DNA from: Palleronia aestuarii
GTDB lineage: Bacteria > Pseudomonadota > Alphaproteobacteria > Rhodobacterales > Rhodobacteraceae
Length of the DNA: 62,020 nt
Assembly (NCBI RefSeq): GCF_003253995.1
Contig: NZ_QKZL01000021.1
Span: 1 to 62,020, forward strand
Direction of reading: 5' to 3'
Both the position numbers and the translations under genes were made by a program. Shown here in pieces: positions 1 to 62,020 of the stretch (positions within the stretch are counted from its first letter, which is position 1; each line of letters opens with the position of its first letter). The notes beneath the pieces were generated by a model. The model was not told the DNA's origin. It worked only from the letters and a program-made list of their open reading frames with translations, and ran no database searches.

Positions 1-235
1 TCGCCACGAAGCCCGTTGTCTGGCGAAGCGGCAGGCCGAACAGCACCTTGATGGTCAGGCACGCTTGGATCGCCGCGTCCGAGAAGGTTTGCTGCCGCCC
101 CTGCTTGCCCGAAGGCGCCGCGTGCCAAGCCATGCCCGGGTCGAACCAGACCGTCAGAGACCCGCGCTCACGCAGCGACGCGTTGTAACTCGACCCGTTC
201 AGGGTGCGGCAACGGGTGGGCGCAGGCTTGGACAT
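1..235 (-). CDS. IS5 family transposase, N-terminal part (partial)
   Basis: The minus strand from ATG at 235 reads MSKPAPTRCRTLNG, followed by GSLTVWFDPGMAW, GKQGRQQTFSDAAIQACLTIK and VLFGLPLRQTTGFV. This is the conserved N-terminal domain of IS5-family transposases abundant in Rhodobacteraceae. The 78 visible codons show no stop or frameshift; the DDE catalytic core would lie outside the window to the left. The enzyme catalyses cut-and-paste movement of its element. Whether the copy is intact cannot be told here. Confidence in the family is high because several consecutive motifs match. Confidence 0.85.
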   Translation of the reverse strand, partial: MSKPAPTRCRTLNGSSYNASLRERGSLTVWFDPGMAWHAAPSGKQGRQQTFSDAAIQACLTIKVLFGLPLRQTTGFVA

Positions 236-298
236 GCCGGACAGCTATGTCGCTGGACTCACGATGTGAATCCCACGCAGGCTTTCTGCAACAAGGCC
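1..298 (-). mobile_element. IS5 family (IS903-like) insertion sequence, cut by the window edge
   Basis: The element carries the transposase start described at 1-235. Its probable outer end is at about 298: read on the minus strand, the sequence from 298 begins GGCCTTGTTGCAGAAAGCCT, which resembles the terminal inverted repeats of IS903-group elements (GGCTTTGTTG...). Only one end is in the window, so the second repeat and the target duplication cannot be checked. The end lies about 95 bp past the stop codon of the binding-protein gene at 394-1734, so the insertion sits just downstream of that gene and may separate it from former operon partners. Confidence 0.75.
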
Positions 299-393
299 CC
301 TTGTCGATCTTCGGCGCCATGGCTTGATCGGTCATCTGTCCCACCCGATGTCGAAGGGACGACGCGCCGTCGGCGCGCCATCTTTCCGGGTCG

Positions 394-1734
394 TCACGGG
401 AGATACCCTTCGTCTTCCAGGATCTCGGTGATGCCTTCCTGCGCATCGGCAAGGGCCTCGGCGGCGCTCGACTGGCCGATCTCGACCGACTGGACCGCCT
501 GGCCCATACGGTCGCTCACGAGTTGCCAGATCGGGGTCGGCGGATAGTAATCCGGCGGCGCCACTTCGAGGCTCGACTGATAGGCATCGAGGAACGATCC
601 GCCGCCATAGTCGAAATTGTACTTCTCGTTGAAGGTCTCGTTCTCCCAGATCGAGGTCCGCGGCGTCGCGAGATATGTGGAGTTCTGCGAGACCTCGATC
701 ATGGTCTTCTGGCTCAGCGCCCATTCGAGGAACATGTACGCCGCTTCGGGATTGTCCGAGCTCGCCGAGATGCAGAGACCATGCGCGGCGAAGGCCGGTT
801 TCGGCCCGGCCGGGCCGCCCGGTACGACCGCGAAACCGAGATTGCCGGCGACCCGCGATTGCTCGGGGTCGAGAATCCGGCCCGCAAGCGGCGCGCCCTC
901 GATCGCCATGACGACGTTGCCCTGTTGCATCGCGGTGACGACATCGTCGAAGACGAAGTTCACCGAACCGTCCGGCGTGTAATCCTGCTTCAGCGTCGTG
1001 AAGAGCTCGAGCGCCTTCTGGACCTCCGGCGTGTCGACCGTCGGGGTCATGTCATCGGGGAAATCCGCGAAATACTTCCCGCCCTCGCCCAGCATGAAGA
1101 CGTTGAAGATCCAGATATTGCCCGCCGTCGACGGCGGGCTGCCGCGCAGCGCGAGCGCGGGCACGTCCGGCGTGCCGACCTTCCCCGCCACCTCTAGCAG
1201 CTCGTCGAACGTCGAGGGCGGCTCCGTGATGCCGGCCTCTTCGAACTTGTCGATCTGATAATAGAGGATCACCGTCGCCGCGAAGAACGGCAGGCAATAT
1301 TGCGTGTCGTCATAGGACATCGCCTGAAGCGTCGAGGGGATGAAATCGTCGAGCGCAAGTTGTTCGGGATCGGCGAATTCGCTCTCGAAGTAATCCTCGA
1401 CCGGCACCACCCAGCCGTTCTCGGCGTAGAGGGGCAGGTTGCCGCTCTGGATGCCGACGATGTCGAAGGCCCCGCTTCCCGTTGCGGACTCGATCTGCGC
1501 CTTCTGGCGCGCCGCCCCCTCGGACAACGTCTCGATATTGACGGTGATGCCGGTCATCTCTTCGAAGTCCGGCAGCAGTTCGCGCAATCCCGGTATGAAC
1601 GAGATCTCGGCGTAGAGCATGTCGAGCTCTGTGCCCTCGAATTGCCGCATGTCGGCATCCTGGGCTGTCGCCCCAGCAACCGACCCGATCAAGAGCGCGG
1701 CCGAGGCCGCACCGAATTTCAATGGATTTCTCAT
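394..1734 (-). CDS. ABC transporter periplasmic solute-binding protein (sugar type, family 1)
   Basis: A protein of 446 residues with an N-terminal signal peptide (MRNPLKFGAASAALLIGSVA, cleavage probably near the AQ at about residue 25). The mature part has the layout of family 1 extracellular solute-binding proteins that feed CUT1 sugar importers: an N-terminal lobe with FEEMTGITVNIETLS, a segment like FDIVGIQSGNLPLYAENGW, and a C-terminal lobe with AAYMFLEWALS. It lies 40 bp downstream of a ROK regulator on the same strand. No permease or ATPase gene for it is in the window; they may lie beyond the IS element to the left or be lost. The ligand cannot be read from sequence, but a carbohydrate or polyol is the family expectation. 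Confidence 0.85.
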   Translation of the reverse strand: MRNPLKFGAASAALLIGSVAGATAQDADMRQFEGTELDMLYAEISFIPGLRELLPDFEEMTGITVNIETLSEGAARQKAQIESATGSGAFDIVGIQSGNLPLYAENGWVVPVEDYFESEFADPEQLALDDFIPSTLQAMSYDDTQYCLPFFAATVILYYQIDKFEEAGITEPPSTFDELLEVAGKVGTPDVPALALRGSPPSTAGNIWIFNVFMLGEGGKYFADFPDDMTPTVDTPEVQKALELFTTLKQDYTPDGSVNFVFDDVVTAMQQGNVVMAIEGAPLAGRILDPEQSRVAGNLGFAVVPGGPAGPKPAFAAHGLCISASSDNPEAAYMFLEWALSQKTMIEVSQNSTYLATPRTSIWENETFNEKYNFDYGGGSFLDAYQSSLEVAPPDYYPPTPIWQLVSDRMGQAVQSVEIGQSSAAEALADAQEGITEILEDEGYLP

Positions 1735-1774
1735 CGTTTCCTCCTCCCATGTCCGAAACGTCGGCTCACCCGCA

Positions 1775-3004
1775 TCAGGTGGCCGTGGATCTGTCTCCCT
1801 CCGCGGCTGACCATGCGTCGGCCGACGACGCCCCGAGCCGCTTCACATGCGCGTCGGGGGCGTCGAGAAATGCCTTGAGTTCGCGATTGGCTGCACCGTA
1901 GCAGATCGCCGCGGTGCCGAGTTCAGACAGGTACAATCGATCACGCAGTGCCCGCCCACCCTCTCGGTCGGGAAGGCCGTCGAGATGCCGCCTGACCCCC
2001 TGGAGATACCAGTCGGCCATTCGCGGATGGGAACTGCCAAGGACGATGCGACCCGGCCGAAGAAGGCTGTCCGCATCGACGATTCCGTGCGCGAGATGGT
2101 CACCGGCCTCGATCAGGGCAGCCTGCGCGGCTTCGTCTCCGGCATCCGCATTGCGCGCGACGCGGGCGAAAGCGGCCCCGTCGTCGCCATCCAGACGTCC
2201 GAGCGCCTGCAGCACGGCCCGCCCGGATGAGTATTGCAGCAGGCATCCCCTGCGCCCGCATTCGCATGCGCGTCCTGCGCGATCGATCGAGAGATGGCCG
2301 AGTTCGCCCACCCCGCCATGATCGGTGATCCAGCCCTCTCCACCGGAGATCAGGCCGAGCCCGATCCCGGCATAGTCGATCACGACGAAGGCCACGGAGG
2401 TCGCAGGCCGTTGCTGGCGCCGGGCAATCCGCTCTTCGCCGTAGGCCGCGGCGACGGCACCGGTCTGGATCGTGACCGGGATGCCGTGAACCCGTTCGAG
2501 ATATCCCGCGATGTCGAAGCCCCGCAGGGCCGGGAAATGGATCGACTGGATCACGCCCTCGTCCCCGACGACCGGACCGACCGATCCCACGCCGAGCGCG
2601 GTCACGGGCGAGACGGCGGCACCCATCAACTCGACCAGAAGGGCATCGATCGCTGACAGCACGTCACCGCGCGACGCGCCGATGCTGAGCTCGCGCGTGT
2701 CGAAGGCGGTCATTTCCCCACGGAGGTCGACGAGGCAGGCCGATATCTTCTCTCGCCGAATGTCCAGGCCGGCGAATTGCAATGCCGACGCCCTGATCCT
2801 GAGTGGGGTCGGCCGCGGCCCCCCACGTCTCGACGCCGATGCCGACCCTGTCTCGTAGAGAAAGCCGCAACCAAGAAGGGGACGAACGATATTCGTGACC
2901 GTCGCGCGCGTGAGGCCGGTGCGCCGCGCGAGTTCATGCCGCGAGAGGCTGTCGGCAGTGTCGAGCGCCGAAACGATCTGACCGGTCGTCGTCTTCAGGA
3001 CCAA
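1775..3004 (-). CDS. ROK family transcriptional regulator
   Basis: 409 residues. Residues about 5-50 form a winged helix-turn-helix (SRHELARRTGLTRATVTNIV), followed by a ROK sugar-kinase-like domain with the zinc motif CECGRRGC at 247-254 and GELGH at about 233. The N-terminal HTH identifies a NagC/XylR/Mlc-type regulator rather than a kinase. The start is a TTG at 3004, preceded closely by GGGAGGAA; an upstream ATG is followed at once by a stop, so no longer form exists. It precedes the binding-protein gene and probably controls it in response to a sugar or sugar phosphate. A palindromic operator candidate lies at 3017-3041. Confidence 0.85.
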   Translation of the reverse strand: MVLKTTTGQIVSALDTADSLSRHELARRTGLTRATVTNIVRPLLGCGFLYETGSASASRRGGPRPTPLRIRASALQFAGLDIRREKISACLVDLRGEMTAFDTRELSIGASRGDVLSAIDALLVELMGAAVSPVTALGVGSVGPVVGDEGVIQSIHFPALRGFDIAGYLERVHGIPVTIQTGAVAAAYGEERIARRQQRPATSVAFVVIDYAGIGLGLISGGEGWITDHGGVGELGHLSIDRAGRACECGRRGCLLQYSSGRAVLQALGRLDGDDGAAFARVARNADAGDEAAQAALIEAGDHLAHGIVDADSLLRPGRIVLGSSHPRMADWYLQGVRRHLDGLPDREGGRALRDRLYLSELGTAAICYGAANRELKAFLDAPDAHVKRLGASSADAWSAAEGDRSTAT

Positions 3005-3016
3005 TTCCTCCCAGTT

Positions 3017-3041
3017 GGTTAATTCATGAAACTTACTAACC
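3017..3041. promoter_or_regulatory. Imperfect palindrome upstream of the ROK gene, operator candidate
   Basis: A 25-bp AT-rich inverted repeat with arms GGTTA/TAACC and partly matching interior (TTAATTCATG versus ACTTACTAA) sits about 12 bp from the ROK start codon in an otherwise GC-rich region. ROK regulators commonly bind AT-rich palindromes and repress their own operon, so autoregulation of the ROK/binding-protein pair is the natural reading. This is inference from position and symmetry only. Confidence 0.4.
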
Positions 3042-3510
3042 GAGTTATGTCAAGGGTGATGCGATGCGCGCCTTACGCCGGTCGCGCCGTTCCACGTCGG
3101 TGATCTGCCCCTCATGTGCAGCACGCCCGAAGCCTTGGCACAGTCAGGCAGACCGGAATGACGGGGCTACGAGAAGCGCATGCGCCTTTGGTTCAGGACC
3201 TATCGATCTGATCAAGGCTGCCCGCTGGCGTTCTCCATGTCGGCGGGCTGGCCAATCGGACCGTTCCAACTTTGACGACCAATCGGTCTGGAGTCCGGTC
3301 GAACGGGTATCGTCCACCCCCGGGCCTACCGGGCGCCTCCGCGGTCCTGGGATGCCTGCCGTTTCGCGAATGGCGCCCCGACGCGAACGCCCATGCCAGA
3401 CAAGCGGGCGATTGCAGAGCCATCGTCCTTTTCGCTGGAGGCCGGACTTGTCTCGCCCCGGACATCGTGCAGATGGGGAACAAACCCATCCGAACCCACT
3501 GGAGGCACGA
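3042..3510. other. Intergenic region with no recognised gene
   Basis: About 470 bp between the divergent ROK gene and the sulfate binding-protein gene. Open frames run through it on both strands, but none starts with a ribosome binding site or resembles a family I recognise. It must contain the promoter of the sulfate operon. GGAGG ending five bases before the ATG at 3511 is the ribosome binding site of that operon. No SAM-type riboswitch could be recognised by eye. Confidence 0.5.
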
Positions 3511-4497
3511 ATGTACCGCCACCTCGCCCTGGCCGCCACGATGGCGACCGGCCTCGCCGCAGGACACGCCCAGGCGCAGCAGACGGAGATCCTGAACGTC
3601 TCCTACGACATCGCGCGGGAACTCTACGCCGCGATCAACCCCGCCTTCCTTGAGCAATGGGACGGCGAGGGAGAGCTCACGATCAACCAGAGCCATGCCG
3701 GCTCCTCCACGCAGGCGCGTGCGATCCTGCAAGGGCTGCAGGCCGATCTCGTCACCTTCAACCAGGTGACGGACGTGAACATCCTCGCCGAGAACGGCTT
3801 CGTCGCGGAGGATTGGCAGGATCGGTTCCCCAACAACGCCTCCCCCTACTATTCCCTGCCCGCCTTCATGGTGCGGGAGGGCAATCCGCAAGGCGTCGAG
3901 GGCTGGGCCGATCTGGCGCGCGACGGCGTGTCGGTGATCTTCCCGAACCCCAAGACCTCCGGCAACGGTCGCTACACCTATCTCGCCGCCCTGGCCTGGG
4001 CCGAGGAGGAGTTCGACGGCAACGAGGAGGAGGTGCAGTCCTACATGCGGGACTTCATCGGCAACGTGGAGGTCTTCGACACCGGCGGACGGGGTGCGAC
4101 CACCACCTTCGTCGAGCGTGGCATCGGCGACGTGCTCATCACCTTCGAAGCCGAGACGCTCAACATCTCGGAGGAGACGCCGGGCTACGAGGTCGTGGTG
4201 CCCGCGCAATCGCTCCTGGCCGAATTCCCCGTGGCCATCGTCGACCGGGTCGCCGAGAACCGCGGCACGGAAGAGATCGCCCGCGCCTATCTCGATTTCC
4301 TCTACACGACCGAGGGGCAGGAGATCGTCGCGTCCTTCAACAACCGCGTGAACGACGAGAGCGTCATGGAGGCGAATGCCGACCGCTTCCCCGAGGTGGA
4401 GCTCTTCACCGTGGAGGAGGAGTTCGGCTCCTGGGCGGAGGCGCAGGAAGCGCATTTCGCGTCGGGTGGCAGCTACGACCAGTTGCTTCGTAACTAG
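3511..4497 (+). CDS. sbp: Sulfate ABC transporter periplasmic binding protein
   Basis: 328 residues. It starts with a signal peptide (MYRHLALAATMATGLAAG, cleaved near AQA-QQ). The mature protein shows Sbp/CysP hallmarks: LNVSYDIARELY near the N-terminus, NQSHAGSSTQARAI (serine-rich sulfate-binding loop), FPNPKTSGNGRYTYLAA, and FDTGGRGATTTFVERG. It binds periplasmic sulfate or thiosulfate and passes it to CysTW. The ATG at 3511 is chosen because it follows GGAGG and begins the signal peptide; the frame stays open upstream without meaning. It is the first gene of the sbp-cysT-cysW-cysA operon, followed by an intercistronic hairpin. Confidence 0.93.
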   Translation: MYRHLALAATMATGLAAGHAQAQQTEILNVSYDIARELYAAINPAFLEQWDGEGELTINQSHAGSSTQARAILQGLQADLVTFNQVTDVNILAENGFVAEDWQDRFPNNASPYYSLPAFMVREGNPQGVEGWADLARDGVSVIFPNPKTSGNGRYTYLAALAWAEEEFDGNEEEVQSYMRDFIGNVEVFDTGGRGATTTFVERGIGDVLITFEAETLNISEETPGYEVVVPAQSLLAEFPVAIVDRVAENRGTEEIARAYLDFLYTTEGQEIVASFNNRVNDESVMEANADRFPEVELFTVEEEFGSWAEAQEAHFASGGSYDQLLRN

Positions 4498-4516
4498 AAA
4501 ACTCCTTATGAGCGGC

Positions 4517-4543
4517 CCGCGCGCGTCGGTTTTGCGCGCGCGG
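4517..4543 (+). other. Intercistronic stem-loop between sbp and cysT
   Basis: CCGCGCGCG at 4517-4525 pairs with CGCGCGCGG at 4535-4543 around a nine-base loop. There is no following T-run, so it is unlikely to be a full terminator. Such hairpins behind the binding-protein gene are common in ABC transporter operons, where they protect the upstream message and lower expression of the membrane subunits. The role here is inferred. Confidence 0.55.
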
Positions 4544-4562
4544 ATGCCCAGAGGCCCAATCC

Positions 4563-5426
4563 ATGCCCGCGTTACAGACCACGATCGGGGCGCTCTCGCG
4601 CCGACGGCGCTCGCCGCTGCCGGGCCTCGGGCTGTCGCTCGGGATCACGGTGACCTTCGTCACGCTGATCGTGCTCGTTCCGCTCGCCGGACTCTTCTGG
4701 CAGCTCGCGCAACTCGGACCGTCCGATTACCTCTTCATCGTGAGCGATCCCAGGACGCTCGCGGCCCTGCGCATCACGATCACAGCGGCGGCGGCGGCGA
4801 CCCTCGTCAACGGGACCTTCGGGCTGATCCTCGCCTGGGTGATCGTGCGCTACCGCTTCCGCGGGCGGGCCGCCCTCGACGCGCTCGTGGACCTGCCCTT
4901 CGCGCTGCCCACCTCCGTCGCGGGGATCGCGCTCGTCGCGCTCTATTCGGAGAACGGCTGGATCGGCTCGCTCCTCGAACCCCTCGGGCTCCAGGTCGCC
5001 TATGCCTGGACGGGAATCGTCATCGCCATGACCTTCACCTCTATCCCCTTCGCCGTGCGTGCCATCCAGCCGCTGATCGAGGAGCTCGATCCGGACGAGG
5101 AGGCGGCGGCGCGGACGCTCGGCGCGTCGCCCGCGCAGACTTTCCTGCGCGTGACGATGCCGCAGCTCCTCCCCGGCATCCTCACGGGCACGGGGCTCAG
5201 CTTCGTGCGTTCGCTGGGCGAGTTCGGCGCGGTGATCTTCATCGCCGGCAACCGCCCCTTCGAGACCGAGGTCGCCTCCCTTCTTGTGCGGATCCGGCTG
5301 GACGAGTTCGACTATCCCGCCGCCTCCGCGATCGCGGGCACGCTTCTGGGCCTGTCGCTGATCCTGCTCGTGGCGATCAACGTGGCGCAGACGCGGATCT
5401 ACCGCCGTCTCGACGGGGGCGCATGA
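4563..5426 (+). CDS. cysT: Sulfate ABC transporter permease CysT
   Basis: 287 residues with about six membrane segments (for example LGITVTFVTLIVLVPLAGLF near residue 25). The coupling loop EEAAARTLGASPAQTFLRVT is the EAA motif that contacts the ATPase. Further CysT signatures are DLPFALPTSVAGIAL and FVRSLGEFGAVIFIAGN. It forms the inner-membrane channel together with CysW. Its stop codon overlaps the start of cysW (ATGA at 5423-5426), showing translational coupling. Confidence 0.92.
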   Translation: MPALQTTIGALSRRRRSPLPGLGLSLGITVTFVTLIVLVPLAGLFWQLAQLGPSDYLFIVSDPRTLAALRITITAAAAATLVNGTFGLILAWVIVRYRFRGRAALDALVDLPFALPTSVAGIALVALYSENGWIGSLLEPLGLQVAYAWTGIVIAMTFTSIPFAVRAIQPLIEELDPDEEAAARTLGASPAQTFLRVTMPQLLPGILTGTGLSFVRSLGEFGAVIFIAGNRPFETEVASLLVRIRLDEFDYPAASAIAGTLLGLSLILLVAINVAQTRIYRRLDGGA

Positions 5427-6229
5427 TGGCCCGCGCCGTTCTCATCGCCCTGGCCCTAGCCTTCTCCGTCCTCTTCATCGTGCTGCCGGTGGCCGCGATC
5501 TTCACCCGCGCCTTCGCGGACGGACCCGGCGCCTGGATCGCCGCGGTGACCGAGCCCGAGACGCTGGCCGCGATCCGGCTCACGGTGCTGACCGCGCTCA
5601 TCGTGGTGCCGGTCAACATCGTGTTCGGCCTCGCCGCCGCCTGGGCCATCGCGCGGTTCCGGTTTCCCGGCCGCCGCGCGCTTCTCGTCCTCATCGAGGT
5701 GCCCTTCGCGATCTCGCCGATCATCGCGGGGCTGTGCTTCCTACTCGTCTACGGCGCCTATGGCCCCGTGGGGGGCGCGTTGCAGCCGCTGGGTATCCAG
5801 CTCATGTTCAACCTGACGGGTATCGTGCTCGTCTCGCTCTTCGTCACCTGCCCCTTCGTGATGCGCGAGGTGCTGCCGGCGCTTTCGGTTTCGGGCGAGG
5901 ACGAGGAGCATGCGGCGCTCACGCTCGGCGCGTCGGGCTGGCAGGTCTTCCGGCTGGTGACGCTTCCGAACATCACCTGGCCGCTCGTCTACGGCGCGAT
6001 CCTCGCCACCGCGCGGGCGATCGGGGAATTCGGCGCGGTCAGCGTCGTGTCGGGCGCGATCCGGGGGCAGACGATGACGCTGCCGCTGCAGATCGAGCTT
6101 CTCTACAACGATTACAACACGACGGCCGCCTTCGCCGCCGCGACGGTGCTGGCGCTCCTCGCGCTGGTCACGCTGGTGCTGCGCGGGATCGTCGATGCCA
6201 TCCAGCCCGCCCGGGGAGCCACGCCATGA
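5423..6229 (+). CDS. cysW: Sulfate ABC transporter permease CysW
   Basis: 268 residues, six predicted membrane segments. The EAA loop reads EEHAALTLGASGWQVFRLVT, and the C-terminal half contains ARAIGEFGAVSVVSGAIRGQT, a CysW signature, plus YNTTAAFAAATVLALLAL. It pairs with CysT as the second transmembrane subunit. The start is the ATG at 5423 that overlaps the cysT stop; a second ATG follows immediately at 5426. Its own stop overlaps the cysA start, again as ATGA. Confidence 0.92.
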   Translation: MMARAVLIALALAFSVLFIVLPVAAIFTRAFADGPGAWIAAVTEPETLAAIRLTVLTALIVVPVNIVFGLAAAWAIARFRFPGRRALLVLIEVPFAISPIIAGLCFLLVYGAYGPVGGALQPLGIQLMFNLTGIVLVSLFVTCPFVMREVLPALSVSGEDEEHAALTLGASGWQVFRLVTLPNITWPLVYGAILATARAIGEFGAVSVVSGAIRGQTMTLPLQIELLYNDYNTTAAFAAATVLALLALVTLVLRGIVDAIQPARGATP

Positions 6230-6957
6230 GCCTCGAGATCGCGAATGTCTCGAAATCCTTCGACGGCGCGGAGGCGGTGCTCGACGACGTGTCGCTCGCC
6301 ATGCACGAAGGGGAATTCCTCGCACTCCTCGGCCCCTCGGGCTCGGGCAAGACGACGCTCCTGAACGTCGTCGCGGGGCTCACGCGGCCCGATCGCGGGC
6401 GGCTCGTCCTCGACGGCGAGGACATCACCGACCGGCACGCGGGGGCGCGGCGGTTCGGGATGGTGTTCCAGTCCTACGCGCTCTTCCGGCACATGAGCGT
6501 GGCGCAGAACGTCGATTTCGGGCTGCGCGTCCTGCCCCGGGCGGAGCGACCGCCCAAGGCCGAGCGCGACGCGCGGGTGCGCGAACTTCTCGACCTGATC
6601 GAGATGGGCGATCTCGGCGCGCGCTATCCCGCGCAGCTTTCGGGCGGACAGCGCCAGCGGGTGGCGATGGCGCGCGCACTCGCGATCTCCCCGAAGCTCC
6701 TCCTCCTCGACGAGCCCTTCTCCGCGCTCGACGCGCAGGTGCGCCAGTCCCTGCGCGGCTCCGTGCGGGAGTTGCAGCGCAAGGTGGGGGTCGCCGCGAT
6801 CCTCGTCACCCACGACCAGACGGAGGCCTTCGCCATCGCCGATCGCGTGGCGGTGATGAATACGGGCCGGATCGAACAGATCGGTACGGAACGCGAGCTT
6901 CGCGACGCGCCGGCGAGCCCGTTCGTCCGCGACTTTCTCAAGGCCGGGGCGGGCTGA
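6226..6957 (+). CDS. cysA: Sulfate ABC transporter ATP-binding protein CysA (short form)
   Basis: 243 residues. Walker A GPSGSGKT at 36-43, Q-loop VFQSYALFRHMSV, signature LSGGQRQRVAMARAL, Walker B LLLLDEPFSALD and switch His in VTHDQTEA are all present, so the nucleotide-binding domain is intact. CysA proteins are usually about 330-360 residues with a C-terminal regulatory (TOBE-like) domain; this one ends right after the NBD at DFLKAGAG. The stop is clean, so this looks like a short form rather than a broken gene. It is the last gene of the operon and ends 9 bp from the convergent phospho-lyase gene. Confidence 0.92.
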   Translation: MSLEIANVSKSFDGAEAVLDDVSLAMHEGEFLALLGPSGSGKTTLLNVVAGLTRPDRGRLVLDGEDITDRHAGARRFGMVFQSYALFRHMSVAQNVDFGLRVLPRAERPPKAERDARVRELLDLIEMGDLGARYPAQLSGGQRQRVAMARALAISPKLLLLDEPFSALDAQVRQSLRGSVRELQRKVGVAAILVTHDQTEAFAIADRVAVMNTGRIEQIGTERELRDAPASPFVRDFLKAGAG

Positions 6958-6966
6958 CCGCCGAAC

Positions 6967-8310
6967 TCAGGCCGCCTTTCCGAGCGATCCTGCGACCTCT
7001 TCCGTTGCGGAAAGGAAGAAGGCCGCATCTGACGCGGTGAAGCACAGCGGCGGACGGATCTTCAGTACGTTGCCGTAGGGCCCCGTCGCGCCTACCATGA
7101 CGCCGCGGCTCCGAAGCCCGTTGATGAGCGCGCTCGCCGCCGCCGCATCGGGCTCCCGCGTGCCGGGCACGCTGATCTCCACGCCGATGAAGAGCCCCGC
7201 ACCGCGCACGTCGCCGATGATGGAGCCCTCGCCCTGAAGCCCGCGGAGCCCCGCCCGGAGATGCTCGCCCATTGCCCGCGCATTCTCCATCAGCCCCTCC
7301 CCATGAATGGTCTCGAGCACCGCGAGCCCCGCCGCGGCCGCCAGGGGATTACCGCCGAACGTGTTGAAGTAGCCCGATCCCTGCGCGGAGAAACGGTCGA
7401 CGATGTCGGGCCGGGCGACGATGCCCGACATCGGGAACCCGTTGCCCATGGGTTTGCCCATCGTGACCATGTCTGGCCGGACGGCGTGCATCTTGTAGCC
7501 CCACATTCCCGTTCCCGTGCGACCGAAGCCCGGCTGCACCTCGTCGGCGATGAAAAGCCCGCCCGCGTCCTGCACCGCCGCGACGGCGGCCGCAATGAGA
7601 CCGGGCGGTGCGCAATAGACGCCGTCGCTCGAGAAGATCGTGTCGACGACGAGGCAGGAGATCCCGTGTCCCGCCGCCTCCAGATCCGCGATGGCGGCGC
7701 GGACGGCGCCCGCGAACGTGGCACCGGGATCGGCGTCGCCGCTCCGGAACGCCTCGGGCGGGGGGACGGTGCGGATATGGTCGGGCACGGAGCGGTCGGG
7801 GCGCGATCCGGGAGAGATGGCCGTCGTGGAAGCCGAATTGCCATGATAGGCGAACTCGGTGACGATCACGCCGCGTCTGCCCGTCATCGCCTCCGCCATC
7901 CTGAGCGCGAGGTCGTTGCTCTCCGATCCGGTGCAGGTCAGCACGACGTTCGACAGATCGCCCGGAAACTCGCTCAGAAGCCGCTCCGCGTAATCGTGGA
8001 CGATGTCGACGAGGTAGCGGGTGTTGGTGTTGAGCACCCCGGCCTGCCTGGCGATGGCCTCCGCAACGGCGGGATGCGAATGACCGATGCAGGGGACGTT
8101 GTTGTAGAGGTCGAGATAGGGGCGATCCTCCGCGTCGTACATCCACGCGCCCTCCGCACGCGCCATGCGGATCGGCCGGTCGTAGAAGAGGACGGAGGCC
8201 GCGCCGAAACTGGCCTTCCTCCGCGCGAGCGCCCGGACGAGGCCGGGGTCGTCGGTGACCTCGCCCTCCCTGTAGCGGTTGAGCTCCATGACTTCGCTGA
8301 TTTCGGGCAT
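6967..8310 (-). CDS. Class III PLP enzyme of the ethanolamine-phosphate / phosphohydroxylysine phospho-lyase type
   Basis: 447 residues with the class III aminotransferase fold. The PLP lysine is K286 in VTMGKPMGNGFPMS and the ring-nitrogen Asp is D256 in ADEVQPGFGRTG. Motifs GHSHPAVAEAIARQAGVLNT, RYLVDIVHDYAERL and GSESNDLALR match the ETNPPL/PHYKPL (AGXT2L) clade, whose members split phosphorylated amino alcohols into an aldehyde, ammonia and phosphate instead of transaminating. It sits 23 bp behind an APH-type kinase that could make such a phosphorylated substrate, at the end of a CUT1 importer operon. An ordinary omega-aminotransferase role is the main alternative. The exact substrate is unknown. 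Confidence 0.8.
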   Translation of the reverse strand: MPEISEVMELNRYREGEVTDDPGLVRALARRKASFGAASVLFYDRPIRMARAEGAWMYDAEDRPYLDLYNNVPCIGHSHPAVAEAIARQAGVLNTNTRYLVDIVHDYAERLLSEFPGDLSNVVLTCTGSESNDLALRMAEAMTGRRGVIVTEFAYHGNSASTTAISPGSRPDRSVPDHIRTVPPPEAFRSGDADPGATFAGAVRAAIADLEAAGHGISCLVVDTIFSSDGVYCAPPGLIAAAVAAVQDAGGLFIADEVQPGFGRTGTGMWGYKMHAVRPDMVTMGKPMGNGFPMSGIVARPDIVDRFSAQGSGYFNTFGGNPLAAAAGLAVLETIHGEGLMENARAMGEHLRAGLRGLQGEGSIIGDVRGAGLFIGVEISVPGTREPDAAAASALINGLRSRGVMVGATGPYGNVLKIRPPLCFTASDAAFFLSATEEVAGSLGKAA

Positions 8311-8333
8311 CTGGGGCGTCCTTCCGGGAGCGG

Positions 8334-9317
8334 TCAGGCGTGGTGGGTGAGATAGCGTTCGGCCAGGGCGACGGTGTCCTCGGCGAAGGCGCGGTCGACG
8401 CGCTGGCCGAAGGGGGTCTCCGCGTGGCTGACCGCCCAGGCGGTGAGCTGGATGCGGCGGATCATGACGAAACTCGGGATCATCGCCTCATTCGCGGCCG
8501 AGAGCGGGGTCGCACGGCGGTACCCTTCAAGCCAGTTTCCGAGGAACGCGTCGTATCGCGGATCGCATTCCATGAGGCTCACCGAGGCCGCGAAATCGAG
8601 CATGAACCAGCTCCAGCCGCAATCGTCGAAATCGATGACGGCAAGCCGATCCTCGTGCGCGATCAGGTTGCCGGGGCGCATATCGGCGTGGATCAGGCCC
8701 CAGGTCTGCGCGCTCCGGCCGAAGGCTTGGGTCTCGGCGCGGAGCGCGTCCACCGCGCGCCCGATCACGGCGAGCCCCGCCGCGTCGAGGTCGCGGCCCG
8801 CGCGCCAATCGCCCCAATCGGCCTCGGGGCCGATGCAGTGCTCCCAATCCCAGGTCCGCCGGGTGAAGCCCTGAGGTTTCGGCCACGTGCGGGCGTGGTG
8901 ATGCATGCGACCCGTCATCTCGCCCAGCTGGTCGAACCAGGCCGTCAGGTCGCCCACCTCGTCGGGCGGTGCGCCGGGCAAAAACTCGAAGGCCGCGACG
9001 AGCATCTCCACGCCGCCCGCATCGAACCGGGCGAGAAACCCGCCACGCTCCAGCGGGATGGGCGCCGCCGCGCGGACCACCTCGTCGCTACGAAGTGCCG
9101 CGAGCCAGTCGAGCTCGGACCGGATCGCGGCTTCGGTATTGTAGCCCGGGCGCTGCACGCGGAGCGCGATCGTCCCCGAAGGCGGCTCCGCGAGATAGGT
9201 GGCGTTCTCCGACACGGTAAGGAGCCGCAAGGGCGTGTCGGGGGGAAGGCCCCATTCCGGCAGGACGCGGCGCACGCCATCCGAGAGAAGGGCAAGGAAG
9301 GCATCGTCGTAGAGCAT
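8334..9317 (-). CDS. APH-fold phosphotransferase (hydroxylysine/choline/homoserine kinase-like)
   Basis: 327 residues. The catalytic loop HADMRPGN at 210-217 and the metal-binding IDFDD at 228-232 identify the aminoglycoside phosphotransferase/choline kinase fold; both key aspartates are present. The N-lobe carries a plausible ATP-binding strand (TIALRVQRPG). It starts only 3 bp after the ATPase gene, so the genes are translationally linked. With the phospho-lyase next in line, the family precedent is the HYKK-PHYKPL pair of hydroxylysine breakdown: kinase first, ammonia-releasing lyase second. Antibiotic resistance is much less likely in this operon setting. Substrate inferred as an amino alcohol or hydroxylated amino acid. 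Confidence 0.8.
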   Translation of the reverse strand: MLYDDAFLALLSDGVRRVLPEWGLPPDTPLRLLTVSENATYLAEPPSGTIALRVQRPGYNTEAAIRSELDWLAALRSDEVVRAAAPIPLERGGFLARFDAGGVEMLVAAFEFLPGAPPDEVGDLTAWFDQLGEMTGRMHHHARTWPKPQGFTRRTWDWEHCIGPEADWGDWRAGRDLDAAGLAVIGRAVDALRAETQAFGRSAQTWGLIHADMRPGNLIAHEDRLAVIDFDDCGWSWFMLDFAASVSLMECDPRYDAFLGNWLEGYRRATPLSAANEAMIPSFVMIRRIQLTAWAVSHAETPFGQRVDRAFAEDTVALAERYLTHHA

Positions 9318-9320
9318 GGA

Positions 9321-10436
<1,116 letters not shown>

Positions 10437-10449
10437 GGGGATCCGTTCC

Positions 10450-11337
10450 TCATTCTCCGACCTGCCGCATCGCGCGCCACAGCATCGCCGTCATCCCGGC
10501 GATCACGACGAGCAGCATGACGGCCATCGCGCAGGCCTGGCCCAGATCGAGGCTCACGAAGGCGCGGCGGTAGATGAAATAGCTGATCAGGTCGGTCGCG
10601 ACCCCCGGCCCGCCGCGGGTCATGATGTAGATGATGTCGTAGGTCTTGATCGCGAAGATCATGCGGATGAGCAGCGTGACGATGATGACGGGCCGCATCA
10701 GCGGCAGCGTGATGTGCCAGAACCGCTGGAACGCCGTCGCGCCGTCGCATCTCGCCGCCTCGTAGGGCTCCGTCGGCAGGGCGCTCAGCCCCGCGAGGAG
10801 CAGCACGACCATGAACGAGACCTGGTGCCAGATGTCGACGAGCACGACCGTCCAGAACGCCATGTCGGGCGCGCCCAGCCAGTTGACCGGCGCGATCCCG
10901 ACCGTGCCCAGGAGCCAGTTCACGATGCCGAGCGTCGGGTGCAGGATCATCCGCCACATGAGACCCACGACGACCGGATTGATGAGGAGCGGACAGAGGA
11001 GGATGAGGTAATAGACGCTCTTGCCGCGCCGCGCATCGTTGAGCGCGAGTGCCACGACCATGCCGATGACGAACTGGATCGCGACCACGGCCACCACGAA
11101 GAGGAGCGTGATCCAGGCGGAATGGAGAAATTCCCCCTGCCCCGCCGCCATGCGGTAGTTCCCGATCCCCACGAAGCTGTCGTAGCCCGGCATCAGGAGC
11201 GTGTAGTCGAAGAAAGAGGTGAGCCCGGCCCAGACGATCGGAAAAAGGACCACCGCCCCGAGAAGCAACAGGCCCGGCGCGCTCAGCATCCAGCCGAAGC
11301 GCCGGTCCCGCCGCTCCATATGTGTGGCGTGCACCAC
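10450..11337 (-). CDS. CUT1-type ABC transporter permease (MalF/UgpA-like)
   Basis: About 295 residues, six membrane segments starting with a hydrophobic helix LSAPGLLLLGAVVLFPIVWA. The EAA loop is present as YEAARCDGATAFQRFWHITLP. It is the first of the two membrane subunits (UgpA/MalF class). The start is uncertain: GTG at 11337 has a close AGG; ATG at 11319, six codons in, is the alternative. The gene begins 9 bp after the binding-protein stop. Confidence 0.88.
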   Translation of the reverse strand: MVHATHMERRDRRFGWMLSAPGLLLLGAVVLFPIVWAGLTSFFDYTLLMPGYDSFVGIGNYRMAAGQGEFLHSAWITLLFVVAVVAIQFVIGMVVALALNDARRGKSVYYLILLCPLLINPVVVGLMWRMILHPTLGIVNWLLGTVGIAPVNWLGAPDMAFWTVVLVDIWHQVSFMVVLLLAGLSALPTEPYEAARCDGATAFQRFWHITLPLMRPVIIVTLLIRMIFAIKTYDIIYIMTRGGPGVATDLISYFIYRRAFVSLDLGQACAMAVMLLVVIAGMTAMLWRAMRQVGE

Positions 11338-11346
11338 CTCGCAGGA

Positions 11347-12624
11347 TCAGCCCCGGCGTCCGTCGCGCTCGGCGAGCGCATCGAATTCCTCCGCCGCCGC
11401 GTCGAGCGCTTCCCGGGCCGATTTCTCGCCCGCGACGGCGAGCGAGAGCTCGCGGCCCAGCACCTCCACGAATTGCGGCGTGTAGGTGAAGGTGGGGAAG
11501 TTGTGCGCGCCCAGGAGAAGCTCCTTCAACGCCTCGGTCTGCGGATATTCGGCGATGACCTCCGCGTCATCGAACACGTCGAGCCGGGTGGGCGAGCCGC
11601 CCATCAACGCGCGGCGCTTGGCGATCTCGGGGCTCTCGACCCATTTCAGGAATTCCCAGGCCGCGTCCGGGTCGGGAGAGGAGCGCGGGATCGCCCAGCC
11701 CCAGGCACCGTTGAGCGAGCCGCCCTCCCCGGGCGTCGGGCCCGGCACGCCCATGATCTCCGCCGCGCCCGCAACGGAGGACTGGCTCGGATCGTCCACC
11801 GCGGCGCGGAAGAAGTTGTAGGTAATGTAGCTGTAGGCCTGGCCTTGCGAGAACACGTTGAACGCCTCGTCGAAGGAGAAGCTCGCCGCGCCGACGGGGC
11901 CGTATTGATCGATATTTGCGATGTAAGCCTTGAGCGCGGCCACGCCTTCGTCGGAATTGAAGGTCGCGTGCCAGGTTTCGTCCATGAACGTGCCGCCATG
12001 CGCGAAGAGGTAGTTCGACCACTCCATCGCGATCGGGTCGGGACGGAGCCCCTGGTTGACGACGCCGTAGATCCCGTCCTTCGTGAAGAACGCCACTTGG
12101 TCGCGATACTCGTCCCATGTCTCGGGCGGGCGGAGCTCCGATCCGTGCTCTTCCTTCCAGGCCGTGCGGTTGGCCTCGTCCTCCAGAAGATCGGTGCGGT
12201 AGAGGAGCCCCATCGCGTAATTGTAGAAGGGCAGCATGTAGGTCGTGCCCTCCACCTCCCCGACGAGATCCATCATCGCGGGGACGTAGACGGAGGTGTC
12301 GAACCCGTCGGCCTCGATCCGGTCGTCGAGCGGCTGCATCCAGCCCGCGCGGTAGAACTCGCCCACCCAGTAGAAATCGACCACGATCGCAGAGTAGCTG
12401 CCCGAATTCGAGACGAGTTGCGGCACGAGCTTGGTGTGCATCTCCGCGTAGTTGACGACCTCGAGATTGACGTCGATGCCAGTCGCCTCCTCGAATTCCG
12501 GAAGCAGTTCCTGGACGTAGGTCGTGTCGGGGACCGCCTCCATCAGGATGTTGATGCTCTGGGCCTGGACGGCGCCCGCGCCCATCGCGAACGCGCCGAA
12601 GGGGATCAGGATATGCGGTCTCAT
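11347..12624 (-). CDS. CUT1-type ABC transporter substrate-binding protein
   Basis: 425 residues with a signal peptide (MRPHILIPFGAFAMGAGAV, cleavage near VQAQ). Family 1 binding-protein features: LLPEFEEATGIDVNLEVV, SAIVVDFYWVGEFYRAGWM, PFYNYAMGLLYRTDLLEDE, and GGSLNGAWGWAIPRSSPDPDA near the C-terminal lobe. It captures the imported solute in the periplasm. The many aromatic residues (Tyr/Trp) are typical of sugar binding, but the ligand cannot be read. Placed between the two permease genes in a six-gene operon. Confidence 0.88.
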   Translation of the reverse strand: MRPHILIPFGAFAMGAGAVQAQSINILMEAVPDTTYVQELLPEFEEATGIDVNLEVVNYAEMHTKLVPQLVSNSGSYSAIVVDFYWVGEFYRAGWMQPLDDRIEADGFDTSVYVPAMMDLVGEVEGTTYMLPFYNYAMGLLYRTDLLEDEANRTAWKEEHGSELRPPETWDEYRDQVAFFTKDGIYGVVNQGLRPDPIAMEWSNYLFAHGGTFMDETWHATFNSDEGVAALKAYIANIDQYGPVGAASFSFDEAFNVFSQGQAYSYITYNFFRAAVDDPSQSSVAGAAEIMGVPGPTPGEGGSLNGAWGWAIPRSSPDPDAAWEFLKWVESPEIAKRRALMGGSPTRLDVFDDAEVIAEYPQTEALKELLLGAHNFPTFTYTPQFVEVLGRELSLAVAGEKSAREALDAAAEEFDALAERDGRRG

Positions 12625-12667
12625 GTCGTATCTCCGTGTTGGCGGGACGGCCGGTCTTGGCGCCGGC

Positions 12668-13483
12668 TCATTTCAGGGCACCGAGTGACAGACCCTTGAC
12701 GAGGTAGGTCTGCAGGAACGGCAGCAGCAGCAGGACCGGGGCGAGTGCCAGAAGGGTGGCGGCGGCGAGCGGCGCGATGTTGACCCCGGCATGGGTCTCG
12801 AGCGAGGCGAGCCCCACGGCCAGCGTCTGGCTCGAATGGTTGCCGAGAAGGAGCGCATAGAGAAACTCGTTCCAGCTCAGGATGAAGCCCAGAAGGCCCG
12901 CGGCGATGATGCCGGGCATCGCGACGGGGACCGTGATGCGGGTGAAGGCCTGCCACCGGGTCGCCCCGTCGCAGCGCGCCGCCTCCTCCAGCATCCGCGT
13001 ATCGGCGTCGAAGAAGCTCGCCATGATCCAGGCCATGAACGGAAGGTTGATGGCGACATGCGCGATGGTGATCGCGACGAGCCCCGGAACCGGCACGAGC
13101 GTGGTGAAGACGAGGAACATCGGCAGCACGAGCACGATCGGCGGGATCATCTGGCTTGCCAGCACGCCGAGCATCAGCGGCCATCCCCCGGTGCGGAAGC
13201 GCGCCGCCGCATAGGCCATCATCGCGGCCGCGGGCAGCGAGACGAGCGTGGCGAGGACCGCGACGGTCACGGAATTGCCGAACCAGCGTGTGAAGTCGAA
13301 GGCGGTGAAGACCTCGACATAGTTCTGCAGGCCGATCTCCCCGATCTCGGGCGGAAGTCGGTAGGCGGTGGCCTTGTCGGTCAGGCTGACGCGGAGCACC
13401 CAGAGAAGCGGCATTGCGATGACAGCGGAGAACCCGCCCAGGATCAGGTGGCGCAGGAGCGCGGCACCCCGGGCGGACCTCAC
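12668..13483 (-). CDS. CUT1-type ABC transporter permease (MalG/UgpE-like)
   Basis: 271 residues, six membrane segments. The EAA loop EEAARCDGATRWQAFTRITVP is followed by a typical MalG-type segment, ILSWNEFLYALLL. The GTG at 13483 is chosen because GGGAGG lies seven bases upstream on the minus strand and the protein then begins with a short basic stretch before the first helix; the open frame extends further without a better start. First gene of the six-gene operon that continues with binding protein, second permease, ATPase, APH-type kinase and phospho-lyase. Confidence 0.88.
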   Translation of the reverse strand: MRSARGAALLRHLILGGFSAVIAMPLLWVLRVSLTDKATAYRLPPEIGEIGLQNYVEVFTAFDFTRWFGNSVTVAVLATLVSLPAAAMMAYAAARFRTGGWPLMLGVLASQMIPPIVLVLPMFLVFTTLVPVPGLVAITIAHVAINLPFMAWIMASFFDADTRMLEEAARCDGATRWQAFTRITVPVAMPGIIAAGLLGFILSWNEFLYALLLGNHSSQTLAVGLASLETHAGVNIAPLAAATLLALAPVLLLLPFLQTYLVKGLSLGALK

Positions 13484-13775
13484 TCGGGGCCTCCCGTCGA
13501 TCCCGTGCCCGAACCGCGTCGCATCATCTCTCGCCAACCCCTGATAGTGCGTCGGACGCTTCCACAGCTTCGGCGTTCTTGCAACATGGCTTCGGGTTTC
13601 AACTTGCGTTTTTGTTCTTTCTTGTGCGGTATGATCCCTGCAAGACATTTTGCGAGCGCGGGTATGCGCATGCAGGGAATTCGAGGCCGGTCGGACGCTG
13701 CGGCTTTCGAACCCGACCGATGAGATATTAGGATCGCCTGGCACGGTCGGACCCAAATGACGAAGGCATGACACC
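13484..13775. promoter_or_regulatory. Divergent control region of the importer and BtpA/FGGY operons
   Basis: A 292-bp region between the minus-strand importer operon and the plus-strand btpA-like gene, less GC-rich in its middle (13595-13635), where promoters are expected. TTGTGCGGTAT at 13622-13632 recurs exactly at 16119-16129 before the DeoR gene, and TTGCGT at 13604-13609 recurs at 16141-16146. These could be parts of a DeoR operator shared by the two promoters. No binding consensus is proven. Confidence 0.4.
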
Positions 13776-14576
13776 ATGACGCTCGATTTCTTCGGATCCC
13801 GCCCCAAGGGCGTCATCGCCATGGCCCATATCGGCGCCCTGCCCGGCTCCCCGCTCTACGACGCGGATGGCGGCATGGCGAAGCTGATCGACGATGTCGC
13901 GGCGGACGTGGAGAAGCTCCAGGACGGCGGCGTGCACGCCATCATGTTCGGCAACGAGAACGACCGCCCCTACCAGCTTCGCGCCTGCCCCGCCTCGCTC
14001 GCCGCGATGACGGCCGTGGTGACGGCGATCCGGCCGATGCTGAAGGTGCCGTTCGGGGTCAACTACCTCTGGGACCCCGTCGCCACCGTCGCCATGGCGA
14101 GCGCCACGGGGGCGAGCTTCGCGCGGGAGATCTTCACCGGTCTCTTCGCCTCCGACATGGGCCTTTGGGAGCCGAATGCGGGCGAGGCACTGCGGCTAAG
14201 GCGCAATCTCGGCCGCGGCGACCTGAAACTCCTCTTCAACATCAACGCCGAATTCGCCGCGACGCTCGATACCCGTCCGATCGCCCTTCGCGCGAAAAGC
14301 GCCGTTTTCTCCTCGCTCGCGGACGCGATCCTGGTCTCTGGCCCCCTTACCGGGCAATCGGCGGAGACCTCCGATCTGCGGGACGTGCGCGAGGCGGTGC
14401 CGAACACGCCCGTCCTCGCCAATACCGGCGTGAAGCTCGACAACGTGAAGGAAGTGCTCTCGATCGCCGATGGCTGCGTGATCGGGACGCATTTCAAGGT
14501 CGACGGCGATACCTGGAACAAGGTCGATGGCGACCGGGTGAAGCGTTTCATGGACGTGGTCGACGGCCTTGGCTGA
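13776..14576 (+). CDS. BtpA/SgcQ family protein
   Basis: 266 residues. The N-terminus GVIAMAHIGALPGSPLYDAD and later GVHAIMFGNENDRPY, PFGVNYLWDPVATVAMASAT and VLANTGVKLDNVKEVLSIAD are typical of the BtpA/SgcQ family, a TIM-barrel-like group. BtpA was first linked to photosystem I stability in cyanobacteria, but in heterotrophs such as this its members sit in sugar-uptake operons (SgcQ) with unknown chemistry. It overlaps the FGGY kinase gene downstream by 8 bp, so the two are translated together. A hydrolase or lyase step on the imported compound is possible; this is inference. Confidence 0.85.
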   Translation: MTLDFFGSRPKGVIAMAHIGALPGSPLYDADGGMAKLIDDVAADVEKLQDGGVHAIMFGNENDRPYQLRACPASLAAMTAVVTAIRPMLKVPFGVNYLWDPVATVAMASATGASFAREIFTGLFASDMGLWEPNAGEALRLRRNLGRGDLKLLFNINAEFAATLDTRPIALRAKSAVFSSLADAILVSGPLTGQSAETSDLRDVREAVPNTPVLANTGVKLDNVKEVLSIADGCVIGTHFKVDGDTWNKVDGDRVKRFMDVVDGLG

Positions 14577-16101
14577 CGGCACCCCTCCCGGCTATGTCAT
14601 CGGTCTCGACATCGGGACGACGAGCACGATCGCGGCCCTCGTGGCCCTGCCCGCGAAGATCGCGGCCACGGCAAGCCGCCCGGTGACGCTGAGCGCGCCC
14701 CGCACCGGCTGGGCGGAGGAGGATCCGGAGGAATGGTGGCGCAATTCCTGCGCCGTCCTCGGCGAGGTGATGGCGGCGCTGCCCGAGGGTGCCGCGCTCC
14801 ACGGCATCTGCGTGACGGGAATGCTGCCCGCCATCGTGCTGCTCGACGCGGACGGCCAGATCCTGCGCCCCTCGATCCAGCAGAGCGACGGGCGCTGCGG
14901 GGCGGAGGTTCGCGAGCTCGCTGCCGAGGTCGCGGAAGAGGCGTTCCTCGCCCGGACCGGCAACGGCATCAATCAGCAGCTCGCCGCCGCCAAGCTACGC
15001 TGGATCGCGGCCCACGAGCCCGATGTGTTCGCGCGCGTGGCGACGGTGTTCGGCTCCTACGATTTCATCAACCTGCGCCTCACGGGGCTCCGTGGGGTGG
15101 AGCGGAACTGGGCGCTCGAGGCAGGGTTCGTCGATCTCGCCGATCACCGGATCGCGGCAGACCTCGTGGCCCTTTCGGGATTGCCCGTCGAGGCGGTGCC
15201 GCCGCTCCACGCGTCCCACGACGTGATCGGTGCGGTTACGGCAAGCGCCGCGGAAGCCACGGGACTGCCCGAGGGGCTGACGGTCTTCGGAGGCGCGGCC
15301 GACCACATCGCCTCCGCCCTCGCCGCGGGGCTCACGGCGCCGGGCGACGTGCTTCTGAAATTCGGCGGCGCGGGCGACATCATCGTGATCTCCGACAGCG
15401 TCCGGGCCGATCCGCGGATGTTTCTCGACTATCACCTCGTCCCGGACCTCTACGCGCCCAATGGCTGCATGGCCGCGACGGGCTCCGCACTCAACTGGTT
15501 CTCCGCCCTGCTCGTACCGGATGCGGGGGACGAGAAACCGCATCGACGGCTCGACCGACTCGCGGGAGAGATCCCGCCGGGCAGCGACGGCGTGCTCTGC
15601 CTGCCCTATTTCCTCGGGGAGAAGACGCCGATCCACGATCCGCTGGCCCGCGGCACCTTCACGGGCCTGTCGTTCAACCACGGAACCGGGCATCTCTGGC
15701 GCGCTCTGCTCGAGGCGGTGGCCTACGCGTTCCGCCACCATCTCGAGGTGCTCGACGAGATCGGGCATCGTCCCGTCCGCCTCTTCGCCTCGGACGGCGG
15801 CAGTGCGAGCCGGGTCTGGATGCAGATCATGGCCGACGTGGCGGGGCGGCCCGTCCAGGTCCTGGGCAACGATCACGGCTCCTGCGCGGGGGCGGCCTGG
15901 GTCGCGGCAGTGGCGTCGGGGGCGGCGGATTGGGACGAGATCGGCGCGCTCGTGACCTATGGCGAGACCTTCTCGCCCAAACCCGGCGCGGTGCGCAGCT
16001 ACGACGCGCGCTACGCGGCGTTCCGTGCGCTCTACGTCGCGCTGAAGCCCATCTTTTATGCAGGCGAAACGGCGGCAGGACCCACCGATCAACCTTTTTG
16101 A
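14569..16101 (+). CDS. FGGY-family carbohydrate kinase
   Basis: 510 residues. N-terminal phosphate-1 motif YVIGLDIGTTSTIAAL, middle GGAADHIASALAAG (adenosine-side motif), and C-terminal LFASDGGSASRVWMQIMADV with the FGGY-type ATP-binding site are present. These enzymes phosphorylate sugars or polyols (xylulose, ribulose, glycerol, erythritol). The start is a TTG at 14569 overlapping the stop of the btpA-like gene (14574-14576). The function in this operon would be to phosphorylate the sugar part of the imported compound. Confidence 0.85.
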   Translation: MADGTPPGYVIGLDIGTTSTIAALVALPAKIAATASRPVTLSAPRTGWAEEDPEEWWRNSCAVLGEVMAALPEGAALHGICVTGMLPAIVLLDADGQILRPSIQQSDGRCGAEVRELAAEVAEEAFLARTGNGINQQLAAAKLRWIAAHEPDVFARVATVFGSYDFINLRLTGLRGVERNWALEAGFVDLADHRIAADLVALSGLPVEAVPPLHASHDVIGAVTASAAEATGLPEGLTVFGGAADHIASALAAGLTAPGDVLLKFGGAGDIIVISDSVRADPRMFLDYHLVPDLYAPNGCMAATGSALNWFSALLVPDAGDEKPHRRLDRLAGEIPPGSDGVLCLPYFLGEKTPIHDPLARGTFTGLSFNHGTGHLWRALLEAVAYAFRHHLEVLDEIGHRPVRLFASDGGSASRVWMQIMADVAGRPVQVLGNDHGSCAGAAWVAAVASGAADWDEIGALVTYGETFSPKPGAVRSYDARYAAFRALYVALKPIFYAGETAAGPTDQPF

Positions 16102-16270
16102 CCGCATACGGTGCGGGATTGTGCGGTATCGGGGATACTTTTGCGTGATTCTTGCTGTAATGTACTAGTTCGTTCGAATGATCGAGGATCGGTAACGGAA
16201 CGCGGCCCTCCCGGCGGCACGACAGGAGCCCGGGCAGGCGGGCCGTCCGTCTTGTAGAGGGCGTGATGTG

Positions 16271-17107
16271 ATGACGAAGATCTCGACCGCAGGCAGGGGA
16301 AAGCTGATCGGACGGGTCCGCAAGGACCGGATCGCACAACTCATCAGAGACAACGGCTTCATGTCGTCCGCCGACCTCGCGGATCAGTTCGAGGTCTCCG
16401 AGATGACCATCCGGCGTGATCTGGCCGAGCTCGAAGTGCAGGGCGGGATCACACGGACCCATGGCGGCGCCGTGGCGACACACGGCGCCGAACCCCGCCC
16501 CGTCGACGAGCCCTATTTCAGCGAACGGCAGAAGAGCAACGCGGAGGCCAAGCGCCGGATCGCGCAGCTTGCCGCGACGCTGGTCCAGCCCGGACAGATC
16601 ACCGCCCTCGACGTGGGCACGACGACCTACGAGCTCGGAAAGCTCCTCGCGGCCGATGCGCAGAACCTCGTCTTCACCAACAATCTCAGGATCGCGCTCC
16701 TCGACACCCGCGCCGAGATCTACCTGCTTGGCGGGCGGCTCAGGGCGCACGAGAAGTCGATCGTGGGGCCGATCGCCATCGAGCAGGCGCGCAAGCTCTG
16801 GTTCGACATCGCCTTCCTCGGCGTCTCGTCGCTGTCGTCGAACGGGCTTTTCGACTATTCGATCGAGGATACGGAGATCAAGCGCGCCTATATCGGCCGC
16901 GCCACGCGCCGCGTCGTGCTGGCCGATTCCTCGAAATTCGACGAGATGGCGCTGGTGCAGGTCGGGGCGCTCGACGAGGTCGACATCCTCGTGACCGACC
17001 GGAAACCGACCGGAGGGCTCGCCGCCGACCTCGCCACGGCCAAGGTCCAGGTGATGGTCGCGGAAGCCGGACGCGGAGACGCCGCGCCCGGGCCACAGGC
17101 GCCCTGA
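16271..17107 (+). CDS. DeoR family transcriptional regulator
   Basis: 278 residues. N-terminal helix-turn-helix of the DeoR type: DRIAQLIRDNGFMSSADLAD followed by FEVSEMTIRRDLAELEVQGG and ITRTHGGAV. The C-terminal sensor domain carries the DeoR sugar-phosphate motif (ALDVGTTTYELGKLL) and VVLADSSKFDEMA. It most likely represses the neighbouring importer and kinase genes until a phosphorylated intermediate appears. ATG at 16271 is chosen over GTG one codon earlier. The stretch 16102-16270 before it holds the repeated TTGTGCGGTAT motif. Confidence 0.88.
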   Translation: MTKISTAGRGKLIGRVRKDRIAQLIRDNGFMSSADLADQFEVSEMTIRRDLAELEVQGGITRTHGGAVATHGAEPRPVDEPYFSERQKSNAEAKRRIAQLAATLVQPGQITALDVGTTTYELGKLLAADAQNLVFTNNLRIALLDTRAEIYLLGGRLRAHEKSIVGPIAIEQARKLWFDIAFLGVSSLSSNGLFDYSIEDTEIKRAYIGRATRRVVLADSSKFDEMALVQVGALDEVDILVTDRKPTGGLAADLATAKVQVMVAEAGRGDAAPGPQAP

Positions 17108-17308
17108 CGCCGTGGGCAAGACGGGCCCTCCTCTCTTATCAGGACAAGAGCATGGAGTACGTTCCCCAGACCGCGTCGGAACTGGAACAGGATAGCGGCG
17201 CGGCCTCGCGGGCGAACGTCGAGGCGATCATATCCGGCGTGATGTCGTCCGCATCCTCGATCGGACGAGTGGCGGGATCCGACGCGACCCGCCGCGTTCC
17301 GGACCGAC

Positions 17309-18475
17309 CTACCCGGTCGCGCGCGCCAGATCGACGAGCATCCGGGCGGCGAGCACGACATCCGCCACCTCGACGAACTCGTCGATGGAATGCGCCTCCT
17401 CGATGCGGCCGGGGCCGAAAACGATCGTGGGAATGGCGGAAAGGTTCACCATCTTCGTCGCATCCGAGCCGAAGGGCACGCCGATTGCCGCGTCCGGAAG
17501 CCCCCTCTCCCGGCAGATCGCCGCCATCCGCGAGACGACCGACGCCACGTCCGGCACGTCCATCGCGGAGGAATCGACGAACGGCGCCCCGACCGTGACG
17601 GCGATGCCAGGCAGCGCTCCGGCTAGTCCCTCCGCGACCGCGCGAAACGCTTTGTAGACCTCCGCGCCCGTCTCGGACGGCAGGTAGCGGTAGTCGAACC
17701 TGAGCCGGGCGCGCGACGGGACGGTGTTCGGCCCCTCTCCCGCCTCGAACCCCGTGGTGACCAGCGTGGCGGGACCGAGGAGCGAATGCGTCCCCGTCCG
17801 CGTCGCCATCTCCGCGTCGTAGAGATCGAGGAGCCGCCGCCCTGCGTCGAGGGCGCTCATCCCCTCCTCGGGCCGCGCGGTATGGGCGCTCCGCCCCTCG
17901 AGCGTGACCTCCCAGCGGACGCAGCCCTTGCAGGCGCGGACCACCTGCAGCTCCGTGGGCTCGCCCGCGACGCCCAGCGCGAAGGACCCGCCACGGTCGA
18001 GGTGATGGAGTACGCCCTTGTAGGCGTATTCCTCGTCCATCGCCGCGCAGAACTCGACATCACCGGGCGGCGGATCGCGGGACAGGGCGCGAAGGGCGAG
18101 GAGGAACGCGGCGACGCAGCCCCCGTCATCGACCGCGCCCCGTCCGTGGAGCCGGCCATTCTCGAGGCGCGGCACGAAGGGTGCCTCCATACCCGTGACC
18201 TGCACGGTGTCGAGATGCCCCTCCCAGAGCATGGCGGGCCCGCCCGACCGGCCCGCGATCCGCGCGACGAGATTGGGACGGCCCGCCGTCACCTCGTCGA
18301 GTTCCGCCGCGATCCCGTTTGCCTCGAGCCAGTCGCCGAGCGCGCGTGCGAGCGCCGCCTCCCCGAACGACGCGGGATCGTCGCCCGGCATCCGGAAGGC
18401 GGGGTTGATCGAGGGGATGGAGACGATGATCCGCAGAAGCTCCAGCACGGCGTCCTCGGTGATTCCGTCCGTCAC
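17309..18475 (-). CDS. M20 family metallopeptidase / deacylase (ArgE/DapE-like)
   Basis: 388 residues. Metal ligands and catalytic residues are visible in order: GHLDTV, GRGAVDDGGC, MDEEYAYKG (catalytic and metal Glu), and a C-terminal His in EEAHSIDEF. The lid domain sits between, with GRSAHTARPEEGMSALDAG. M20 enzymes hydrolyse N-acyl amino acids or dipeptides in the cytoplasm using two zinc ions. Start GTG at 18475 overlaps the stop of the SDR gene (GTGA), so it is the last gene of the minus-strand unit HAD, small ORF, SDR, M20. The substrate is not predictable. Confidence 0.85.
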   Translation of the reverse strand: MTDGITEDAVLELLRIIVSIPSINPAFRMPGDDPASFGEAALARALGDWLEANGIAAELDEVTAGRPNLVARIAGRSGGPAMLWEGHLDTVQVTGMEAPFVPRLENGRLHGRGAVDDGGCVAAFLLALRALSRDPPPGDVEFCAAMDEEYAYKGVLHHLDRGGSFALGVAGEPTELQVVRACKGCVRWEVTLEGRSAHTARPEEGMSALDAGRRLLDLYDAEMATRTGTHSLLGPATLVTTGFEAGEGPNTVPSRARLRFDYRYLPSETGAEVYKAFRAVAEGLAGALPGIAVTVGAPFVDSSAMDVPDVASVVSRMAAICRERGLPDAAIGVPFGSDATKMVNLSAIPTIVFGPGRIEEAHSIDEFVEVADVVLAARMLVDLARATG

Positions 18476-19251
18476 GTCGTGTAGACCCCGCCCGTGACGT
18501 TGATCCCCTGCCCCGTCATGAAGCCCGAGGCGTCGGAGGCGAGGAAGGCCACGAGCCGGGCGATGTCCTCCGGCTCCTCCAGCCGGCCGAGCGGCGTCTG
18601 CGCGATGTAGTCCGCGATCACCGCGTCGGGCGCGATCCCGCGCAGCTCCGCCTCCCAGGCGACCTCGCGGTCCTGCATCCCCGTCCGCACGAAGCCGGGA
18701 CAGACGGCGTTCACCCGGATCCCCTCGGGCGCGAGCTCGCGCGCGAGCGCCTGCGTCCAGCCCAGGACCGCGAATTTCGAGGCGGAGTAATGGGCGAGGA
18801 ACGGCGCCCCGACCTTCGCCGCGAGCGACGCGGTGTTGACGATGACGCCCCGCCCCGCGGCGAGGAAATCACGCGCCGCAAGCTGGTTCGTCAGGAACAC
18901 GCCGCGCGTGTTGACGTCGAAATTGAAGTCCCATTCCTCGTCGGTCAGGTCGACCGCCCGGTTCATCGTGGAGACACCGGCATTGGCGCAGAGGATCTCG
19001 TATCCCCCGAGCGCAACGCGCGCGGCGGCGAAGGCGGCCTCCACGCTCTCGCGGGTCCTCACGTCGATGCCGATCCCGACATGGTCCGGCCCGAGGCGTC
19101 CGGCCGTCTCCCGCGCGGCCGCCTCGTCGAGATCGGCGATGGCGAGCGTCACGCCATGCTCCGCGAGCGTGGCCGAGATCGCCGCGCCGATCCCCTTCGC
19201 GCCCCCGGTGACGATGGCCCGCCGCCCGGCGAGGTCGGTTCCGATCTTCAT
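18472..19251 (-). CDS. SDR family NAD(P)-dependent oxidoreductase
   Basis: 259 residues. Rossmann cofactor motif TGGAKGIG near residue 15, NAGVS at about 90, catalytic Ser in NTASLAAKV, and Tyr-Lys in YSASK. The C-terminal SGFMTGQGINVTGGVYT is typical of classical SDRs such as polyol or sugar dehydrogenases. D40 or so (AIADLDEA) after the second strand suggests NAD rather than NADP. The ATG at 19251 follows AGGAG and overlaps the TGA of the 65-codon ORF. It probably oxidises a polyol or hydroxy acid in the pathway of this cluster. Confidence 0.88.
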   Translation of the reverse strand: MKIGTDLAGRRAIVTGGAKGIGAAISATLAEHGVTLAIADLDEAAARETAGRLGPDHVGIGIDVRTRESVEAAFAAARVALGGYEILCANAGVSTMNRAVDLTDEEWDFNFDVNTRGVFLTNQLAARDFLAAGRGVIVNTASLAAKVGAPFLAHYSASKFAVLGWTQALARELAPEGIRVNAVCPGFVRTGMQDREVAWEAELRGIAPDAVIADYIAQTPLGRLEEPEDIARLVAFLASDASGFMTGQGINVTGGVYTT

Positions 19252-19445
19252 CCTAGAGGCTCCTGTCCTCGCACGGGCGCGACCGCGAACGGGTCGAGAA
19301 AGCGCCACAATGCGTTTGCGGTGATCGTCGAGACGATGGCGTCGGAACCCGACCGGACGAGCGCCCTGCGCCACCCGATCCGCCACCGGAGTCCCTCGCG
19401 GTGATCCGCACGCCGTGGAGCATCCCCCGCAATCGCGCCGACCAT
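19248..19445 (-). CDS. Small hypothetical ORF (65 residues) joined to both neighbours by stop/start overlap
   Basis: The frame begins with ATG at 19445-19443, overlapping the HAD stop (TGATG), and ends with TGA at 19250-19248, overlapping the SDR start (ATGA). It thus fills the gap between two coupled genes exactly. The protein is basic in its N-terminal half (RRADHREG, RWRIGWRRALVR) and less polar later (DAIVSTITANALWRFL). Codons 18-57 have a third-position GC bias like neighbouring genes. I recognise no family. The alternative is a chance open frame in a GC-rich spacer that carries the SDR ribosome binding site. Confidence 0.45.
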   Translation of the reverse strand: MVGAIAGDAPRRADHREGLRWRIGWRRALVRSGSDAIVSTITANALWRFLDPFAVAPVRGQEPLG

Positions 19446-20143
19446 CAGCCGTCTCCCGCGAGAACCCGCGCCTCGCCCGCGACCAGCGCGACGAGGTCGG
19501 GCAGCCGCGTGACCGTGGCCTCCGCGCCGGGCACCGCGGCATGTTCCGTGGCGATGCCGAAGACCCTGAGCCCCGCCGCCCGGGCCGAGGCGGCGCCGGT
19601 CGCGCTGTCCTCGATCGCGGCGAGCGATCCCGGGGCCAGGTCGAGGCGCCGCGCGGCCTCGAGATAGGGATCGGGGGCGGGCTTGCCGGCCCGCACGTCG
19701 TCGACGCTGATCGAGAAGTCCACGAGACGGTCGATCCCGAGTGCGGCGAGCGTCGCATCGACGACCCTCCGCCGGGAATTCGAGACGCAGACCTGCCGCA
19801 GCCCCGCCCGGCGGAAGGCCTCGAACGTCTCGTGTAGCCCCGGCATCGGTTCGAGCGTGTCGCTGCGCGCGCAGTAGGTCTCCGTGATCCTCTCCTGCCA
19901 CGCCGTCGCGGTCAGGCTTTCGGGGCGCCGGGAGCCGAGGGCCGTCCAGACGTCGTCGAGATGCAGACCGCGGAAATCGTCGTCCCCGAGCCCCGAGAGA
20001 TCGATCCCGCTGGCACTGCAGACCTCCCTGAAGACCGACAGATGCACCGGCTCGTTGTCGGTCAGCGTTCCGTCGATATCCCAGGCAATCGCGCGAAGCG
20101 GGGCGCCCGCGTCCGGCCCGTCCGTCAAACCATTCCGCTGCAC
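19445..20143 (-). CDS. HAD superfamily phosphatase / beta-phosphoglucomutase-like
   Basis: 232 residues. Motif I is WDIDGTLTDNEPVHL (both aspartates present), motif II VSNS, motif III Lys in GKPAPDPYLEAA, and motif IV IEDSATGAASARAAG. The cap insertion after motif I places it in the beta-PGM/phosphoglycolate phosphatase subgroup. It removes phosphate from, or moves it on, a small phosphorylated sugar. The GTG start at 20143 is supported by GAGGAG seven bases upstream. It is the first gene of the minus-strand unit and diverges from the FGGY kinase at 20717. Confidence 0.85.
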   Translation of the reverse strand: MQRNGLTDGPDAGAPLRAIAWDIDGTLTDNEPVHLSVFREVCSASGIDLSGLGDDDFRGLHLDDVWTALGSRRPESLTATAWQERITETYCARSDTLEPMPGLHETFEAFRRAGLRQVCVSNSRRRVVDATLAALGIDRLVDFSISVDDVRAGKPAPDPYLEAARRLDLAPGSLAAIEDSATGAASARAAGLRVFGIATEHAAVPGAEATVTRLPDLVALVAGEARVLAGDG

Positions 20144-20716
20144 GTCCCGCTCCTCGCGATCTCCGTCGTTCCACTCAGGACCGGACGGTCTAAAACAAAT
20201 TCGAACAATGCAACCGCTACCGTGCCTGCCGGGCTGGCTCGGATCGCATCCGTCGTGCCGGAGTGTTAAGGCGGACGGCGGCGTCGTGGAAGACCCGGCG
20301 CTGTGCGATGTCCGGCAAATCGGTAGTCACTTCGCAGTAGATGTCGAGCGGCGCCCCGCCTCCGAGCGAACGCGCGTGGCGTTCCCCCGCCCCGCGATCT
20401 CCGCGCGTCCATCCTCCAGACACTGGCGCAGTACAAAGGTCGGGGGCGAGGGCCCGGAGACGGTGATCGGCCCCGCCCAACGTCCCGCTTTCCTCCCTCT
20501 CGATGCTCGGGGTTTTCCGGCTTGTCCGCCCCGGCGGACCTCCCTACGCTCCCGCCATCGAGCGAACTTGGTCACGAGGCGCCCATGGGACCGAGCGCGT
20601 CCCGATGACGAAGCGGCATTCGGAGGATCGGCGGCAGGACGGGCGGACGGCCCGGCGCGGGACATGCCGCGAATGCAGGGCCGCCGCGGCCCCGGACCGG
20701 ACCTGAGACGCGCGCG
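20144..20716. other. Intergenic region between HAD and FGGY kinase genes, no recognised gene
   Basis: 573 bp that must contain the divergent promoters. The 20190-20220 stretch (AAAACAAATTCGAACAATGC) is relatively AT-rich and is the most promoter-like part. Open frames on both strands have no ribosome binding site and resemble nothing I know; a minus-strand frame at about 20327-20480 is probably just the tail of the open frame antisense to the kinase gene. Nothing else is supported. Confidence 0.45.
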
Positions 20717-22267
20717 ATGTATGTCGGGCTCGATATCGGAACCTCCATGATCAAGGCCGCCCTGTTCGACGAACGGGGCCGGGAAATCGCCGAACGCGGA
20801 CAGCGGGCGAGGCAGCTCCACGCGCCGCTCGGCTGGTCGGAGATCGACGGGGAGGCGACCTGGCGCGCGGTCTGCGCGGTCATCGGCCGCCTGATGGAGG
20901 GGCGCGATCCGCGTGCCCTGCGCGGCATGGGGCTCACCGGCGTGATGCTCGGGGCGTGGCTCGTCGACGGGCGGGGCGACGTCCTGCGCCCGCCGATCCT
21001 CTGGAACGACGCACGCACGCAATCGCTTGTCGACGGGCTCGTGGCGGAGACGCCCGACCTCATCGCGCAGATCTATGGCGAGTCGGGCTCGACCATGCAG
21101 CTCGGCTGCACACTGCCGATCCTCGCATGGCTCCGCCGCCACGAGCCGGAAATTCTCGATCGCGCAAAATGGGCTCTGCCCGCCAAGGATTACATCCGCT
21201 TCCGCCTGACCGGCGAGATCGCGACGGACGAGTCTGAGGGCGCGATGGCCCCCGGCTCGGCGCGCGACCGCACTTATTCCGCATCGCAAGCCGCACGTCT
21301 GGGCGTCTCCGGGCTCACGCATCTCCTCGCACCCGTGCGCCGCGGCGAGACGCTCGGCGGTCGGGTGACGCGCGCCGCGGCGGAGGCGACGGGCCTGCCC
21401 GAGGGCCTGCCGGTTGCGATCGGGACCGGGGACACTTCCGCCTGCGCGCTCGGGGCTGGCTGTTACCGCGCGGAGCAGGCCGCGAGCGTCCTCGGCACGA
21501 CCTGCCTCAACGGCGTCCTCCTCGACGCGCCCGCCTTCGGTCCGGTGCAGGGCCTCCTCTTCATCCTGCCGGGCGGGCTCTGGATGCGGACGATGGTGAA
21601 CGTCGCGGGAACCACGGTGCTCGACTGGGCGCTCGCCACGCTCTGCCGCGATCTCGCCGCCGACCCCGCGCCCTACGACACGATGGGCGCGCTCGCCGCC
21701 GCCGCGCCCGCCCATGCGGGAGGACTCGTCTTCGTCCCCTATCTGTCGGCGAGCGGCGTCATCGCACCCCGGATCGAGCCGCGGGCGCGGGCGGGCTTCA
21801 TGGGCCTCGCGCCGCAGCACGACCGCGCGACGATGCTCCGTGCAATCTACGAGGGCATCGCGCACGCGATCCGCGACTGCTACGCCCAGATCGGCCGTCC
21901 GCCGAGCGATATACGGCTCTGCGGCGGCGGTGCGCGCAGTGCGTTCTGGTCGCAGATAATCGCCGACGCGACCGGCACGGTGGTCGCGGTGCCCGAGGGC
22001 AGCCAGTTCGGCGCCAAGGGCGCGGCGCTCTGCGCGGCCACGGCGATCGGCGACTTCGCCGATATCAGGGAGGCGAGCGCGGCCACCTCCATCCTGCATC
22101 GCCGCCACGAGCCCGACCCGCGCGCCGCCTCCCGCTTCGACGAGGCGCATCTGCGCTACCGCATCGCGGCGGACGCGGCGATGGGGCCGCTCACTGCGAT
22201 GGCGGGACCGCCCCCGCGGGACGGAGCCGCGCGCAAGCCGGACCGATCGCATCCGGGCACGGATTGA
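20717..22267 (+). CDS. FGGY-family carbohydrate kinase (xylulokinase-like)
   Basis: 516 residues. Begins directly with the phosphate-1 motif MYVGLDIGTSMIKAALFDE, then WNDARTQ (sugar-binding region), GTGDTSACALGAG and, near residue 397, LCGGGARSAFWSQIIADATG, the ATP-site motif of xylulokinase-type FGGY kinases. The C-terminal 30 residues are polar and variable. It lies 55 bp upstream of a GMC oxidoreductase on the same strand. Together with the SDR and HAD genes opposite it suggests breakdown of a polyol or rare sugar. Confidence 0.85.
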   Translation: MYVGLDIGTSMIKAALFDERGREIAERGQRARQLHAPLGWSEIDGEATWRAVCAVIGRLMEGRDPRALRGMGLTGVMLGAWLVDGRGDVLRPPILWNDARTQSLVDGLVAETPDLIAQIYGESGSTMQLGCTLPILAWLRRHEPEILDRAKWALPAKDYIRFRLTGEIATDESEGAMAPGSARDRTYSASQAARLGVSGLTHLLAPVRRGETLGGRVTRAAAEATGLPEGLPVAIGTGDTSACALGAGCYRAEQAASVLGTTCLNGVLLDAPAFGPVQGLLFILPGGLWMRTMVNVAGTTVLDWALATLCRDLAADPAPYDTMGALAAAAPAHAGGLVFVPYLSASGVIAPRIEPRARAGFMGLAPQHDRATMLRAIYEGIAHAIRDCYAQIGRPPSDIRLCGGGARSAFWSQIIADATGTVVAVPEGSQFGAKGAALCAATAIGDFADIREASAATSILHRRHEPDPRAASRFDEAHLRYRIAADAAMGPLTAMAGPPPRDGAARKPDRSHPGTD

Positions 22268-22322
22268 CACGGCCCGCCACTCCTCCCAACCCTGTCGCAG
22301 GCACAGGGCCCGGGGTCACCGC

Positions 22323-24041
22323 ATGAGCGCCACGAGCGGGAGAGAGGCCGACGTCATCATCGTCGGCGGCGGCTCCGCCGGCTGCGTCCTCGCCGCGCGG
22401 CTCTCCGAACGGCCCGGGATCCGTGTCCTACTGATCGAGGCGGGCATTGACGCGGAACGGCCCGACGATCACCCCGCCCTCGCGAGCCCCTATCCCGGCA
22501 AGGCCTATACCGACCCGCGATATACCTGGCGGGGCCTGCGCGCGAACTATGGCCATACGGGCGCGAACCGCCCGGAGGCGCGGGCGACGCCGTACGAACA
22601 GGCGCGGCTTCTGGGCGGCGGCTGCGCGATCAACGGGATCGGCGCCAATCGCGGCGCGCCCGGCGATTACGACGATTGGGCGGCGGCGGGCCTGCCGGAC
22701 TGGTCGTTTCGGGATTGCCTGCCCTATTTCCGCAAGCTCGAGCGCGATCTCGATTTCGGCGACGACCCGCTGCACTGTGCGGACGGGCCGTTCCCGGTCC
22801 GACGGCGCGGCGCCGGGATCTGGACGCCCTTCATCCACGCGATGCTCGCCAATTGCGAAGGGCGCGGCATCCCGTTCCTGCCCGACCAGAACGGTCCCTG
22901 GACGGACGGCACGTTCGAGATGGTCGTCAATATGGACGAAAGCCGCCGACGGGTGAGTTGCGCCTGGGCCTACCTGACCGCGGAGGTCCGCGCCCGCCCC
23001 AATCTCGAGATCCGGACGGAGACGCAGGTGGCCGAGCTTCTCTTCGAGGAGGGACGCGCGGTGGGCGTGGTCGCCATCCGTGCGGGCGTGCGGGAGACGC
23101 TCGGGGCAAGGCGCGTGATCCTCTCGGCGGGCGCCCTCGCCTCGCCGGCGATCCTGATGCGCGCGGGGATCGGTCCCGCCGCCCATCTCGCGGAATGCGG
23201 GATCGCGGTGCGGACGAACCTGCCGGGCGTAGGGCAGAACCTCATGGAGCACCCCTCCGCGGGGCTCGTGACCTATCTCAGGCCCCACGCGCGGCAGAGG
23301 GGCCCGCTCGACTACCACATCCCCATCGGCTACCGCTTCTCCTCCGGGCACGATGGCTGTCCGCCGGGCGACATGCACATGAACTTCGTCACCCGCGCCG
23401 CGTGGCACCGGATGGGCAGCCTTTTCGGCCCGCTCTTCTTCTGGGTCAACAAGTCCTACTCGACGGGCCAGCTCCTGCTCGATCCCGCCGACCCGACCGG
23501 CTTTCCGCGGATCGATTTCCGCATGCTGTCGGACCGCCGCGACCTCGTCCGGCTCGCCGACGCGTTCGAACGTGCCGTCACCCTCGCAGCCGACCCGTCG
23601 CTCGCGCGGGTCGTCGACGGCGTCTATGCCGGCGGCCTGTCGGGGCAGGCCCGCAGATACGCTGCACCCTCGCGGCGCAACGGGATCGCGACGGCGCTCG
23701 CCGCCACCGGCATCGATCTCGTCCGCCGCCTGCGGGAGACCGCCCTGCCGTACATGATCGGGAATTTCCGCGATCCCGCGGAGCTCGTCGCCGACCGCGA
23801 CGGGCTCGAGGCCTATCTTCGGACGGTCGTGGGCGGCGTCTGGCATCCGTCCTGCACCTGCCGCATGGGGCCGCCGGACGACGCGATGGCGGTGACCGAT
23901 GCGGGGGGCAAGGTCCGGGGCATCGACGGGCTCTATGTCTGCGATGCCTCGATCATGCCCTCCATTCCCTGCGCGAATACCAACGTGCCGACGATGATGA
24001 TGGCAGAAAAGCTCGCCGACGCGCACAAGGCCACGCTCTGA
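22323..24041 (+). CDS. GMC family FAD-dependent oxidoreductase
   Basis: 572 residues. FAD-binding motif DVIIVGGGSAGCVLAARLSE at residues 10-29, GMC signature ARLLGGGCAINGIGANRG, second signature GALASPAILMRAGIGP, and the C-terminal active site with His in GGVWHPSCTCRMG plus the Asn of ANTNVPTMMMAEKLAD. These enzymes oxidise alcohols (choline dehydrogenase, polyethylene glycol dehydrogenase and others). The protein has no signal peptide. As second gene after an FGGY kinase it may oxidise the polyol used by this cluster; the substrate is unknown. Confidence 0.88.
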   Translation: MSATSGREADVIIVGGGSAGCVLAARLSERPGIRVLLIEAGIDAERPDDHPALASPYPGKAYTDPRYTWRGLRANYGHTGANRPEARATPYEQARLLGGGCAINGIGANRGAPGDYDDWAAAGLPDWSFRDCLPYFRKLERDLDFGDDPLHCADGPFPVRRRGAGIWTPFIHAMLANCEGRGIPFLPDQNGPWTDGTFEMVVNMDESRRRVSCAWAYLTAEVRARPNLEIRTETQVAELLFEEGRAVGVVAIRAGVRETLGARRVILSAGALASPAILMRAGIGPAAHLAECGIAVRTNLPGVGQNLMEHPSAGLVTYLRPHARQRGPLDYHIPIGYRFSSGHDGCPPGDMHMNFVTRAAWHRMGSLFGPLFFWVNKSYSTGQLLLDPADPTGFPRIDFRMLSDRRDLVRLADAFERAVTLAADPSLARVVDGVYAGGLSGQARRYAAPSRRNGIATALAATGIDLVRRLRETALPYMIGNFRDPAELVADRDGLEAYLRTVVGGVWHPSCTCRMGPPDDAMAVTDAGGKVRGIDGLYVCDASIMPSIPCANTNVPTMMMAEKLADAHKATL

Positions 24042-24063
24042 ACCCCGGCGCCCGATACGAGAA

Positions 24064-24090
24064 GGCCCGCCGCGCGGAACGCGGCGGGCC
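24064..24090. terminator. Bidirectional terminator hairpin
   Basis: GGCCCGCCGCG at 24064-24074 pairs perfectly with CGCGGCGGGCC at 24080-24090, with a five-base loop. It lies between the stop codons of the convergent GMC oxidoreductase and symporter genes, so it can serve both. T-tracts are short. Confidence 0.7.
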
Positions 24091-24117
24091 TCTGGTCCCC
24101 GATGCGGGGCCGGGTCG

Positions 24118-25707
24118 CTACTCGCTCGGCGTGACGCCGGGCTGGACCTTGTCGCCGCCCTTGTACTTCGTGATCTCGCCCGAGCGCAGGCGGCGGACAT
24201 AGCTGTCGAGTTCGCCGCGCACGATCGGCATCAGGAAGTAGAGCGCGATGATGTTCACGATCGCCATCGAGAAGAGCATGGCGTCCGAGAAGTCGATCAC
24301 CGGCCCGAGGCTCGCCGCCGCCCCGACGATGATGAAGAGGCAGAAGACGATCTTGAAGGTCAGCTCCTGCACCTTGCCCTCTCCGAAGAGGTAGGTCGTG
24401 GCCTTGAGCCCGTAATAGCTCCACGACAGCATCGTGGAGAAGGCGAAGAGCACGACGGAGATGGCGAGGAGCGGCGGGAACCACGAGAACGCCTGCGCAT
24501 AGGCCTGCGAGGTCAACTCGACCCCCTGCACGCCGCCCTCGGTCGCGATCCGTCCGGCTTCCGCGTTCCAGATATAGAGGCCGGTCTCCGGGTCCTGCTG
24601 CAGCACGCCGGTGATGACGATGACGAGCGCCGTCATGGTGCAAATCACGACCGTGTCGATGAACGGCTCGAGCAGCGCCACGTAGCCTTCCGTCACCGGC
24701 TCCTTGGTCCGCACCGCCGAGTGGGCGATGGCGGCCGAGCCGATCCCCGCCTCGTTGGAGAAGGCCGCGCGCCGGAAGCCCTGGATCAGCGCCCCGGTAA
24801 AGCCGCCCGCGACACCGAGACCCGTGAACGCACCCTCGAAGATCTGGCCGAAGGCCCAGAAGATCTCGTCGTAGTTCCGAAGCAGGATGACGATGGAGAC
24901 GAGGACGTAGAAGATGCCCATGAACGGCACGACCTTCTCGGTCACCCGCGCGATCGACTTCAGCCCGCCCACGATGACGATGAAGACGACGGCCGCGAGG
25001 ATCACGCCGGTGATCCACCCCGGATAGCCACCCAGCACGCCCGAAAGCTGCGCATGCGCCTGATTGGCCTGGAACATGTTGCCGCCGCCCAGCGCGCCGA
25101 GGATGGTGAAGATGCAGAAGATCACGGCGAACACCTTGCCGCCCGGAAGGCCGCGTTCCTTGAAGCCCTTGACCATGTAGTACATCGGCCCGCCGGAGAC
25201 GTTGCCGTCCGGGTACTCGTTGCGGTACTTCACGCCGAGTGTGCATTCGGTGAACTTCGTGGCCATCCCGAAGAGGCCCGCGATCACCATCCAGAACGTG
25301 GCGCCCGGCCCGCCGATGCCCACGGCCACCGCAACGCCCGCGATGTTACCGAGGCCCACGGTGCCCGAGAGCGCGGTGGCGAGCGCCTGGAAATGGCTCA
25401 CCTCGCCCGCGTCGTTCGGGTCCGAATAATCGCCCTTCACCAGCCTTATCGAGTGCAGGAAGCCCTTGAACTGGATGAAGCCGAAATAGACCGAGAAGAC
25501 GACCGCGCCGACGACGAGCCAGAGCGCGATCCAGGAGAAGTTGGTGCCGGGGAGGTTGGCGAAGATGATCGCCACGTACCAGCCGGTATAGTCGGCGAAG
25601 ATGGTGTTGATCATCTCGTCGAGGCCGCCGCCTTCCGCGGCGTCCTGGGCACGCGCGAGGGTCGGCAGCAGGAGAGAGGCTGCGAGGGCCGGAGCGAAAT
25701 GTCTCAT
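24118..25707 (-). CDS. Sodium:alanine symporter family protein (AGCS)
   Basis: 529 residues. After a signal-like N-terminal helix (MRHFAPALAASLLLPTLARA) come about ten membrane segments. AGCS hallmarks: GTVGLGNIAGVAVAVGIGGP, MATKFTECTLGVKYR, GGPMYYMVKGF, and RRAAFSNEAGIGSAAIAH. It imports alanine or glycine with sodium ions. Start ATG at 25707 follows AAGGAG. It lies 13 bp downstream of a UspA gene on the same strand, and shares a hairpin terminator with the GMC gene. Confidence 0.9.
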   Translation of the reverse strand: MRHFAPALAASLLLPTLARAQDAAEGGGLDEMINTIFADYTGWYVAIIFANLPGTNFSWIALWLVVGAVVFSVYFGFIQFKGFLHSIRLVKGDYSDPNDAGEVSHFQALATALSGTVGLGNIAGVAVAVGIGGPGATFWMVIAGLFGMATKFTECTLGVKYRNEYPDGNVSGGPMYYMVKGFKERGLPGGKVFAVIFCIFTILGALGGGNMFQANQAHAQLSGVLGGYPGWITGVILAAVVFIVIVGGLKSIARVTEKVVPFMGIFYVLVSIVILLRNYDEIFWAFGQIFEGAFTGLGVAGGFTGALIQGFRRAAFSNEAGIGSAAIAHSAVRTKEPVTEGYVALLEPFIDTVVICTMTALVIVITGVLQQDPETGLYIWNAEAGRIATEGGVQGVELTSQAYAQAFSWFPPLLAISVVLFAFSTMLSWSYYGLKATTYLFGEGKVQELTFKIVFCLFIIVGAAASLGPVIDFSDAMLFSMAIVNIIALYFLMPIVRGELDSYVRRLRSGEITKYKGGDKVQPGVTPSE

Positions 25708-25720
25708 GACCGGTACTCCT

Positions 25721-26161
25721 TCAGGGAACGATGGTGACGGGGACGGAGGATTGCGCGACGAGGCGGCCCGAGACGCCGCCGAAGATGCGCTCCGCGAGGT
25801 TCCTCTGGCCCAGGCGACCGATGATGATCTGCGTGGCGCCCTTCTCCACGGCGAGCCGGTCGAGGATGTCGGCGGCGTCGCCATGGGCCACGTGCCCCTC
25901 GACGGAGAGCCCCGCCTCCCGCAACTCCTCGATCGCGGGGTCGAGCACCTTGTCGCGGGCGACGTCGATCTCTTCCTCGCGGCGCTTGTGACGGGCCTCG
26001 TTGACCTCGGCGGACTGGAACGTGAAGGGGGACCATTCGATGACGAAGCAGGCCGTGACCTGGCAATCGGTCATCGACCCCGCCTCCTTCTTCACGAATT
26101 CGATCACCCGGCGGGCCGCATCCGATCCGTCCAGCCCGACCACGATATGCGTTGACGCCAT
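25721..26161 (-). CDS. Universal stress protein (UspA family)
   Basis: 146 residues, one Usp domain. The N-terminal strand HIVVGLDGSDAARRV and the C-terminal nucleotide-binding motif IIIGRLGQRNLAERIFGGVS-G-RLVAQSSVPVTIV match the ATP-binding class (G-2x-G-9x-G-S/T). Usp proteins bind ATP and support survival under stress; many sit next to transporters and modulate them. Here it is the upstream partner of the sodium:alanine symporter with only 13 bp between them, so the two are probably co-transcribed. Confidence 0.9.
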   Translation of the reverse strand: MASTHIVVGLDGSDAARRVIEFVKKEAGSMTDCQVTACFVIEWSPFTFQSAEVNEARHKRREEEIDVARDKVLDPAIEELREAGLSVEGHVAHGDAADILDRLAVEKGATQIIIGRLGQRNLAERIFGGVSGRLVAQSSVPVTIVP

Positions 26162-26318
26162 TCCGACCTCCTTGGCAGCTACACGATTTCGCGAGCCTAA
26201 CAGGCGTTGGCCGTTAACCTAGCCTTAATATTTTCGGCCCGCCTTTCGGGGAAAGGTGTGCTTGTGGCGCCTCTGGCGCCGCCATAGACTCCCCCCAACG
26301 TCCCAGACCGAGGTTGTC

Positions 26319-27224
26319 ATGCAGATCGCGATGATGGCGCAAAACGCCAATCTTTACTCACACAAGCGCCTGAAGGAGGCGGCCGAGGCGCGCGGCCACG
26401 ACTTCACCATCATCAAGACGCTCGGCTGTTACATGAACATCGCCTCGCGGCGTCCGGAGGTCTATTACAACGGCGAGAAGCTGCCCAAATATGATGCGGT
26501 CATTCCCCGGATTGGCGCGTCGGTGACCTTCTACGGTCTCGCTGTTCTGCGCCAGTTCGAGATGCAGGGCGTCTATCCGCTGAACGAGTCGGTCGCGATC
26601 GGCCGCTCCCGCGACAAGCTCCGCTCGATGCAGCTCATGGCCCGCGACGGGATCGGCCTGCCCGTCACCACCTTCGCGCACGACCCGAAGCAGACGGAGG
26701 AGGTGCTCAAGATCGCGGGCGGCGCGCCGACCGTGATCAAGCTTCTCGAGGGCACGCAGGGCATCGGCGTCGTGCTCGCCGACACCGACCGCTCCGCCAA
26801 GTCGGTGATCGAGGCGTTCCGGGGCGCCAACGTCAACATCATGGTGCAGGAATTCATCAAGGAGGCGGGCGGGACAGACATCCGCGCCCTCGTCGTCGGC
26901 GGCAAGGTCATCGCCGCGATGAAGCGCACCGGGGCCGAGGGGGAGTTCCGCTCCAATCTGCATCGCGGCGGCTCCGCCCAGACGATCAAGATTTCGCCCG
27001 AGGAACGCGCAACCGCGATCCGCGCCGCGAAGTCGATGGGGCTCAACGTCTGCGGCGTCGACATGCTGCGCGCCAATCACGGCCCCGTCGTGATGGAGGT
27101 GAACTCCTCGCCCGGCCTCGAAGGGGTGGAGAAGGCCACGGGGATCGACATCGCGGGCAAGATCGTGGAGTTCATCGAGAAGAACGCCCGTCCCGGCAAG
27201 ACCAGCACCCGCGGCCGCGGCTGA
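26319..27224 (+). CDS. rimK: RimK-type alpha-L-glutamate ligase
   Basis: 301 residues, the usual RimK length. An N-terminal RimK domain ([31 protein letters not shown]) is followed by an ATP-grasp domain with [33 protein letters not shown] and, near the C-terminus, [19 protein letters not shown], carrying the Mg-binding Glu and Asn. RimK adds glutamate residues to the C-terminus of ribosomal protein S6. The ATG at 26319 gives the canonical N-terminus. It is followed after 36 bp by an AstE-like gene. Confidence 0.93.
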
Positions 27225-27260
27225 TCCCGCCGCCTGGCGGCAGAACAGGGAAAGGTTTCG

Positions 27261-28295
27261 ATGGCCCGCCAGAACTTCGAGCTCGGAGGCAAGGAGGTCG
27301 CGCCCGGCACGCGCCGGACGATCGACCTGCCCGTGAGCGTCCTCTCCGACCACACGCCCGTCACGATGTCGGTGCAGGTGATCCACGGCCGCAGGCCCGG
27401 CCCCGTCCTCTTCGTCTCCGCCGCCGTCCACGGGGACGAGGTGATCGGGGTGGAGATCGCGCGCCGGCTCCTGCGCGCACCGCAGCTCGACGCCCTGCGC
27501 GGCACGCTCCTCGTCGTGCCGATCGTCAACACCTTCGGATTCCTAAACAATTCGCGCTACATGCCCGACCGGCGCGACCTCAACCGGTCGTTTCCGGGCT
27601 CCGAAGGCGGCTCGCTCGCCTCGCGGCTCGCGCATCTCTTCATGACGGAAATCGTCGCGCGGTCCGAATTCGGCATCGACCTCCATTCCGCCGCGATCCA
27701 CCGCACCAACGTGCCGCAGATCCGCGTCTCCGCAAGCCGGGAGGAGACGCTGGAACGGGCCGACGCCTTCGGCGCGCCGGTCGTCGTGCGCGCCAAGCTG
27801 CGCGAGGGATCCTTGCGCGCAGCGGCGCGGGAGACGGGCTGCGACATCCTGCTCTACGAGGCCGGGGAGGCGCTGCGCTTCGACGAGATGTCGGCCCGCG
27901 TGGGAGTGAGCGGCATCCTGCGGGTCATGCACAGGATGGACATGATCGGCGGCAAGGGGCTCGGCCCCCGCCGCGCCGCGCCGATGCAATGCGCAGGCTC
28001 CGGCTGGGTCCGCGCGCCCGCGGGCGGGCTGCTCCGAAGCTTCAAGGAGGTCGGCGAGGGCGTCGAAGAGGGTACTCTGCTGGCCATCGTCGCCGATCCC
28101 TTCGGGGAGACCGAGCAGGAGATCGTCTCAACGGGCCCCGCGGTGGTGCTCGGTCGCGCGACGATGCCGGTCGTGAACGAGGGCGACGCCATCTACCACC
28201 TCGCCGCCACCAAGGCCGACGCCGACGCCCGCATGGCCCGCCTCGCCGCCGATCTCGAGGCCGATCCGATGTTCGACGAGGACGAGATCCTTTAA
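27261..28295 (+). CDS. Succinylglutamate desuccinylase / aspartoacylase family protein
   Basis: 344 residues. The zinc site is visible as AAVHGDEVIGVE (His and Glu ligands) and IDLHSAA (second His); a C-terminal Glu in LLYEAGE is the likely catalytic base. The mid-region DRRDLNRSFPG is typical of the AstE/AspA family. Enzymes of this group hydrolyse N-acyl or C-terminal amide bonds. The gene follows rimK after 36 bp with a good GGAAAGG site; the link suggests a hydrolase acting on glutamylated or related products, but this is inference. Confidence 0.87.
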   Translation: MARQNFELGGKEVAPGTRRTIDLPVSVLSDHTPVTMSVQVIHGRRPGPVLFVSAAVHGDEVIGVEIARRLLRAPQLDALRGTLLVVPIVNTFGFLNNSRYMPDRRDLNRSFPGSEGGSLASRLAHLFMTEIVARSEFGIDLHSAAIHRTNVPQIRVSASREETLERADAFGAPVVVRAKLREGSLRAAARETGCDILLYEAGEALRFDEMSARVGVSGILRVMHRMDMIGGKGLGPRRAAPMQCAGSGWVRAPAGGLLRSFKEVGEGVEEGTLLAIVADPFGETEQEIVSTGPAVVLGRATMPVVNEGDAIYHLAATKADADARMARLAADLEADPMFDEDEIL

Positions 28296-28554
28296 CCCCC
28301 GCCTCGAATCACGCGCAGCCCCGCTGACGCGCGCCCGGATCGGTTTTCCGCCGCATCGACCGGTCGAACCGCCGACGCTCGACCCGGATACAACCCAGAT
28401 ATGCGGGGTCCATCGGATCGCTCCGGAGCGCGGCACGCTAGGGGTGTAAAACGCGGCCCGGATCCCGAGATCGGTTGCGCCGCCCCGTTCGGACCCTGAT
28501 TCTGCCGCCGAAAGCGGCCATGAGGGCCGATCGCGTCTCGGAAAGGATACCAGC

Positions 28555-29256
28555 TTGCGACATCTTACCTTGAGTTGCGCGGCCCTCCTCGGCCTCGCCG
28601 GCGCCGCCGATGCCAGCGTCTACCAGTACGACCTGACCGCGGAACTGACCGTGAATTCGCTATATTTCGATTACGTATTCGGCGTCGGCACCATCCCGGA
28701 CTCCGTTCCTCCGGGCCTGACATGCCAACAGAACGCACCGTTCGAGGGTGTCGACGATTTCAATTGCGCGGGCCGCGTGAATTTCGCCGACGATCCCGAC
28801 GCCTACGGCTTTCCCTATCTTCGGGACAGGACGATCTCCGCGACCCTGATCTTCGAGGAAAGCGAATTCACGGCCAGTCCGTACGACGAGGTCAGGACGC
28901 CCGAATGCACGGGAGATGCGTTCGTCTGTTCCTACATCTCGATCGGTCCGCGGGATTTTGGCTCCTACGAGGCAAACGAGAACGGTTTCCAATACGGCGC
29001 GACCGACGGCCTGATCTACTCGTTCCAACTGAACTCGGAGGGCCTGACCTTCCAAGACGACAGCATTCAGGACTTCACCGTCGACGGGGTCTACTACCAG
29101 AGCATCAACGGCCAGAACGTGAACTACAGGGTCACATCCCTCGACATCACCGACCTGTCCGACTACCCCGCGCCGATACCGCTGCCCGCAGGCGGCGTGC
29201 TGCTGTCCTCGGCGTTCCTGGCCTTGGCGTTGAGACGGCGGCGCGGACGCGGCTGA
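28555..29256 (+). CDS. Exported protein with VPLPA-type C-terminal sorting signal
   Basis: 233 residues. TTG start at 28555 after GGAAAGG; signal peptide LRHLTLSCAALLGLAGAADA. The mature part is acidic and rich in Tyr, Phe and Ser, with two probable disulfides (CQQNAPFEGVDDFNC; CTGDAFVC). The C-terminus has the three parts of a PEP-CTERM-like signal: PIPLPAGG, a hydrophobic helix (VLLSSAFLALAL) and the basic tail RRRRGRG. Such VPLPA-CTERM proteins of Rhodobacteraceae are processed by exosortases at the inner membrane. No exosortase gene is in the window. The body of the protein matches no family I recognise. It is convergent with the BLUF gene, 3 bp apart. Confidence 0.75.
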   Translation: MRHLTLSCAALLGLAGAADASVYQYDLTAELTVNSLYFDYVFGVGTIPDSVPPGLTCQQNAPFEGVDDFNCAGRVNFADDPDAYGFPYLRDRTISATLIFEESEFTASPYDEVRTPECTGDAFVCSYISIGPRDFGSYEANENGFQYGATDGLIYSFQLNSEGLTFQDDSIQDFTVDGVYYQSINGQNVNYRVTSLDITDLSDYPAPIPLPAGGVLLSSAFLALALRRRRGRG

Positions 29257-29259
29257 CGC

Positions 29260-29688
29260 CTATTCCGCGTTCACGTCCACGCCGCGGCGGATCTGTTCGA
29301 AGAAGGTGATCAGGTCCTCCACGGCGGCGTCGTGCGGCCGTGGAGGCCGCCCGGCGAGGCGCTGGAACTCGTCGAAGCGGATCTCGTCGGCCCCCGAAAA
29401 GCCCATGTCGCAGTCCTGAAACCGCCGTTTCTCGTTTTCCCCGCGCGTGAGAACGTCGATATGGCTGTGCCGCCAATCCTTGCGGATCCGGAAGAAGACG
29501 GCCCGCAGCGCCGTCCTGGGCCCCTCGATATACTGCGCGAACCAGTCGTCCTCGCGGTGCAGGATCCCGGTTATCCCGTTGCCACGGTTGTAGATTCGCG
29601 CATCCAGACAGATCGCCAGCTCCTCCGCAGAGTTCGCGGGAACGTTTGCACGACTGACATAGACGAGGTGTGAAAAAGTGGTCGCCAT
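29260..29688 (-). CDS. BLUF domain blue-light sensor
   Basis: 142 residues, a stand-alone BLUF protein. The flavin-site residues are at the spacing seen in AppA: Tyr10 in HLVYVSRA, Asn34 in IYNRGNGITGIL, Gln52 in WFAQYIEGP. The motif ITGIL and the following HREDDWF are typical. About 45 residues after the domain form a short C-terminal helix region without an enzymatic domain, so signalling would go through a protein partner. The start at 29688 places the first BLUF strand at the N-terminus. It diverges from ettA with about 95 bp between the two start codons. Confidence 0.9.
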   Translation of the reverse strand: MATTFSHLVYVSRANVPANSAEELAICLDARIYNRGNGITGILHREDDWFAQYIEGPRTALRAVFFRIRKDWRHSHIDVLTRGENEKRRFQDCDMGFSGADEIRFDEFQRLAGRPPRPHDAAVEDLITFFEQIRRGVDVNAE

Positions 29689-29783
29689 CCCTGCCAATCC
29701 CTTTTCTCCTCCAGCGGTTCCCACCTTCCGTTCCACCGTCCGGAGCGTTAAACCGCGCGCAAGCCTCACGAACGGAGCACGCC

Positions 29784-31439
29784 ATGGCAGCCTATCAGTT
29801 CGTCTATCACATGGACGGAGTGTCGAAAACAATTCCCGGCGGCAAGAAGCTTTTCGAGAACATCCGACTGAACTTCCTGCCCGGCGTGAAGATCGGCGTC
29901 GTGGGCGTCAACGGCGCGGGTAAATCCACGCTGCTCAAGATCATGGCCGGTCAGGACAAGGATTTCTCCGGCGAGGCCTGGGCGGCCGAAGGCGCCCGCG
30001 TGGGTTACCTCCCGCAGGAGCCGCATCTCGACCCGGCCCTCACCGTGCGCGAGAACGTCATGCTCGGCGTGGGACAGAAACAGGCGATCCTCGACCGCTA
30101 CAACGAGCTCGCCATGAACTATTCCGACGAGACCGCCGAGGAGATGGCGGAGCTCCAGGACGTGATCGACAGCCAGAACCTCTGGGATCTCGACGCACAG
30201 GTCGACATCTCCATGGAGGCGCTGCGCTGCCCCCCCGACGATGCCGACGTCACCTCGCTCTCGGGCGGTGAGGCGCGGCGCGTGGCGCTCTGCCGGCTGC
30301 TGCTCGAAGCGCCCGACATGCTGCTCCTCGACGAACCCACGAACCACCTCGACGCGGAAACGATCGCCTGGCTGCAGAACCACCTGATCGCCTATAACGG
30401 CACGATCCTGATCGTCACCCACGACCGCTACTTCCTCGACGACATCACGAGCTGGATTCTCGAACTCGACCGCGGCCGCGGCATTCCCTACGAGGGCAAT
30501 TATTCCGACTGGCTGGGCCAGAAGGTCAAGCGCCTCGACCAGGAGGCGCGCGAGGACCGCACCAAGCAGAAGACGCTGGAGCGCGAGCTCGAATGGATGC
30601 GCCAGGGCGCCAAGGCGCGGCAGGCCAAGTCCAAGGCCCGCATCACCGCCTACGAGGAACTCGCCGGCCAGTCCGTGCGCGAACGCGTCGGCAAGGCGCA
30701 GATCGTCATCCCGAACGGCGAGCGTCTCGGCTCCAAGGTCATCGAGGTGGAGAACCTGCGCAAGGGCATGGGCGACAAGCTCCTGATCGAGAATCTGAGC
30801 TTCTCGCTGCCGCCGGGCGGCATCGTCGGCGTGATCGGCCCGAACGGCGCCGGCAAGACCACGCTCTTCCGCATGTTGACCGGCCAGGAGCAGCCCGACG
30901 AGGGCACCGTGGAGTTCGGCAACACGGTGCAGCTCTCCTACGTGGACCAGTCCCGCGACGCGCTCGATCCGTCGAAGACCGTCTGGGAGGAGATCTCGGG
31001 CGGCGGGGAGATCATCGACCTCGGCGACGCGCAGATGAACTCCCGCGCCTATTGCGGCGCCTTCAACTTCAAGGGCGGCGACCAGCAGAAGAAGGTGGGC
31101 CTGCTCTCGGGCGGCGAGCGCAACCGCGTCCACATGGCCAAGCTGCTGAAATCGGGCGGCAACGTGCTGCTCCTCGACGAGCCCACGAACGACCTCGACG
31201 TGGAGACGCTGAGGGCGCTCGAGGACGCGCTGCAGGATTTCGCGGGCTGCGCCGTCATCATCTCGCACGACCGCTTCTTCCTCGACCGCCTCTGCACCCA
31301 CATCCTCGCCTTCGAGGGCGACGCCCATGTCGAGTGGTTCGAGGGCAATTTCGAGGATTACGAGGAAGACAAGAAGCGCCGCCTCGGCGTCGATTCGCTG
31401 GAGCCGAAGCGGGTGAAGTTCAAGAAATTCGCGCGGTGA
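29784..31439 (+). CDS. ettA: Energy-dependent translational throttle protein EttA (ABC-F)
   Basis: 551 residues (about 555 in E. coli). Two ABC domains: Walker A GVNGAGKST at 41-49 and GPNGAGKTT in the second; signatures LSGGEARRVALCRLL and LSGGERNRVHMAKLL; LLLDEPTNHLDAETI and LLLDEPTNDLDVETL. The linker between them (RQAKSKARITAYEEL) is the P-site tRNA interaction motif region. No membrane segments. EttA binds the ribosomal E-site and regulates entry into elongation according to ATP/ADP. The ATG at 29784 follows GGAG. Confidence 0.95.
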   Translation: MAAYQFVYHMDGVSKTIPGGKKLFENIRLNFLPGVKIGVVGVNGAGKSTLLKIMAGQDKDFSGEAWAAEGARVGYLPQEPHLDPALTVRENVMLGVGQKQAILDRYNELAMNYSDETAEEMAELQDVIDSQNLWDLDAQVDISMEALRCPPDDADVTSLSGGEARRVALCRLLLEAPDMLLLDEPTNHLDAETIAWLQNHLIAYNGTILIVTHDRYFLDDITSWILELDRGRGIPYEGNYSDWLGQKVKRLDQEAREDRTKQKTLERELEWMRQGAKARQAKSKARITAYEELAGQSVRERVGKAQIVIPNGERLGSKVIEVENLRKGMGDKLLIENLSFSLPPGGIVGVIGPNGAGKTTLFRMLTGQEQPDEGTVEFGNTVQLSYVDQSRDALDPSKTVWEEISGGGEIIDLGDAQMNSRAYCGAFNFKGGDQQKKVGLLSGGERNRVHMAKLLKSGGNVLLLDEPTNDLDVETLRALEDALQDFAGCAVIISHDRFFLDRLCTHILAFEGDAHVEWFEGNFEDYEEDKKRRLGVDSLEPKRVKFKKFAR

Positions 31440-31443
31440 ATTG

Positions 31444-32370
31444 ATGGCAACGTTTCGCGACTGCCAAGAAGTTGCGAGGAGATTGAGTTTCGTCCTTCTG
31501 GCCGCGTCATCACCTGATGCTGCCATTGAGGAAACTCAAGGAAACGGAGTGCCGGAGGACAGTGAACCCGGAACGGCAATTCGCTCGCATTGGCATTCCG
31601 TTTCTCACCTACTCCGCTTGGCGTCGGCAATTGAAAGAGTATATATATCCATTCCAAAATTAGACCCATTGCGGTCTGGTGACTCTTGTGAGCCGCCTTC
31701 TGCATTTAATGCTATTCATGACTGGTTGCTGCAAGACTATTTCACGGCTCATGCTCGATTCCTGCTCATATGGAATGCTTATGAATTAATTAGAGGTTCA
31801 TCGGCAATTGGTCGTCATCTTATGGGCAACCATCCTTTATACACAAGTTCACACCGAACGCCATTCTGGTCGCTTGATTACTATCCCTATCTTCGGGAGT
31901 TATATGGGGATCTAGATCAAGCTTGGGTCGCGGAGCCACATCCATTCCGTACTGGCGGTCAGCCTCCCGCCCTGGAATCTCGAGATCTTCGGAAGTTGAG
32001 CGGATGCTCTATGGCGGCTCGGGCTGGACTGACACTTAATAGGTATCGGAATTACATCTTCCATGGTGATGAAGAACCGCCTTCGCCGGATGATTCGTTT
32101 GATCATTTTGGGGACAGTCCATTAGCTGGACGATCGATCAAGGCAATTCGAATGGATGCTGCAGCTAATCTGGCAATGCTTATGATATGCTTATTCTCGT
32201 CAGATTGGATGCCTAGCTTATACGCGTCGTCAGGCGCCAATTATGAAAACCTGTATTTAGTTGGTCTCGACATCGATTCCGGCAGTGAAGAACAAATCCT
32301 GCGCCAAATATTGACCGGGGTCTTTGTGATAGGTCAAGCCGGAAGCTCATCGGAGTTAGGACTGTTGTAG
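31444..32370 (+). CDS. Hypothetical protein with HEPN-like RN-x3-H motif, AT-rich, probably acquired
   Basis: 308 residues, no signal peptide or membrane segment. Base composition and codon choice differ sharply from all neighbours (frequent TTA, ATA, AAT, GAT codons, such as at 31620-31900), which points to horizontal gain. At about residues 202-207 it has RNYIFHGDEE, the R-N-x3-H-G form seen in HEPN-type RNases and toxins, with an upstream helix HARFLLIWNAYELIRGS that could be the companion HEPN helix. Such proteins often act in abortive infection or RNA decay. Family not recognised as a whole. The start at 31444, 4 bp after ettA, has no clear ribosome binding site. Confidence 0.6.
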   Translation: MATFRDCQEVARRLSFVLLAASSPDAAIEETQGNGVPEDSEPGTAIRSHWHSVSHLLRLASAIERVYISIPKLDPLRSGDSCEPPSAFNAIHDWLLQDYFTAHARFLLIWNAYELIRGSSAIGRHLMGNHPLYTSSHRTPFWSLDYYPYLRELYGDLDQAWVAEPHPFRTGGQPPALESRDLRKLSGCSMAARAGLTLNRYRNYIFHGDEEPPSPDDSFDHFGDSPLAGRSIKAIRMDAAANLAMLMICLFSSDWMPSLYASSGANYENLYLVGLDIDSGSEEQILRQILTGVFVIGQAGSSSELGLL

Positions 32371-32375
32371 TATAG

Positions 32376-32401
32376 GTAGGGTGCGCTGAAGCGCACTCTA
32401 C
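32376..32401 (+). terminator. Hairpin after the AT-rich gene
   Basis: GTAGGGTGCGC at 32376-32386 pairs with GCGCACTCTAC at 32391-32401 (one G-T wobble) around the loop TGAA, starting 5 bp after the stop codon. There is no T-run, so termination strength is uncertain. Confidence 0.55.
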
Positions 32402-32505
32402 ATGGCCGATCGATTCAAAATGAAGCTTTGGCTCCAATGAACCGATGATTACGGTCTATCCGTCGGTTCCTCAATCAATTCGTGGTCGACTGGATCGGCC
32501 CGGCG

Positions 32506-32790
32506 TTACCGGAAATTCATTAGATACGACTTTACATCGCGGATGTGATGCTGTGAGAACCACCTCTGCCGAATGACCTTTCCCGCCGCGTAACTTAGCT
32601 TCGGCGGCATTGGCCGGGATCGAGGCAGCGCGAGAAACGCGCCTATATCTCCCCACCACTGCCCGAAAGAATTTCGGTCGTCGACGCGCAGCGTTCACAC
32701 CGCGTGGAAATAATCGGGCAGGACCACGCAGATATCGATGGCGAAGGCTTGATCGGCCAGCGCGACGGCGAAGGAGGATCCTGGCGGCGG
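32506..32790 (-). pseudogene. Remnant of a REP-associated tyrosine transposase (RAYT, Y1_Tnp family)
   Basis: On the minus strand one frame reads ADQAFAIDICVVLPDYFHAV, then a TGA, then TLRVDDRNSF, QWWGDIGAFLALPR, KVIRQRWFSQHHIRDVKSYL and a final TAA at 32508-32506. This follows RAYT proteins closely: their IDAWVVLPDHMHAVWTLPEGD, the FxxRWxxIKxxF helix, and RxIWQRRFWEHxIRDExDY. The in-frame TGA stands exactly where the conserved Trp after HAV belongs. The usual C-terminal DYVHxNPVKHG and the N-terminal Y-rich start are missing. So this is a decayed, truncated copy; no intact catalytic Tyr region was found. Confidence 0.7.
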
Positions 32791-32947
32791 TGATGCGCGG
32801 GCGGATATGGGCGGGCATCCCCTGCCCTGCCGGAACGGGATCGACGCCGGCCTGATCGCCATCCGGCCCCATCCGCACTAGCGGAATCTTCACCATCTTG
32901 CCCGACGATCGCCGGTGACATCCCCTGGCGACGAAGGCGGCTTCCCG

Positions 32948-33490
32948 ATGGACGCGATCCTGTTCCTGACCTTCCTGATCTGGCTCGCGACCCCCGTTCC
33001 AGAGGCCCCGGCCTGGGAGGCGAGCTATTACGAGGCGCAGCACGGAGACGAAATGAGCGTCTGCCTCGCGGGTGTCGTATCGCCGTCGAGCCGGTTCCAG
33101 CTCCGCATCTTCGACCGGCAAATGGATTTCTACCTCCACCGGACGGACTTCGCGATCCCGCTCGACCAGCCGCTGGGGGACGTCTATCTCGACCTCGCGG
33201 AGGAGGTCTACACGCTCGCGGTGGAGCCGATCCCTATCGCGGGCGACGACGTGGAGACGAACTCGCTCCTGCTCACCCCCGCGCATGCGGACTATCTCGA
33301 CATCGTCAACGGGTTGCGCGCGGGCGGCGTCGCGCGGCTCTGGTTCCCGGACGGCTCCGCCCGGAACGTGGATCTCGCGGGCAGCGAGGCCGCGCTCCTC
33401 GAAGTATTCGAGTGCTGGGACGCGCATGAAACCGGTTTCGCCGGCGGCAATCCGGTCGAATTTCCGCCAGCGGTCCAGCGCGTGGAGTGA
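32948..33490 (+). CDS. Small exported protein of unknown function
   Basis: 180 residues. An N-terminal hydrophobic stretch (MDAILFLTFLIWLATPVPEA) is a probable signal peptide. The rest is acidic with strand-like repeats: SVCLAGVVSPSSRFQLRIFDRQ, AIPLDQPLGDVYLDLAEEV, ARLWFPDGSARNVDLAGSEA, ending in a segment with one more Cys (EVFECWDAHETG), so a disulfide is possible. No known family is recognised. ATG at 32948 is chosen over GTG at 32915 because it begins the hydrophobic helix and follows GAAGG. It ends at a strong terminator. Confidence 0.65.
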   Translation: MDAILFLTFLIWLATPVPEAPAWEASYYEAQHGDEMSVCLAGVVSPSSRFQLRIFDRQMDFYLHRTDFAIPLDQPLGDVYLDLAEEVYTLAVEPIPIAGDDVETNSLLLTPAHADYLDIVNGLRAGGVARLWFPDGSARNVDLAGSEAALLEVFECWDAHETGFAGGNPVEFPPAVQRVE

Positions 33491-33506
33491 CCGGACGGTC
33501 GAACGC

Positions 33507-33536
33507 GAAAAGGCCACCCCGGGGGGCGGCCTTTTC
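33507..33536. terminator. Rho-independent terminator, probably bidirectional
   Basis: GAAAAGGCC at 33507-33515 pairs with GGCCTTTTC at 33528-33536, with CCCC/GGGG continuing the stem inside. The stem carries A and T tracts on both outer arms, so it works for the exported-protein gene on the plus strand and the 48-codon gene on the minus strand. Confidence 0.8.
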
Positions 33537-33565
33537 GTATCGGGTCTCGATCGTCGTGGCGCTGG

Positions 33566-33712
33566 CTAGAGCTTCTTCTTCGCCATCTTCGCCACACCGC
33601 TCGCGATCTGCGATTCCGGGCTGCGCTTACCGGTCGAGTGGGTGGTGCCGGTCGAGTGGGTGGTGGTCCGGCGGCCGCCACCCTTGAACATGTTGAGCAG
33701 GCGTCTGAGCAT
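33566..33712 (-). CDS. Small basic protein of 48 residues
   Basis: ATG at 33712 is preceded by an excellent ribosome binding site (GAGAGGAG, 6-7 bases away). The protein begins [19 protein letters not shown] and ends with KMAKKKL; it is strongly basic with a short amphipathic N-terminal helix. The middle is a duplicated hexapeptide, [12 protein letters not shown], encoded by an exact 18-bp tandem repeat. It shares a terminator with the gene at 32948. No function can be assigned; nucleic acid or membrane binding fits its charge. Confidence 0.65.
33630..33665. repeat. Exact 18-bp tandem duplication inside the 48-codon gene
   Basis: The 18-mer beginning CCGGTCGAGTGG occurs twice without change at 33630-33647 and 33648-33665. 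Its length is a multiple of three, so it adds six residues (THSTGT/K) without breaking the frame. This suggests a recent or variable duplication. Confidence 0.9.
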
Positions 33713-33784
33713 TGTATCTCTCCTCTCGTTAAGGGTCCAACACGTTCGGCGCTCCGATGTTCCGCGCCCGGCCGAAACACGATG

Positions 33785-33905
33785 TCCGTACACGTGCTGC
33801 ACATCTGCTGTACGCCCGATGCACGCGGCATGTACGCCCGCCGCACGCCTTCCATACGCCTCGTGTACGGGCTGTGTACGCCCAGTGTACGTTCGGTGTA
33901 CGCGG
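33785..33905. repeat. Array of eleven 11-bp tandem units, consensus nnTGTACGCCC
   Basis: Eleven units follow each other without gap. The core R-Y-A-C (mostly GTAC) starts at 33788, 33799, 33810, 33821, 33832, 33843, 33854, 33865, 33876, 33887 and 33898, exactly 11 bp apart. A and C of the core are invariant, the preceding G is present in 10 of 11 and the following G in 9 of 11; flanking bases vary. The array lies about 70 bp upstream of the 48-codon gene (minus strand) and about 165 bp upstream of the cold-shock gene (plus strand). One unit per helical turn would put all cores on about one face of the DNA. Confidence 0.88.
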
Positions 33906-34070
33906 AAAAAGCTGGACAGACGGGGCCGGACCTGTCAGACCGACGGCGCTAAGACGACCTCTATCGATCCCCTGTCTTCCCCTCGCGGGCGACACGCGCA
34001 CTCGATCCGGGCACACTTCGCCACGCTGTTGCACTTCCGCGAACAGACTGAAAAGACAGGAGAATTCACG
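33906..34070 (+). promoter_or_regulatory. Upstream region and probable long 5' leader of the cold-shock gene
   Basis: No gene in these 165 bp. Cold-shock genes usually have long, structured leaders that control translation, and this stretch fits that in position. A clear AGGAG at about 34058-34062 lies before the ATG at 34071. No exact promoter could be fixed. Confidence 0.4.
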
Positions 34071-34277
34071 ATGGCCAAAGGCACCGTGAAATGGTTCAAC
34101 GCAACCAAAGGCTTCGGCTTCATCGCGCCCGAGACCGGTGGTAAGGACGTGTTCGTCCACATTTCCGCCGTCGAGCGTGCAGGCCTCACCGGCCTCGCCG
34201 ACGACCAGAAAGTCGAGTACGACATCGAATCCGGCCGCGACGGCCGCCAGAGCGCGACGAACCTGCAGCTCGCCTGA
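34071..34277 (+). CDS. Cold-shock protein (CspA family)
   Basis: 68 residues, a single cold-shock domain. Both RNA-binding motifs are present: KGFGFI (RNP1) and VFVHIS (RNP2), after the canonical start [14 protein letters not shown]. It binds single-stranded RNA and DNA and melts mRNA structure. AGGAG stands 8 bases before the ATG, and a perfect terminator follows. The upstream repeat array may take part in its control. Confidence 0.95.
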
Positions 34278-34301
34278 TAAGGCACTCGAATCATTCGGAA
34301 A

Positions 34302-34327
34302 GGCGCGGGCAATCCCCGCGCCTTTTT
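34302..34327 (+). terminator. Rho-independent terminator of the cold-shock gene
   Basis: GGCGCGGG at 34302-34309 pairs with CCCGCGCC at 34315-34322, with a five-base loop and a run of five T at 34323-34327. The T run overlaps the stop of the convergent ParA gene. Confidence 0.9.
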
Positions 34328-34950
34328 CATGCGATGCGGGCCAGGATCTCGTCCCTGAGCGCCGAAATCTCGGCACTCCAGGCCCCCTTCCCGCGTTCGA
34401 GCACGCCAAGCCCCTGGCCCAGCGTCTCCGCATAGACGACCCGGTTTCCCAATACAGTCTCCGCCCGCACCGCCTCGCGATCCGCCAGCGCCGTTGAAAT
34501 CTCGTCGGAAAGCCGCGTCCCCGCCTTGTAGCGGTTGAGCACGATCATCGTCGGCCGCCCGACCCTCTCCGCAAGGTCGAGGATCGAATCCACCGCCCAG
34601 AGATCGACCTGGCTCGTCGCGACCGGAACCAGAACCAGGTCGCTTTCCCGCAGCGCCGGGCGAAGATCGGAATCGACCTTCGGTGGCGTATCGACGATCA
34701 CGAAATCGCAGCTTTTCCGCAGCTTGTCGCATTCGTATCCCACGCCCCAAGCGCTCGACGTCGCGAATTCCATGCCCGGATCGCCGATCTCGCGGCGCGT
34801 CATGAACCAGCGCCCGAGGGAACCTTGAGGGTCGGTGTCGAGAACGGCGACGGCATGTCCCGCCTGCTGCAGCGCTACGGCGATGTTGGCCGCGATCGTG
34901 GTCTTGCCCGAGCCGCCCTTTTGCTGGGCGATCGTGATGACATGGGCCAA
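34327..34950 (-). CDS. ParA/Soj-like ATPase (orphan)
   Basis: 207 residues from a TTG at 34950, giving MAHVITIAQQKGGSGKTTIA with the deviant Walker A motif KGGSGKTT at the N-terminus. GGGAGG lies seven bases upstream. Later motifs are VLDTDPQGSLGRWF (A') and DFVIVDTPPKVDSD (Walker B). A longer form from GTG at 35013 would overlap the exoD stop but adds an atypical 21-residue lead. No parB or parS-like sequence is beside it, so it is not the chromosome partition pair; such lone ParA/MinD-like ATPases position various cargo. The target is unknown. Confidence 0.85.
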   Translation of the reverse strand: MAHVITIAQQKGGSGKTTIAANIAVALQQAGHAVAVLDTDPQGSLGRWFMTRREIGDPGMEFATSSAWGVGYECDKLRKSCDFVIVDTPPKVDSDLRPALRESDLVLVPVATSQVDLWAVDSILDLAERVGRPTMIVLNRYKAGTRLSDEISTALADREAVRAETVLGNRVVYAETLGQGLGVLERGKGAWSAEISALRDEILARIA

Positions 34951-35009
34951 TGCGGCGCCTCCCAGGGTTTTCCCCACGGACCTTACGGCAACCTTCGGTC
35001 GGGCCGCAA

Positions 35010-35618
35010 TCACGCAGAGGCGATCCCCAGGAAGAGCGCGATCGGAATGGCGGTAGCGGCACCCGCAAAGCCGAGTCCCAGAAGTGCGATGAGGCCGTCA
35101 TGCGCAAGCAGCGCCGTCACCAAACAGACCACCGCGAACCCGAGTAGCGAGGATGAAAACGGGACGATCTCGAGCATCGGCATGGTCAGGCCGCAGATCG
35201 CGATGACGAGGCCGAGTACCCGCGGGGAGCCGACGAGCAGTTCGAGGCGATCTCGCGAATACCGGTCGATGCGATCCGCCACCCATCTCAAACGCGCAAG
35301 ACCGTGGCCCAGGCGCTCGCCGCCGACGCTTCGGCGCAGGATCATCCCCGGCAGCCACAGCCCCGGTCGTCGCAGCACGAACTGCCCCGCAATAAGGGCG
35401 ATCGTGATGCCGCAAATGCTCGAGAAAAGCGGGATGCCGCTCAGCGGCGACACGACGAGGAGCGCGGGCACCATCATGACGGGCAGGAAAGCCGTCGCGC
35501 CGAAGGCCGTGACGACATCCGATACCGAGATTTCGTCCCTGTGTGTCAGACCCTCCAGCTTCTCGATGACGCTGCGGACATGGTGCCGTGTTTCGGTGAT
35601 CTCATTGGTAGAACGCAT
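35010..35618 (-). CDS. exoD: Exopolysaccharide synthesis ExoD family protein
   Basis: 202 residues. N-terminal cytoplasmic part (TRHHVRSVIEKLEG, DEISVSDVVTAFG) followed by four to five membrane segments with AFLPVMMVPALLVVSPLSGI and FLRRPGLWLPG-like motifs typical of ExoD. In rhizobia ExoD affects exopolysaccharide production and alkali tolerance; the molecular function is not known. The ATG at 35618 gives the usual length of about 200 residues. It is just upstream of the ParA-like gene on the same strand. Confidence 0.85.
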   Translation of the reverse strand: MRSTNEITETRHHVRSVIEKLEGLTHRDEISVSDVVTAFGATAFLPVMMVPALLVVSPLSGIPLFSSICGITIALIAGQFVLRRPGLWLPGMILRRSVGGERLGHGLARLRWVADRIDRYSRDRLELLVGSPRVLGLVIAICGLTMPMLEIVPFSSSLLGFAVVCLVTALLAHDGLIALLGLGFAGAATAIPIALFLGIASA

Positions 35619-36006
35619 CCTGCCGAGATAATCAGGCCGTGCGGCAAAACCACTCACGATCACGGCAGGTACACCGGTAAAGCCTGGAACGCGCGCGATG
35701 TCGCCGATTGCCGCCTCTTTCGATCTGGCATGGTTACTAGATGAGACCTCCGTGCAGATCGTCAGCCGACCAGCGGCCTCGAAGGTTCGGGCGATGCGCG
35801 TGGACCGACCGGCCCGCAAACCGGCTGTGGCGCGCGATGGCTTGGGGCGACGCTGTTTCCTAGCGATGAGCGATCCGGGCGCGTCGTCGCGCGATGCGTT
35901 GCCCGTCGATCTCACGGTTCGCGTTACGATGGTCATGGGACACTGCGCCGCTTGCCGATAGTCCCGCGCCCCGTCAAAGAGGGAATTGAGAACGAGAGGA
36001 ATGCGG
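35619..36006. other. Intergenic region, no recognised gene
   Basis: 388 bp between the divergent exoD and lytic transglycosylase genes. Minus-strand open frame continues upstream of exoD, but without a ribosome binding site or recognisable sequence. AGAGGA at 35995-36000 is the ribosome binding site of the downstream gene. Promoters for both directions must lie here; none can be fixed. Confidence 0.45.
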
Positions 36007-37155
36007 ATGAGGATCGAGCGTCGGAGCGTGCTTCTCGGAATGGCGGCCCTGGGTCTGACGGCCTGCGGCAATGCACCGATCGCATCGCGGGAGCCGGACG
36101 GATTACCGCCCGAGATGCGTCCCGTCCCCAATCCCGGATGGGAGGCCTGGAGTCGCGGGTTCCAGGCCCGGGCCATCTCGTCGGGGATCGCGCCGGAGGT
36201 CGTTTCCCGCGCCTTCCTGCGGGCAGGCTACCTCCCCGGCGTGATCGAACGCGATCGCAACCAGACGGAATTCACGCGTTCGCTCGAAGACTATCTCTCA
36301 ATCGCCGCCTCGCCCGACCGGGTAGAGACAGGCCGGCGGCAATTCGCCCGATACCGCGAGACGCTGTCCCGCATCGAGGCGAGCTACGGCGTACCGGCGC
36401 CGATCGTCACGGCGATCTGGGGGCTCGAGAGCAATTACGGGGAACGCCGGGGCCAGATTCCGGTCGTTTCCGCCCTCGGCACCCTCGCCTATGACGGGCG
36501 GCGCGGCACGTTCTTCGAAAGCCAGCTCCTGGCTGCCCTGCGCATTCTCGAGCGCGGCGACACCACCCCCGAAAGGCTTGTCGGCAGCTGGGCAGGAGCG
36601 ATGGGCCATACGCAGTTCATTCCGACATCCTACCAAGCCTATGCCGTGGACTTCACCGGCGACGGACGTCGCGACATCTGGTCCGACGATCCGACCGACG
36701 CGCTCGCCTCCGCCGCATCTTATCTCGCGCGTTCGGGATGGCGGAGCGGCGAGGATTGGGGCGGGGAAATCGGCGTGGCCGGAACACCTTCAGCGGGCGG
36801 CCCCGTCATCACGCCGCAACCGGGCGGGCCGTCCTTCCGGGTCCTGCGGAACTTCGACGTGATCAAGCGCTACAACAATTCGACGAACTACGCGATCGGC
36901 GTCGGGCATCTCGCCGACCGGATCGTCGGCGGGCCGGAGATTCAGGGTCGGTTTCCACCAGATGAATACGGATTGACGAAGGAAATGCGGCAATCGCTGC
37001 AACGACGGCTTTCCGCTGCGGGATATGATACGGGCGGCGACGACGGCGTCATCGGCCCCTCCAGCCGCGCCGCGATCGAAGCCTACCAGCGCGCATCGGG
37101 CCTGCCCATCGATGGCAATCCCGGTCGCGCGCTCCTAAGTCGTCTGGGCGGCTAG
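36007..37155 (+). CDS. Lytic murein transglycosylase with peptidoglycan-binding domain (MltB-like lipoprotein)
   Basis: 382 residues. N-terminal lipoprotein signal with lipobox LTAC (MRIERRSVLLGMAALGLTAC). The catalytic Glu is in AIWGLESNYGERRG, followed by the family motifs GSWAGAMGHTQFIPTSY and RYNNSTNYAIGVGHLADRI. The last 60 residues form a peptidoglycan-binding domain 1 (LQRRLSAAGYDTGGDDGVIGP). It cleaves glycan strands with formation of 1,6-anhydro ends, at the outer or inner membrane face of the periplasm. ATG 36007 has AGAGGA at the right distance; ATG 36001 is too close. Confidence 0.9.
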   Translation: MRIERRSVLLGMAALGLTACGNAPIASREPDGLPPEMRPVPNPGWEAWSRGFQARAISSGIAPEVVSRAFLRAGYLPGVIERDRNQTEFTRSLEDYLSIAASPDRVETGRRQFARYRETLSRIEASYGVPAPIVTAIWGLESNYGERRGQIPVVSALGTLAYDGRRGTFFESQLLAALRILERGDTTPERLVGSWAGAMGHTQFIPTSYQAYAVDFTGDGRRDIWSDDPTDALASAASYLARSGWRSGEDWGGEIGVAGTPSAGGPVITPQPGGPSFRVLRNFDVIKRYNNSTNYAIGVGHLADRIVGGPEIQGRFPPDEYGLTKEMRQSLQRRLSAAGYDTGGDDGVIGPSSRAAIEAYQRASGLPIDGNPGRALLSRLGG

Positions 37156-37302
37156 ACCGATACGCAAGAAAATAGGCGTTCGGTCCGTACGCCCATATCC
37201 ATGCGGCCCTTCATGGACTTTCGGGATCACGCTGCATTTCGCGTCCTAGCCCCGGAGGCGTCGATACGGTCGGCTGACCGACCGCAGCAGGATGAGGAGC
37301 AC

Positions 37303-37335
37303 GGTGCATGCCGCCGGTTGGGGCCGGCATGCACC
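37303..37335. terminator. Hairpin between convergent genes, terminator candidate
   Basis: GGTGCATGCCG at 37303-37313 pairs with CGGCATGCACC at 37325-37335 around an 11-base loop. It lies 12 bp from the stop of the NhaC-type gene (minus strand). No T-run is seen, so the assignment is moderate. Confidence 0.5.
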
Positions 37336-37347
37336 ATCCCGATTGCA

Positions 37348-39345
37348 TCACGCCCGGGCGGTCTCTCCCTCGGCCTCCTCCGCGTCCGGCGCGACGTCGG
37401 TCCCGAGTGACGTTCCAAGCACCCAGAGAATCGCGACGAGCGCGACGGCGCCCAGAGGCAGGGTGATCCAGAAGGGGATACCATAGCCCGTCGGGATGAG
37501 CCCACAGACGATCGCCACTCCGCCAACGGTCAGCGCATAGGGGATCTGGGTACGCACGTGGTCGATATGGTTGGACCCCGAGGCGACCGAGGAGATGATC
37601 GTCGTGTCCGAGATCGGCGAGCAATGGTCGCCCCAGACCGAGCCGGCGAGGATCGTGCCGATCGTGGCGTAGAGGATGTAGCCATCCTCCTCCATCGAGA
37701 GGCCCGCATTCTGCATCAGCGCCCATATGAGCGGCACGGCCAGCGGCATGAGGATGCCCATCGTCCCCCAGGACGTACCCACGGCGAAGGAGACGGCGGC
37801 CGAGAGGCAGAAGAGGATCGCGGGCAACCATTGCGGCGGGATCGAATCGCCCAGGATCGAGACGAGCCAGGATGCGGTGTGCAGATCCTCTGCGATGGCG
37901 GCGAGCGACCAGGCGAGCGTGAGGATGATCATCACGAAGAGCACGGAGCGTAGACCCGCGAACCATGCACCCATCGTCTCCTTCATCGAAAGGAGCCCCT
38001 GCCCCATCGAAAGCCCCGCGGCGAGCACGACGGAGACGAGCGCCGCCCAGACAAGCGCCGTGTTGCCGTCCGCGCTTCCCATGATCTCCCTCAGTGTGCT
38101 GCCTTCGCCGGTGACGTAGAGACCGGCCGCGACCATCACGATGAGCGTGCCGATGGGCAGGATGGCGTTGATCGAGCGCTGCGTCACGTCATCCTTGAGA
38201 TAGAGTTCACCCCCCTCCTCGTCGTCGCTCTCCTCCGCGTCGGCATCCTGGCGGATCACCTGTCCTTCCTCGAGCGCCCGGCGCTCCGCCTTGGCCATCG
38301 GACCAAAATCACGGCCCATCGCACCGATCAGGATCACCATGACGAGCGCCAGGATCGGGTAGAAGTTGTAGGGGATCGCGTTGAGAAAGATGGAATAAGC
38401 GCTCTGGTTCACGCCGATGCCGCTCACCGCCTCTTCGATGAGACCGAGCTGGTAGCCGATCCACGTCGAGATGATGGCGATGGAGGCCAGGGGGGCTGCG
38501 GTGGAATCGACGATATAGGCAAGTTTCTCGCGACTGATCTTCATGCGGTCCGTGACGGGACGCATCGTGTTCCCGACGATGAGGGAGTTCGCATAGGTCG
38601 AAAAGAAGATGGCGAAGCCGAGGCCGCATGCGCCGAGCTGCGTCTTGCGACGGGTATTGGCGATGGAGGCGATGCGCGCGGCGATCGCGTGGGCACCGCC
38701 GTTGCGATAGATGATGCCGATCATTCCGCCCATCATCAGGGTGAAGATGACGATCTGCATGTGGCTCTTCGAGCCGTCGGGCGGCACGAGGGCCTCGAGC
38801 ACGTAGATCTGGATCGTGTCGAGCAGGCCGAACCAGAGGCCGGGAAGCGACATTCCGTAGGTGAACCACGAACCGAGCACGATGCCGAGGAAAAGCGCGG
38901 GGATCACCTGCCGTGTGGCAAGTGCGATGCCGATGGCGATCAGCGCGGGCAGGATCGAAAGCCAGCCGGCAATGGCGTTTGTCGTACCCTCCGCGACGAC
39001 TTCCCCGTCCTCGAGAAGCCGCATCGTCACCTCGTCACCCGTGGCCGTGACGTCCTCGACTTCCGCGAGATAGGCGACGCTGTCGGCAAGCTGCGTGAAA
39101 TCGTCCGGCGCAACCTCGTAGCTCTCCTCGCCCACCTCGAGCGTGAGCGGCGCCGCTGGCGGAACGGAGGCACGAATGGACTGCGTGAACGGCACCCCGT
39201 CGAGCACCACGCGCGGCGCCTCGATCGTGTAGGGCGTGGGCGGTTCGTCCTCCTTCAAATCCTGCGCGGCGACGGGCAGGCAGAACGCGAGAGTTGCGAA
39301 GATGGCCAGGACGAGACGGATGGCGGGATGGCGGCGATCGGGCAT
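37348..39345 (-). CDS. Na+/H+ antiporter, NhaC family
   Basis: 665 residues. A signal peptide (LVLAIFATLAFCLPVAAQ) is followed by about 90 extracytoplasmic residues that look like a small beta domain (PRVVLDGVPFTQSIRASVPP), then about 12 membrane segments. NhaC-type features: GLGFAIFFSTYANSLIVGNTM, SFAVGTSWGTMGILMPLAVP and GSVWGDHCSPISDTTIISS. It exports sodium in exchange for protons. Longer than typical NhaC (about 460-500) because of the N-terminal domain and an acidic cytoplasmic loop (DADAEESDDEEGGE). ATG 39345 follows AAGGAG. Confidence 0.88.
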   Translation of the reverse strand: MPDRRHPAIRLVLAIFATLAFCLPVAAQDLKEDEPPTPYTIEAPRVVLDGVPFTQSIRASVPPAAPLTLEVGEESYEVAPDDFTQLADSVAYLAEVEDVTATGDEVTMRLLEDGEVVAEGTTNAIAGWLSILPALIAIGIALATRQVIPALFLGIVLGSWFTYGMSLPGLWFGLLDTIQIYVLEALVPPDGSKSHMQIVIFTLMMGGMIGIIYRNGGAHAIAARIASIANTRRKTQLGACGLGFAIFFSTYANSLIVGNTMRPVTDRMKISREKLAYIVDSTAAPLASIAIISTWIGYQLGLIEEAVSGIGVNQSAYSIFLNAIPYNFYPILALVMVILIGAMGRDFGPMAKAERRALEEGQVIRQDADAEESDDEEGGELYLKDDVTQRSINAILPIGTLIVMVAAGLYVTGEGSTLREIMGSADGNTALVWAALVSVVLAAGLSMGQGLLSMKETMGAWFAGLRSVLFVMIILTLAWSLAAIAEDLHTASWLVSILGDSIPPQWLPAILFCLSAAVSFAVGTSWGTMGILMPLAVPLIWALMQNAGLSMEEDGYILYATIGTILAGSVWGDHCSPISDTTIISSVASGSNHIDHVRTQIPYALTVGGVAIVCGLIPTGYGIPFWITLPLGAVALVAILWVLGTSLGTDVAPDAEEAEGETARA

Positions 39346-39504
39346 TGCGGCTCCTTTATGGGGGGCCTCCGGGGCGGAAGAAGAGAAGCCGCCCAAGACG
39401 CTTTGACCGCCTCGGGGACGGATCACACGATGGTGAAGCGCCGCGCGACGTTGCGTCAACCTTTTTCCAACCTGCACCTCCCTCGGGACGTGCAGTGCTG
39501 CCTG

Positions 39505-40215
39505 TTACATCGCCTCCTTAAGTCCCGCGCGGATCAGCCACCAATTCACCGGATACGCGGTGGCGAAACCGCAGAGCATCGCGATCTGCATCATGAACCA
39601 GAATTCGAACGAGAGCGGGTCGAGCGCGACACCCAGGATCCGCCCGAAGATCCAAAAATGCGCGATCGCCATGAAGCCGTACATGCCGACCTGCCAAGCG
39701 GTAAGCGATAATGCGTCGGCCTTGACGGCAGCCCAGAGACCCGGCAGCAGCGACAACCCGCGCATCGGCACAATGGTGAAGTACTGGAACACCACACCGA
39801 TCGCAAAGGCCAGGATATAGTCGAGTACCCAGATCGCGAAGATCCGCTCCGAGAAGAGCGTGCCGTAGCCCATCAACGCGACGATTCCGGGAAAGAGCAC
39901 GGCAAACCATTCGGCAAGGATGTCGCCAAGCGTGCAGCCCGCGCCGCAATGCGAGGCGCCCTTGCCGACCTTCACGAAGAACGGAAGCTCTGCCTGATGC
40001 GGTGTCTCGCCCCGCTCCTGCGTCGCACGTCGCCCCGCCAGGAAATAGAAAAGCAGCCCGATCGGCCCGGCGAAGAGACCCGTGATCGGCCACACGACGT
40101 TCATGATCCTCATCTTCTGAGGATGGGCACAGATATCGAGCGCGACGACTGCCGCGCACACGAAACCACCGAGGACCGAGATGAGTGCAAGGATGTGCAG
40201 CCAGTAGGGGATCAT
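39505..40215 (-). CDS. DUF4396 domain membrane protein
   Basis: 236 residues with six or so membrane segments. The conserved core GASHCGAGCTLGDILAEWFA, with His and two Cys inside the membrane region, and VFQYFTIVPMRGLS identify the DUF4396 family. The His/Cys cluster suggests metal (copper) or thiol chemistry, which is inference. ATG 40215 places the first helix at the N-terminus and follows GAGAGG. It lies between the NhaC gene and rpsD on the same strand, but is not obviously in one operon with either. Confidence 0.8.
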   Translation of the reverse strand: MIPYWLHILALISVLGGFVCAAVVALDICAHPQKMRIMNVVWPITGLFAGPIGLLFYFLAGRRATQERGETPHQAELPFFVKVGKGASHCGAGCTLGDILAEWFAVLFPGIVALMGYGTLFSERIFAIWVLDYILAFAIGVVFQYFTIVPMRGLSLLPGLWAAVKADALSLTAWQVGMYGFMAIAHFWIFGRILGVALDPLSFEFWFMMQIAMLCGFATAYPVNWWLIRAGLKEAM

Positions 40216-40550
40216 CGTGACGGCCTCTCTTCTTCTTTCGAAGGGAAACGGCGTAAGTAATCGAAGTTCCCCCGGAGTCACGATGGGGCAGGCCGCGACC
40301 TCCACGTGATGTCGCACGAGACCCGCATAGACGCCGTACGGTTCCGCACACGGTTGTTGCGCAGACCGCTTTTAAGCGACAGCGGCGTACCGCCCGGGAT
40401 CATCACGTGGAACAGGCGTTGAACGGGCTTGCGCAATCCTCTCGATCGCGTCGTCGATGGCTTAGAAAAAAGAATGCTCCCGCAGTTTCCCGCGGGAGCA
40501 TGATGCGGCTGATATCCGTCGGCGGCCTTGGCGCCACCTCCGGATGCCGA
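40216..40550. other. Intergenic region between rpsD and the DUF4396 gene
   Basis: 335 bp holding the rpsD terminator at 40466-40501 and presumably the promoter of the DUF4396 gene. No tRNA or protein gene was recognised in it. Confidence 0.5.
40466..40501 (-). terminator. Rho-independent terminator of rpsD
   Basis: TGCTCCCGC at 40475-40483 pairs with GCGGGAGCA at 40492-40500. Read on the minus strand the hairpin is followed by TTCTTTTTT (40473-40465), a proper T-tract, about 50 bp after the rpsD stop. Confidence 0.88.
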
Positions 40551-41171
40551 TCAGTTCTGGGCGTAGTATTCGATGACGAGGTTCGGCTCCATCTGCACGG
40601 CGAAAGGTACGTCGCCTAATCCCGGGGTACGGGTGAAGGTGCAGGTCATCTTGGAATGGTCGACCTCGAGATAGTCGGGCACGTCACGCTCCGCCAGGCC
40701 AACGGCTTCGAGCACGGAGGCGAGCTGCTTCGACTTCTGGCGCACCTCGATCACGTCACCTTCCTTCACCTGATAGGAGGGGATGTTCACGCGGCGGCCA
40801 TTCACCAGGACGTGGCCGTGGTTCACGAATTGCCGCGCGGCGAAAACGGTTGCGACGAACTTCGCGCGGTACACGACGGCGTCGAGCCGACGCTCCAGCA
40901 GGCCGATGAGGTTCTCGCCGGTATCGCCGCGGACCCGCTCGGCTTCCGCGAAGATGCGGCGGAACTGCTTCTCGGTCAGGTCGCCGTAATGGCCCTTCAG
41001 CTTCTGCTTGGCACGGAGCTGGATGCCGAAGTCGGACATCTTGCCCTTGCGGCGCTGGCCATGCTGGCCGGGGCCGTATTCACGGCGGTTCACGGGGCTC
41101 TTCGGGCGGCCCCAGATGTTCTCGCCCATGCGGCGGTCGAGCTTGTACTTGGCAGACGTGCGTTTGGTCAC
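40551..41171 (-). CDS. rpsD: 30S ribosomal protein S4
   Basis: 206 residues, the normal length. [20 protein letters not shown] at the N-terminus, the S4 RNA-binding domain [40 protein letters not shown], and the C-terminal [10 protein letters not shown] are all typical. S4 nucleates 30S assembly on 16S rRNA. GTG start at 41171 is supported by AAGGAGA. It stands alone here, not in the alpha operon (rpsM-rpsK-rpoA), as is common in alphaproteobacteria. Confidence 0.97.
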
Positions 41172-41369
41172 GGCTGATCTCCTTTCGCGGTCACAAAAGG
41201 GCGTTGTCCTCTGGGCCTCAGGCCCTGACAGGGTTCCCCTCGCGGGGTCCACCAACACCAATGAAGGGCGCCTTATATGCGGTCGCGCTCCCATGTCAAC
41301 ATCGCGCGACCGGCTTGGAACGGGGAACGCGCCGCGGTATGGGGCAGGCCCGATCCGAGGAGGATTTGC

Positions 41370-42218
41370 ATGATCGTCTGCCGCACGAAAACCGAATTGC
41401 GCGCGGCGCGAGCGGATATGGCGGGTCGCGTCGGGCTCGTGCCCACCATGGGGTATCTTCACGACGGACACATGGCACTCGTCGCGCGCGCCCGTTCCGA
41501 GAATGACGCGGTCCTCGCCACGATCTTCGTCAATCCCATGCAATTCGGGCCGAACGAGGATCTCGATACCTATCCCCGGGCGATCGAGCGCGATCTCGCG
41601 ATGCTGGAGGCGGCGGGCGTCGACGCGGTCTTCGTCCCGGATGCGCAGGAGATGTATCACGAGGACGCGCAGACGCATGTGGAAACCACGGGCCTCTCCC
41701 GGATCCTGATCGGACGGCTTCGGCCCGGTCACTTCCGCGGCGTGGCGACGGTGGTCCTGAAGCTCTTCAACCTCGCACGGCCCGACGCGGCGTATTTCGG
41801 ATGGAAAGACTATCAGCAGGTCCAGGTCATCCGCACCATGGTGCGCGACCTTGATGTCCCCGTCCGGATCACCGGGGTGGAAATCGTTCGCGAGGAAGAC
41901 GGACTGGCCATGTCCTCGCGCAATGTCCGATTGTCGCCCGAGGCCCGGGCAGCGGCCCCTGTCCTGCATGCCGCGCTTCTCGAGGCCGAAACGTTATCGC
42001 GGGGTGGTGCAAGCGTCGCGCGGATCACGGCCCGGCTGCGCGCCCGGATCGCCACCGCCCCGGAGGCGGAGCTGCTCTCCATCGACCTGCGCGACGCAGA
42101 GACGCTCGCTCCCGTTCGCGGACGCCCCACGCGCCCCGTCGTCGCGCTTCTGGCGGCACGGTTCGGGGACGTGCTCCTGATCGACAACAAGGTCCTGAAC
42201 CCGGAGGAAACCCGATGA
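41370..42218 (+). CDS. panC: Pantothenate synthetase (pantoate-beta-alanine ligase)
   Basis: 282 residues. ATP-binding motifs [15 protein letters not shown] (HxGH) and [10 protein letters not shown] (the KMSKS equivalent), and the pantoate-binding stretch [18 protein letters not shown] are intact, as is [13 protein letters not shown]. The enzyme makes pantothenate from pantoate, beta-alanine and ATP. GAGGAGGA precedes the ATG at 41370. It overlaps panB by 4 bp (ATGA), so the last two steps of the pathway are encoded together. Confidence 0.96.
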
Positions 42219-43030
42219 GTACCGAGACCGCGAAACCCGTCCGCCGGATCACCGTGCCCGAGATCGCCGGCCGCAAGGGTGGCCAGCCGATCGTCTCCCT
42301 CACCTCCTACCATGCGCATACCGCCGCGATCGTCGACAGGCACGCGGACTTCATCCTGGTGGGAGACAGCCTCGGAATGGTGATGCACGGCATGGAAACG
42401 ACCGTGGGCGTCCCGCTGGACCTCATGATCATGCATGGCCGCGCGGTGGTGCGGGGGACGCGACGCGCTCTGATCGTCGTGGACATGCCGTTCGGAAGCT
42501 ACGAGGAGAGCCCGGCCGCTGCGTTCCGCAATGCGGCGCACGTGATGAAGGAAACACAGTGCGGCGCCGTGAAGCTTGAGGGCGGCGCCCGCATGGCCGA
42601 GACGATCCGGTTCCTCACCGATCGCGGTATTCCGGTCATGGCCCATATCGGACTCACGCCCCAAAGCTCCCACACGATGGGTGGATTCCGGACGCAGGGC
42701 CGGGATCGGGAAAGCTGGCCGCACCATATCGCCGACGCGGTGGCGGTAGCGGAGGCCGGGGCCTTCGCGATCGTGATCGAGGGGGTGGTCGAGCCGCTTG
42801 CGCGCGAGATTACCGAAGCGGTGCCGATCCCCACGATCGGCATCGGAGCCTCCGCGCATTGCGACGGGCAGATCCTGGTGCTGGAAGACATGCTCGGGCT
42901 CAATGCCAGGCCGCCGAAATTCGTGAAGGTCTATGGCGATCTCGGCGCGCAAATCGAACGCGCGGTAGAGGCTTACGCTACTGACGTTCGCGAAAGGACT
43001 TTTCCCGACGACAACCAGGTATATCGGTGA
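42215..43030 (+). CDS. panB: 3-methyl-2-oxobutanoate hydroxymethyltransferase
   Basis: 271 residues. Mg-binding and substrate motifs: [57 protein letters not shown], and the catalytic Glu in [15 protein letters not shown]. It transfers a hydroxymethyl group from methylene-THF to alpha-ketoisovalerate, forming ketopantoate. Translationally coupled to panC by overlapping ATGA. Confidence 0.96.
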
Positions 43031-43177
43031 AAAAAATTCTAATGTGCGTCAGAGCATATACGGATTGACGAGGCTTCAATCTGAACGCGTATCCGGGAGG
43101 GTAATCGCCTTGAGATCGACGATTGTCTTCAATCGAATTCGAGGCATCGGACTCGAGTAGTCACCGAATTAAGGGTG

Positions 43178-43209
43178 CCGGCTCCGCAATGGGACCAACG
43201 CGGAGCCGG
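43178..43209. terminator. Hairpin between panB and csbD
   Basis: CCGGCTCCGC at 43178-43187 pairs perfectly with GCGGAGCCGG at 43200-43209, with a 12-base loop. It is 14 bp past the csbD stop on the minus strand and 147 bp past panB; a terminator for csbD is the likeliest role. No T-run. Confidence 0.55.
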
Positions 43210-43223
43210 GTACGATCGGTGTC

Positions 43224-43421
43224 TCAATGTTCAGCAAGCCATTCGTCGACCTCGCGCCGCGCTTCCTCTTTCGTCTTGCCGTACCGTTCCTGCAGAATTC
43301 CCTCGAACCGCTCCCGATCGCCTGCCGCGACATCGGTATCGTCGTCCGTGAGTCGGCCCCATTTCTCCTGTGCCCGACCCTTAAATTGTTTCCAATTTCC
43401 TTCGACTTGATCCCAGTTCAT
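43224..43421 (-). CDS. CsbD family stress protein
   Basis: 65 residues. MNWDQVEGNWKQFKGRAQEK-WGRLTDDD is the CsbD signature, with DRERFEGILQERYGKTKEEA following. The protein is small, acidic and highly charged. CsbD proteins are among the most abundant products of general stress responses; their mechanism is unknown. ATG 43421 follows AAGGAAA. A promoter of the GGAAC-N16-AGTT type lies upstream. Confidence 0.92.
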   Translation of the reverse strand: MNWDQVEGNWKQFKGRAQEKWGRLTDDDTDVAAGDRERFEGILQERYGKTKEEARREVDEWLAEH

Positions 43422-43457
43422 GGTATTTCCTTTTCTTCCGTCAACAGTCACCTTGCC

Positions 43458-43482
43458 AACTCATTGAAGAAACCGTGGTTCC
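43458..43482 (-). promoter_or_regulatory. Candidate general-stress (EcfG-type) promoter of csbD
   Basis: On the minus strand GGAAC (43482-43478) is followed after 16 bases by AGTT (43461-43458). The EcfG consensus in alphaproteobacteria is GGAAC-N16/17-CGTT, so one base deviates. Position 37 bp upstream of the csbD start codon and the known stress role of CsbD support it. Many Rhodobacterales lack EcfG, which lowers the odds. Confidence 0.33.
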
Positions 43483-43575
43483 GCCGAGGCAGGGCGGTAT
43501 TAACCATTCATTTTCTTTGCCTGACGGTACGATTCTATCTTATTCAATTTGAAATAATTCGATGGGGATCGAACC

Positions 43576-44313
43576 GTGTATTTTCGCAGATTGGCCACGA
43601 CCATGAAATTGGTCGAGGCACAGCTTGTTGTTGCCATTCGTCATGGCGCTTCCGCGCGGGTCCACGCCGCGCTTTTCACCCGTTCTTCGTCCCTGATGGA
43701 TGAACTGGAAGCCTACGTTCCGACGTCGCAGGCCGAGTTGCGTGACATGGTGGGCTTCTTCGTCCGACGCTCCTCCAGTTTACAACGGACCGGCGACGGA
43801 GATCGCGCGCTCGAAATCGCGATGAAATTGACCCGACAATACCGCGACCGGGACCTGCCGGTGGAGGCGGACCAGCCCTACGCGTCCTTCCAGCCCGCCC
43901 GGCCGATCCGTTCGGCCCTCGACCCGGAGGAACTGGCGGCACTCGTTTCCAGTTCACCCGACAAGATCGCCCTCGTTGATGAGCAATTCCACATCCTGGG
44001 GTCCAGCGAGAGTTGCGCCCGGAGCCATCGCTCCACGCCGATCGGCATGATGGGCCTTCATGTGGCCGAGGTCGTCGGCCGCCGCGCGTTCGAGCAACAC
44101 AAGCGGGCGCGTCTGGTCGCGTGCTTTGACGGCGTTCCGCAGGATTTTCCCTACGAGGTCGAGGATCCACTGGGCGGAGCGCAAAGGCTTCAATGCCGGA
44201 TGACCCCGATCACGGATCGCACCCGGCTGCTGTATTGTGCGCTCATCCAGTTCGTGGATACCGGCGGCTCTTCGTCCGCCGTCCCGGAGGATCAGGACGT
44301 CTCGTTCGGCTAG
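43576..44313 (+). CDS. Hypothetical protein with a possible PAS-like C-terminal domain
   Basis: 245 residues, soluble. Residues 1-90 are helical and basic (EAQLVVAIRHGASARVHAAL); residues about 115-235 resemble a small sensor domain: SPDKIALVDEQFHILGSSES, IGMMGLHVAEVVGRRAFEQH, RLQCRMTPITDRTRLLYCAL. The strand-helix pattern and the I-A-L-V-D-E-x-F motif are PAS-like, but no output domain is present. GTG 43576 has GGGGA eight bases before; ATG 43603 is the alternative start. Its stop overlaps that of the convergent dehydrogenase. Confidence 0.55.
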   Translation: MYFRRLATTMKLVEAQLVVAIRHGASARVHAALFTRSSSLMDELEAYVPTSQAELRDMVGFFVRRSSSLQRTGDGDRALEIAMKLTRQYRDRDLPVEADQPYASFQPARPIRSALDPEELAALVSSSPDKIALVDEQFHILGSSESCARSHRSTPIGMMGLHVAEVVGRRAFEQHKRARLVACFDGVPQDFPYEVEDPLGGAQRLQCRMTPITDRTRLLYCALIQFVDTGGSSSAVPEDQDVSFG

Positions 44314-45296
44314 AGCATCGACGGCACGACCTGATCGGGGGGGCGATGGCCGTCCGCGAAGGTCTTGATGTTGATGATCACCTTCTCGCCCATCTCGATC
44401 CGGCCCTCTCGCGTGGCCGATCCCATATGCGGCAGGAGCACGACGTTGGGCAATGCGCGAAGCTGAGGATGGATCTCCGTCCCGTGCTCGAACACATCGA
44501 GCCCTGCCCCGGCAATCGCGCCCGCCGAAAGCGCACGCGCGAGGGCGTTCTCGTCCACGACCTCTCCCCGCGACGTGTTGACCACGACCGCGTCCGGCTT
44601 GAGGAGCCCGATCCGCCGGGCATTGAGGAGATGGAACGTGCTCGGCGTATGCGGGCAATTGATCGAGACGATGTCGACCCGAGACAGCATATGGTCGAGG
44701 CTGTCGTGATACGTCGCTTCCAGGTCATCGACATGCGGCGGCTGCAATGGCGTGCGGTTGTGATAGTGGATATGCATCCCGAAGACACGCGCGCGACGCG
44801 CGACCGCGCGACCGATCCGCCCCATCCCGAGTATCCCGAGCCGGCGACCGGCAATCCGCCCACCCAGAAGCGCGTTGGGGGCCCAGCCATGCCAGGCATC
44901 GCTCTGCATCACGGTGAGGCCTTCCGGAATGCGGCGCGTGACGGCCAGCATCAGGGCGATCGCCATGTCCGCCGTATCCTCGGTCGTCACGCCGGGCGTG
45001 TTCGAAACGAGGATGCCCCGTTCGCGTGCTGTCGCCACATCGAGATTGTCGACGCCCGAGCCGTAATGCGCGATCAGTTTCAGCCGATCGCCAGCGCGCG
45101 CGAGAATGCCGGCATCGATTTGGTCGGTGATCGTCGGGACCAGCACGTCGGCGCGGCCCACGGCGTCGATCAGTTCCTCCCGCGTCATCGGCCGGTCATC
45201 CGTCCGGAGTTCCGCGTCGAAAAGCTCCCGCAGGCGTGATTCCACGGGATCGGGCAACCGTCGCGTGACGACAACAGTTAGGCGATCGGCTGACAT
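44310..45296 (-). CDS. D-2-hydroxyacid dehydrogenase (glyoxylate reductase-like)
   Basis: 328 residues. NAD(P)-binding GMGRIGRAVARRARVFGMHI at about 155, catalytic Arg in VNTSRGEVVDENAL, Glu in the region of GAGLDVFEHGTEIHPQL, and His in LLPHMGSATREGR. Length and the N-terminal LKLIAHYGSGVDNLDVATAR match the GyaR/SerA-like family that reduces glyoxylate or hydroxypyruvate. After the nucleotide-binding strand the sequence HYHNRTPLQ suggests NADPH preference. ATG 45296 follows GGAG. Confidence 0.88.
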   Translation of the reverse strand: MSADRLTVVVTRRLPDPVESRLRELFDAELRTDDRPMTREELIDAVGRADVLVPTITDQIDAGILARAGDRLKLIAHYGSGVDNLDVATARERGILVSNTPGVTTEDTADMAIALMLAVTRRIPEGLTVMQSDAWHGWAPNALLGGRIAGRRLGILGMGRIGRAVARRARVFGMHIHYHNRTPLQPPHVDDLEATYHDSLDHMLSRVDIVSINCPHTPSTFHLLNARRIGLLKPDAVVVNTSRGEVVDENALARALSAGAIAGAGLDVFEHGTEIHPQLRALPNVVLLPHMGSATREGRIEMGEKVIINIKTFADGHRPPDQVVPSML

Positions 45297-45426
45297 ATAA
45301 GGTACTCCGCGACTTTCCTTCCGCATCTCCGGAATGCAAGGTGACCCGTAAAGGGGCGTGGCACAAGCCGGAAGACCCCGGATAAAGACGCCACCCGCGA
45401 TGTGGCAGATCGAGCAGGCGGACGAC

Positions 45427-45924
45427 ATGACGCGGATATTGCTTCTCCCGGCGCTCGTTTTGTCGATGATGACCGCGGGTTTCGCCGCAGAGGCGACGCG
45501 CGGCGCGGTTACGAACCTTCCCCTGCCGAGATTCGTTTCCGTGAAGGCATCCGAAGCGAATGTCCGCCGCGGACCGTCGCGGGCCCACCGTATCGACTGG
45601 GTTTACACGCGTCGCGACCTGCCGTTGCGCATCGTCGCGGAGCATGGCCATTGGCGCCGGGTGGAGGATCGCGACGGGCTAGGCGGCTGGGTGCATTACT
45701 CGCTCCTGTCAGGAAAACGGACGGCGCTCGTTGAAAGCGATCAGATCGTGCTGCGGATGCGCCCCCTCGACACCGCGCCGGAGAATGCCCGGGCCGGCCG
45801 CGGGGTCGTCGTCCGGATCGAAAGCTGCGCGATCGACTGGTGCCACCTCATGGCTGGCGGTTATCGCGGATGGGCGCGGAAGGACGGTCTATGGGGCGTA
45901 GCGGCGGACGAGATCATCGATTAG
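45427..45924 (+). CDS. Exported bacterial SH3-domain protein
   Basis: 165 residues. Signal peptide MTRILLLPALVLSMMTAGFA. Two SH3-like repeats follow: ASEANVRRGPSRAHRIDWVY with WVHYSLLSGKRTAL, and LRMRPLDTAPENARAG with YRGWARKDGLWGV. The motif NVRRGPS-x-W and GWVxxSLL are typical of SH3_4 domains in Rhodobacteraceae. Such proteins bind cell wall or other periplasmic partners. Two Cys (SCAIDWCHL) may form a disulfide. ATG 45427 begins the signal peptide. Confidence 0.85.
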   Translation: MTRILLLPALVLSMMTAGFAAEATRGAVTNLPLPRFVSVKASEANVRRGPSRAHRIDWVYTRRDLPLRIVAEHGHWRRVEDRDGLGGWVHYSLLSGKRTALVESDQIVLRMRPLDTAPENARAGRGVVVRIESCAIDWCHLMAGGYRGWARKDGLWGVAADEIID

Positions 45925-46124
45925 GCCGCGTTCTCGGCAAGGTCAGCTTGCAGCATTGGCGTGGTTTTAATGATCGGGTAAGCTCGCGGTCATCTTCACC
46001 GGATTATGCCAACCATGAACGATCTCCCCGCCATCTCTTCGAGGTCGATCGGGCTGGAAACGGCGGCTTTCATGTTTGGCGTTGAAGATCCGGGAAGCCG
46101 TTCCGCGGCGCCGTGTCCACTCCT

Positions 46125-46736
46125 ATGAAGGGGCAGGCCCGAATCCATGTCATGGGCGCCGCGTGCAGCGGCACGACCACGTTGGGCCGGCGCCTCGCCA
46201 TGGCGCTCGATTGCCCGCATCTCGACGCCGATGCCTTCTACTGGAAAAGCGCGGCCATTCCGTTCACGCGTCGCCGTCCGCCGGCCGAGCGCCGGACGTT
46301 GCTGCGCACCGCACAGGCCGATGCAGGCTGGGTGTTGTCAGGGTCGGTGGTGGGATGGGGAGAAGAGGTACTGGACGATGTTCATCTGATCGTTTTCCTT
46401 ACCGCCGATACGGCGACGCGGCTCACGCGCCTGCGATATCGCGAGAGCAAGCTGCATGGTGCACGGATCGCAGAGGGCGGCGACATGTACCACATCCACC
46501 AAGCGTTTCTGGAGCGGACGAGGAGCTACGACCTGCCGGACCTGGGAAAACCCTGCAGGGTCTCGCATGAATTGTGGCTCGACGGGCAAACCGCGCCAGT
46601 GCTGAGGCTCGATGGAACGCTCCCACCCGACGAACTTGCAAGAGTAACTCTCTCGCGGGCCGCGCAATTGACCGGCGAAAAGGACGCAGCCCAACTTTCG
46701 CACCCGGGACAGATCGCTTCGCCGCCCGGGCGCTGA
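46125..46736 (+). CDS. P-loop nucleotide kinase-like protein (AAA family)
   Basis: 203 residues. Walker A is GAACSGTTTLGRRLA; the usual Lys of GxxxxGK[ST] is replaced by Thr (GAACSGTTT), which is unusual. Next come a small-molecule kinase-like substrate strand (HLDADAFYWKSA) and WVLSGSVVGWGEEVLDDVHLIVFL, then a lid with RLRYRESK. It resembles adenylate-kinase-like proteins of unknown substrate. Start not certain: ATG 46125 or GTG 46113, neither with a good ribosome binding site. It converges on the DUF1150 gene. Confidence 0.65.
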   Translation: MKGQARIHVMGAACSGTTTLGRRLAMALDCPHLDADAFYWKSAAIPFTRRRPPAERRTLLRTAQADAGWVLSGSVVGWGEEVLDDVHLIVFLTADTATRLTRLRYRESKLHGARIAEGGDMYHIHQAFLERTRSYDLPDLGKPCRVSHELWLDGQTAPVLRLDGTLPPDELARVTLSRAAQLTGEKDAAQLSHPGQIASPPGR

Positions 46737-46745
46737 GCCGGTCCT

Positions 46746-46979
46746 TCAGTGGACGCTGACGGGCGCCATGTCGTTTTGTCGGGCGACGAAGAAGGCAAGC
46801 TTGCGGTCGCGCACGAGAGCGAGGCGTTCGCCTTCCGCGCTATGGACCGCATATAGCTCCGTCAGTCCTTCGGTATGTACCTGCGCCTGCAGATCATCGG
46901 GCAGATCGCCCACGGCCACCGATCGAACGTACACGATCTTCTCGCGATCCTCGATCTTGATATCCTGAAACTCGTTCAT
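46746..46979 (-). CDS. DUF1150 family protein
   Basis: 77 residues. IVYVRSVAVGDLPDDLQ, LYAVHSAEGERLALVRDRKL and AFFVARQND are the family motifs. It is a small soluble protein of unknown function found in Rhodobacterales, usually just after a small heat-shock gene. Here the hsp20 stop overlaps its start (ATGA at 46979-46976), so it is translated with the chaperone and may assist it. Confidence 0.9.
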   Translation of the reverse strand: MNEFQDIKIEDREKIVYVRSVAVGDLPDDLQAQVHTEGLTELYAVHSAEGERLALVRDRKLAFFVARQNDMAPVSVH

Positions 46980-47422
46980 GACTTCTCCCGATCGTTATCA
47001 TCCCCACCACGAGGACGGGAGATTTCGATTGTCTTGACGACCTGCTCGATTGGCGCACGAAGCAGATCGATATGCAACAACCCGTCCTTCATGAAGGCAC
47101 CTTCGACTTCCACACCATGTGCCAAAACAAAGCTGCGCTGAAATTGCCGTGACGCGATGCCACGGTGGAAGAACGTCCGGTCGGATGAGGGATCCGGCAG
47201 CCGGCCGCGCACCCTGAGTTGGCGGTCCTCTATTGTAATTGACAAATCCTCCCGTGCAAATCCTGCAACGGCGAGCGAAATGCGATATGACCTCTCATCC
47301 ACCTGCTCGATGTTGAAAGGCGGGTAGTTTCCACTGTCTGACCTTGCCGTTCGCTCGACCAGTTGCTCGAGCTGCTCGAACCCGAGCAGAAACGGGTGGC
47401 CCCCCAGACCGATCTTCGTCAT
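46976..47422 (-). CDS. Small heat-shock protein, Hsp20 family
   Basis: 148 residues. Alpha-crystallin domain with YRISLAVAGFAREDLSITIE, QLRVRGRL, and the family motif GIASRQFQRSFVLAHGVEVEGAFMKDGLL (A-x-x-x-n-G-v-L type: AFMKDGLLHIDL). The N-terminal part starts MTKIGLGGHPFLLGFEQLEQL, like IbpA of alphaproteobacteria. It holds unfolding proteins. ATG 47422 is preceded by GAAGGA. It heads the unit hsp20-DUF1150. Confidence 0.93.
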   Translation of the reverse strand: MTKIGLGGHPFLLGFEQLEQLVERTARSDSGNYPPFNIEQVDERSYRISLAVAGFAREDLSITIEDRQLRVRGRLPDPSSDRTFFHRGIASRQFQRSFVLAHGVEVEGAFMKDGLLHIDLLRAPIEQVVKTIEISRPRGGDDNDREKS

Positions 47423-47573
47423 GGACACGTCCTTCTCAAAGCGATCGTGTTGCGCTCCGTCCCGCATGCGGCAACGGCTCTGGTGACAATGTGGGGCCTC
47501 AAACGCCAGCCGACAAGAGATCTCGGATGCCCGTGGCTTGCCCGCGGGTCGGGGTTCGGGCATCATCACCATC

Positions 47574-47807
47574 ATGGACGATGCGCCCCGCAATCACACC
47601 CATCGCATGATGGAGGACGAGATCCTGCGCGTCAGGCTCGAGGTGCTTCGGCGCGAGCATCGCGATCTCGACGAATCCGTCGCGGCATTGCAGGCACGCG
47701 GGACGGCCGACATGCTGACGCTGCAGCGATTGAAGCGGCGAAAGCTGGTCCTGAAGGACAAGATCGCCGCGCTGGAAGATCGCCTCCTGCCGGACATCAT
47801 CGCCTGA
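47574..47807 (+). CDS. DUF465 (YdcH) family protein
   Basis: 77 residues, one long coiled coil. EILRVRLEVLRREHRDLDES and LQRLKRRKLVLKDKIAALED are typical of YdcH/SlyX-like proteins. No enzymatic motif; the function is unknown. The start at 47574 is chosen for length; no clear ribosome binding site is visible. It lies 67 bp upstream of purE on the same strand. Confidence 0.85.
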   Translation: MDDAPRNHTHRMMEDEILRVRLEVLRREHRDLDESVAALQARGTADMLTLQRLKRRKLVLKDKIAALEDRLLPDIIA

Positions 47808-47874
47808 CTTCGCTTTGCGTTGCGGCGGCAGGATCGGCTGATATTGTCCCTGCGGCGACGAACGGGGGACGGGC

Positions 47875-48360
47875 ATGAGCACGGTTGTGGGCATCATCAT
47901 GGGCAGCCAGTCAGACTGGCCGACGATGCGGGAGGCGGCGGAGATCCTCGACGCGCTCGGAATTTCGTATGAGGCGCGAATCGTCTCTGCCCATCGCACG
48001 CCCGACCGGCTCTGGTCTTACGGGCGGGAGGCGGCGGGACGTGGCCTTAAGGTAATCGTCGCGGGCGCCGGCGGGGCGGCGCATCTGCCCGGCATGATGG
48101 CGTCGAAGACGCGGCTTCCCGTGATCGGCGTGCCGGTCCAGACCCGCGCGCTCTCGGGCGTCGATTCGCTCTATTCGATCGTGCAGATGCCGCGCGGATT
48201 TCCGGTGGCGACGATGGCGATCGGCGCCGCGGGGGCGGCCAATGGCGGCCTCATGGCCGCGTCGATCCTTGCTCTCGGGGACGCGGCGCTCGCGGAGCGG
48301 CTGGAGGCCTGGCGCGCAGACCTCTCGAATTCCATCCCGGAGGTGCCGGAAGATGTCTGA
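47875..48360 (+). CDS. purE: N5-carboxyaminoimidazole ribonucleotide mutase
   Basis: 161 residues, class I Pur[10 protein letters not shown] at the N-terminus binds the substrate phosphate; SAHRTPDRL carries the catalytic His; [24 protein letters not shown] and [15 protein letters not shown]-like [20 protein letters not shown] follow. It converts N5-CAIR into CAIR in purine synthesis. The ATG follows GGGGGACGGGC. The gene overlaps purK by 8 bp. Confidence 0.95.
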
Positions 48361-49420
48361 GCAGCTACGACCCGGTGCCACGATCGGCATCCTCGGCGGC
48401 GGACAGCTCGGCCGCATGCTCGCCGTCGCCGCGGCACGGCTGGGGCTCCACGTCCATGTCTTCGACCCCGATCCCGCCTGCCCCGCAAGGGACGTGGCAC
48501 GGGCCGCGACCCACGCGGGCTATGACGATGCCGACAGCCTGAAGGCGTTCGCCGCAGCGGTGGATGTCGTCACCTACGAGTTCGAGAACATTCCCACCGA
48601 AACGCTCGACCTGATCGAGGCGGCGCGGCCGATCCGTCCGAGCCGCGAGGCGCTTCGCGTGAGCCAGGACCGGCTGACGGAGAAGACCTGGCTAGAGGAA
48701 TTGGGGCTGACCTGCGCGCCCTTCGCCGCGGTCGACGATGCGGAGGGGCTTGCGCGCGCTGTGGAGCGGATCGGAACGCCCGCGATCCTGAAGACGCGGC
48801 GCTTCGGCTATGACGGCAAGGGACAGGCGCGGATCGCGACGCCGGGGGAGGCCGGCGCGGCGTGGGAGGCGATCGGCGGCGCGCCTGCCGTACTCGAGGG
48901 CCACGTCGATTTCCTGCGGGAGATCTCCGTGATCGGCGCCCGCGGGCTCGACGGAAAGGTGGCCTGCTTCGATCCGGGCGAGAACCACCACGAGGGCGGC
49001 ATCCTGAAGACGACGCGGATCCCTGCGGAGATTTCTCATGCCTTGGCGACCGATGCGGTCCTGCTCGCGGGCCGGATCCTCACCGCGCTCGATTACGTGG
49101 GCGTGCTCGGCGTCGAACTCTTCGTCACCGAAACCGGGCTCGTGGTGAACGAGATCGCCCCGAGGGTCCACAATTCCGGGCATTGGACGCAGAACGGAAC
49201 GATGATCGACCAGTTCGAGCAGCATATCCGCGCCGTGGCCGGCTGGCCCCTCGGCGACGGTCGGCGCCACTGCGACATCGTCATGGAGAACCTGATCGGC
49301 GACGAGGTCGAGACGGCGCTTGCCCTCGCGGCCGATCCCGCCGTGGCGCTGCATCTTTACGGCAAGGCAGAAAGTCGTCCGGGTCGGAAGATGGGTCACG
49401 TGAACCGGCGGATCGACTGA
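48353..49420 (+). CDS. purK: N5-carboxyaminoimidazole ribonucleotide synthase
   Basis: 355 residues, ATP-grasp fold. N-terminal [17 protein letters not shown]; middle [14 protein letters not shown] site [15 protein letters not shown] and [13 protein letters not shown]; metal and substrate binding [16 protein letters not shown] and [14 protein letters not shown], with [11 protein letters not shown]. It makes N5-CAIR from AIR, ATP and bicarbonate, the step before PurE. Start ATG 48353 overlaps the purE stop. Confidence 0.95.
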
Positions 49421-49429
49421 CCCCGCGGA

Positions 49430-50125
49430 TCAGGAATGGTCGAACGACCCGGTCTCGAGGAAACGGATGACCTGATCGATCACGAGCGGGCTCATCATCA
49501 TGAAGGTATGCGTCACCGGCAAGACGATATGGTCGTCCATCCCCTCGATCCGGGTCGATGCGACGGAGACCTTGCCGTCGTCCGGTCCGTCGATGAGCGT
49601 GGAATAGAACGGGTTCAGCGAGCGGCTTCCGGCGATCACGCCGAGTTCGAACCGCGGCAGGTCCAGCCGGTTCGGCACGCTGTCGGGGCCGGTGCCGAGC
49701 TGCATGCCCGCAGGACCGTTCATCCATTCGAAGGGGCGAAGGTCGTCGAACGTGTCGACGAGCTGCGAGCCGTGATTGGGCGGTCCGAGCATGACGGCGC
49801 GGCCCATCCGCTCGGGGCGGTGATCGGCGAGCCAGGCGCGCACGAGGATGCCGCCGAGCGAATGGGCGACGAAATTGACCTCCCGGTCGCCACAGACCTC
49901 GACCGCGCCGGGGATCGCACGTTCGACGAGCTCCGCCACGGGCGCCTCCGTCGAGGGGTAATCGACATTGACCGTATCGAATCCGTCCTCGCGAAGCGCC
50001 TCGGCGAGTACGTCCATCGACGCGGCGCCACGGGCGAGGCCGTGCAGAAGAATCACGCAGCGATCGGCAGCGCGCGCCGGGGCGGCGGCGAGGAACAGGA
50101 GAAGGAGCAGAGATAGGGCGCGCAT
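49430..50125 (-). CDS. Exported alpha/beta hydrolase (lipase-like)
   Basis: 231 residues. Signal peptide [19 protein letters not shown]. The oxyanion segment [15 protein letters not shown], nucleophile elbow [13 protein letters not shown] (G-x-S-x-G type as HSLGG), and a C-terminal His in [11 protein letters not shown] form the usual layout of triacylglycerol lipases of the alpha/beta hydrolase group. [10 protein letters not shown] is typical of lipase family I-like sequences. It acts in the periplasm or outside. It converges on purK, 9 bp apart. Confidence 0.85.
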
Positions 50126-50311
50126 GAGATGCAGATAGCGCCCGCGTCCGTCTCCCGCCAGTCGCAGCCGGCACGGTGACGCTTCGGAATCCACACGCCG
50201 CATCGCGAATGACGCGCCGCGATCCTGCAGGGTCGGGGGGAGAGGCGCCGCTGGCTTCCGCGCCGCCGCTGGTCTATGACGCCGCCCGACACCAAATTTC
50301 GGAGCTTGCCA

Positions 50312-52027
50312 GTGGACCGCATCCTCATCACCTCCGCGATCCCCTACATCAACGGCATCAAGCATCTCGGAAACCTCGTGGGCAGCCAGCTCCCCGCGGA
50401 CCTTCATGCGCGCTACCATCGGGGGCGGGGCCGGGAGGTGATGTTCCTTTGCGCCACCGACGAGCACGGCACCCCGGCGGAACTCGCCGCGGCGAAGGCG
50501 GGCAAGCCGGTTGCGGAATATTGCGCCGAAATGTGGCAGGTGCAGAAGGATCTCTCCGACGGCTTCCGGCTCAGCTTCGACATGTTCGGTCGGTCGTCCT
50601 CGCCGCAGAACCGCACGCTCACGCAGCACTTCGCCGGACGCCTTTTCGACGCGGGACTGATCGAGGAGGTGTCGGAGACGCAGATCTATTCGCCCGCCGA
50701 CGGACGCTTCCTGCCGGACCGCTACATCGAGGGGACCTGCCCCAATTGCGGCTACGACCGTGCGCGGGGCGATCAGTGCGAGAACTGCACCAAGCAGCTC
50801 GACCCGACGGACCTCATCGATCCGCGCTCCGCCGTGTCGGGATCGACCGACCTGGAGCCGCGGCAGACGACACATCTCTACCTGCGCCAGAGCCTGATGC
50901 GCGACCGGCTGCGCGACTGGATCGACGGACAGAAGGACTGGCCGGTGCTCACGACCTCAATCGCGAAGAAATGGCTCGACGACGGCGAGGGCCTGCGCGA
51001 CCGCGGCATCACCCGCGATCTCGACTGGGGGGTGCCGGTCAAGCGCGGGACGGAAGAATGGCCGGGCATGGAAGGCAAAGTCTTCTACGTCTGGTTCGAC
51101 GCGCCGATCGAGTACATCGCCGCCGCGCACGAATGGGCGGATGCGCAGGGCCTCGGGCAGGAGCAGTGGTATCGCTGGTGGCGGACCGATGCGGGCGCGG
51201 ACGACGTGCGCTACGTGCAATTCATGGGCAAGGACAACGTGCCTTTCCACACGCTCTCGTTCCCGGTGACGATCATGGGCTCCGGAGAGCCGTGGAAGCT
51301 CGTCGATTACATCAAATCGTTCAACTACCTCAATTACGACGGCGGTCAGTTCTCCACCTCGCAGGGCCGCGGCGTCTTCATGGACCAGGCGCTGTCGATC
51401 CTGCCGGCCGATTACTGGCGCTGGTGGCTGCTCAGGAACGCGCCGGAGACGGGGGATTCCGAGTTTACCTGGGAAAGTTTCCAGCTCGCCTCGAACCGCG
51501 ACCTCGCCGACGTGCTCGGCAATTTCGTGAGCCGGGTGACGAAGTTCTGCCGCTCGAAATTCGGAGAAGCCGTGCCCGCGGGCGGCGCGTACGGCCCCGC
51601 GGAGGCGGCGCTGATCGCCGATCTCGAGACGCGCGTGCGCACCTACGAACGGCACATGGAGGCGATCGAGATCCGCAAGGCCGCGGCGGAATTGCGCGCG
51701 ATCTGGGTCGCCGGGAACGAGTACCTCCAATCGGCGGCGCCCTGGGCCGCGATCAAGGAGGACGAGGATCGGGCCGCGGCGATCATCCGGTTGTCGCTGA
51801 ACCTCGTACGGCTCTACGCGGTGCTCTCGCAGCCCTTCATCCCCGATGCCGCCGGCAAGATGCTCGACGCGATGGGGGCAAGCGCGGACTGGCCGGACGA
51901 TCTCTCCGAGGCGCTCCGGACGATGGCGGAAGGTCAGCTCTTCACGGTGCCCGAGAACCTTTTCGCGAAGATCACGGACGCGGAGCGCGACGACTGGGCC
52001 ACACGGTTCTCCGGCCGACGCGACTGA
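50312..52027 (+). CDS. metG: Methionyl-tRNA synthetase
   Basis: 571 residues. HIGH-type motif [15 protein letters not shown], zinc knuckle [21 protein letters not shown], anticodon-binding KGxxxW-like [20 protein letters not shown], and the KMSKS loop in the variant form [12 protein letters not shown]. The C-terminal anticodon domain is helical; no tRNA-binding OB extension, so it is the short class. The GTG at 50312 is preferred because GGAG lies 7 bases upstream and the mature N-terminus [14 protein letters not shown] is typical; ATG 50276 would add 12 residues. Confidence 0.94.
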
Positions 52028-52034
52028 TCGCGCG

Positions 52035-53009
52035 TCAGAGGATCCGCATCCAGCGCAGGATCCCGAGCGCGCCGATACCGAGCAGGACGAGAAGCCCCGT
52101 GAAGGTCCAGAAGGCCGGGCTCCACGAGGCGCCCGGCATACCCGCGAGATTGATGCCCATCAGACCCGTCAGGAAGCTCAGGGGCAGGAACACGGCGGAG
52201 ATGACAGAAAGGACGTAGAGGTTGCGGTTCAGCCGGTCCGCGCGGTCCCGTTCGAGCTCGTCGCGCAGCGTCTGCAACTGCTCGCGCAGCGCTTCCAGGC
52301 TCTCGGTGACGCGCGTCAGTTGATCGGCCTGCTCCCCGAGCTTGCGCCTGTCCGCGTCCGTCAGCCAGGGCATGGGCGCGCGCAGGATATCACGGACCGC
52401 ATCGCGCTGCGGCGGCAGATAGCGGCGCAGCTCCGTCAGCTCCAGCCGCTGGTCCGCCACCTCCGCACCGAGATCGGCATGCGGACCGGCGATCACGTCG
52501 GCCTCGAGCTGCTCGGTCCGATCGTCGAGATCGTTGACCTGCACCTCGATCCTGTCCGTGAGCTCGTCGATCAAGTCGGCGAGGAACGCCCCGGTCCGCT
52601 CCGGCCCGGTCCCCTCTCCGATCCGTTCCGCAAGCGCATCGACAGAGCGCAGCGGCCTCCGCGAGAGAGAGACGATGCAGCGCGGATCGAGCCAGAGCCT
52701 GAGCGAAATCATGTCCTCCGGATCGCTGCCCTGGTTGAAATTGATCCCGCGCAGGAAGAGCAGGAGCCCGTCGCCTATCCGAAGGGCGCGCGGCCGGGTC
52801 TCGGGTTCGACGAGCGCCGCGCGGATCGACGGGTCGAGATGGCCCAGATGCGCATCGACCCAGGCCGGGGTATCGGGGTGGTTTGCCGAAAGGTGCAGCC
52901 AGGCCGGAGGGTCCGCGCGCAGGGCCGCGGAGATGACCTCCGGATCCTCCATCCTGCGCTCTTCCGGATCGGGGCCGAGGCGCAGGGCAAAAGCGATATG
53001 CGTGTCCAT
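52035..53009 (-). CDS. zntB: Zinc transporter ZntB (CorA superfamily)
   Basis: 324 residues. A long cytoplasmic N-terminal region with helices (DRIEVQVNDLDDRTEQLEAD) and two C-terminal membrane segments (NLYVLSVISAVFLPLSFLTG; WTFTGLLVLLGIGALGIL). The pore motif is MGINLAGMPG: GIN instead of the GMN of Mg2+ transporters, as in ZntB. It moves zinc ions across the inner membrane. The gene is convergent with metG. Confidence 0.88.
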   Translation of the reverse strand: MDTHIAFALRLGPDPEERRMEDPEVISAALRADPPAWLHLSANHPDTPAWVDAHLGHLDPSIRAALVEPETRPRALRIGDGLLLFLRGINFNQGSDPEDMISLRLWLDPRCIVSLSRRPLRSVDALAERIGEGTGPERTGAFLADLIDELTDRIEVQVNDLDDRTEQLEADVIAGPHADLGAEVADQRLELTELRRYLPPQRDAVRDILRAPMPWLTDADRRKLGEQADQLTRVTESLEALREQLQTLRDELERDRADRLNRNLYVLSVISAVFLPLSFLTGLMGINLAGMPGASWSPAFWTFTGLLVLLGIGALGILRWMRIL

Positions 53010-53157
53010 TTCCGAGACCTAGCCGTCGTCTCGTCGGTTTGGAAGTGGCGCCAACGGGATGAAACATCGCGCCTTATGGAACAAGATGCCCGGTGAACCG
53101 GATTTACCGTCGAAGCCGGTGCCGGACCGGCCCGCCGCCATGGAGATAAGAGCACAC

Positions 53158-55326
53158 ATGAAACCATTCGTCGCCACCTACCGCCTGCAATTGCGTGGCG
53201 ATGTCGATTTCGATGCCGCGGCGTCGTACCTGCCGCTCCTCGGCGCCTACGGGATCAGCCATCTCTACCTCTCGCCGATCTTCACCGCGGCGACGGGCTC
53301 AACGCATGGCTACGACATCACCGATCCGTCGGAGATCGATCCGGTGCTCGGCGGGGAGGAAGGTTTCACGCGGCTCTCGCGGCGGGCGGGGGAAGCGGGG
53401 ATCGGCCTCGTCATCGACATGGTGCCCAATCACACCGCCTTCTCCGTGGAGAACCCATGGCTCCGCGACGTGCTGCGTCATGGACCCGCAAGCAGGTATG
53501 CGAAGCATTTCGACATCGACTGGGCGGCGGGACCGCTGATCATCCCGACACTTGGGGAGACATTCGAGGATATGGTGGCTGCGGGAGAGATCCGGGTCGA
53601 GGATGACGCGATGATCGCCCACGACAAGGCCTATCCGCTCCGCCCCGACGGGCCCGAGACGGACGATCTGGAGACGCTCCATGCGGCGCAGCACTGGCGC
53701 CTCGTCCACTGGCACCACGGCCGCGACAGCGTCACCCACCGCCGGTTCTTCAATGTGACCGACCTCATCGGCATGCGAGTCGAGGATCCGGACGTGTTCG
53801 ACGACATGGACGCCTTGCCGATCCGACTGTCGAAGGACGGGCTCGTCGACGGACTTCGGCTCGACCATATCGACGGGCTCGCCGATCCGACCGAATATCT
53901 CGAGCGACTGAGAAAGCGGCTGCCCGACACGCCGATCTGGGTGGAGAAGATCCTGACGGGCGACGAGACCCTGCCCGACTGGCCCGTCGAAGGGACGACC
54001 GGCTATGAGGCGGGGCGGCGTATCGCGATGCTGCTGACCGACCCGGAGGGCCATGCCCGGCTCGTCGAGCAATGGCAGGAGGTTGCGGGGATCGACAGCG
54101 ACTTCGAGGGCGCGCTCGAATGGGCGAAGGGCGAGGTCATGACCGACGAACTCGCCGCGGAACTGCACCAGCTTATCGCGCTCGCGGGCGAAGTCGTGCC
54201 CGATGCGGGCGCGGAGACGCGGCGCGAGGCTGTGATGGCGCTCCTGCGCGCCTTTCCGCGCTACCGGACCTACATCACCGACGATCACGTGTCCGGAGCC
54301 GATGCCGCGCTGATGCGGAAGGTCGCCGATCACGCCGCCGAATGGGTGCGCGTGCGGGACACGGTCGACGCCCTCACGGACGCGATCGTGACGCCGGGCG
54401 AAGCCCCCACGTTCACGGTGCGGTTCCAGCAGGTGACGGGGGCGCTGCTCGCCAAGGCGCACGAGGACACGGCGGGCTTTCGCTGGAACGCTTATCTCGC
54501 CGCGAACGAGGTCGGCGCCGATCCGGCGGAGGTATCGACCGACGCCGCGGGCTTTACCGCGTGGTGCGCCGACCGGACGCCCCTCGCCCTGACGTTGACA
54601 TCCTCGCACGACACGAAGAGGTCCGAGGACGCCCGGATGCGGCTCGTCGCGATCAGCCGCTGCCCCGACGCGTTCGCGGCGCTGTGGAAGGCGGCCCCGC
54701 CTTCGGACGCGGTAACGCCGAACCGGCGCTGGTATCTGCTGCAATCCGCGCTGGCCATCTGGGACCCGGAGGATTCCGATCTCGAGCAACGGCTCCGCGA
54801 CCATACGATGAAGGCGATGCGGGAGGCGAAGACGACGTCGAACTGGACCCAGCCCGACGAAGACGCCGAAGAAGCCGCGGGCGACTGGGTAGCGGGACTC
54901 GTCGCGGGTTGGCGAAAGGCGGAACCGGAGGCGCTCCGCGAACTCGTCGAGGTCGGTGCGCGGCTTTCTCTCGTGCAGCTTGCTCTGAAGGTGATGATGC
55001 CGGGCGTTCCCGACTTCTATCAGGGCTGCCTTGGTCGCGATCTGTCGTTGACGGACCCGGACAATCGCCGTCCGGTCGATCCGGACACGCAGCGCGCGCT
55101 TCTCGATCGGACCGACCTGCACGGCGACAAGGCGCGACTGAGCCGTGATCTCATCGCGCTCCGGCGCGAGGATCCGGCCTTCTTCGAACACGCGGCCTTC
55201 GCGGTGGAGGGGACCCGCGACATGCTGCGGCTGACACGGACCGGCGACAGGCGGACGATCGCCGTGGAGGCCGATCTGGGCGACGCGGACGGCACGAAGC
55301 GGGTGCGGATCGTCGAAGGCGGCTGA
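53158..55326 (+). CDS. treY: Maltooligosyl trehalose synthase
   Basis: 722 residues, GH13 family. The N-terminus FVATYRLQLRGDVDFDAAAS is characteristic of TreY. Catalytic sites: nucleophile Asp in VDGLRLDHIDGLADP, acid Glu in IWVEKILTGDE, third Asp in TLTSSHDTKRSEDARMRL. Late motifs MPGVPDFYQGCLGRDLSLTDPDNRRPVD are also typical. It converts the reducing end of maltodextrin to a trehalosyl unit. No treZ or glycogen genes lie in the window, so the partner is elsewhere. ATG at 53158 is chosen for the conserved start; an in-frame ATG six codons upstream is possible. Confidence 0.92.
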   Translation: MKPFVATYRLQLRGDVDFDAAASYLPLLGAYGISHLYLSPIFTAATGSTHGYDITDPSEIDPVLGGEEGFTRLSRRAGEAGIGLVIDMVPNHTAFSVENPWLRDVLRHGPASRYAKHFDIDWAAGPLIIPTLGETFEDMVAAGEIRVEDDAMIAHDKAYPLRPDGPETDDLETLHAAQHWRLVHWHHGRDSVTHRRFFNVTDLIGMRVEDPDVFDDMDALPIRLSKDGLVDGLRLDHIDGLADPTEYLERLRKRLPDTPIWVEKILTGDETLPDWPVEGTTGYEAGRRIAMLLTDPEGHARLVEQWQEVAGIDSDFEGALEWAKGEVMTDELAAELHQLIALAGEVVPDAGAETRREAVMALLRAFPRYRTYITDDHVSGADAALMRKVADHAAEWVRVRDTVDALTDAIVTPGEAPTFTVRFQQVTGALLAKAHEDTAGFRWNAYLAANEVGADPAEVSTDAAGFTAWCADRTPLALTLTSSHDTKRSEDARMRLVAISRCPDAFAALWKAAPPSDAVTPNRRWYLLQSALAIWDPEDSDLEQRLRDHTMKAMREAKTTSNWTQPDEDAEEAAGDWVAGLVAGWRKAEPEALRELVEVGARLSLVQLALKVMMPGVPDFYQGCLGRDLSLTDPDNRRPVDPDTQRALLDRTDLHGDKARLSRDLIALRREDPAFFEHAAFAVEGTRDMLRLTRTGDRRTIAVEADLGDADGTKRVRIVEGG

Positions 55327-55362
55327 CGCCTAGAGGGTTCTGCCGGCCCAATGCCCCGATAC

Positions 55363-55384
55363 CGCGGCGGACCGGTCCGCCGCG
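55363..55384. promoter_or_regulatory. 22-bp perfect palindrome between treY and mrpA
   Basis: CGCGGCGGACC at 55363-55373 is followed directly by its exact reverse complement at 55374-55384. With no loop it may fold as a hairpin of 9 bp around a four-base turn and act as the treY terminator, or be a dimeric regulator site before the mrp operon (start at 55468). No T-run. Confidence 0.5.
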
Positions 55385-55467
55385 ACGGATGACGATAGGT
55401 CAAAAATTCGTCAGGCCGGGGGGTGGGGGGCATTGCCCATCCGGCGGCGTTTGCGGATAGTCCCCCC

Positions 55468-58332
55468 ATGTCGCTATTCCTGATCGTCGCATTGCCCTTT
55501 CTGGGCGCCCTTCTCCCGGGCCTCATGATAAAGGCAGGCCGTCAGGCCTGCTTCTCCGCGACCTTTCTGGTCACCTTGACGGCCTTCGTAGGCCTCGTGA
55601 GCCAGGCGCCGGCGGTACTCCGCGGCGAGACGGTCACGGCCCGTGTCGAATGGCTGCCGGGCCTCGGTATGAACGCGAACCTCTTCCTCGATCCGCTGGG
55701 CCTCTTCTTCGCCGGGCTGATCCTCGGGATCGGGCTCCTCATCGTGGCCTATGCCCGCTCGTATCTCTCCCGCGACGACAATATGGGTGAGTTCTTCACC
55801 TATCTGCTGCTCTTCCAGGGCGCGATGGTCGGCATCGTGCTTTCCGACAACATCCTGATGCTGCTGGTCTTCTGGGAGCTCACTTCGCTTTCCTCCTTCC
55901 TGCTCATCGGGTTCTGGAAGCACCTGCCCGAAGGCCGGCAGGGCGCGCGGATGGCTCTGACGGTCACCGGGATGGGCGGGCTCGCCATGATCGGCGGGAT
56001 GCTGCTTCTGGGCGAGATCGTCGGCAGCTACGACCTGACGGTCATCCTCGAGAACCGCGATCTGATCCAGGCGTCGCCCCTCTACATCCCGGCGCTCCTG
56101 TTGATTCTCCTTGGCTGCTTCACGAAATCGGCGCAGTTTCCCTTTCATTTCTGGTTGCCGCACGCGATGGCGGCGCCCACGCCCGTATCCGCCTATCTCC
56201 ACTCCGCGACGATGGTGAAGGCGGGGATTTTCCTCATGGCACGGATGTGGCCTGTCCTCTCCGGTAGCGACGCATGGTTCTGGCTCGTCTCGGGCGCGGG
56301 GCTCGCAACGATGGTGATCGGCGCCGTTATCGCGCTCTTCAAGCACGATCTGAAGGCCCTCCTCGCCTTCTCCACGGTCAGTCACCTGGGCTTCATCACG
56401 TTCCTCCTCGGCACAGGGACGGGGTTCGGAGCGCTTGCCGCGGTGTTCCACATCCTCAACCATGCAGCGTTCAAATGCGCGCTCTTCATGACCGCGGGCA
56501 TCATCGACCACGAGGCGCATACCCGCGACATCCGTCGCCTCGGCGGGCTTCGCACGCTCATGCCCGTGACCTTCGTGATCGCGACGCTCGCAGCACTCGC
56601 CATGGCGGGATTCCCTCTTCTCAACGGCTTCCTGTCGAAGGAGATGATGCTCGAGGAGGCGCTTCATACCTCCTTCTTCGGCACCCATTGGTTCGTCCCC
56701 GCGGCGGCGACCCTCGGCGCGCTCTTCTCCGCCGCCTATTCGTTCCGCTTCATCTTCCATACCTTCTTCGGGCCGGTTCGTGACGATTACCCGGCAAAGC
56801 CCCACGATCCGGGCGCGAAGCTCTGGATCCCGCCCGCGATCCTCATCATTCCCGTCGTGGGAATCGGCCTCCTGCCCTTCCTCGTGGAGCCTTTCGTCTT
56901 CTTCGTGACCGAGGCCGTCCTCGGCGGCACGGCCGAGATCCCCGAAGGATATCACCTCGCGATCTGGCACGGCTTCACGATCCCGCTCCTGATGTCGGCC
57001 ATCGCAGTCGTCGGCGGCGCGCTTCTCCTTATGGCGTTCGCACCGCTCTCGCGCGCCTGGGAGACTATGCCGCGGCCGGAGGCGAAGGGGATCTTCGACG
57101 CGGTGATCGCCGGTTGCGTGACCGTCGCCCGCACCGTGACCGGACGTCTCCACGACGGCAGCTTCACCCGCTTCGCCGCGATCTTCGTCGTGACGGTCGT
57201 GGTGGTCGGCGTCTACGCCTGGATCGGCGGCGAGCCGGCGGCCGAGAGCCGAGCGAGCCTGCCCATCACCGCAAACGCGCTTGCGGCCTGGGGCATGCTG
57301 ATCGCCGCGGCGGGATTCCTCGTCGCCTATCACCGCAACCGCCTCGCCGTGCTCATCCTCATGGGCATCATCGGACTCATGGTCTCGGTCGCATTCAACT
57401 ACTTCTCCGCCCCCGACCTTGCGCTCACGCAGATCTCCGTGGAGGTCGTGACGATCATCCTATTGTTGCTCGCGCTGAACTTCCTGCCCGATTACAGCCC
57501 GAGGGAATCGACCCTGCCAAGGCGGGCGCGGGATGCCGCGATCGCGGTGGTGGGCGGCGGCGCGGTCGCGATGTTGACCTATGCCGTGCTTCTGACCGGT
57601 CCCGTTGAAGCGCCGATCTCCGACTATCACCTGCAGAATTCCTACGTGGGCGGCGGCGGCACCAACGTCGTCAACGTCATCCTCGTGGACTTCCGCGGCT
57701 TCGACACGTTCGGGGAGATAACCGTGCTCGGCATCGCGGCGCTCGTCATCTACGCGCTGACGGAGACGATCCTGTCCAGCACGGCACGCGCGCGGCTCCT
57801 GAACCGCGGTTACGAGACACCGAAGGCGGGCGACGCCCACCCGCTCATGATGGTGGTCCTCACCCGCGTGATCATGCCCGTCATCCTCCTCGTGGGCTTC
57901 TACATCTTCCTGCGCGGCCATAACGAGCCCGGCGGCGGCTTCATTTCCGGCCTGATCGTCGCGATCGCTGTCGTGATGCAGTACATGGCGAGCGGCTTCG
58001 CCTGGGCGGAGAAGCGCCAGCGCTTCCCCTATCACGGGATCGTCGGCGCGGGCGTCCTGATCGCGGGGCTGACCGGTATCGGATCGTGGTTCGTGGGCGA
58101 GCCCTTCCTGACCTCGGCCTTCGGTTATTTCCGCATCCCGCCTTTCGAGAAATTCGAACTCGCGACGGCGATGGCCTTCGATCTCGGCGTCTTCCTCGCC
58201 GTGGTGGGTGCGGTGATGCTGTCACTCGAGAGTTTCTCGCGGCTCGGACGCCGCGCCGATACGGAGGTGAGCGAGCACCCGATGGATATCGACCCGTCCC
58301 GTGAAGCGACCCGAGCGGCGGAGGGAGCCTGA
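55468..58332 (+). CDS. Mrp Na+/H+ antiporter subunit A fused to subunit B
   Basis: 954 residues. Residues about 1-770 are MrpA: proton-pumping domain of the NuoL type with FFTYLLLFQGAMVGIVLSDN, LIGFWKHLPEG, FTKSAQFPFHFWLPHAMAAP-type sites and GTGTGFGALAAVFHILNHAA. From about residue 795 an MrpB-type module follows (VILLVGFYIFLRGHNEPGGG, then LGVFLAVVGAVML), giving the fused group 2 form called PhaAB in rhizobia. Roughly 24 membrane segments. It catalyses sodium or potassium efflux for protons together with subunits C-G, encoded next. ATG 55468 begins the first helix. Confidence 0.92.
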   Translation: MSLFLIVALPFLGALLPGLMIKAGRQACFSATFLVTLTAFVGLVSQAPAVLRGETVTARVEWLPGLGMNANLFLDPLGLFFAGLILGIGLLIVAYARSYLSRDDNMGEFFTYLLLFQGAMVGIVLSDNILMLLVFWELTSLSSFLLIGFWKHLPEGRQGARMALTVTGMGGLAMIGGMLLLGEIVGSYDLTVILENRDLIQASPLYIPALLLILLGCFTKSAQFPFHFWLPHAMAAPTPVSAYLHSATMVKAGIFLMARMWPVLSGSDAWFWLVSGAGLATMVIGAVIALFKHDLKALLAFSTVSHLGFITFLLGTGTGFGALAAVFHILNHAAFKCALFMTAGIIDHEAHTRDIRRLGGLRTLMPVTFVIATLAALAMAGFPLLNGFLSKEMMLEEALHTSFFGTHWFVPAAATLGALFSAAYSFRFIFHTFFGPVRDDYPAKPHDPGAKLWIPPAILIIPVVGIGLLPFLVEPFVFFVTEAVLGGTAEIPEGYHLAIWHGFTIPLLMSAIAVVGGALLLMAFAPLSRAWETMPRPEAKGIFDAVIAGCVTVARTVTGRLHDGSFTRFAAIFVVTVVVVGVYAWIGGEPAAESRASLPITANALAAWGMLIAAAGFLVAYHRNRLAVLILMGIIGLMVSVAFNYFSAPDLALTQISVEVVTIILLLLALNFLPDYSPRESTLPRRARDAAIAVVGGGAVAMLTYAVLLTGPVEAPISDYHLQNSYVGGGGTNVVNVILVDFRGFDTFGEITVLGIAALVIYALTETILSSTARARLLNRGYETPKAGDAHPLMMVVLTRVIMPVILLVGFYIFLRGHNEPGGGFISGLIVAIAVVMQYMASGFAWAEKRQRFPYHGIVGAGVLIAGLTGIGSWFVGEPFLTSAFGYFRIPPFEKFELATAMAFDLGVFLAVVGAVMLSLESFSRLGRRADTEVSEHPMDIDPSREATRAAEGA

Positions 58333-58333
58333 C

Positions 58334-58684
58334 ATGGAATTTCTCGTCGCATCGGCGATCGGTGTGCTCACCGCCGCCGGCATCTACCTTGTCCTTCGGC
58401 AGAGGACGTTCCCCGTCATCATCGGGATTTCGCTGCTTACCTATGCCGTGAACGCCTTTCTCTTCATCTCCGGCCGGCTCACCCTCAACGCCGCACCGGT
58501 GCTCCAGGACGGGGTGTCGCACTACGCGGATCCGCTTCCGCAGGCCCTGGTCCTGACGGCGATCGTCATTTCCTTCGGGATGACGGCGGTCGTGGTGATC
58601 ATCGCGCTCGGAAGCTGGCTCGCCTGCCAGGACGACCTCGTCGATACGCCCCCTGATGGGGATGGACCCGGAGGCGCGCGATGA
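58334..58684 (+). CDS. Mrp Na+/H+ antiporter subunit C
   Basis: 116 residues, three membrane segments, NuoK-like. GVLTAAGIYLVLRQRTFPVI, GISLLTYAVNAFLFISGRL and DPLPQALVLTAIVISFGMTA carry the conserved Glu-less MrpC pattern. It starts 1 bp after the AB gene stop and overlaps the D gene by 4 bp. Confidence 0.93.
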   Translation: MEFLVASAIGVLTAAGIYLVLRQRTFPVIIGISLLTYAVNAFLFISGRLTLNAAPVLQDGVSHYADPLPQALVLTAIVISFGMTAVVVIIALGSWLACQDDLVDTPPDGDGPGGAR

Positions 58685-60300
58685 CCCATTGGACCGTCCT
58701 TCCCGTCGTGCTTCCGGCGATGCTCGGCGCGATCATCGTGCTCGCCACCCGGTTTCACCTGTCTCTCGCGCGGGTCTTCTCAATGGCGGGTACGCTGGCG
58801 CTCCTGGTGCTCGCCCTCGGTCTGTTCTGGCGCGCCTCCGACGGGACGATCTCGCTTTACCAACTCGGCGACTGGGCCGCGCCATTCGGGATCGTACTGG
58901 TCGCCGACCGGCTCAGCACGCTCATGGTGCTTCTCACGGCTCTCCTCGCCGTCCCGGTCGTGCTCTACGCGATCGGCTCCGGCTGGGATGCGCGGGGGCG
59001 GCATTTCCATGCGCTCTTCCAGTTCCAGCTGATGGGGATCATGGGGGCGTTCCTGACCGGCGACGCATTCAACCTGTTCGTGTTCTTCGAGATCCTGCTC
59101 ATCGCCTCCTACGGGCTGATGATCCATGCCGGAGGATCGGCACGGCTTCGGGCCGGGACACAGTACGTTCTCTACAACCTCCTGGGCTCCACGCTCTTCC
59201 TCTTCGCTCTCGGCACGATCTACGCGGAGACGGGCACCCTCAACATGGCGGACCTCGCAGTCCGGGTCGCGGCGATCGATCCCGACGCCTCTGCAGGCAT
59301 CCGGGTGGCCTCCGTGCTGCTGCTGGCGGTGTTCGCGATCAAGGCGGCGATCCTGCCGTTGCATTTCTGGCTTCCGGGCAGCTACGCCGAAGCCCCGGCC
59401 CCCGTCGCGGCGCTCTTCGCGATCATGACGAAGGTCGGTGCCTACGGCATCATCCGCTTCTACACGCTGGTCTTTCCGCCCGAACTTTCCCTGACGAACG
59501 GGCTCTTCGACACGTGGCTTCTGCCCGCGGCGCTGCTGACGCTAGCGATCGGCATGATCGGGGTGCTCGGCGCACGGGAGGTCGGGCGGCTTGTGGCTTT
59601 CTCGGCCGTGGGCTCGATGGGCATGATGCTCATAGCCGTCGCCGCGTTCACGCCGCAGGGTATCGCCGCCGCGCTTTATTATGCGGTCCATTCGACCTTC
59701 GCGGCGGCCGTCCTGTTCCTCGTCGTCGACCTCGTTCGGGAGCGACGTGGCGAGGTCGCGGGACGGCTTGATCCCACGAACCCGATGCAGGGCGGCGCGA
59801 TGGTCGCGGGCGCCTATTTCGTTGGCGCCATCATCATGTGCGGGCTGCCGCCGCTTTCGGGATTTCTCGGCAAGCTCCTCGTCATGGACGCGGTGCGCGA
59901 CGTCGCGTGGTTCGGATGGGCCTGGGCCGTCATCCTCGCCTCCTCCCTCGTGGCGATCGTCGGCTTCTCGCGAGGTGGCTCGGAAATCTTCTGGAAATCG
60001 CACGAGGTCGCCATCGGACATCCCGGCGAGGAAACGGAAGCCGGCGAGAGAAACGTCGCCGATCCCGCCGCCCCACCGGCCGTGATGCAGATGGTGGCGA
60101 TCGGGCTCCTGATCGCCGCGTCGGTCGCGGCGACGGTCTTCGCCGGCCCTTTGCAGCGGACGCTCATGGCCACGTCCGACCAGCTTTTCGCGCCGGAGCC
60201 CTATATCTCGACAGTGATGGAGACACCGGGCAAAACGATCACCCATGGCTACGAAAGCGCGGAGGGCGACGCGCCACCGACACCGGACGAGGAGCATTGA
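58681..60300 (+). CDS. Mrp Na+/H+ antiporter subunit D
   Basis: 539 residues, about 14 membrane segments, NuoM/NuoN-like. GDAFNLFVFFEILLIASYGL, the Lys-bearing IKAAILPLHFWLPGSYAEAP and GREVGRLVAFSAVGSMGMML-type helices are present, with FFWKSHEV-like SEIFWKSHEVAIGHPGEE near the C-terminus. It forms the second proton channel of the complex. Starts in the overlap ATGA with mrpC, ends 1 bp before mrpE. Confidence 0.94.
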   Translation: MTHWTVLPVVLPAMLGAIIVLATRFHLSLARVFSMAGTLALLVLALGLFWRASDGTISLYQLGDWAAPFGIVLVADRLSTLMVLLTALLAVPVVLYAIGSGWDARGRHFHALFQFQLMGIMGAFLTGDAFNLFVFFEILLIASYGLMIHAGGSARLRAGTQYVLYNLLGSTLFLFALGTIYAETGTLNMADLAVRVAAIDPDASAGIRVASVLLLAVFAIKAAILPLHFWLPGSYAEAPAPVAALFAIMTKVGAYGIIRFYTLVFPPELSLTNGLFDTWLLPAALLTLAIGMIGVLGAREVGRLVAFSAVGSMGMMLIAVAAFTPQGIAAALYYAVHSTFAAAVLFLVVDLVRERRGEVAGRLDPTNPMQGGAMVAGAYFVGAIIMCGLPPLSGFLGKLLVMDAVRDVAWFGWAWAVILASSLVAIVGFSRGGSEIFWKSHEVAIGHPGEETEAGERNVADPAAPPAVMQMVAIGLLIAASVAATVFAGPLQRTLMATSDQLFAPEPYISTVMETPGKTITHGYESAEGDAPPTPDEEH

Positions 60301-60301
60301 G

Positions 60302-60805
60302 ATGACGCGCCACATCTTCAAGCGCCTTCTGCCGCACCCGATGCTCACGCTCCTGCTCGTCGTGGTCTGGTGTCTGCTGAACAACACGATCGGACCCGGG
60401 GCCATCGTCTTCGGCGCGATCCTCGGGCTCGTCATCCCCGCGGTGACGGCCCCCTACTGGCCGGATCGCCCATCGGTGCCGCAGCCATGGGGCATGCTGG
60501 TCTACATATTCATCGTGCTCTGGGACATTATCGTCGCGAATGTCGTGGTGGCCCGGATCATTCTCTTCAAGAGCAATGCCGACATGAAGTCGGCCTGGGT
60601 CCGCATACCGCTCGATCTGCGCAAGCCAGAAGCCATCACCATCCTCGCGGGCACGATCACTCTCACACCCGGGACGGTCAGCGCGGACCTCTCCTCCGAC
60701 GGTACGGAGCTGCTCGTCCACGCGCTCCATGCCCCCGATCCGGACGCGGTCCGCGACGAGATCAAATCCCGCTACGAACGCCGCCTGAAGGAGCTTTTCG
60801 AATGA
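60302..60805 (+). CDS. Mrp Na+/H+ antiporter subunit E
   Basis: 167 residues. Two to three N-terminal membrane segments (PMLTLLLVVVWCLLNNT; WGMLVYIFIVLWDIIVANVV) and a cytoplasmic tail with ITLTPGTVSADLSSDG and LLVHALHAPD, the MrpE hallmark. The stop overlaps mrpF (ATGA). Confidence 0.93.
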   Translation: MTRHIFKRLLPHPMLTLLLVVVWCLLNNTIGPGAIVFGAILGLVIPAVTAPYWPDRPSVPQPWGMLVYIFIVLWDIIVANVVVARIILFKSNADMKSAWVRIPLDLRKPEAITILAGTITLTPGTVSADLSSDGTELLVHALHAPDPDAVRDEIKSRYERRLKELFE

Positions 60806-61071
60806 TCGACATCGCCCTCTACATCGCGTTCGGCGCGATCGGGCTGGCGCAGGTGCTCGCGATGGTGCGCCTGATCCTCGGGCCCGAGATCGGAGACCGG
60901 ATTCTCGCCCTCGACACGATGGTCATTAACGCGATCGCGCTCATCGTGCTCGTGGGATTCTACTGGGGGACCCAGGTCTATTTCGAGAGCGCGATTATCA
61001 TTGCGATGCTCGGTTTCGTCTCCACCGTCGCCTTGGCACGGTTCGTCCTCCGCGGCGATATCATCGAGTGA
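60802..61071 (+). CDS. Mrp Na+/H+ antiporter subunit F
   Basis: 89 residues, three membrane segments. MVRLILGPEIGDRILALDTM carries the conserved Asp of the MrpF family, followed by INAIALIVLVGFYWGTQVYF and ESAIIIAMLGFVSTVALARF. Coupled to mrpE by overlap. Confidence 0.93.
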   Translation: MIDIALYIAFGAIGLAQVLAMVRLILGPEIGDRILALDTMVINAIALIVLVGFYWGTQVYFESAIIIAMLGFVSTVALARFVLRGDIIE

Positions 61072-61078
61072 GGACGTC

Positions 61079-61459
61079 ATGCTGATCAACGTGCTCATCG
61101 TCGTCATCCTGATCATCGGCGCCTTCTTCACGCTCGTCGGATCGGTTGGACTGCTGAAGCTCAAATCTCCCATGGCGCGTCTGCACGCACCGACGAAGGC
61201 ATCGACGCTCGGGGTGGGATCGCTTCTCCTCGCCTCCATGATCGACGCCTTCGCTCATCGCGAGCCCTCGCTCCACGAGGTTCTGGTGATGGCGTTCCTC
61301 TTCGTCACGGCGCCGATTTCGGCAAATTTCATTGCCAAGGTCCATATCCACCGCCGCTCGAACGTCGATGCCCTCCCCCCGCTCCCGGAGGGAACCGAAT
61401 GGGCGACTCTCGACGCCCCCCCGGACCAGAAGATCGAACCTTCCGAAGGTCTCCGCTAG
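61079..61459 (+). CDS. Mrp Na+/H+ antiporter subunit G
   Basis: 126 residues, three membrane segments. IIGAFFTLVGSVGLLKLKSP, MARLHAPTKASTLGVGSLLL and FLFVTAPISANFIAKVHIHR are the MrpG motifs. The acidic C-terminal tail (EGTEWATLDAPPD) is soluble. It completes the set AB-C-D-E-F-G; the last gene of the operon. Confidence 0.93.
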   Translation: MLINVLIVVILIIGAFFTLVGSVGLLKLKSPMARLHAPTKASTLGVGSLLLASMIDAFAHREPSLHEVLVMAFLFVTAPISANFIAKVHIHRRSNVDALPPLPEGTEWATLDAPPDQKIEPSEGLR

Positions 61460-61816
61460 GCCGCGACCGACGTTACCCGTCGATTACGGCTCAGGGTATC
61501 CGACAGACGTTCCGTCCTACATTTAAAGAAACGAATCAGCAGCCCTGCCGTTGAGGTGGCGCGGCGCGTCTGTGAGCTTGGATGAGTGATGCGGTCTGGA
61601 AACGACGCCGATGCGACTAGAGAGATCGCAGAATCGTGGCGGTACGCGGCAAACGTGTCTCGATGGAGCACGTCGCGATACCGTGCGTCAGCGCTCCTTC
61701 GGACCGAATGGATCACATCCGCCATATAGCGGATGCGTCTGTCGTACGCCCGGCTGGGCCGAGCGGTTCGCAAGGCTGCCCCGGGCCGGACCCGGGACCT
61801 TGCGGGGTGGATCAGA
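61460..61816. other. Intergenic region between mrpG and tuf, no recognised gene
   Basis: 357 bp. It holds the likely tuf terminator at 61769-61804. I looked for a tRNA, because tRNA genes often flank tuf, and found no clover-leaf. Open frames here have no ribosome binding site or recognisable sequence. Confidence 0.5.
61769..61804 (-). terminator. Hairpin downstream of tuf, terminator candidate
   Basis: CGCAAGG at 61769-61775 pairs with CCTTGCG at 61798-61804; inside, CCCGGG at 61780-61785 pairs with CCCGGG at 61791-61796. The structure begins 13 bp after the tuf stop on the minus strand. A T-tract is absent. Confidence 0.5.

Positions 61817-62020
<204 letters not shown>

Follow-up and report, generated by a model that had tools for sequence, protein, structure and literature searches.

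The array and its surroundings

The window, that is the whole stretch of 62,020 nucleotides that was analysed, contains an array of 11-bp units located between a small open reading frame (ORF) and a cold-shock gene. The features of this site are the following:

33566..33712, minus strand: basic ORF of 48 codons flanking the array, without Pfam match; a part in the array system is not supported
33776..33907, plus strand: 11-bp-unit array, 12 units of consensus TGYACG plus five variable bases, with AC in 12 of 12 units
33776..33863, plus strand: 5' tail of the array, eight units, three with a perfect TGYACG core and five without
33864..33907, plus strand: strong 3' head of the array, four TGTACG units in succession
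33952..34070, plus strand: leader of the cold-shock gene, outside the array, kept in congeners with or without an array
34071..34277, plus strand: flanking cold-shock domain gene (Pfam CSD, E 3.1e-24)
34327..34968, minus strand: flanking ParA/MipZ-type ATPase gene (Pfam AAA_31, MipZ), start codon uncertain

The original prediction described eleven units in exact 11-bp phase. We confirmed this description, which proved to be an understatement: the eleven AC cores between 33790 and 33901 follow each other in exact 11-bp steps, AACACGATGTC at 33776 constitutes a twelfth unit with a weak core, thereby extending the array to 33776-33907, and the genome holds at least 26 such arrays. The imperfect cores of the 5' tail are AACACG, CGTACA, TGCACA, CGCACG and CATACG. 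The phased AC run of the window reaches 12, compared to a maximum of 6 in 40 first-order Markov sequences of equal length. Searching for three successive TGYACGN5 units with up to 2 mismatches gave 6 matches in the window, all inside the array, for an expected number of 0.01 (100 dinucleotide shuffles). Tandem Repeats Finder detected the array only as fragments.

The array is separated from the cold-shock gene by 163 bp and from the 48-codon ORF by 72 bp counted from 33785, or 63 bp from 33776, close to the gaps of 165 and 70 bp given previously. The 48-codon ORF contains an 18-bp perfect tandem repeat (33630-33665). Scanning positions 33480-34340 returned one promoter-like site upstream of this ORF (0.1 expected) and one terminator-like site (0.8 expected). 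No Rfam family matched the window at the gathering threshold, cold-shock leader included. This leader (33952-34070) is strongly conserved among congeners and is a candidate cold-shock 5' UTR element; its AGACGACCTCTATCGA is present in 8 of 14 loci.

The ParA/MipZ-type gene served as the anchor for comparing this site across congeners. An ABC-transporter protein was dropped as a site anchor because it has too many paralogs. A cold-shock gene lies beside the ParA-type gene in 7 of 13 congeners. Six of these seven show the conserved leader, with no lag-11 signal or visible array, and a small ORF similar to that of the window accompanies one array-less site (genome G011). The cold-shock site of G005 carries a three-unit array, CCTACGGGACT CCGACGCGATT CATACC, recognized by eye and by a three-unit CCKAC search, and its lag-11 score is tied with that of another lag.

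Arrays across the genome

We searched the genome of the window (G000; 4.54 Mb, 77 contigs) with a three-unit TGYACG pattern, using the reversed pattern as a control. With up to 3 mismatches there were 139 forward and 131 reverse matches (control 39 and 43); exact matches numbered 40 forward and 30 reverse (control 0 and 0), and all 70 fall within the 25 loci defined in this genome. These loci, 24 stretches and the window, comprise at least 26 arrays of 8-13 units. The survey at up to 3 mismatches is based on the first 100 of the 270 matches, and weaker arrays may exist. At one locus (L014), a 3-bp slip divides the array into 8 and 4 units, showing that the 11-bp phase is not absolute; this array entered the unit statistics with 8 of its 12 units.

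Over the 282 units of the 26 arrays, core position 5 is C in 100%, position 4 is A in 98% (rounded) and position 2 is G in 94%, while the five spacer positions hold 0.13-0.22 bits each. The arrays have a common internal gradient. Their three 3'-most units are mostly TGTACG, with T at position 3 in 77-92%, and units 4 to 11 from the 3' end are weaker, with T at this position in 23-50%; the twelfth unit, which exists in ten arrays, has it in 70%. Neighbouring units share 1.67 of their 5 spacer bases and units of different arrays share 1.75. Neighbouring spacers are thus no more alike than spacers of separate arrays and recent slippage is not seen, in agreement with the initial suggestion that a fixed core within varying flanks speaks against recent slippage copying. 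The sequences flanking the arrays also differ from one array to another.

All 26 arrays are located in, or at the edge of, intergenic gaps when genes are predicted with a simple codon model, and the predicted ends of some genes overlap an array by 1 to 89 bases. Ten arrays have both neighbouring genes oriented along the array and six have both against it, while five lie between divergent and five between convergent genes. Among the neighbours with families tested, the genes are unrelated housekeeping genes. One array separates hisB from hisH. Between the hisB stop and the hisH codons for DTDSGN there are 199 nt in this genome versus 14-109 nt in 12 of 13 congeners; the thirteenth, G005, has no match to the DTDSGN motif and its hisB-hisH distance is short by eye. 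Inspection by eye revealed no TGYACG array in the hisB-hisH gap of any of the 13 congeners, and in G002 the gap (109 nt) holds four CCGAC-type units in place of TGYACG. As a side observation, TGTACG is rare outside the arrays, with 6 and 14 occurrences per strand in 296.5 kb of G000, perhaps owing to codon usage or avoidance.

Array orientation follows replication

Array orientation follows the direction of replication and not that of the flanking genes. GC skew was calculated in the direction of each array over windows of 3-10 kb (62 kb for the array of the window), and cores other than TGYACG were oriented by superposing their AC on the AC of TGYACG, with one choice per core type. The oriented skew is negative at 25 of the 25 loci of G000, where the second array of L012 carries no value of its own. 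It is also negative at 56 of 60 loci in six other genera (G236, G109, G142, G367, G031 and G024, 10 loci each), in 38 of 40 CCGAC-type arrays of congeners (G003 12/13, G009 7/7, G002 16/17, G010 2/2, G006 1/1), in 25 of 26 arrays with CATAC or TGYAYG cores (G086, G107 and G100) and at 37 of 47 named loci. All sets together, the sign is negative in 181 of 198 cases and opposite in 17, many values being near zero. These sets include all 10 matches of G236, G109 and G031, 10 of the 24 of G142, 10 of the 19 of G367 and 10 of the 12 of G024. The CCGAC set leaves out the arrays of congeners G012, G005 and G007, and the CATAC/TGYAYG set leaves out 5 of the 13 arrays of G086 and 1 of the 10 of G100. 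The 47 named loci were hand-picked by title and look among the matches listed (at least 110 stretches); L114 (Rhodobaculum), outside these 47, has an oriented skew of +0.009. Among 17 further loci beyond the 198, 14 are negative; some of the 17 are probably chance matches, and L559 is the same array as L373.

To separate polarity from gene direction, we fitted a regression over the 198 arrays. Its polarity term is -0.045 (standard error 0.0025, t -18.1), and its gene-direction term is small. The cuts of these data were slightly different, with 180 of 198 negative raw values and 182 of 198 after correction. For 172 arrays, the left flanking gene runs along the array in 88 cases and against it in 77, and the right one in 88 and 82. 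Being near even, the direction of the flanking genes does not explain that of the arrays. In these counts, sites inherited from a common ancestor are to some extent dependent on each other, whereas the 25 loci of G000 are separate sites.

On the chromosome of G236, whose first gene is dnaA and whose skew switches near 2.5 Mb, the arrays are on the minus strand in 4 of 4 cases on the first arm and on the plus strand in 5 of 6 on the second. Taken with the skew, this shows that the TGYACG strand runs against leading-strand synthesis, that is, it points toward the origin. Two sites of G009, at 0.87 and 0.97 Mb, are consistent with the 8-kb skew and at odds with neighbouring 15-kb samples; one of these two sites disagreeing with the large-scale skew (L351) is degenerate.

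These data do not support the proposal that the array acts on the cold-shock gene or on the 48-codon gene. All four contexts of gene orientation occur, array orientation tracks replication, and six of the seven congeners with a cold-shock gene at this site have no visible array there.

Arrays are scarce near the terminus of three chromosomes

We located 30 pattern-found sites on three complete chromosomes that each start at dnaA (G236, G086 and G009), with terminus positions set by eye after sampling the skew at 20 places on each chromosome; the samples of the G086 chromosome suggest inversions near the origin. The mean normalised distance of the sites to the terminus is 0.626 (p 0.008), and none of the 30 lies within 0.235 of it (p 0.0003). 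This is suggestive of arrays avoiding the terminus region on these three chromosomes.

Distribution and core types in relatives

Of 394 genomes of the family, 30 contain exact three-unit TGYACG matches, that of the window included, and the reversed control matches in 2 genomes, once each. Six of the 29 other genomes were followed up. Four-unit TGYACG arrays with at most 1 mismatch were found in 0 of 13 genomes of the same genus, in 1 of 22 genomes representing other genera of the family and in 0 of 24 representing other families of the class. Within the genus, a different core is found: four CCGAC units with up to 2 mismatches are present in 8 of 14 genomes (27 matches in G003, 19 in G002, 7 in G009 and 1-3 in each of the other five; control 1 overall), and three CCKAC units likewise in 8 of 14 (G002 40, G010 21, G003 7, G012 6, G009 5, G005 3, G007 2, G006 1; control 2 overall). 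For CATAC the reversed-pattern control is void because this core reads identically backwards.

In G236 there are exactly 10 exact copies, none with 1 mismatch and three overlapping ones with 2, against 4 control matches at up to 2 mismatches. Arrays in other genera often have only 3-4 units. Over 60 of them in six genera, 24 have both neighbouring genes along and 16 both against, while 10 lie between divergent and 10 between convergent genes; one case among these 60 (L292) is within a called gene. Array-bearing records among the matches listed include Nioella, Jannaschia, Roseicyclus and Paracoccus. At four Paracoccus loci (L078, L094, L103 and L117) a similar stretch, CACAGCGAAAATCCCAGCA and variants, follows the array, and the element there may exceed the array. 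Bacteroidales metagenome-assembled genomes (L077, L081, L088, L097, L127 and others) display four TGTACG units with 11-bp spacing and then an inverted set, potentially forming long hairpins; these dispersed 4+4 inverted elements differ from the one-way arrays described here and are a different kind of element. Viral contigs contain 16 stretches with four units, most being near-identical repeats by eye. Two IMG/VR contigs (L534 and L535) carry arrays with variable spacers resembling the chromosomal ones, in flanks that may be viral or host.

The same sites carry different cores

Shared sites were identified by blastp of the proteins flanking 172 arrays, and the gene names in G000 were confirmed with NCBIfam. 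Some of the sites are occupied in other genera too, by arrays of the same period with other cores. Arrays are found in the gap before chorismate mutase/rpsP in G000, G002, G024, G109 and G236; at the end of gltD in G000, G003, G109, G236 and strain W635; at leuD in G000, G003, G236 and G367; at lpd in G000, G142 and G236; and at an ATP-dependent DNA ligase in G000, G003 and G010. An array is found at serC-serA in G000, in G367 and in G024, where it is turned relative to the genes, with a skew of -0.002 that is too weak to tie the turned array to replication. Four of the 10 sites of G236 are also sites of G000, leuD and lpd sharing one flank only; by our estimate, about 0.06 shared sites would be expected if arrays were placed at random among some 4,400 genes.

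The chorismate mutase gene was found in 79 genomes. In the 30 loci returned for this site, 8 show a clear lag-11 signal and the other 22 show none, many of them without a gap. The cores seen by eye are TGYACG, TGYAYG, TGCACG, TGTGCAT, GTCATAC, CATATG and CCATACG. At the leuD site, 4 of 30 loci have lag-11 arrays. Presence is thus sporadic at both sites, which indicates that no single site is essential.

A proposed polar mark on the chromosome arms

The arrays suggest a directional chromosome mark that would be new to description. Our search of the open-licence literature, subscription papers and preprints being outside its scope, found no earlier description of such arrays, and the available part of a paper on dif and FtsK in Dinoroseobacter (PMC7901474) does not mention them.

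We propose, with a probability of roughly 45%, that the array of the window is one copy of a dispersed, replication-oriented site, on which a head-to-tail filament would form a polar mark on the chromosome arms. A candidate small DNA-binding protein, either a winged-helix protein of the BldC/RdfS/Apl sort or a ribbon-helix-helix protein, would nucleate on the strong 3' head. This putative protein would then polymerise head to tail along the phased sites. Such a filament would be asymmetric, so that machines arriving from the origin side and from the terminus side would meet different faces. It may act as a polar mark, a loader or a barrier on the arms for an SMC complex, the replisome or a repair translocase; that the filament would signal to an origin-terminus machine is what we infer from the orientation. 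Co-evolution of the protein with its cognate core would shift the core between genera, and even within the genus of the window, while the period and some of the sites stay. The original prediction had suggested, beside bent DNA, a cooperative regulator filament on one face of the DNA; by analogy with what the accessible part of the BldC study describes (PMC5859096), this was probably a good guess at the molecular level.

In a more specific form of this proposal, the arrays would be a counterpart of oriented chromatin boundaries, where the filament tells SMC most likely, or else the replisome, its direction on the arms, and where specificity is rewritten between lineages with many sites kept. 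We hold this version to be somewhat unlikely. If the proposal is true, the presence along the arms of some tens of large polar sites, which stay at shared places as their core is rewritten, would point to a novel directional reader of the chromosome, and the arrays would offer a system for studying how DNA-binding specificity changes at many sites at once.

Alternative explanations

A non-autonomous mobile element inserting as a single strand on one strand of the fork, in the manner of IS200/IS605 or RAYT/REP elements, would likewise give a replication-linked orientation; strand bias is a property of these elements. The arrays also occupy gaps that are small or absent in relatives: the hisB-hisH gap is longer here than in congeners, and in many genomes without the array there is almost no gap between the GNAT and the chorismate mutase gene. 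This entry into tight operons, together with the sporadic presence at the chorismate mutase and leuD sites, keeps a strand-biased mobile element as the main rival, which we nevertheless judge unlikely. Indeed, the arrays of G000 are not copies of one another, since spacer identity is no lower between arrays than within them and their flanks differ. The 10 copies of G236 are all exact over 18 positions, with no one-mismatch relic, different genera have different cores at the same sites, and the RNA fold of the window array is unremarkable (z -0.94 and -1.30).

The Pho box is an 11-bp element, and the arrays might be operators with OmpR/PhoB-like 11-bp half-sites for a transcription regulator of the adjacent genes, in line with the action on both neighbours that the original prediction had suggested. 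Some response regulators do bind direct repeats, according to the accessible part of the BldC study (PMC5859096), and at L011, L018 and L020 the array ends 8-11 bp before a called start codon. Over the whole set, however, placement relative to gene starts is not consistent: flanking genes run with and against the arrays about equally often, some arrays sit within operons or between convergent genes, the tested neighbours are unrelated housekeeping genes and orientation follows skew. These data make the operator explanation improbable.

We consider it very improbable that the arrays are the densest form of a dispersed octamer-type polar signal such as KOPS/AIMS or Chi. The arrays do share with such signals a polarity with respect to replication, but single TGYACG hexamers outside the arrays of G000 occur 91 times in the array sense and 85 times in the antisense in 296.5 kb, without 11-bp pairs. 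Samples of G236 gave 145 and 126 single hexamers and no such pairs, and those of G086, with arrays unmasked, 26 and 35 CATACG, 16 and 11 CCATACG and 2 pairs. Avoidance of the terminus also speaks against this explanation. A neutral strain-specific minisatellite, one of the outcomes that the original prediction named as its refutation, has in its favour the tandem organisation and the lack of four-unit TGYACG arrays in all 13 congeners, and is scarcely credible given that 26 uniformly oriented arrays share one core, that neighbouring units are no more alike than distant ones, that sites are shared across genera and that 0.01 matches are expected by chance.

Comparison with known systems

To our knowledge, oriented and widely spaced chromosomal sites are few in bacteria, and the known ones either function at the terminus or take the form of short octamers that are dispersed. 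The prediction that the array matches no standard element, CRISPR and REP being excluded, holds on the features tested and extends to KOPS, Chi and Ter. CRISPR, with repeats of some 20-50 bp and unique spacers, was rejected on the period of 11 bp and the core of 6 bp. REP and BIME elements resemble the arrays in being short, dispersed, intergenic and species-specific; REPs are palindromic and near-identical, and this class was rejected because the array units are neither palindromic nor near-identical copies.

RTP fork-trap sites flank the terminus. The arrays resemble the Tus-Ter and RTP systems in number, with from ten to several tens of non-palindromic sites on a chromosome, and in having an orientation tied to replication, in 181 of 198 cases by local GC skew. 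Ter sites flank the terminus, according to the accessible part of the literature. Unlike these systems, the arrays avoid the terminus, have 3-13 phased units and vary in core by genus at shared sites. A terminus fork trap is thus disfavoured, with 0 of 30 sites near the terminus and a mean normalised distance of 0.626.

The density of KOPS and AIMS rises toward the terminus. KOPS, read by FtsK, and AIMS, which are 8-bp sequences in the accessible part of PMC5993296, share with the arrays a polarity with respect to replication. In contrast, single units here are not polar and, over the 30 sites, array density does not rise toward the terminus. The array hexamer is not a frequent strand-skewed single motif of the Chi type either. 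The non-polar single hexamers and the avoidance of the terminus argue against KOPS, AIMS and Chi.

The parC of plasmid R1 and iteron centromeres are built from some ten direct repeats of 11 bp, to which a filament-forming protein binds. Such a centromere is present once per plasmid, whereas the arrays number 10-26 or more per chromosome and are oriented by replication. There is also a likeness to the sites of BldC, RdfS and Apl. In the accessible parts of these studies, the protomers of BldC line up head to tail and in a fixed direction on direct repeats that vary in number (PMC5859096), the direct repeats recognised by Apl are spaced by one helix turn, and RdfS is a winged-helix protein that forms oligomers (PMC11963761, PMC7498355). 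By analogy, directional or oligomeric binding of direct repeats may be common to these proteins and to a putative binder of the arrays, which are directional tandem direct repeats near the helical period. BldC, RdfS and Apl regulate promoters or excision, and the BldC repeats are spaced by 9 bp, in contrast to the 11 bp of the arrays.
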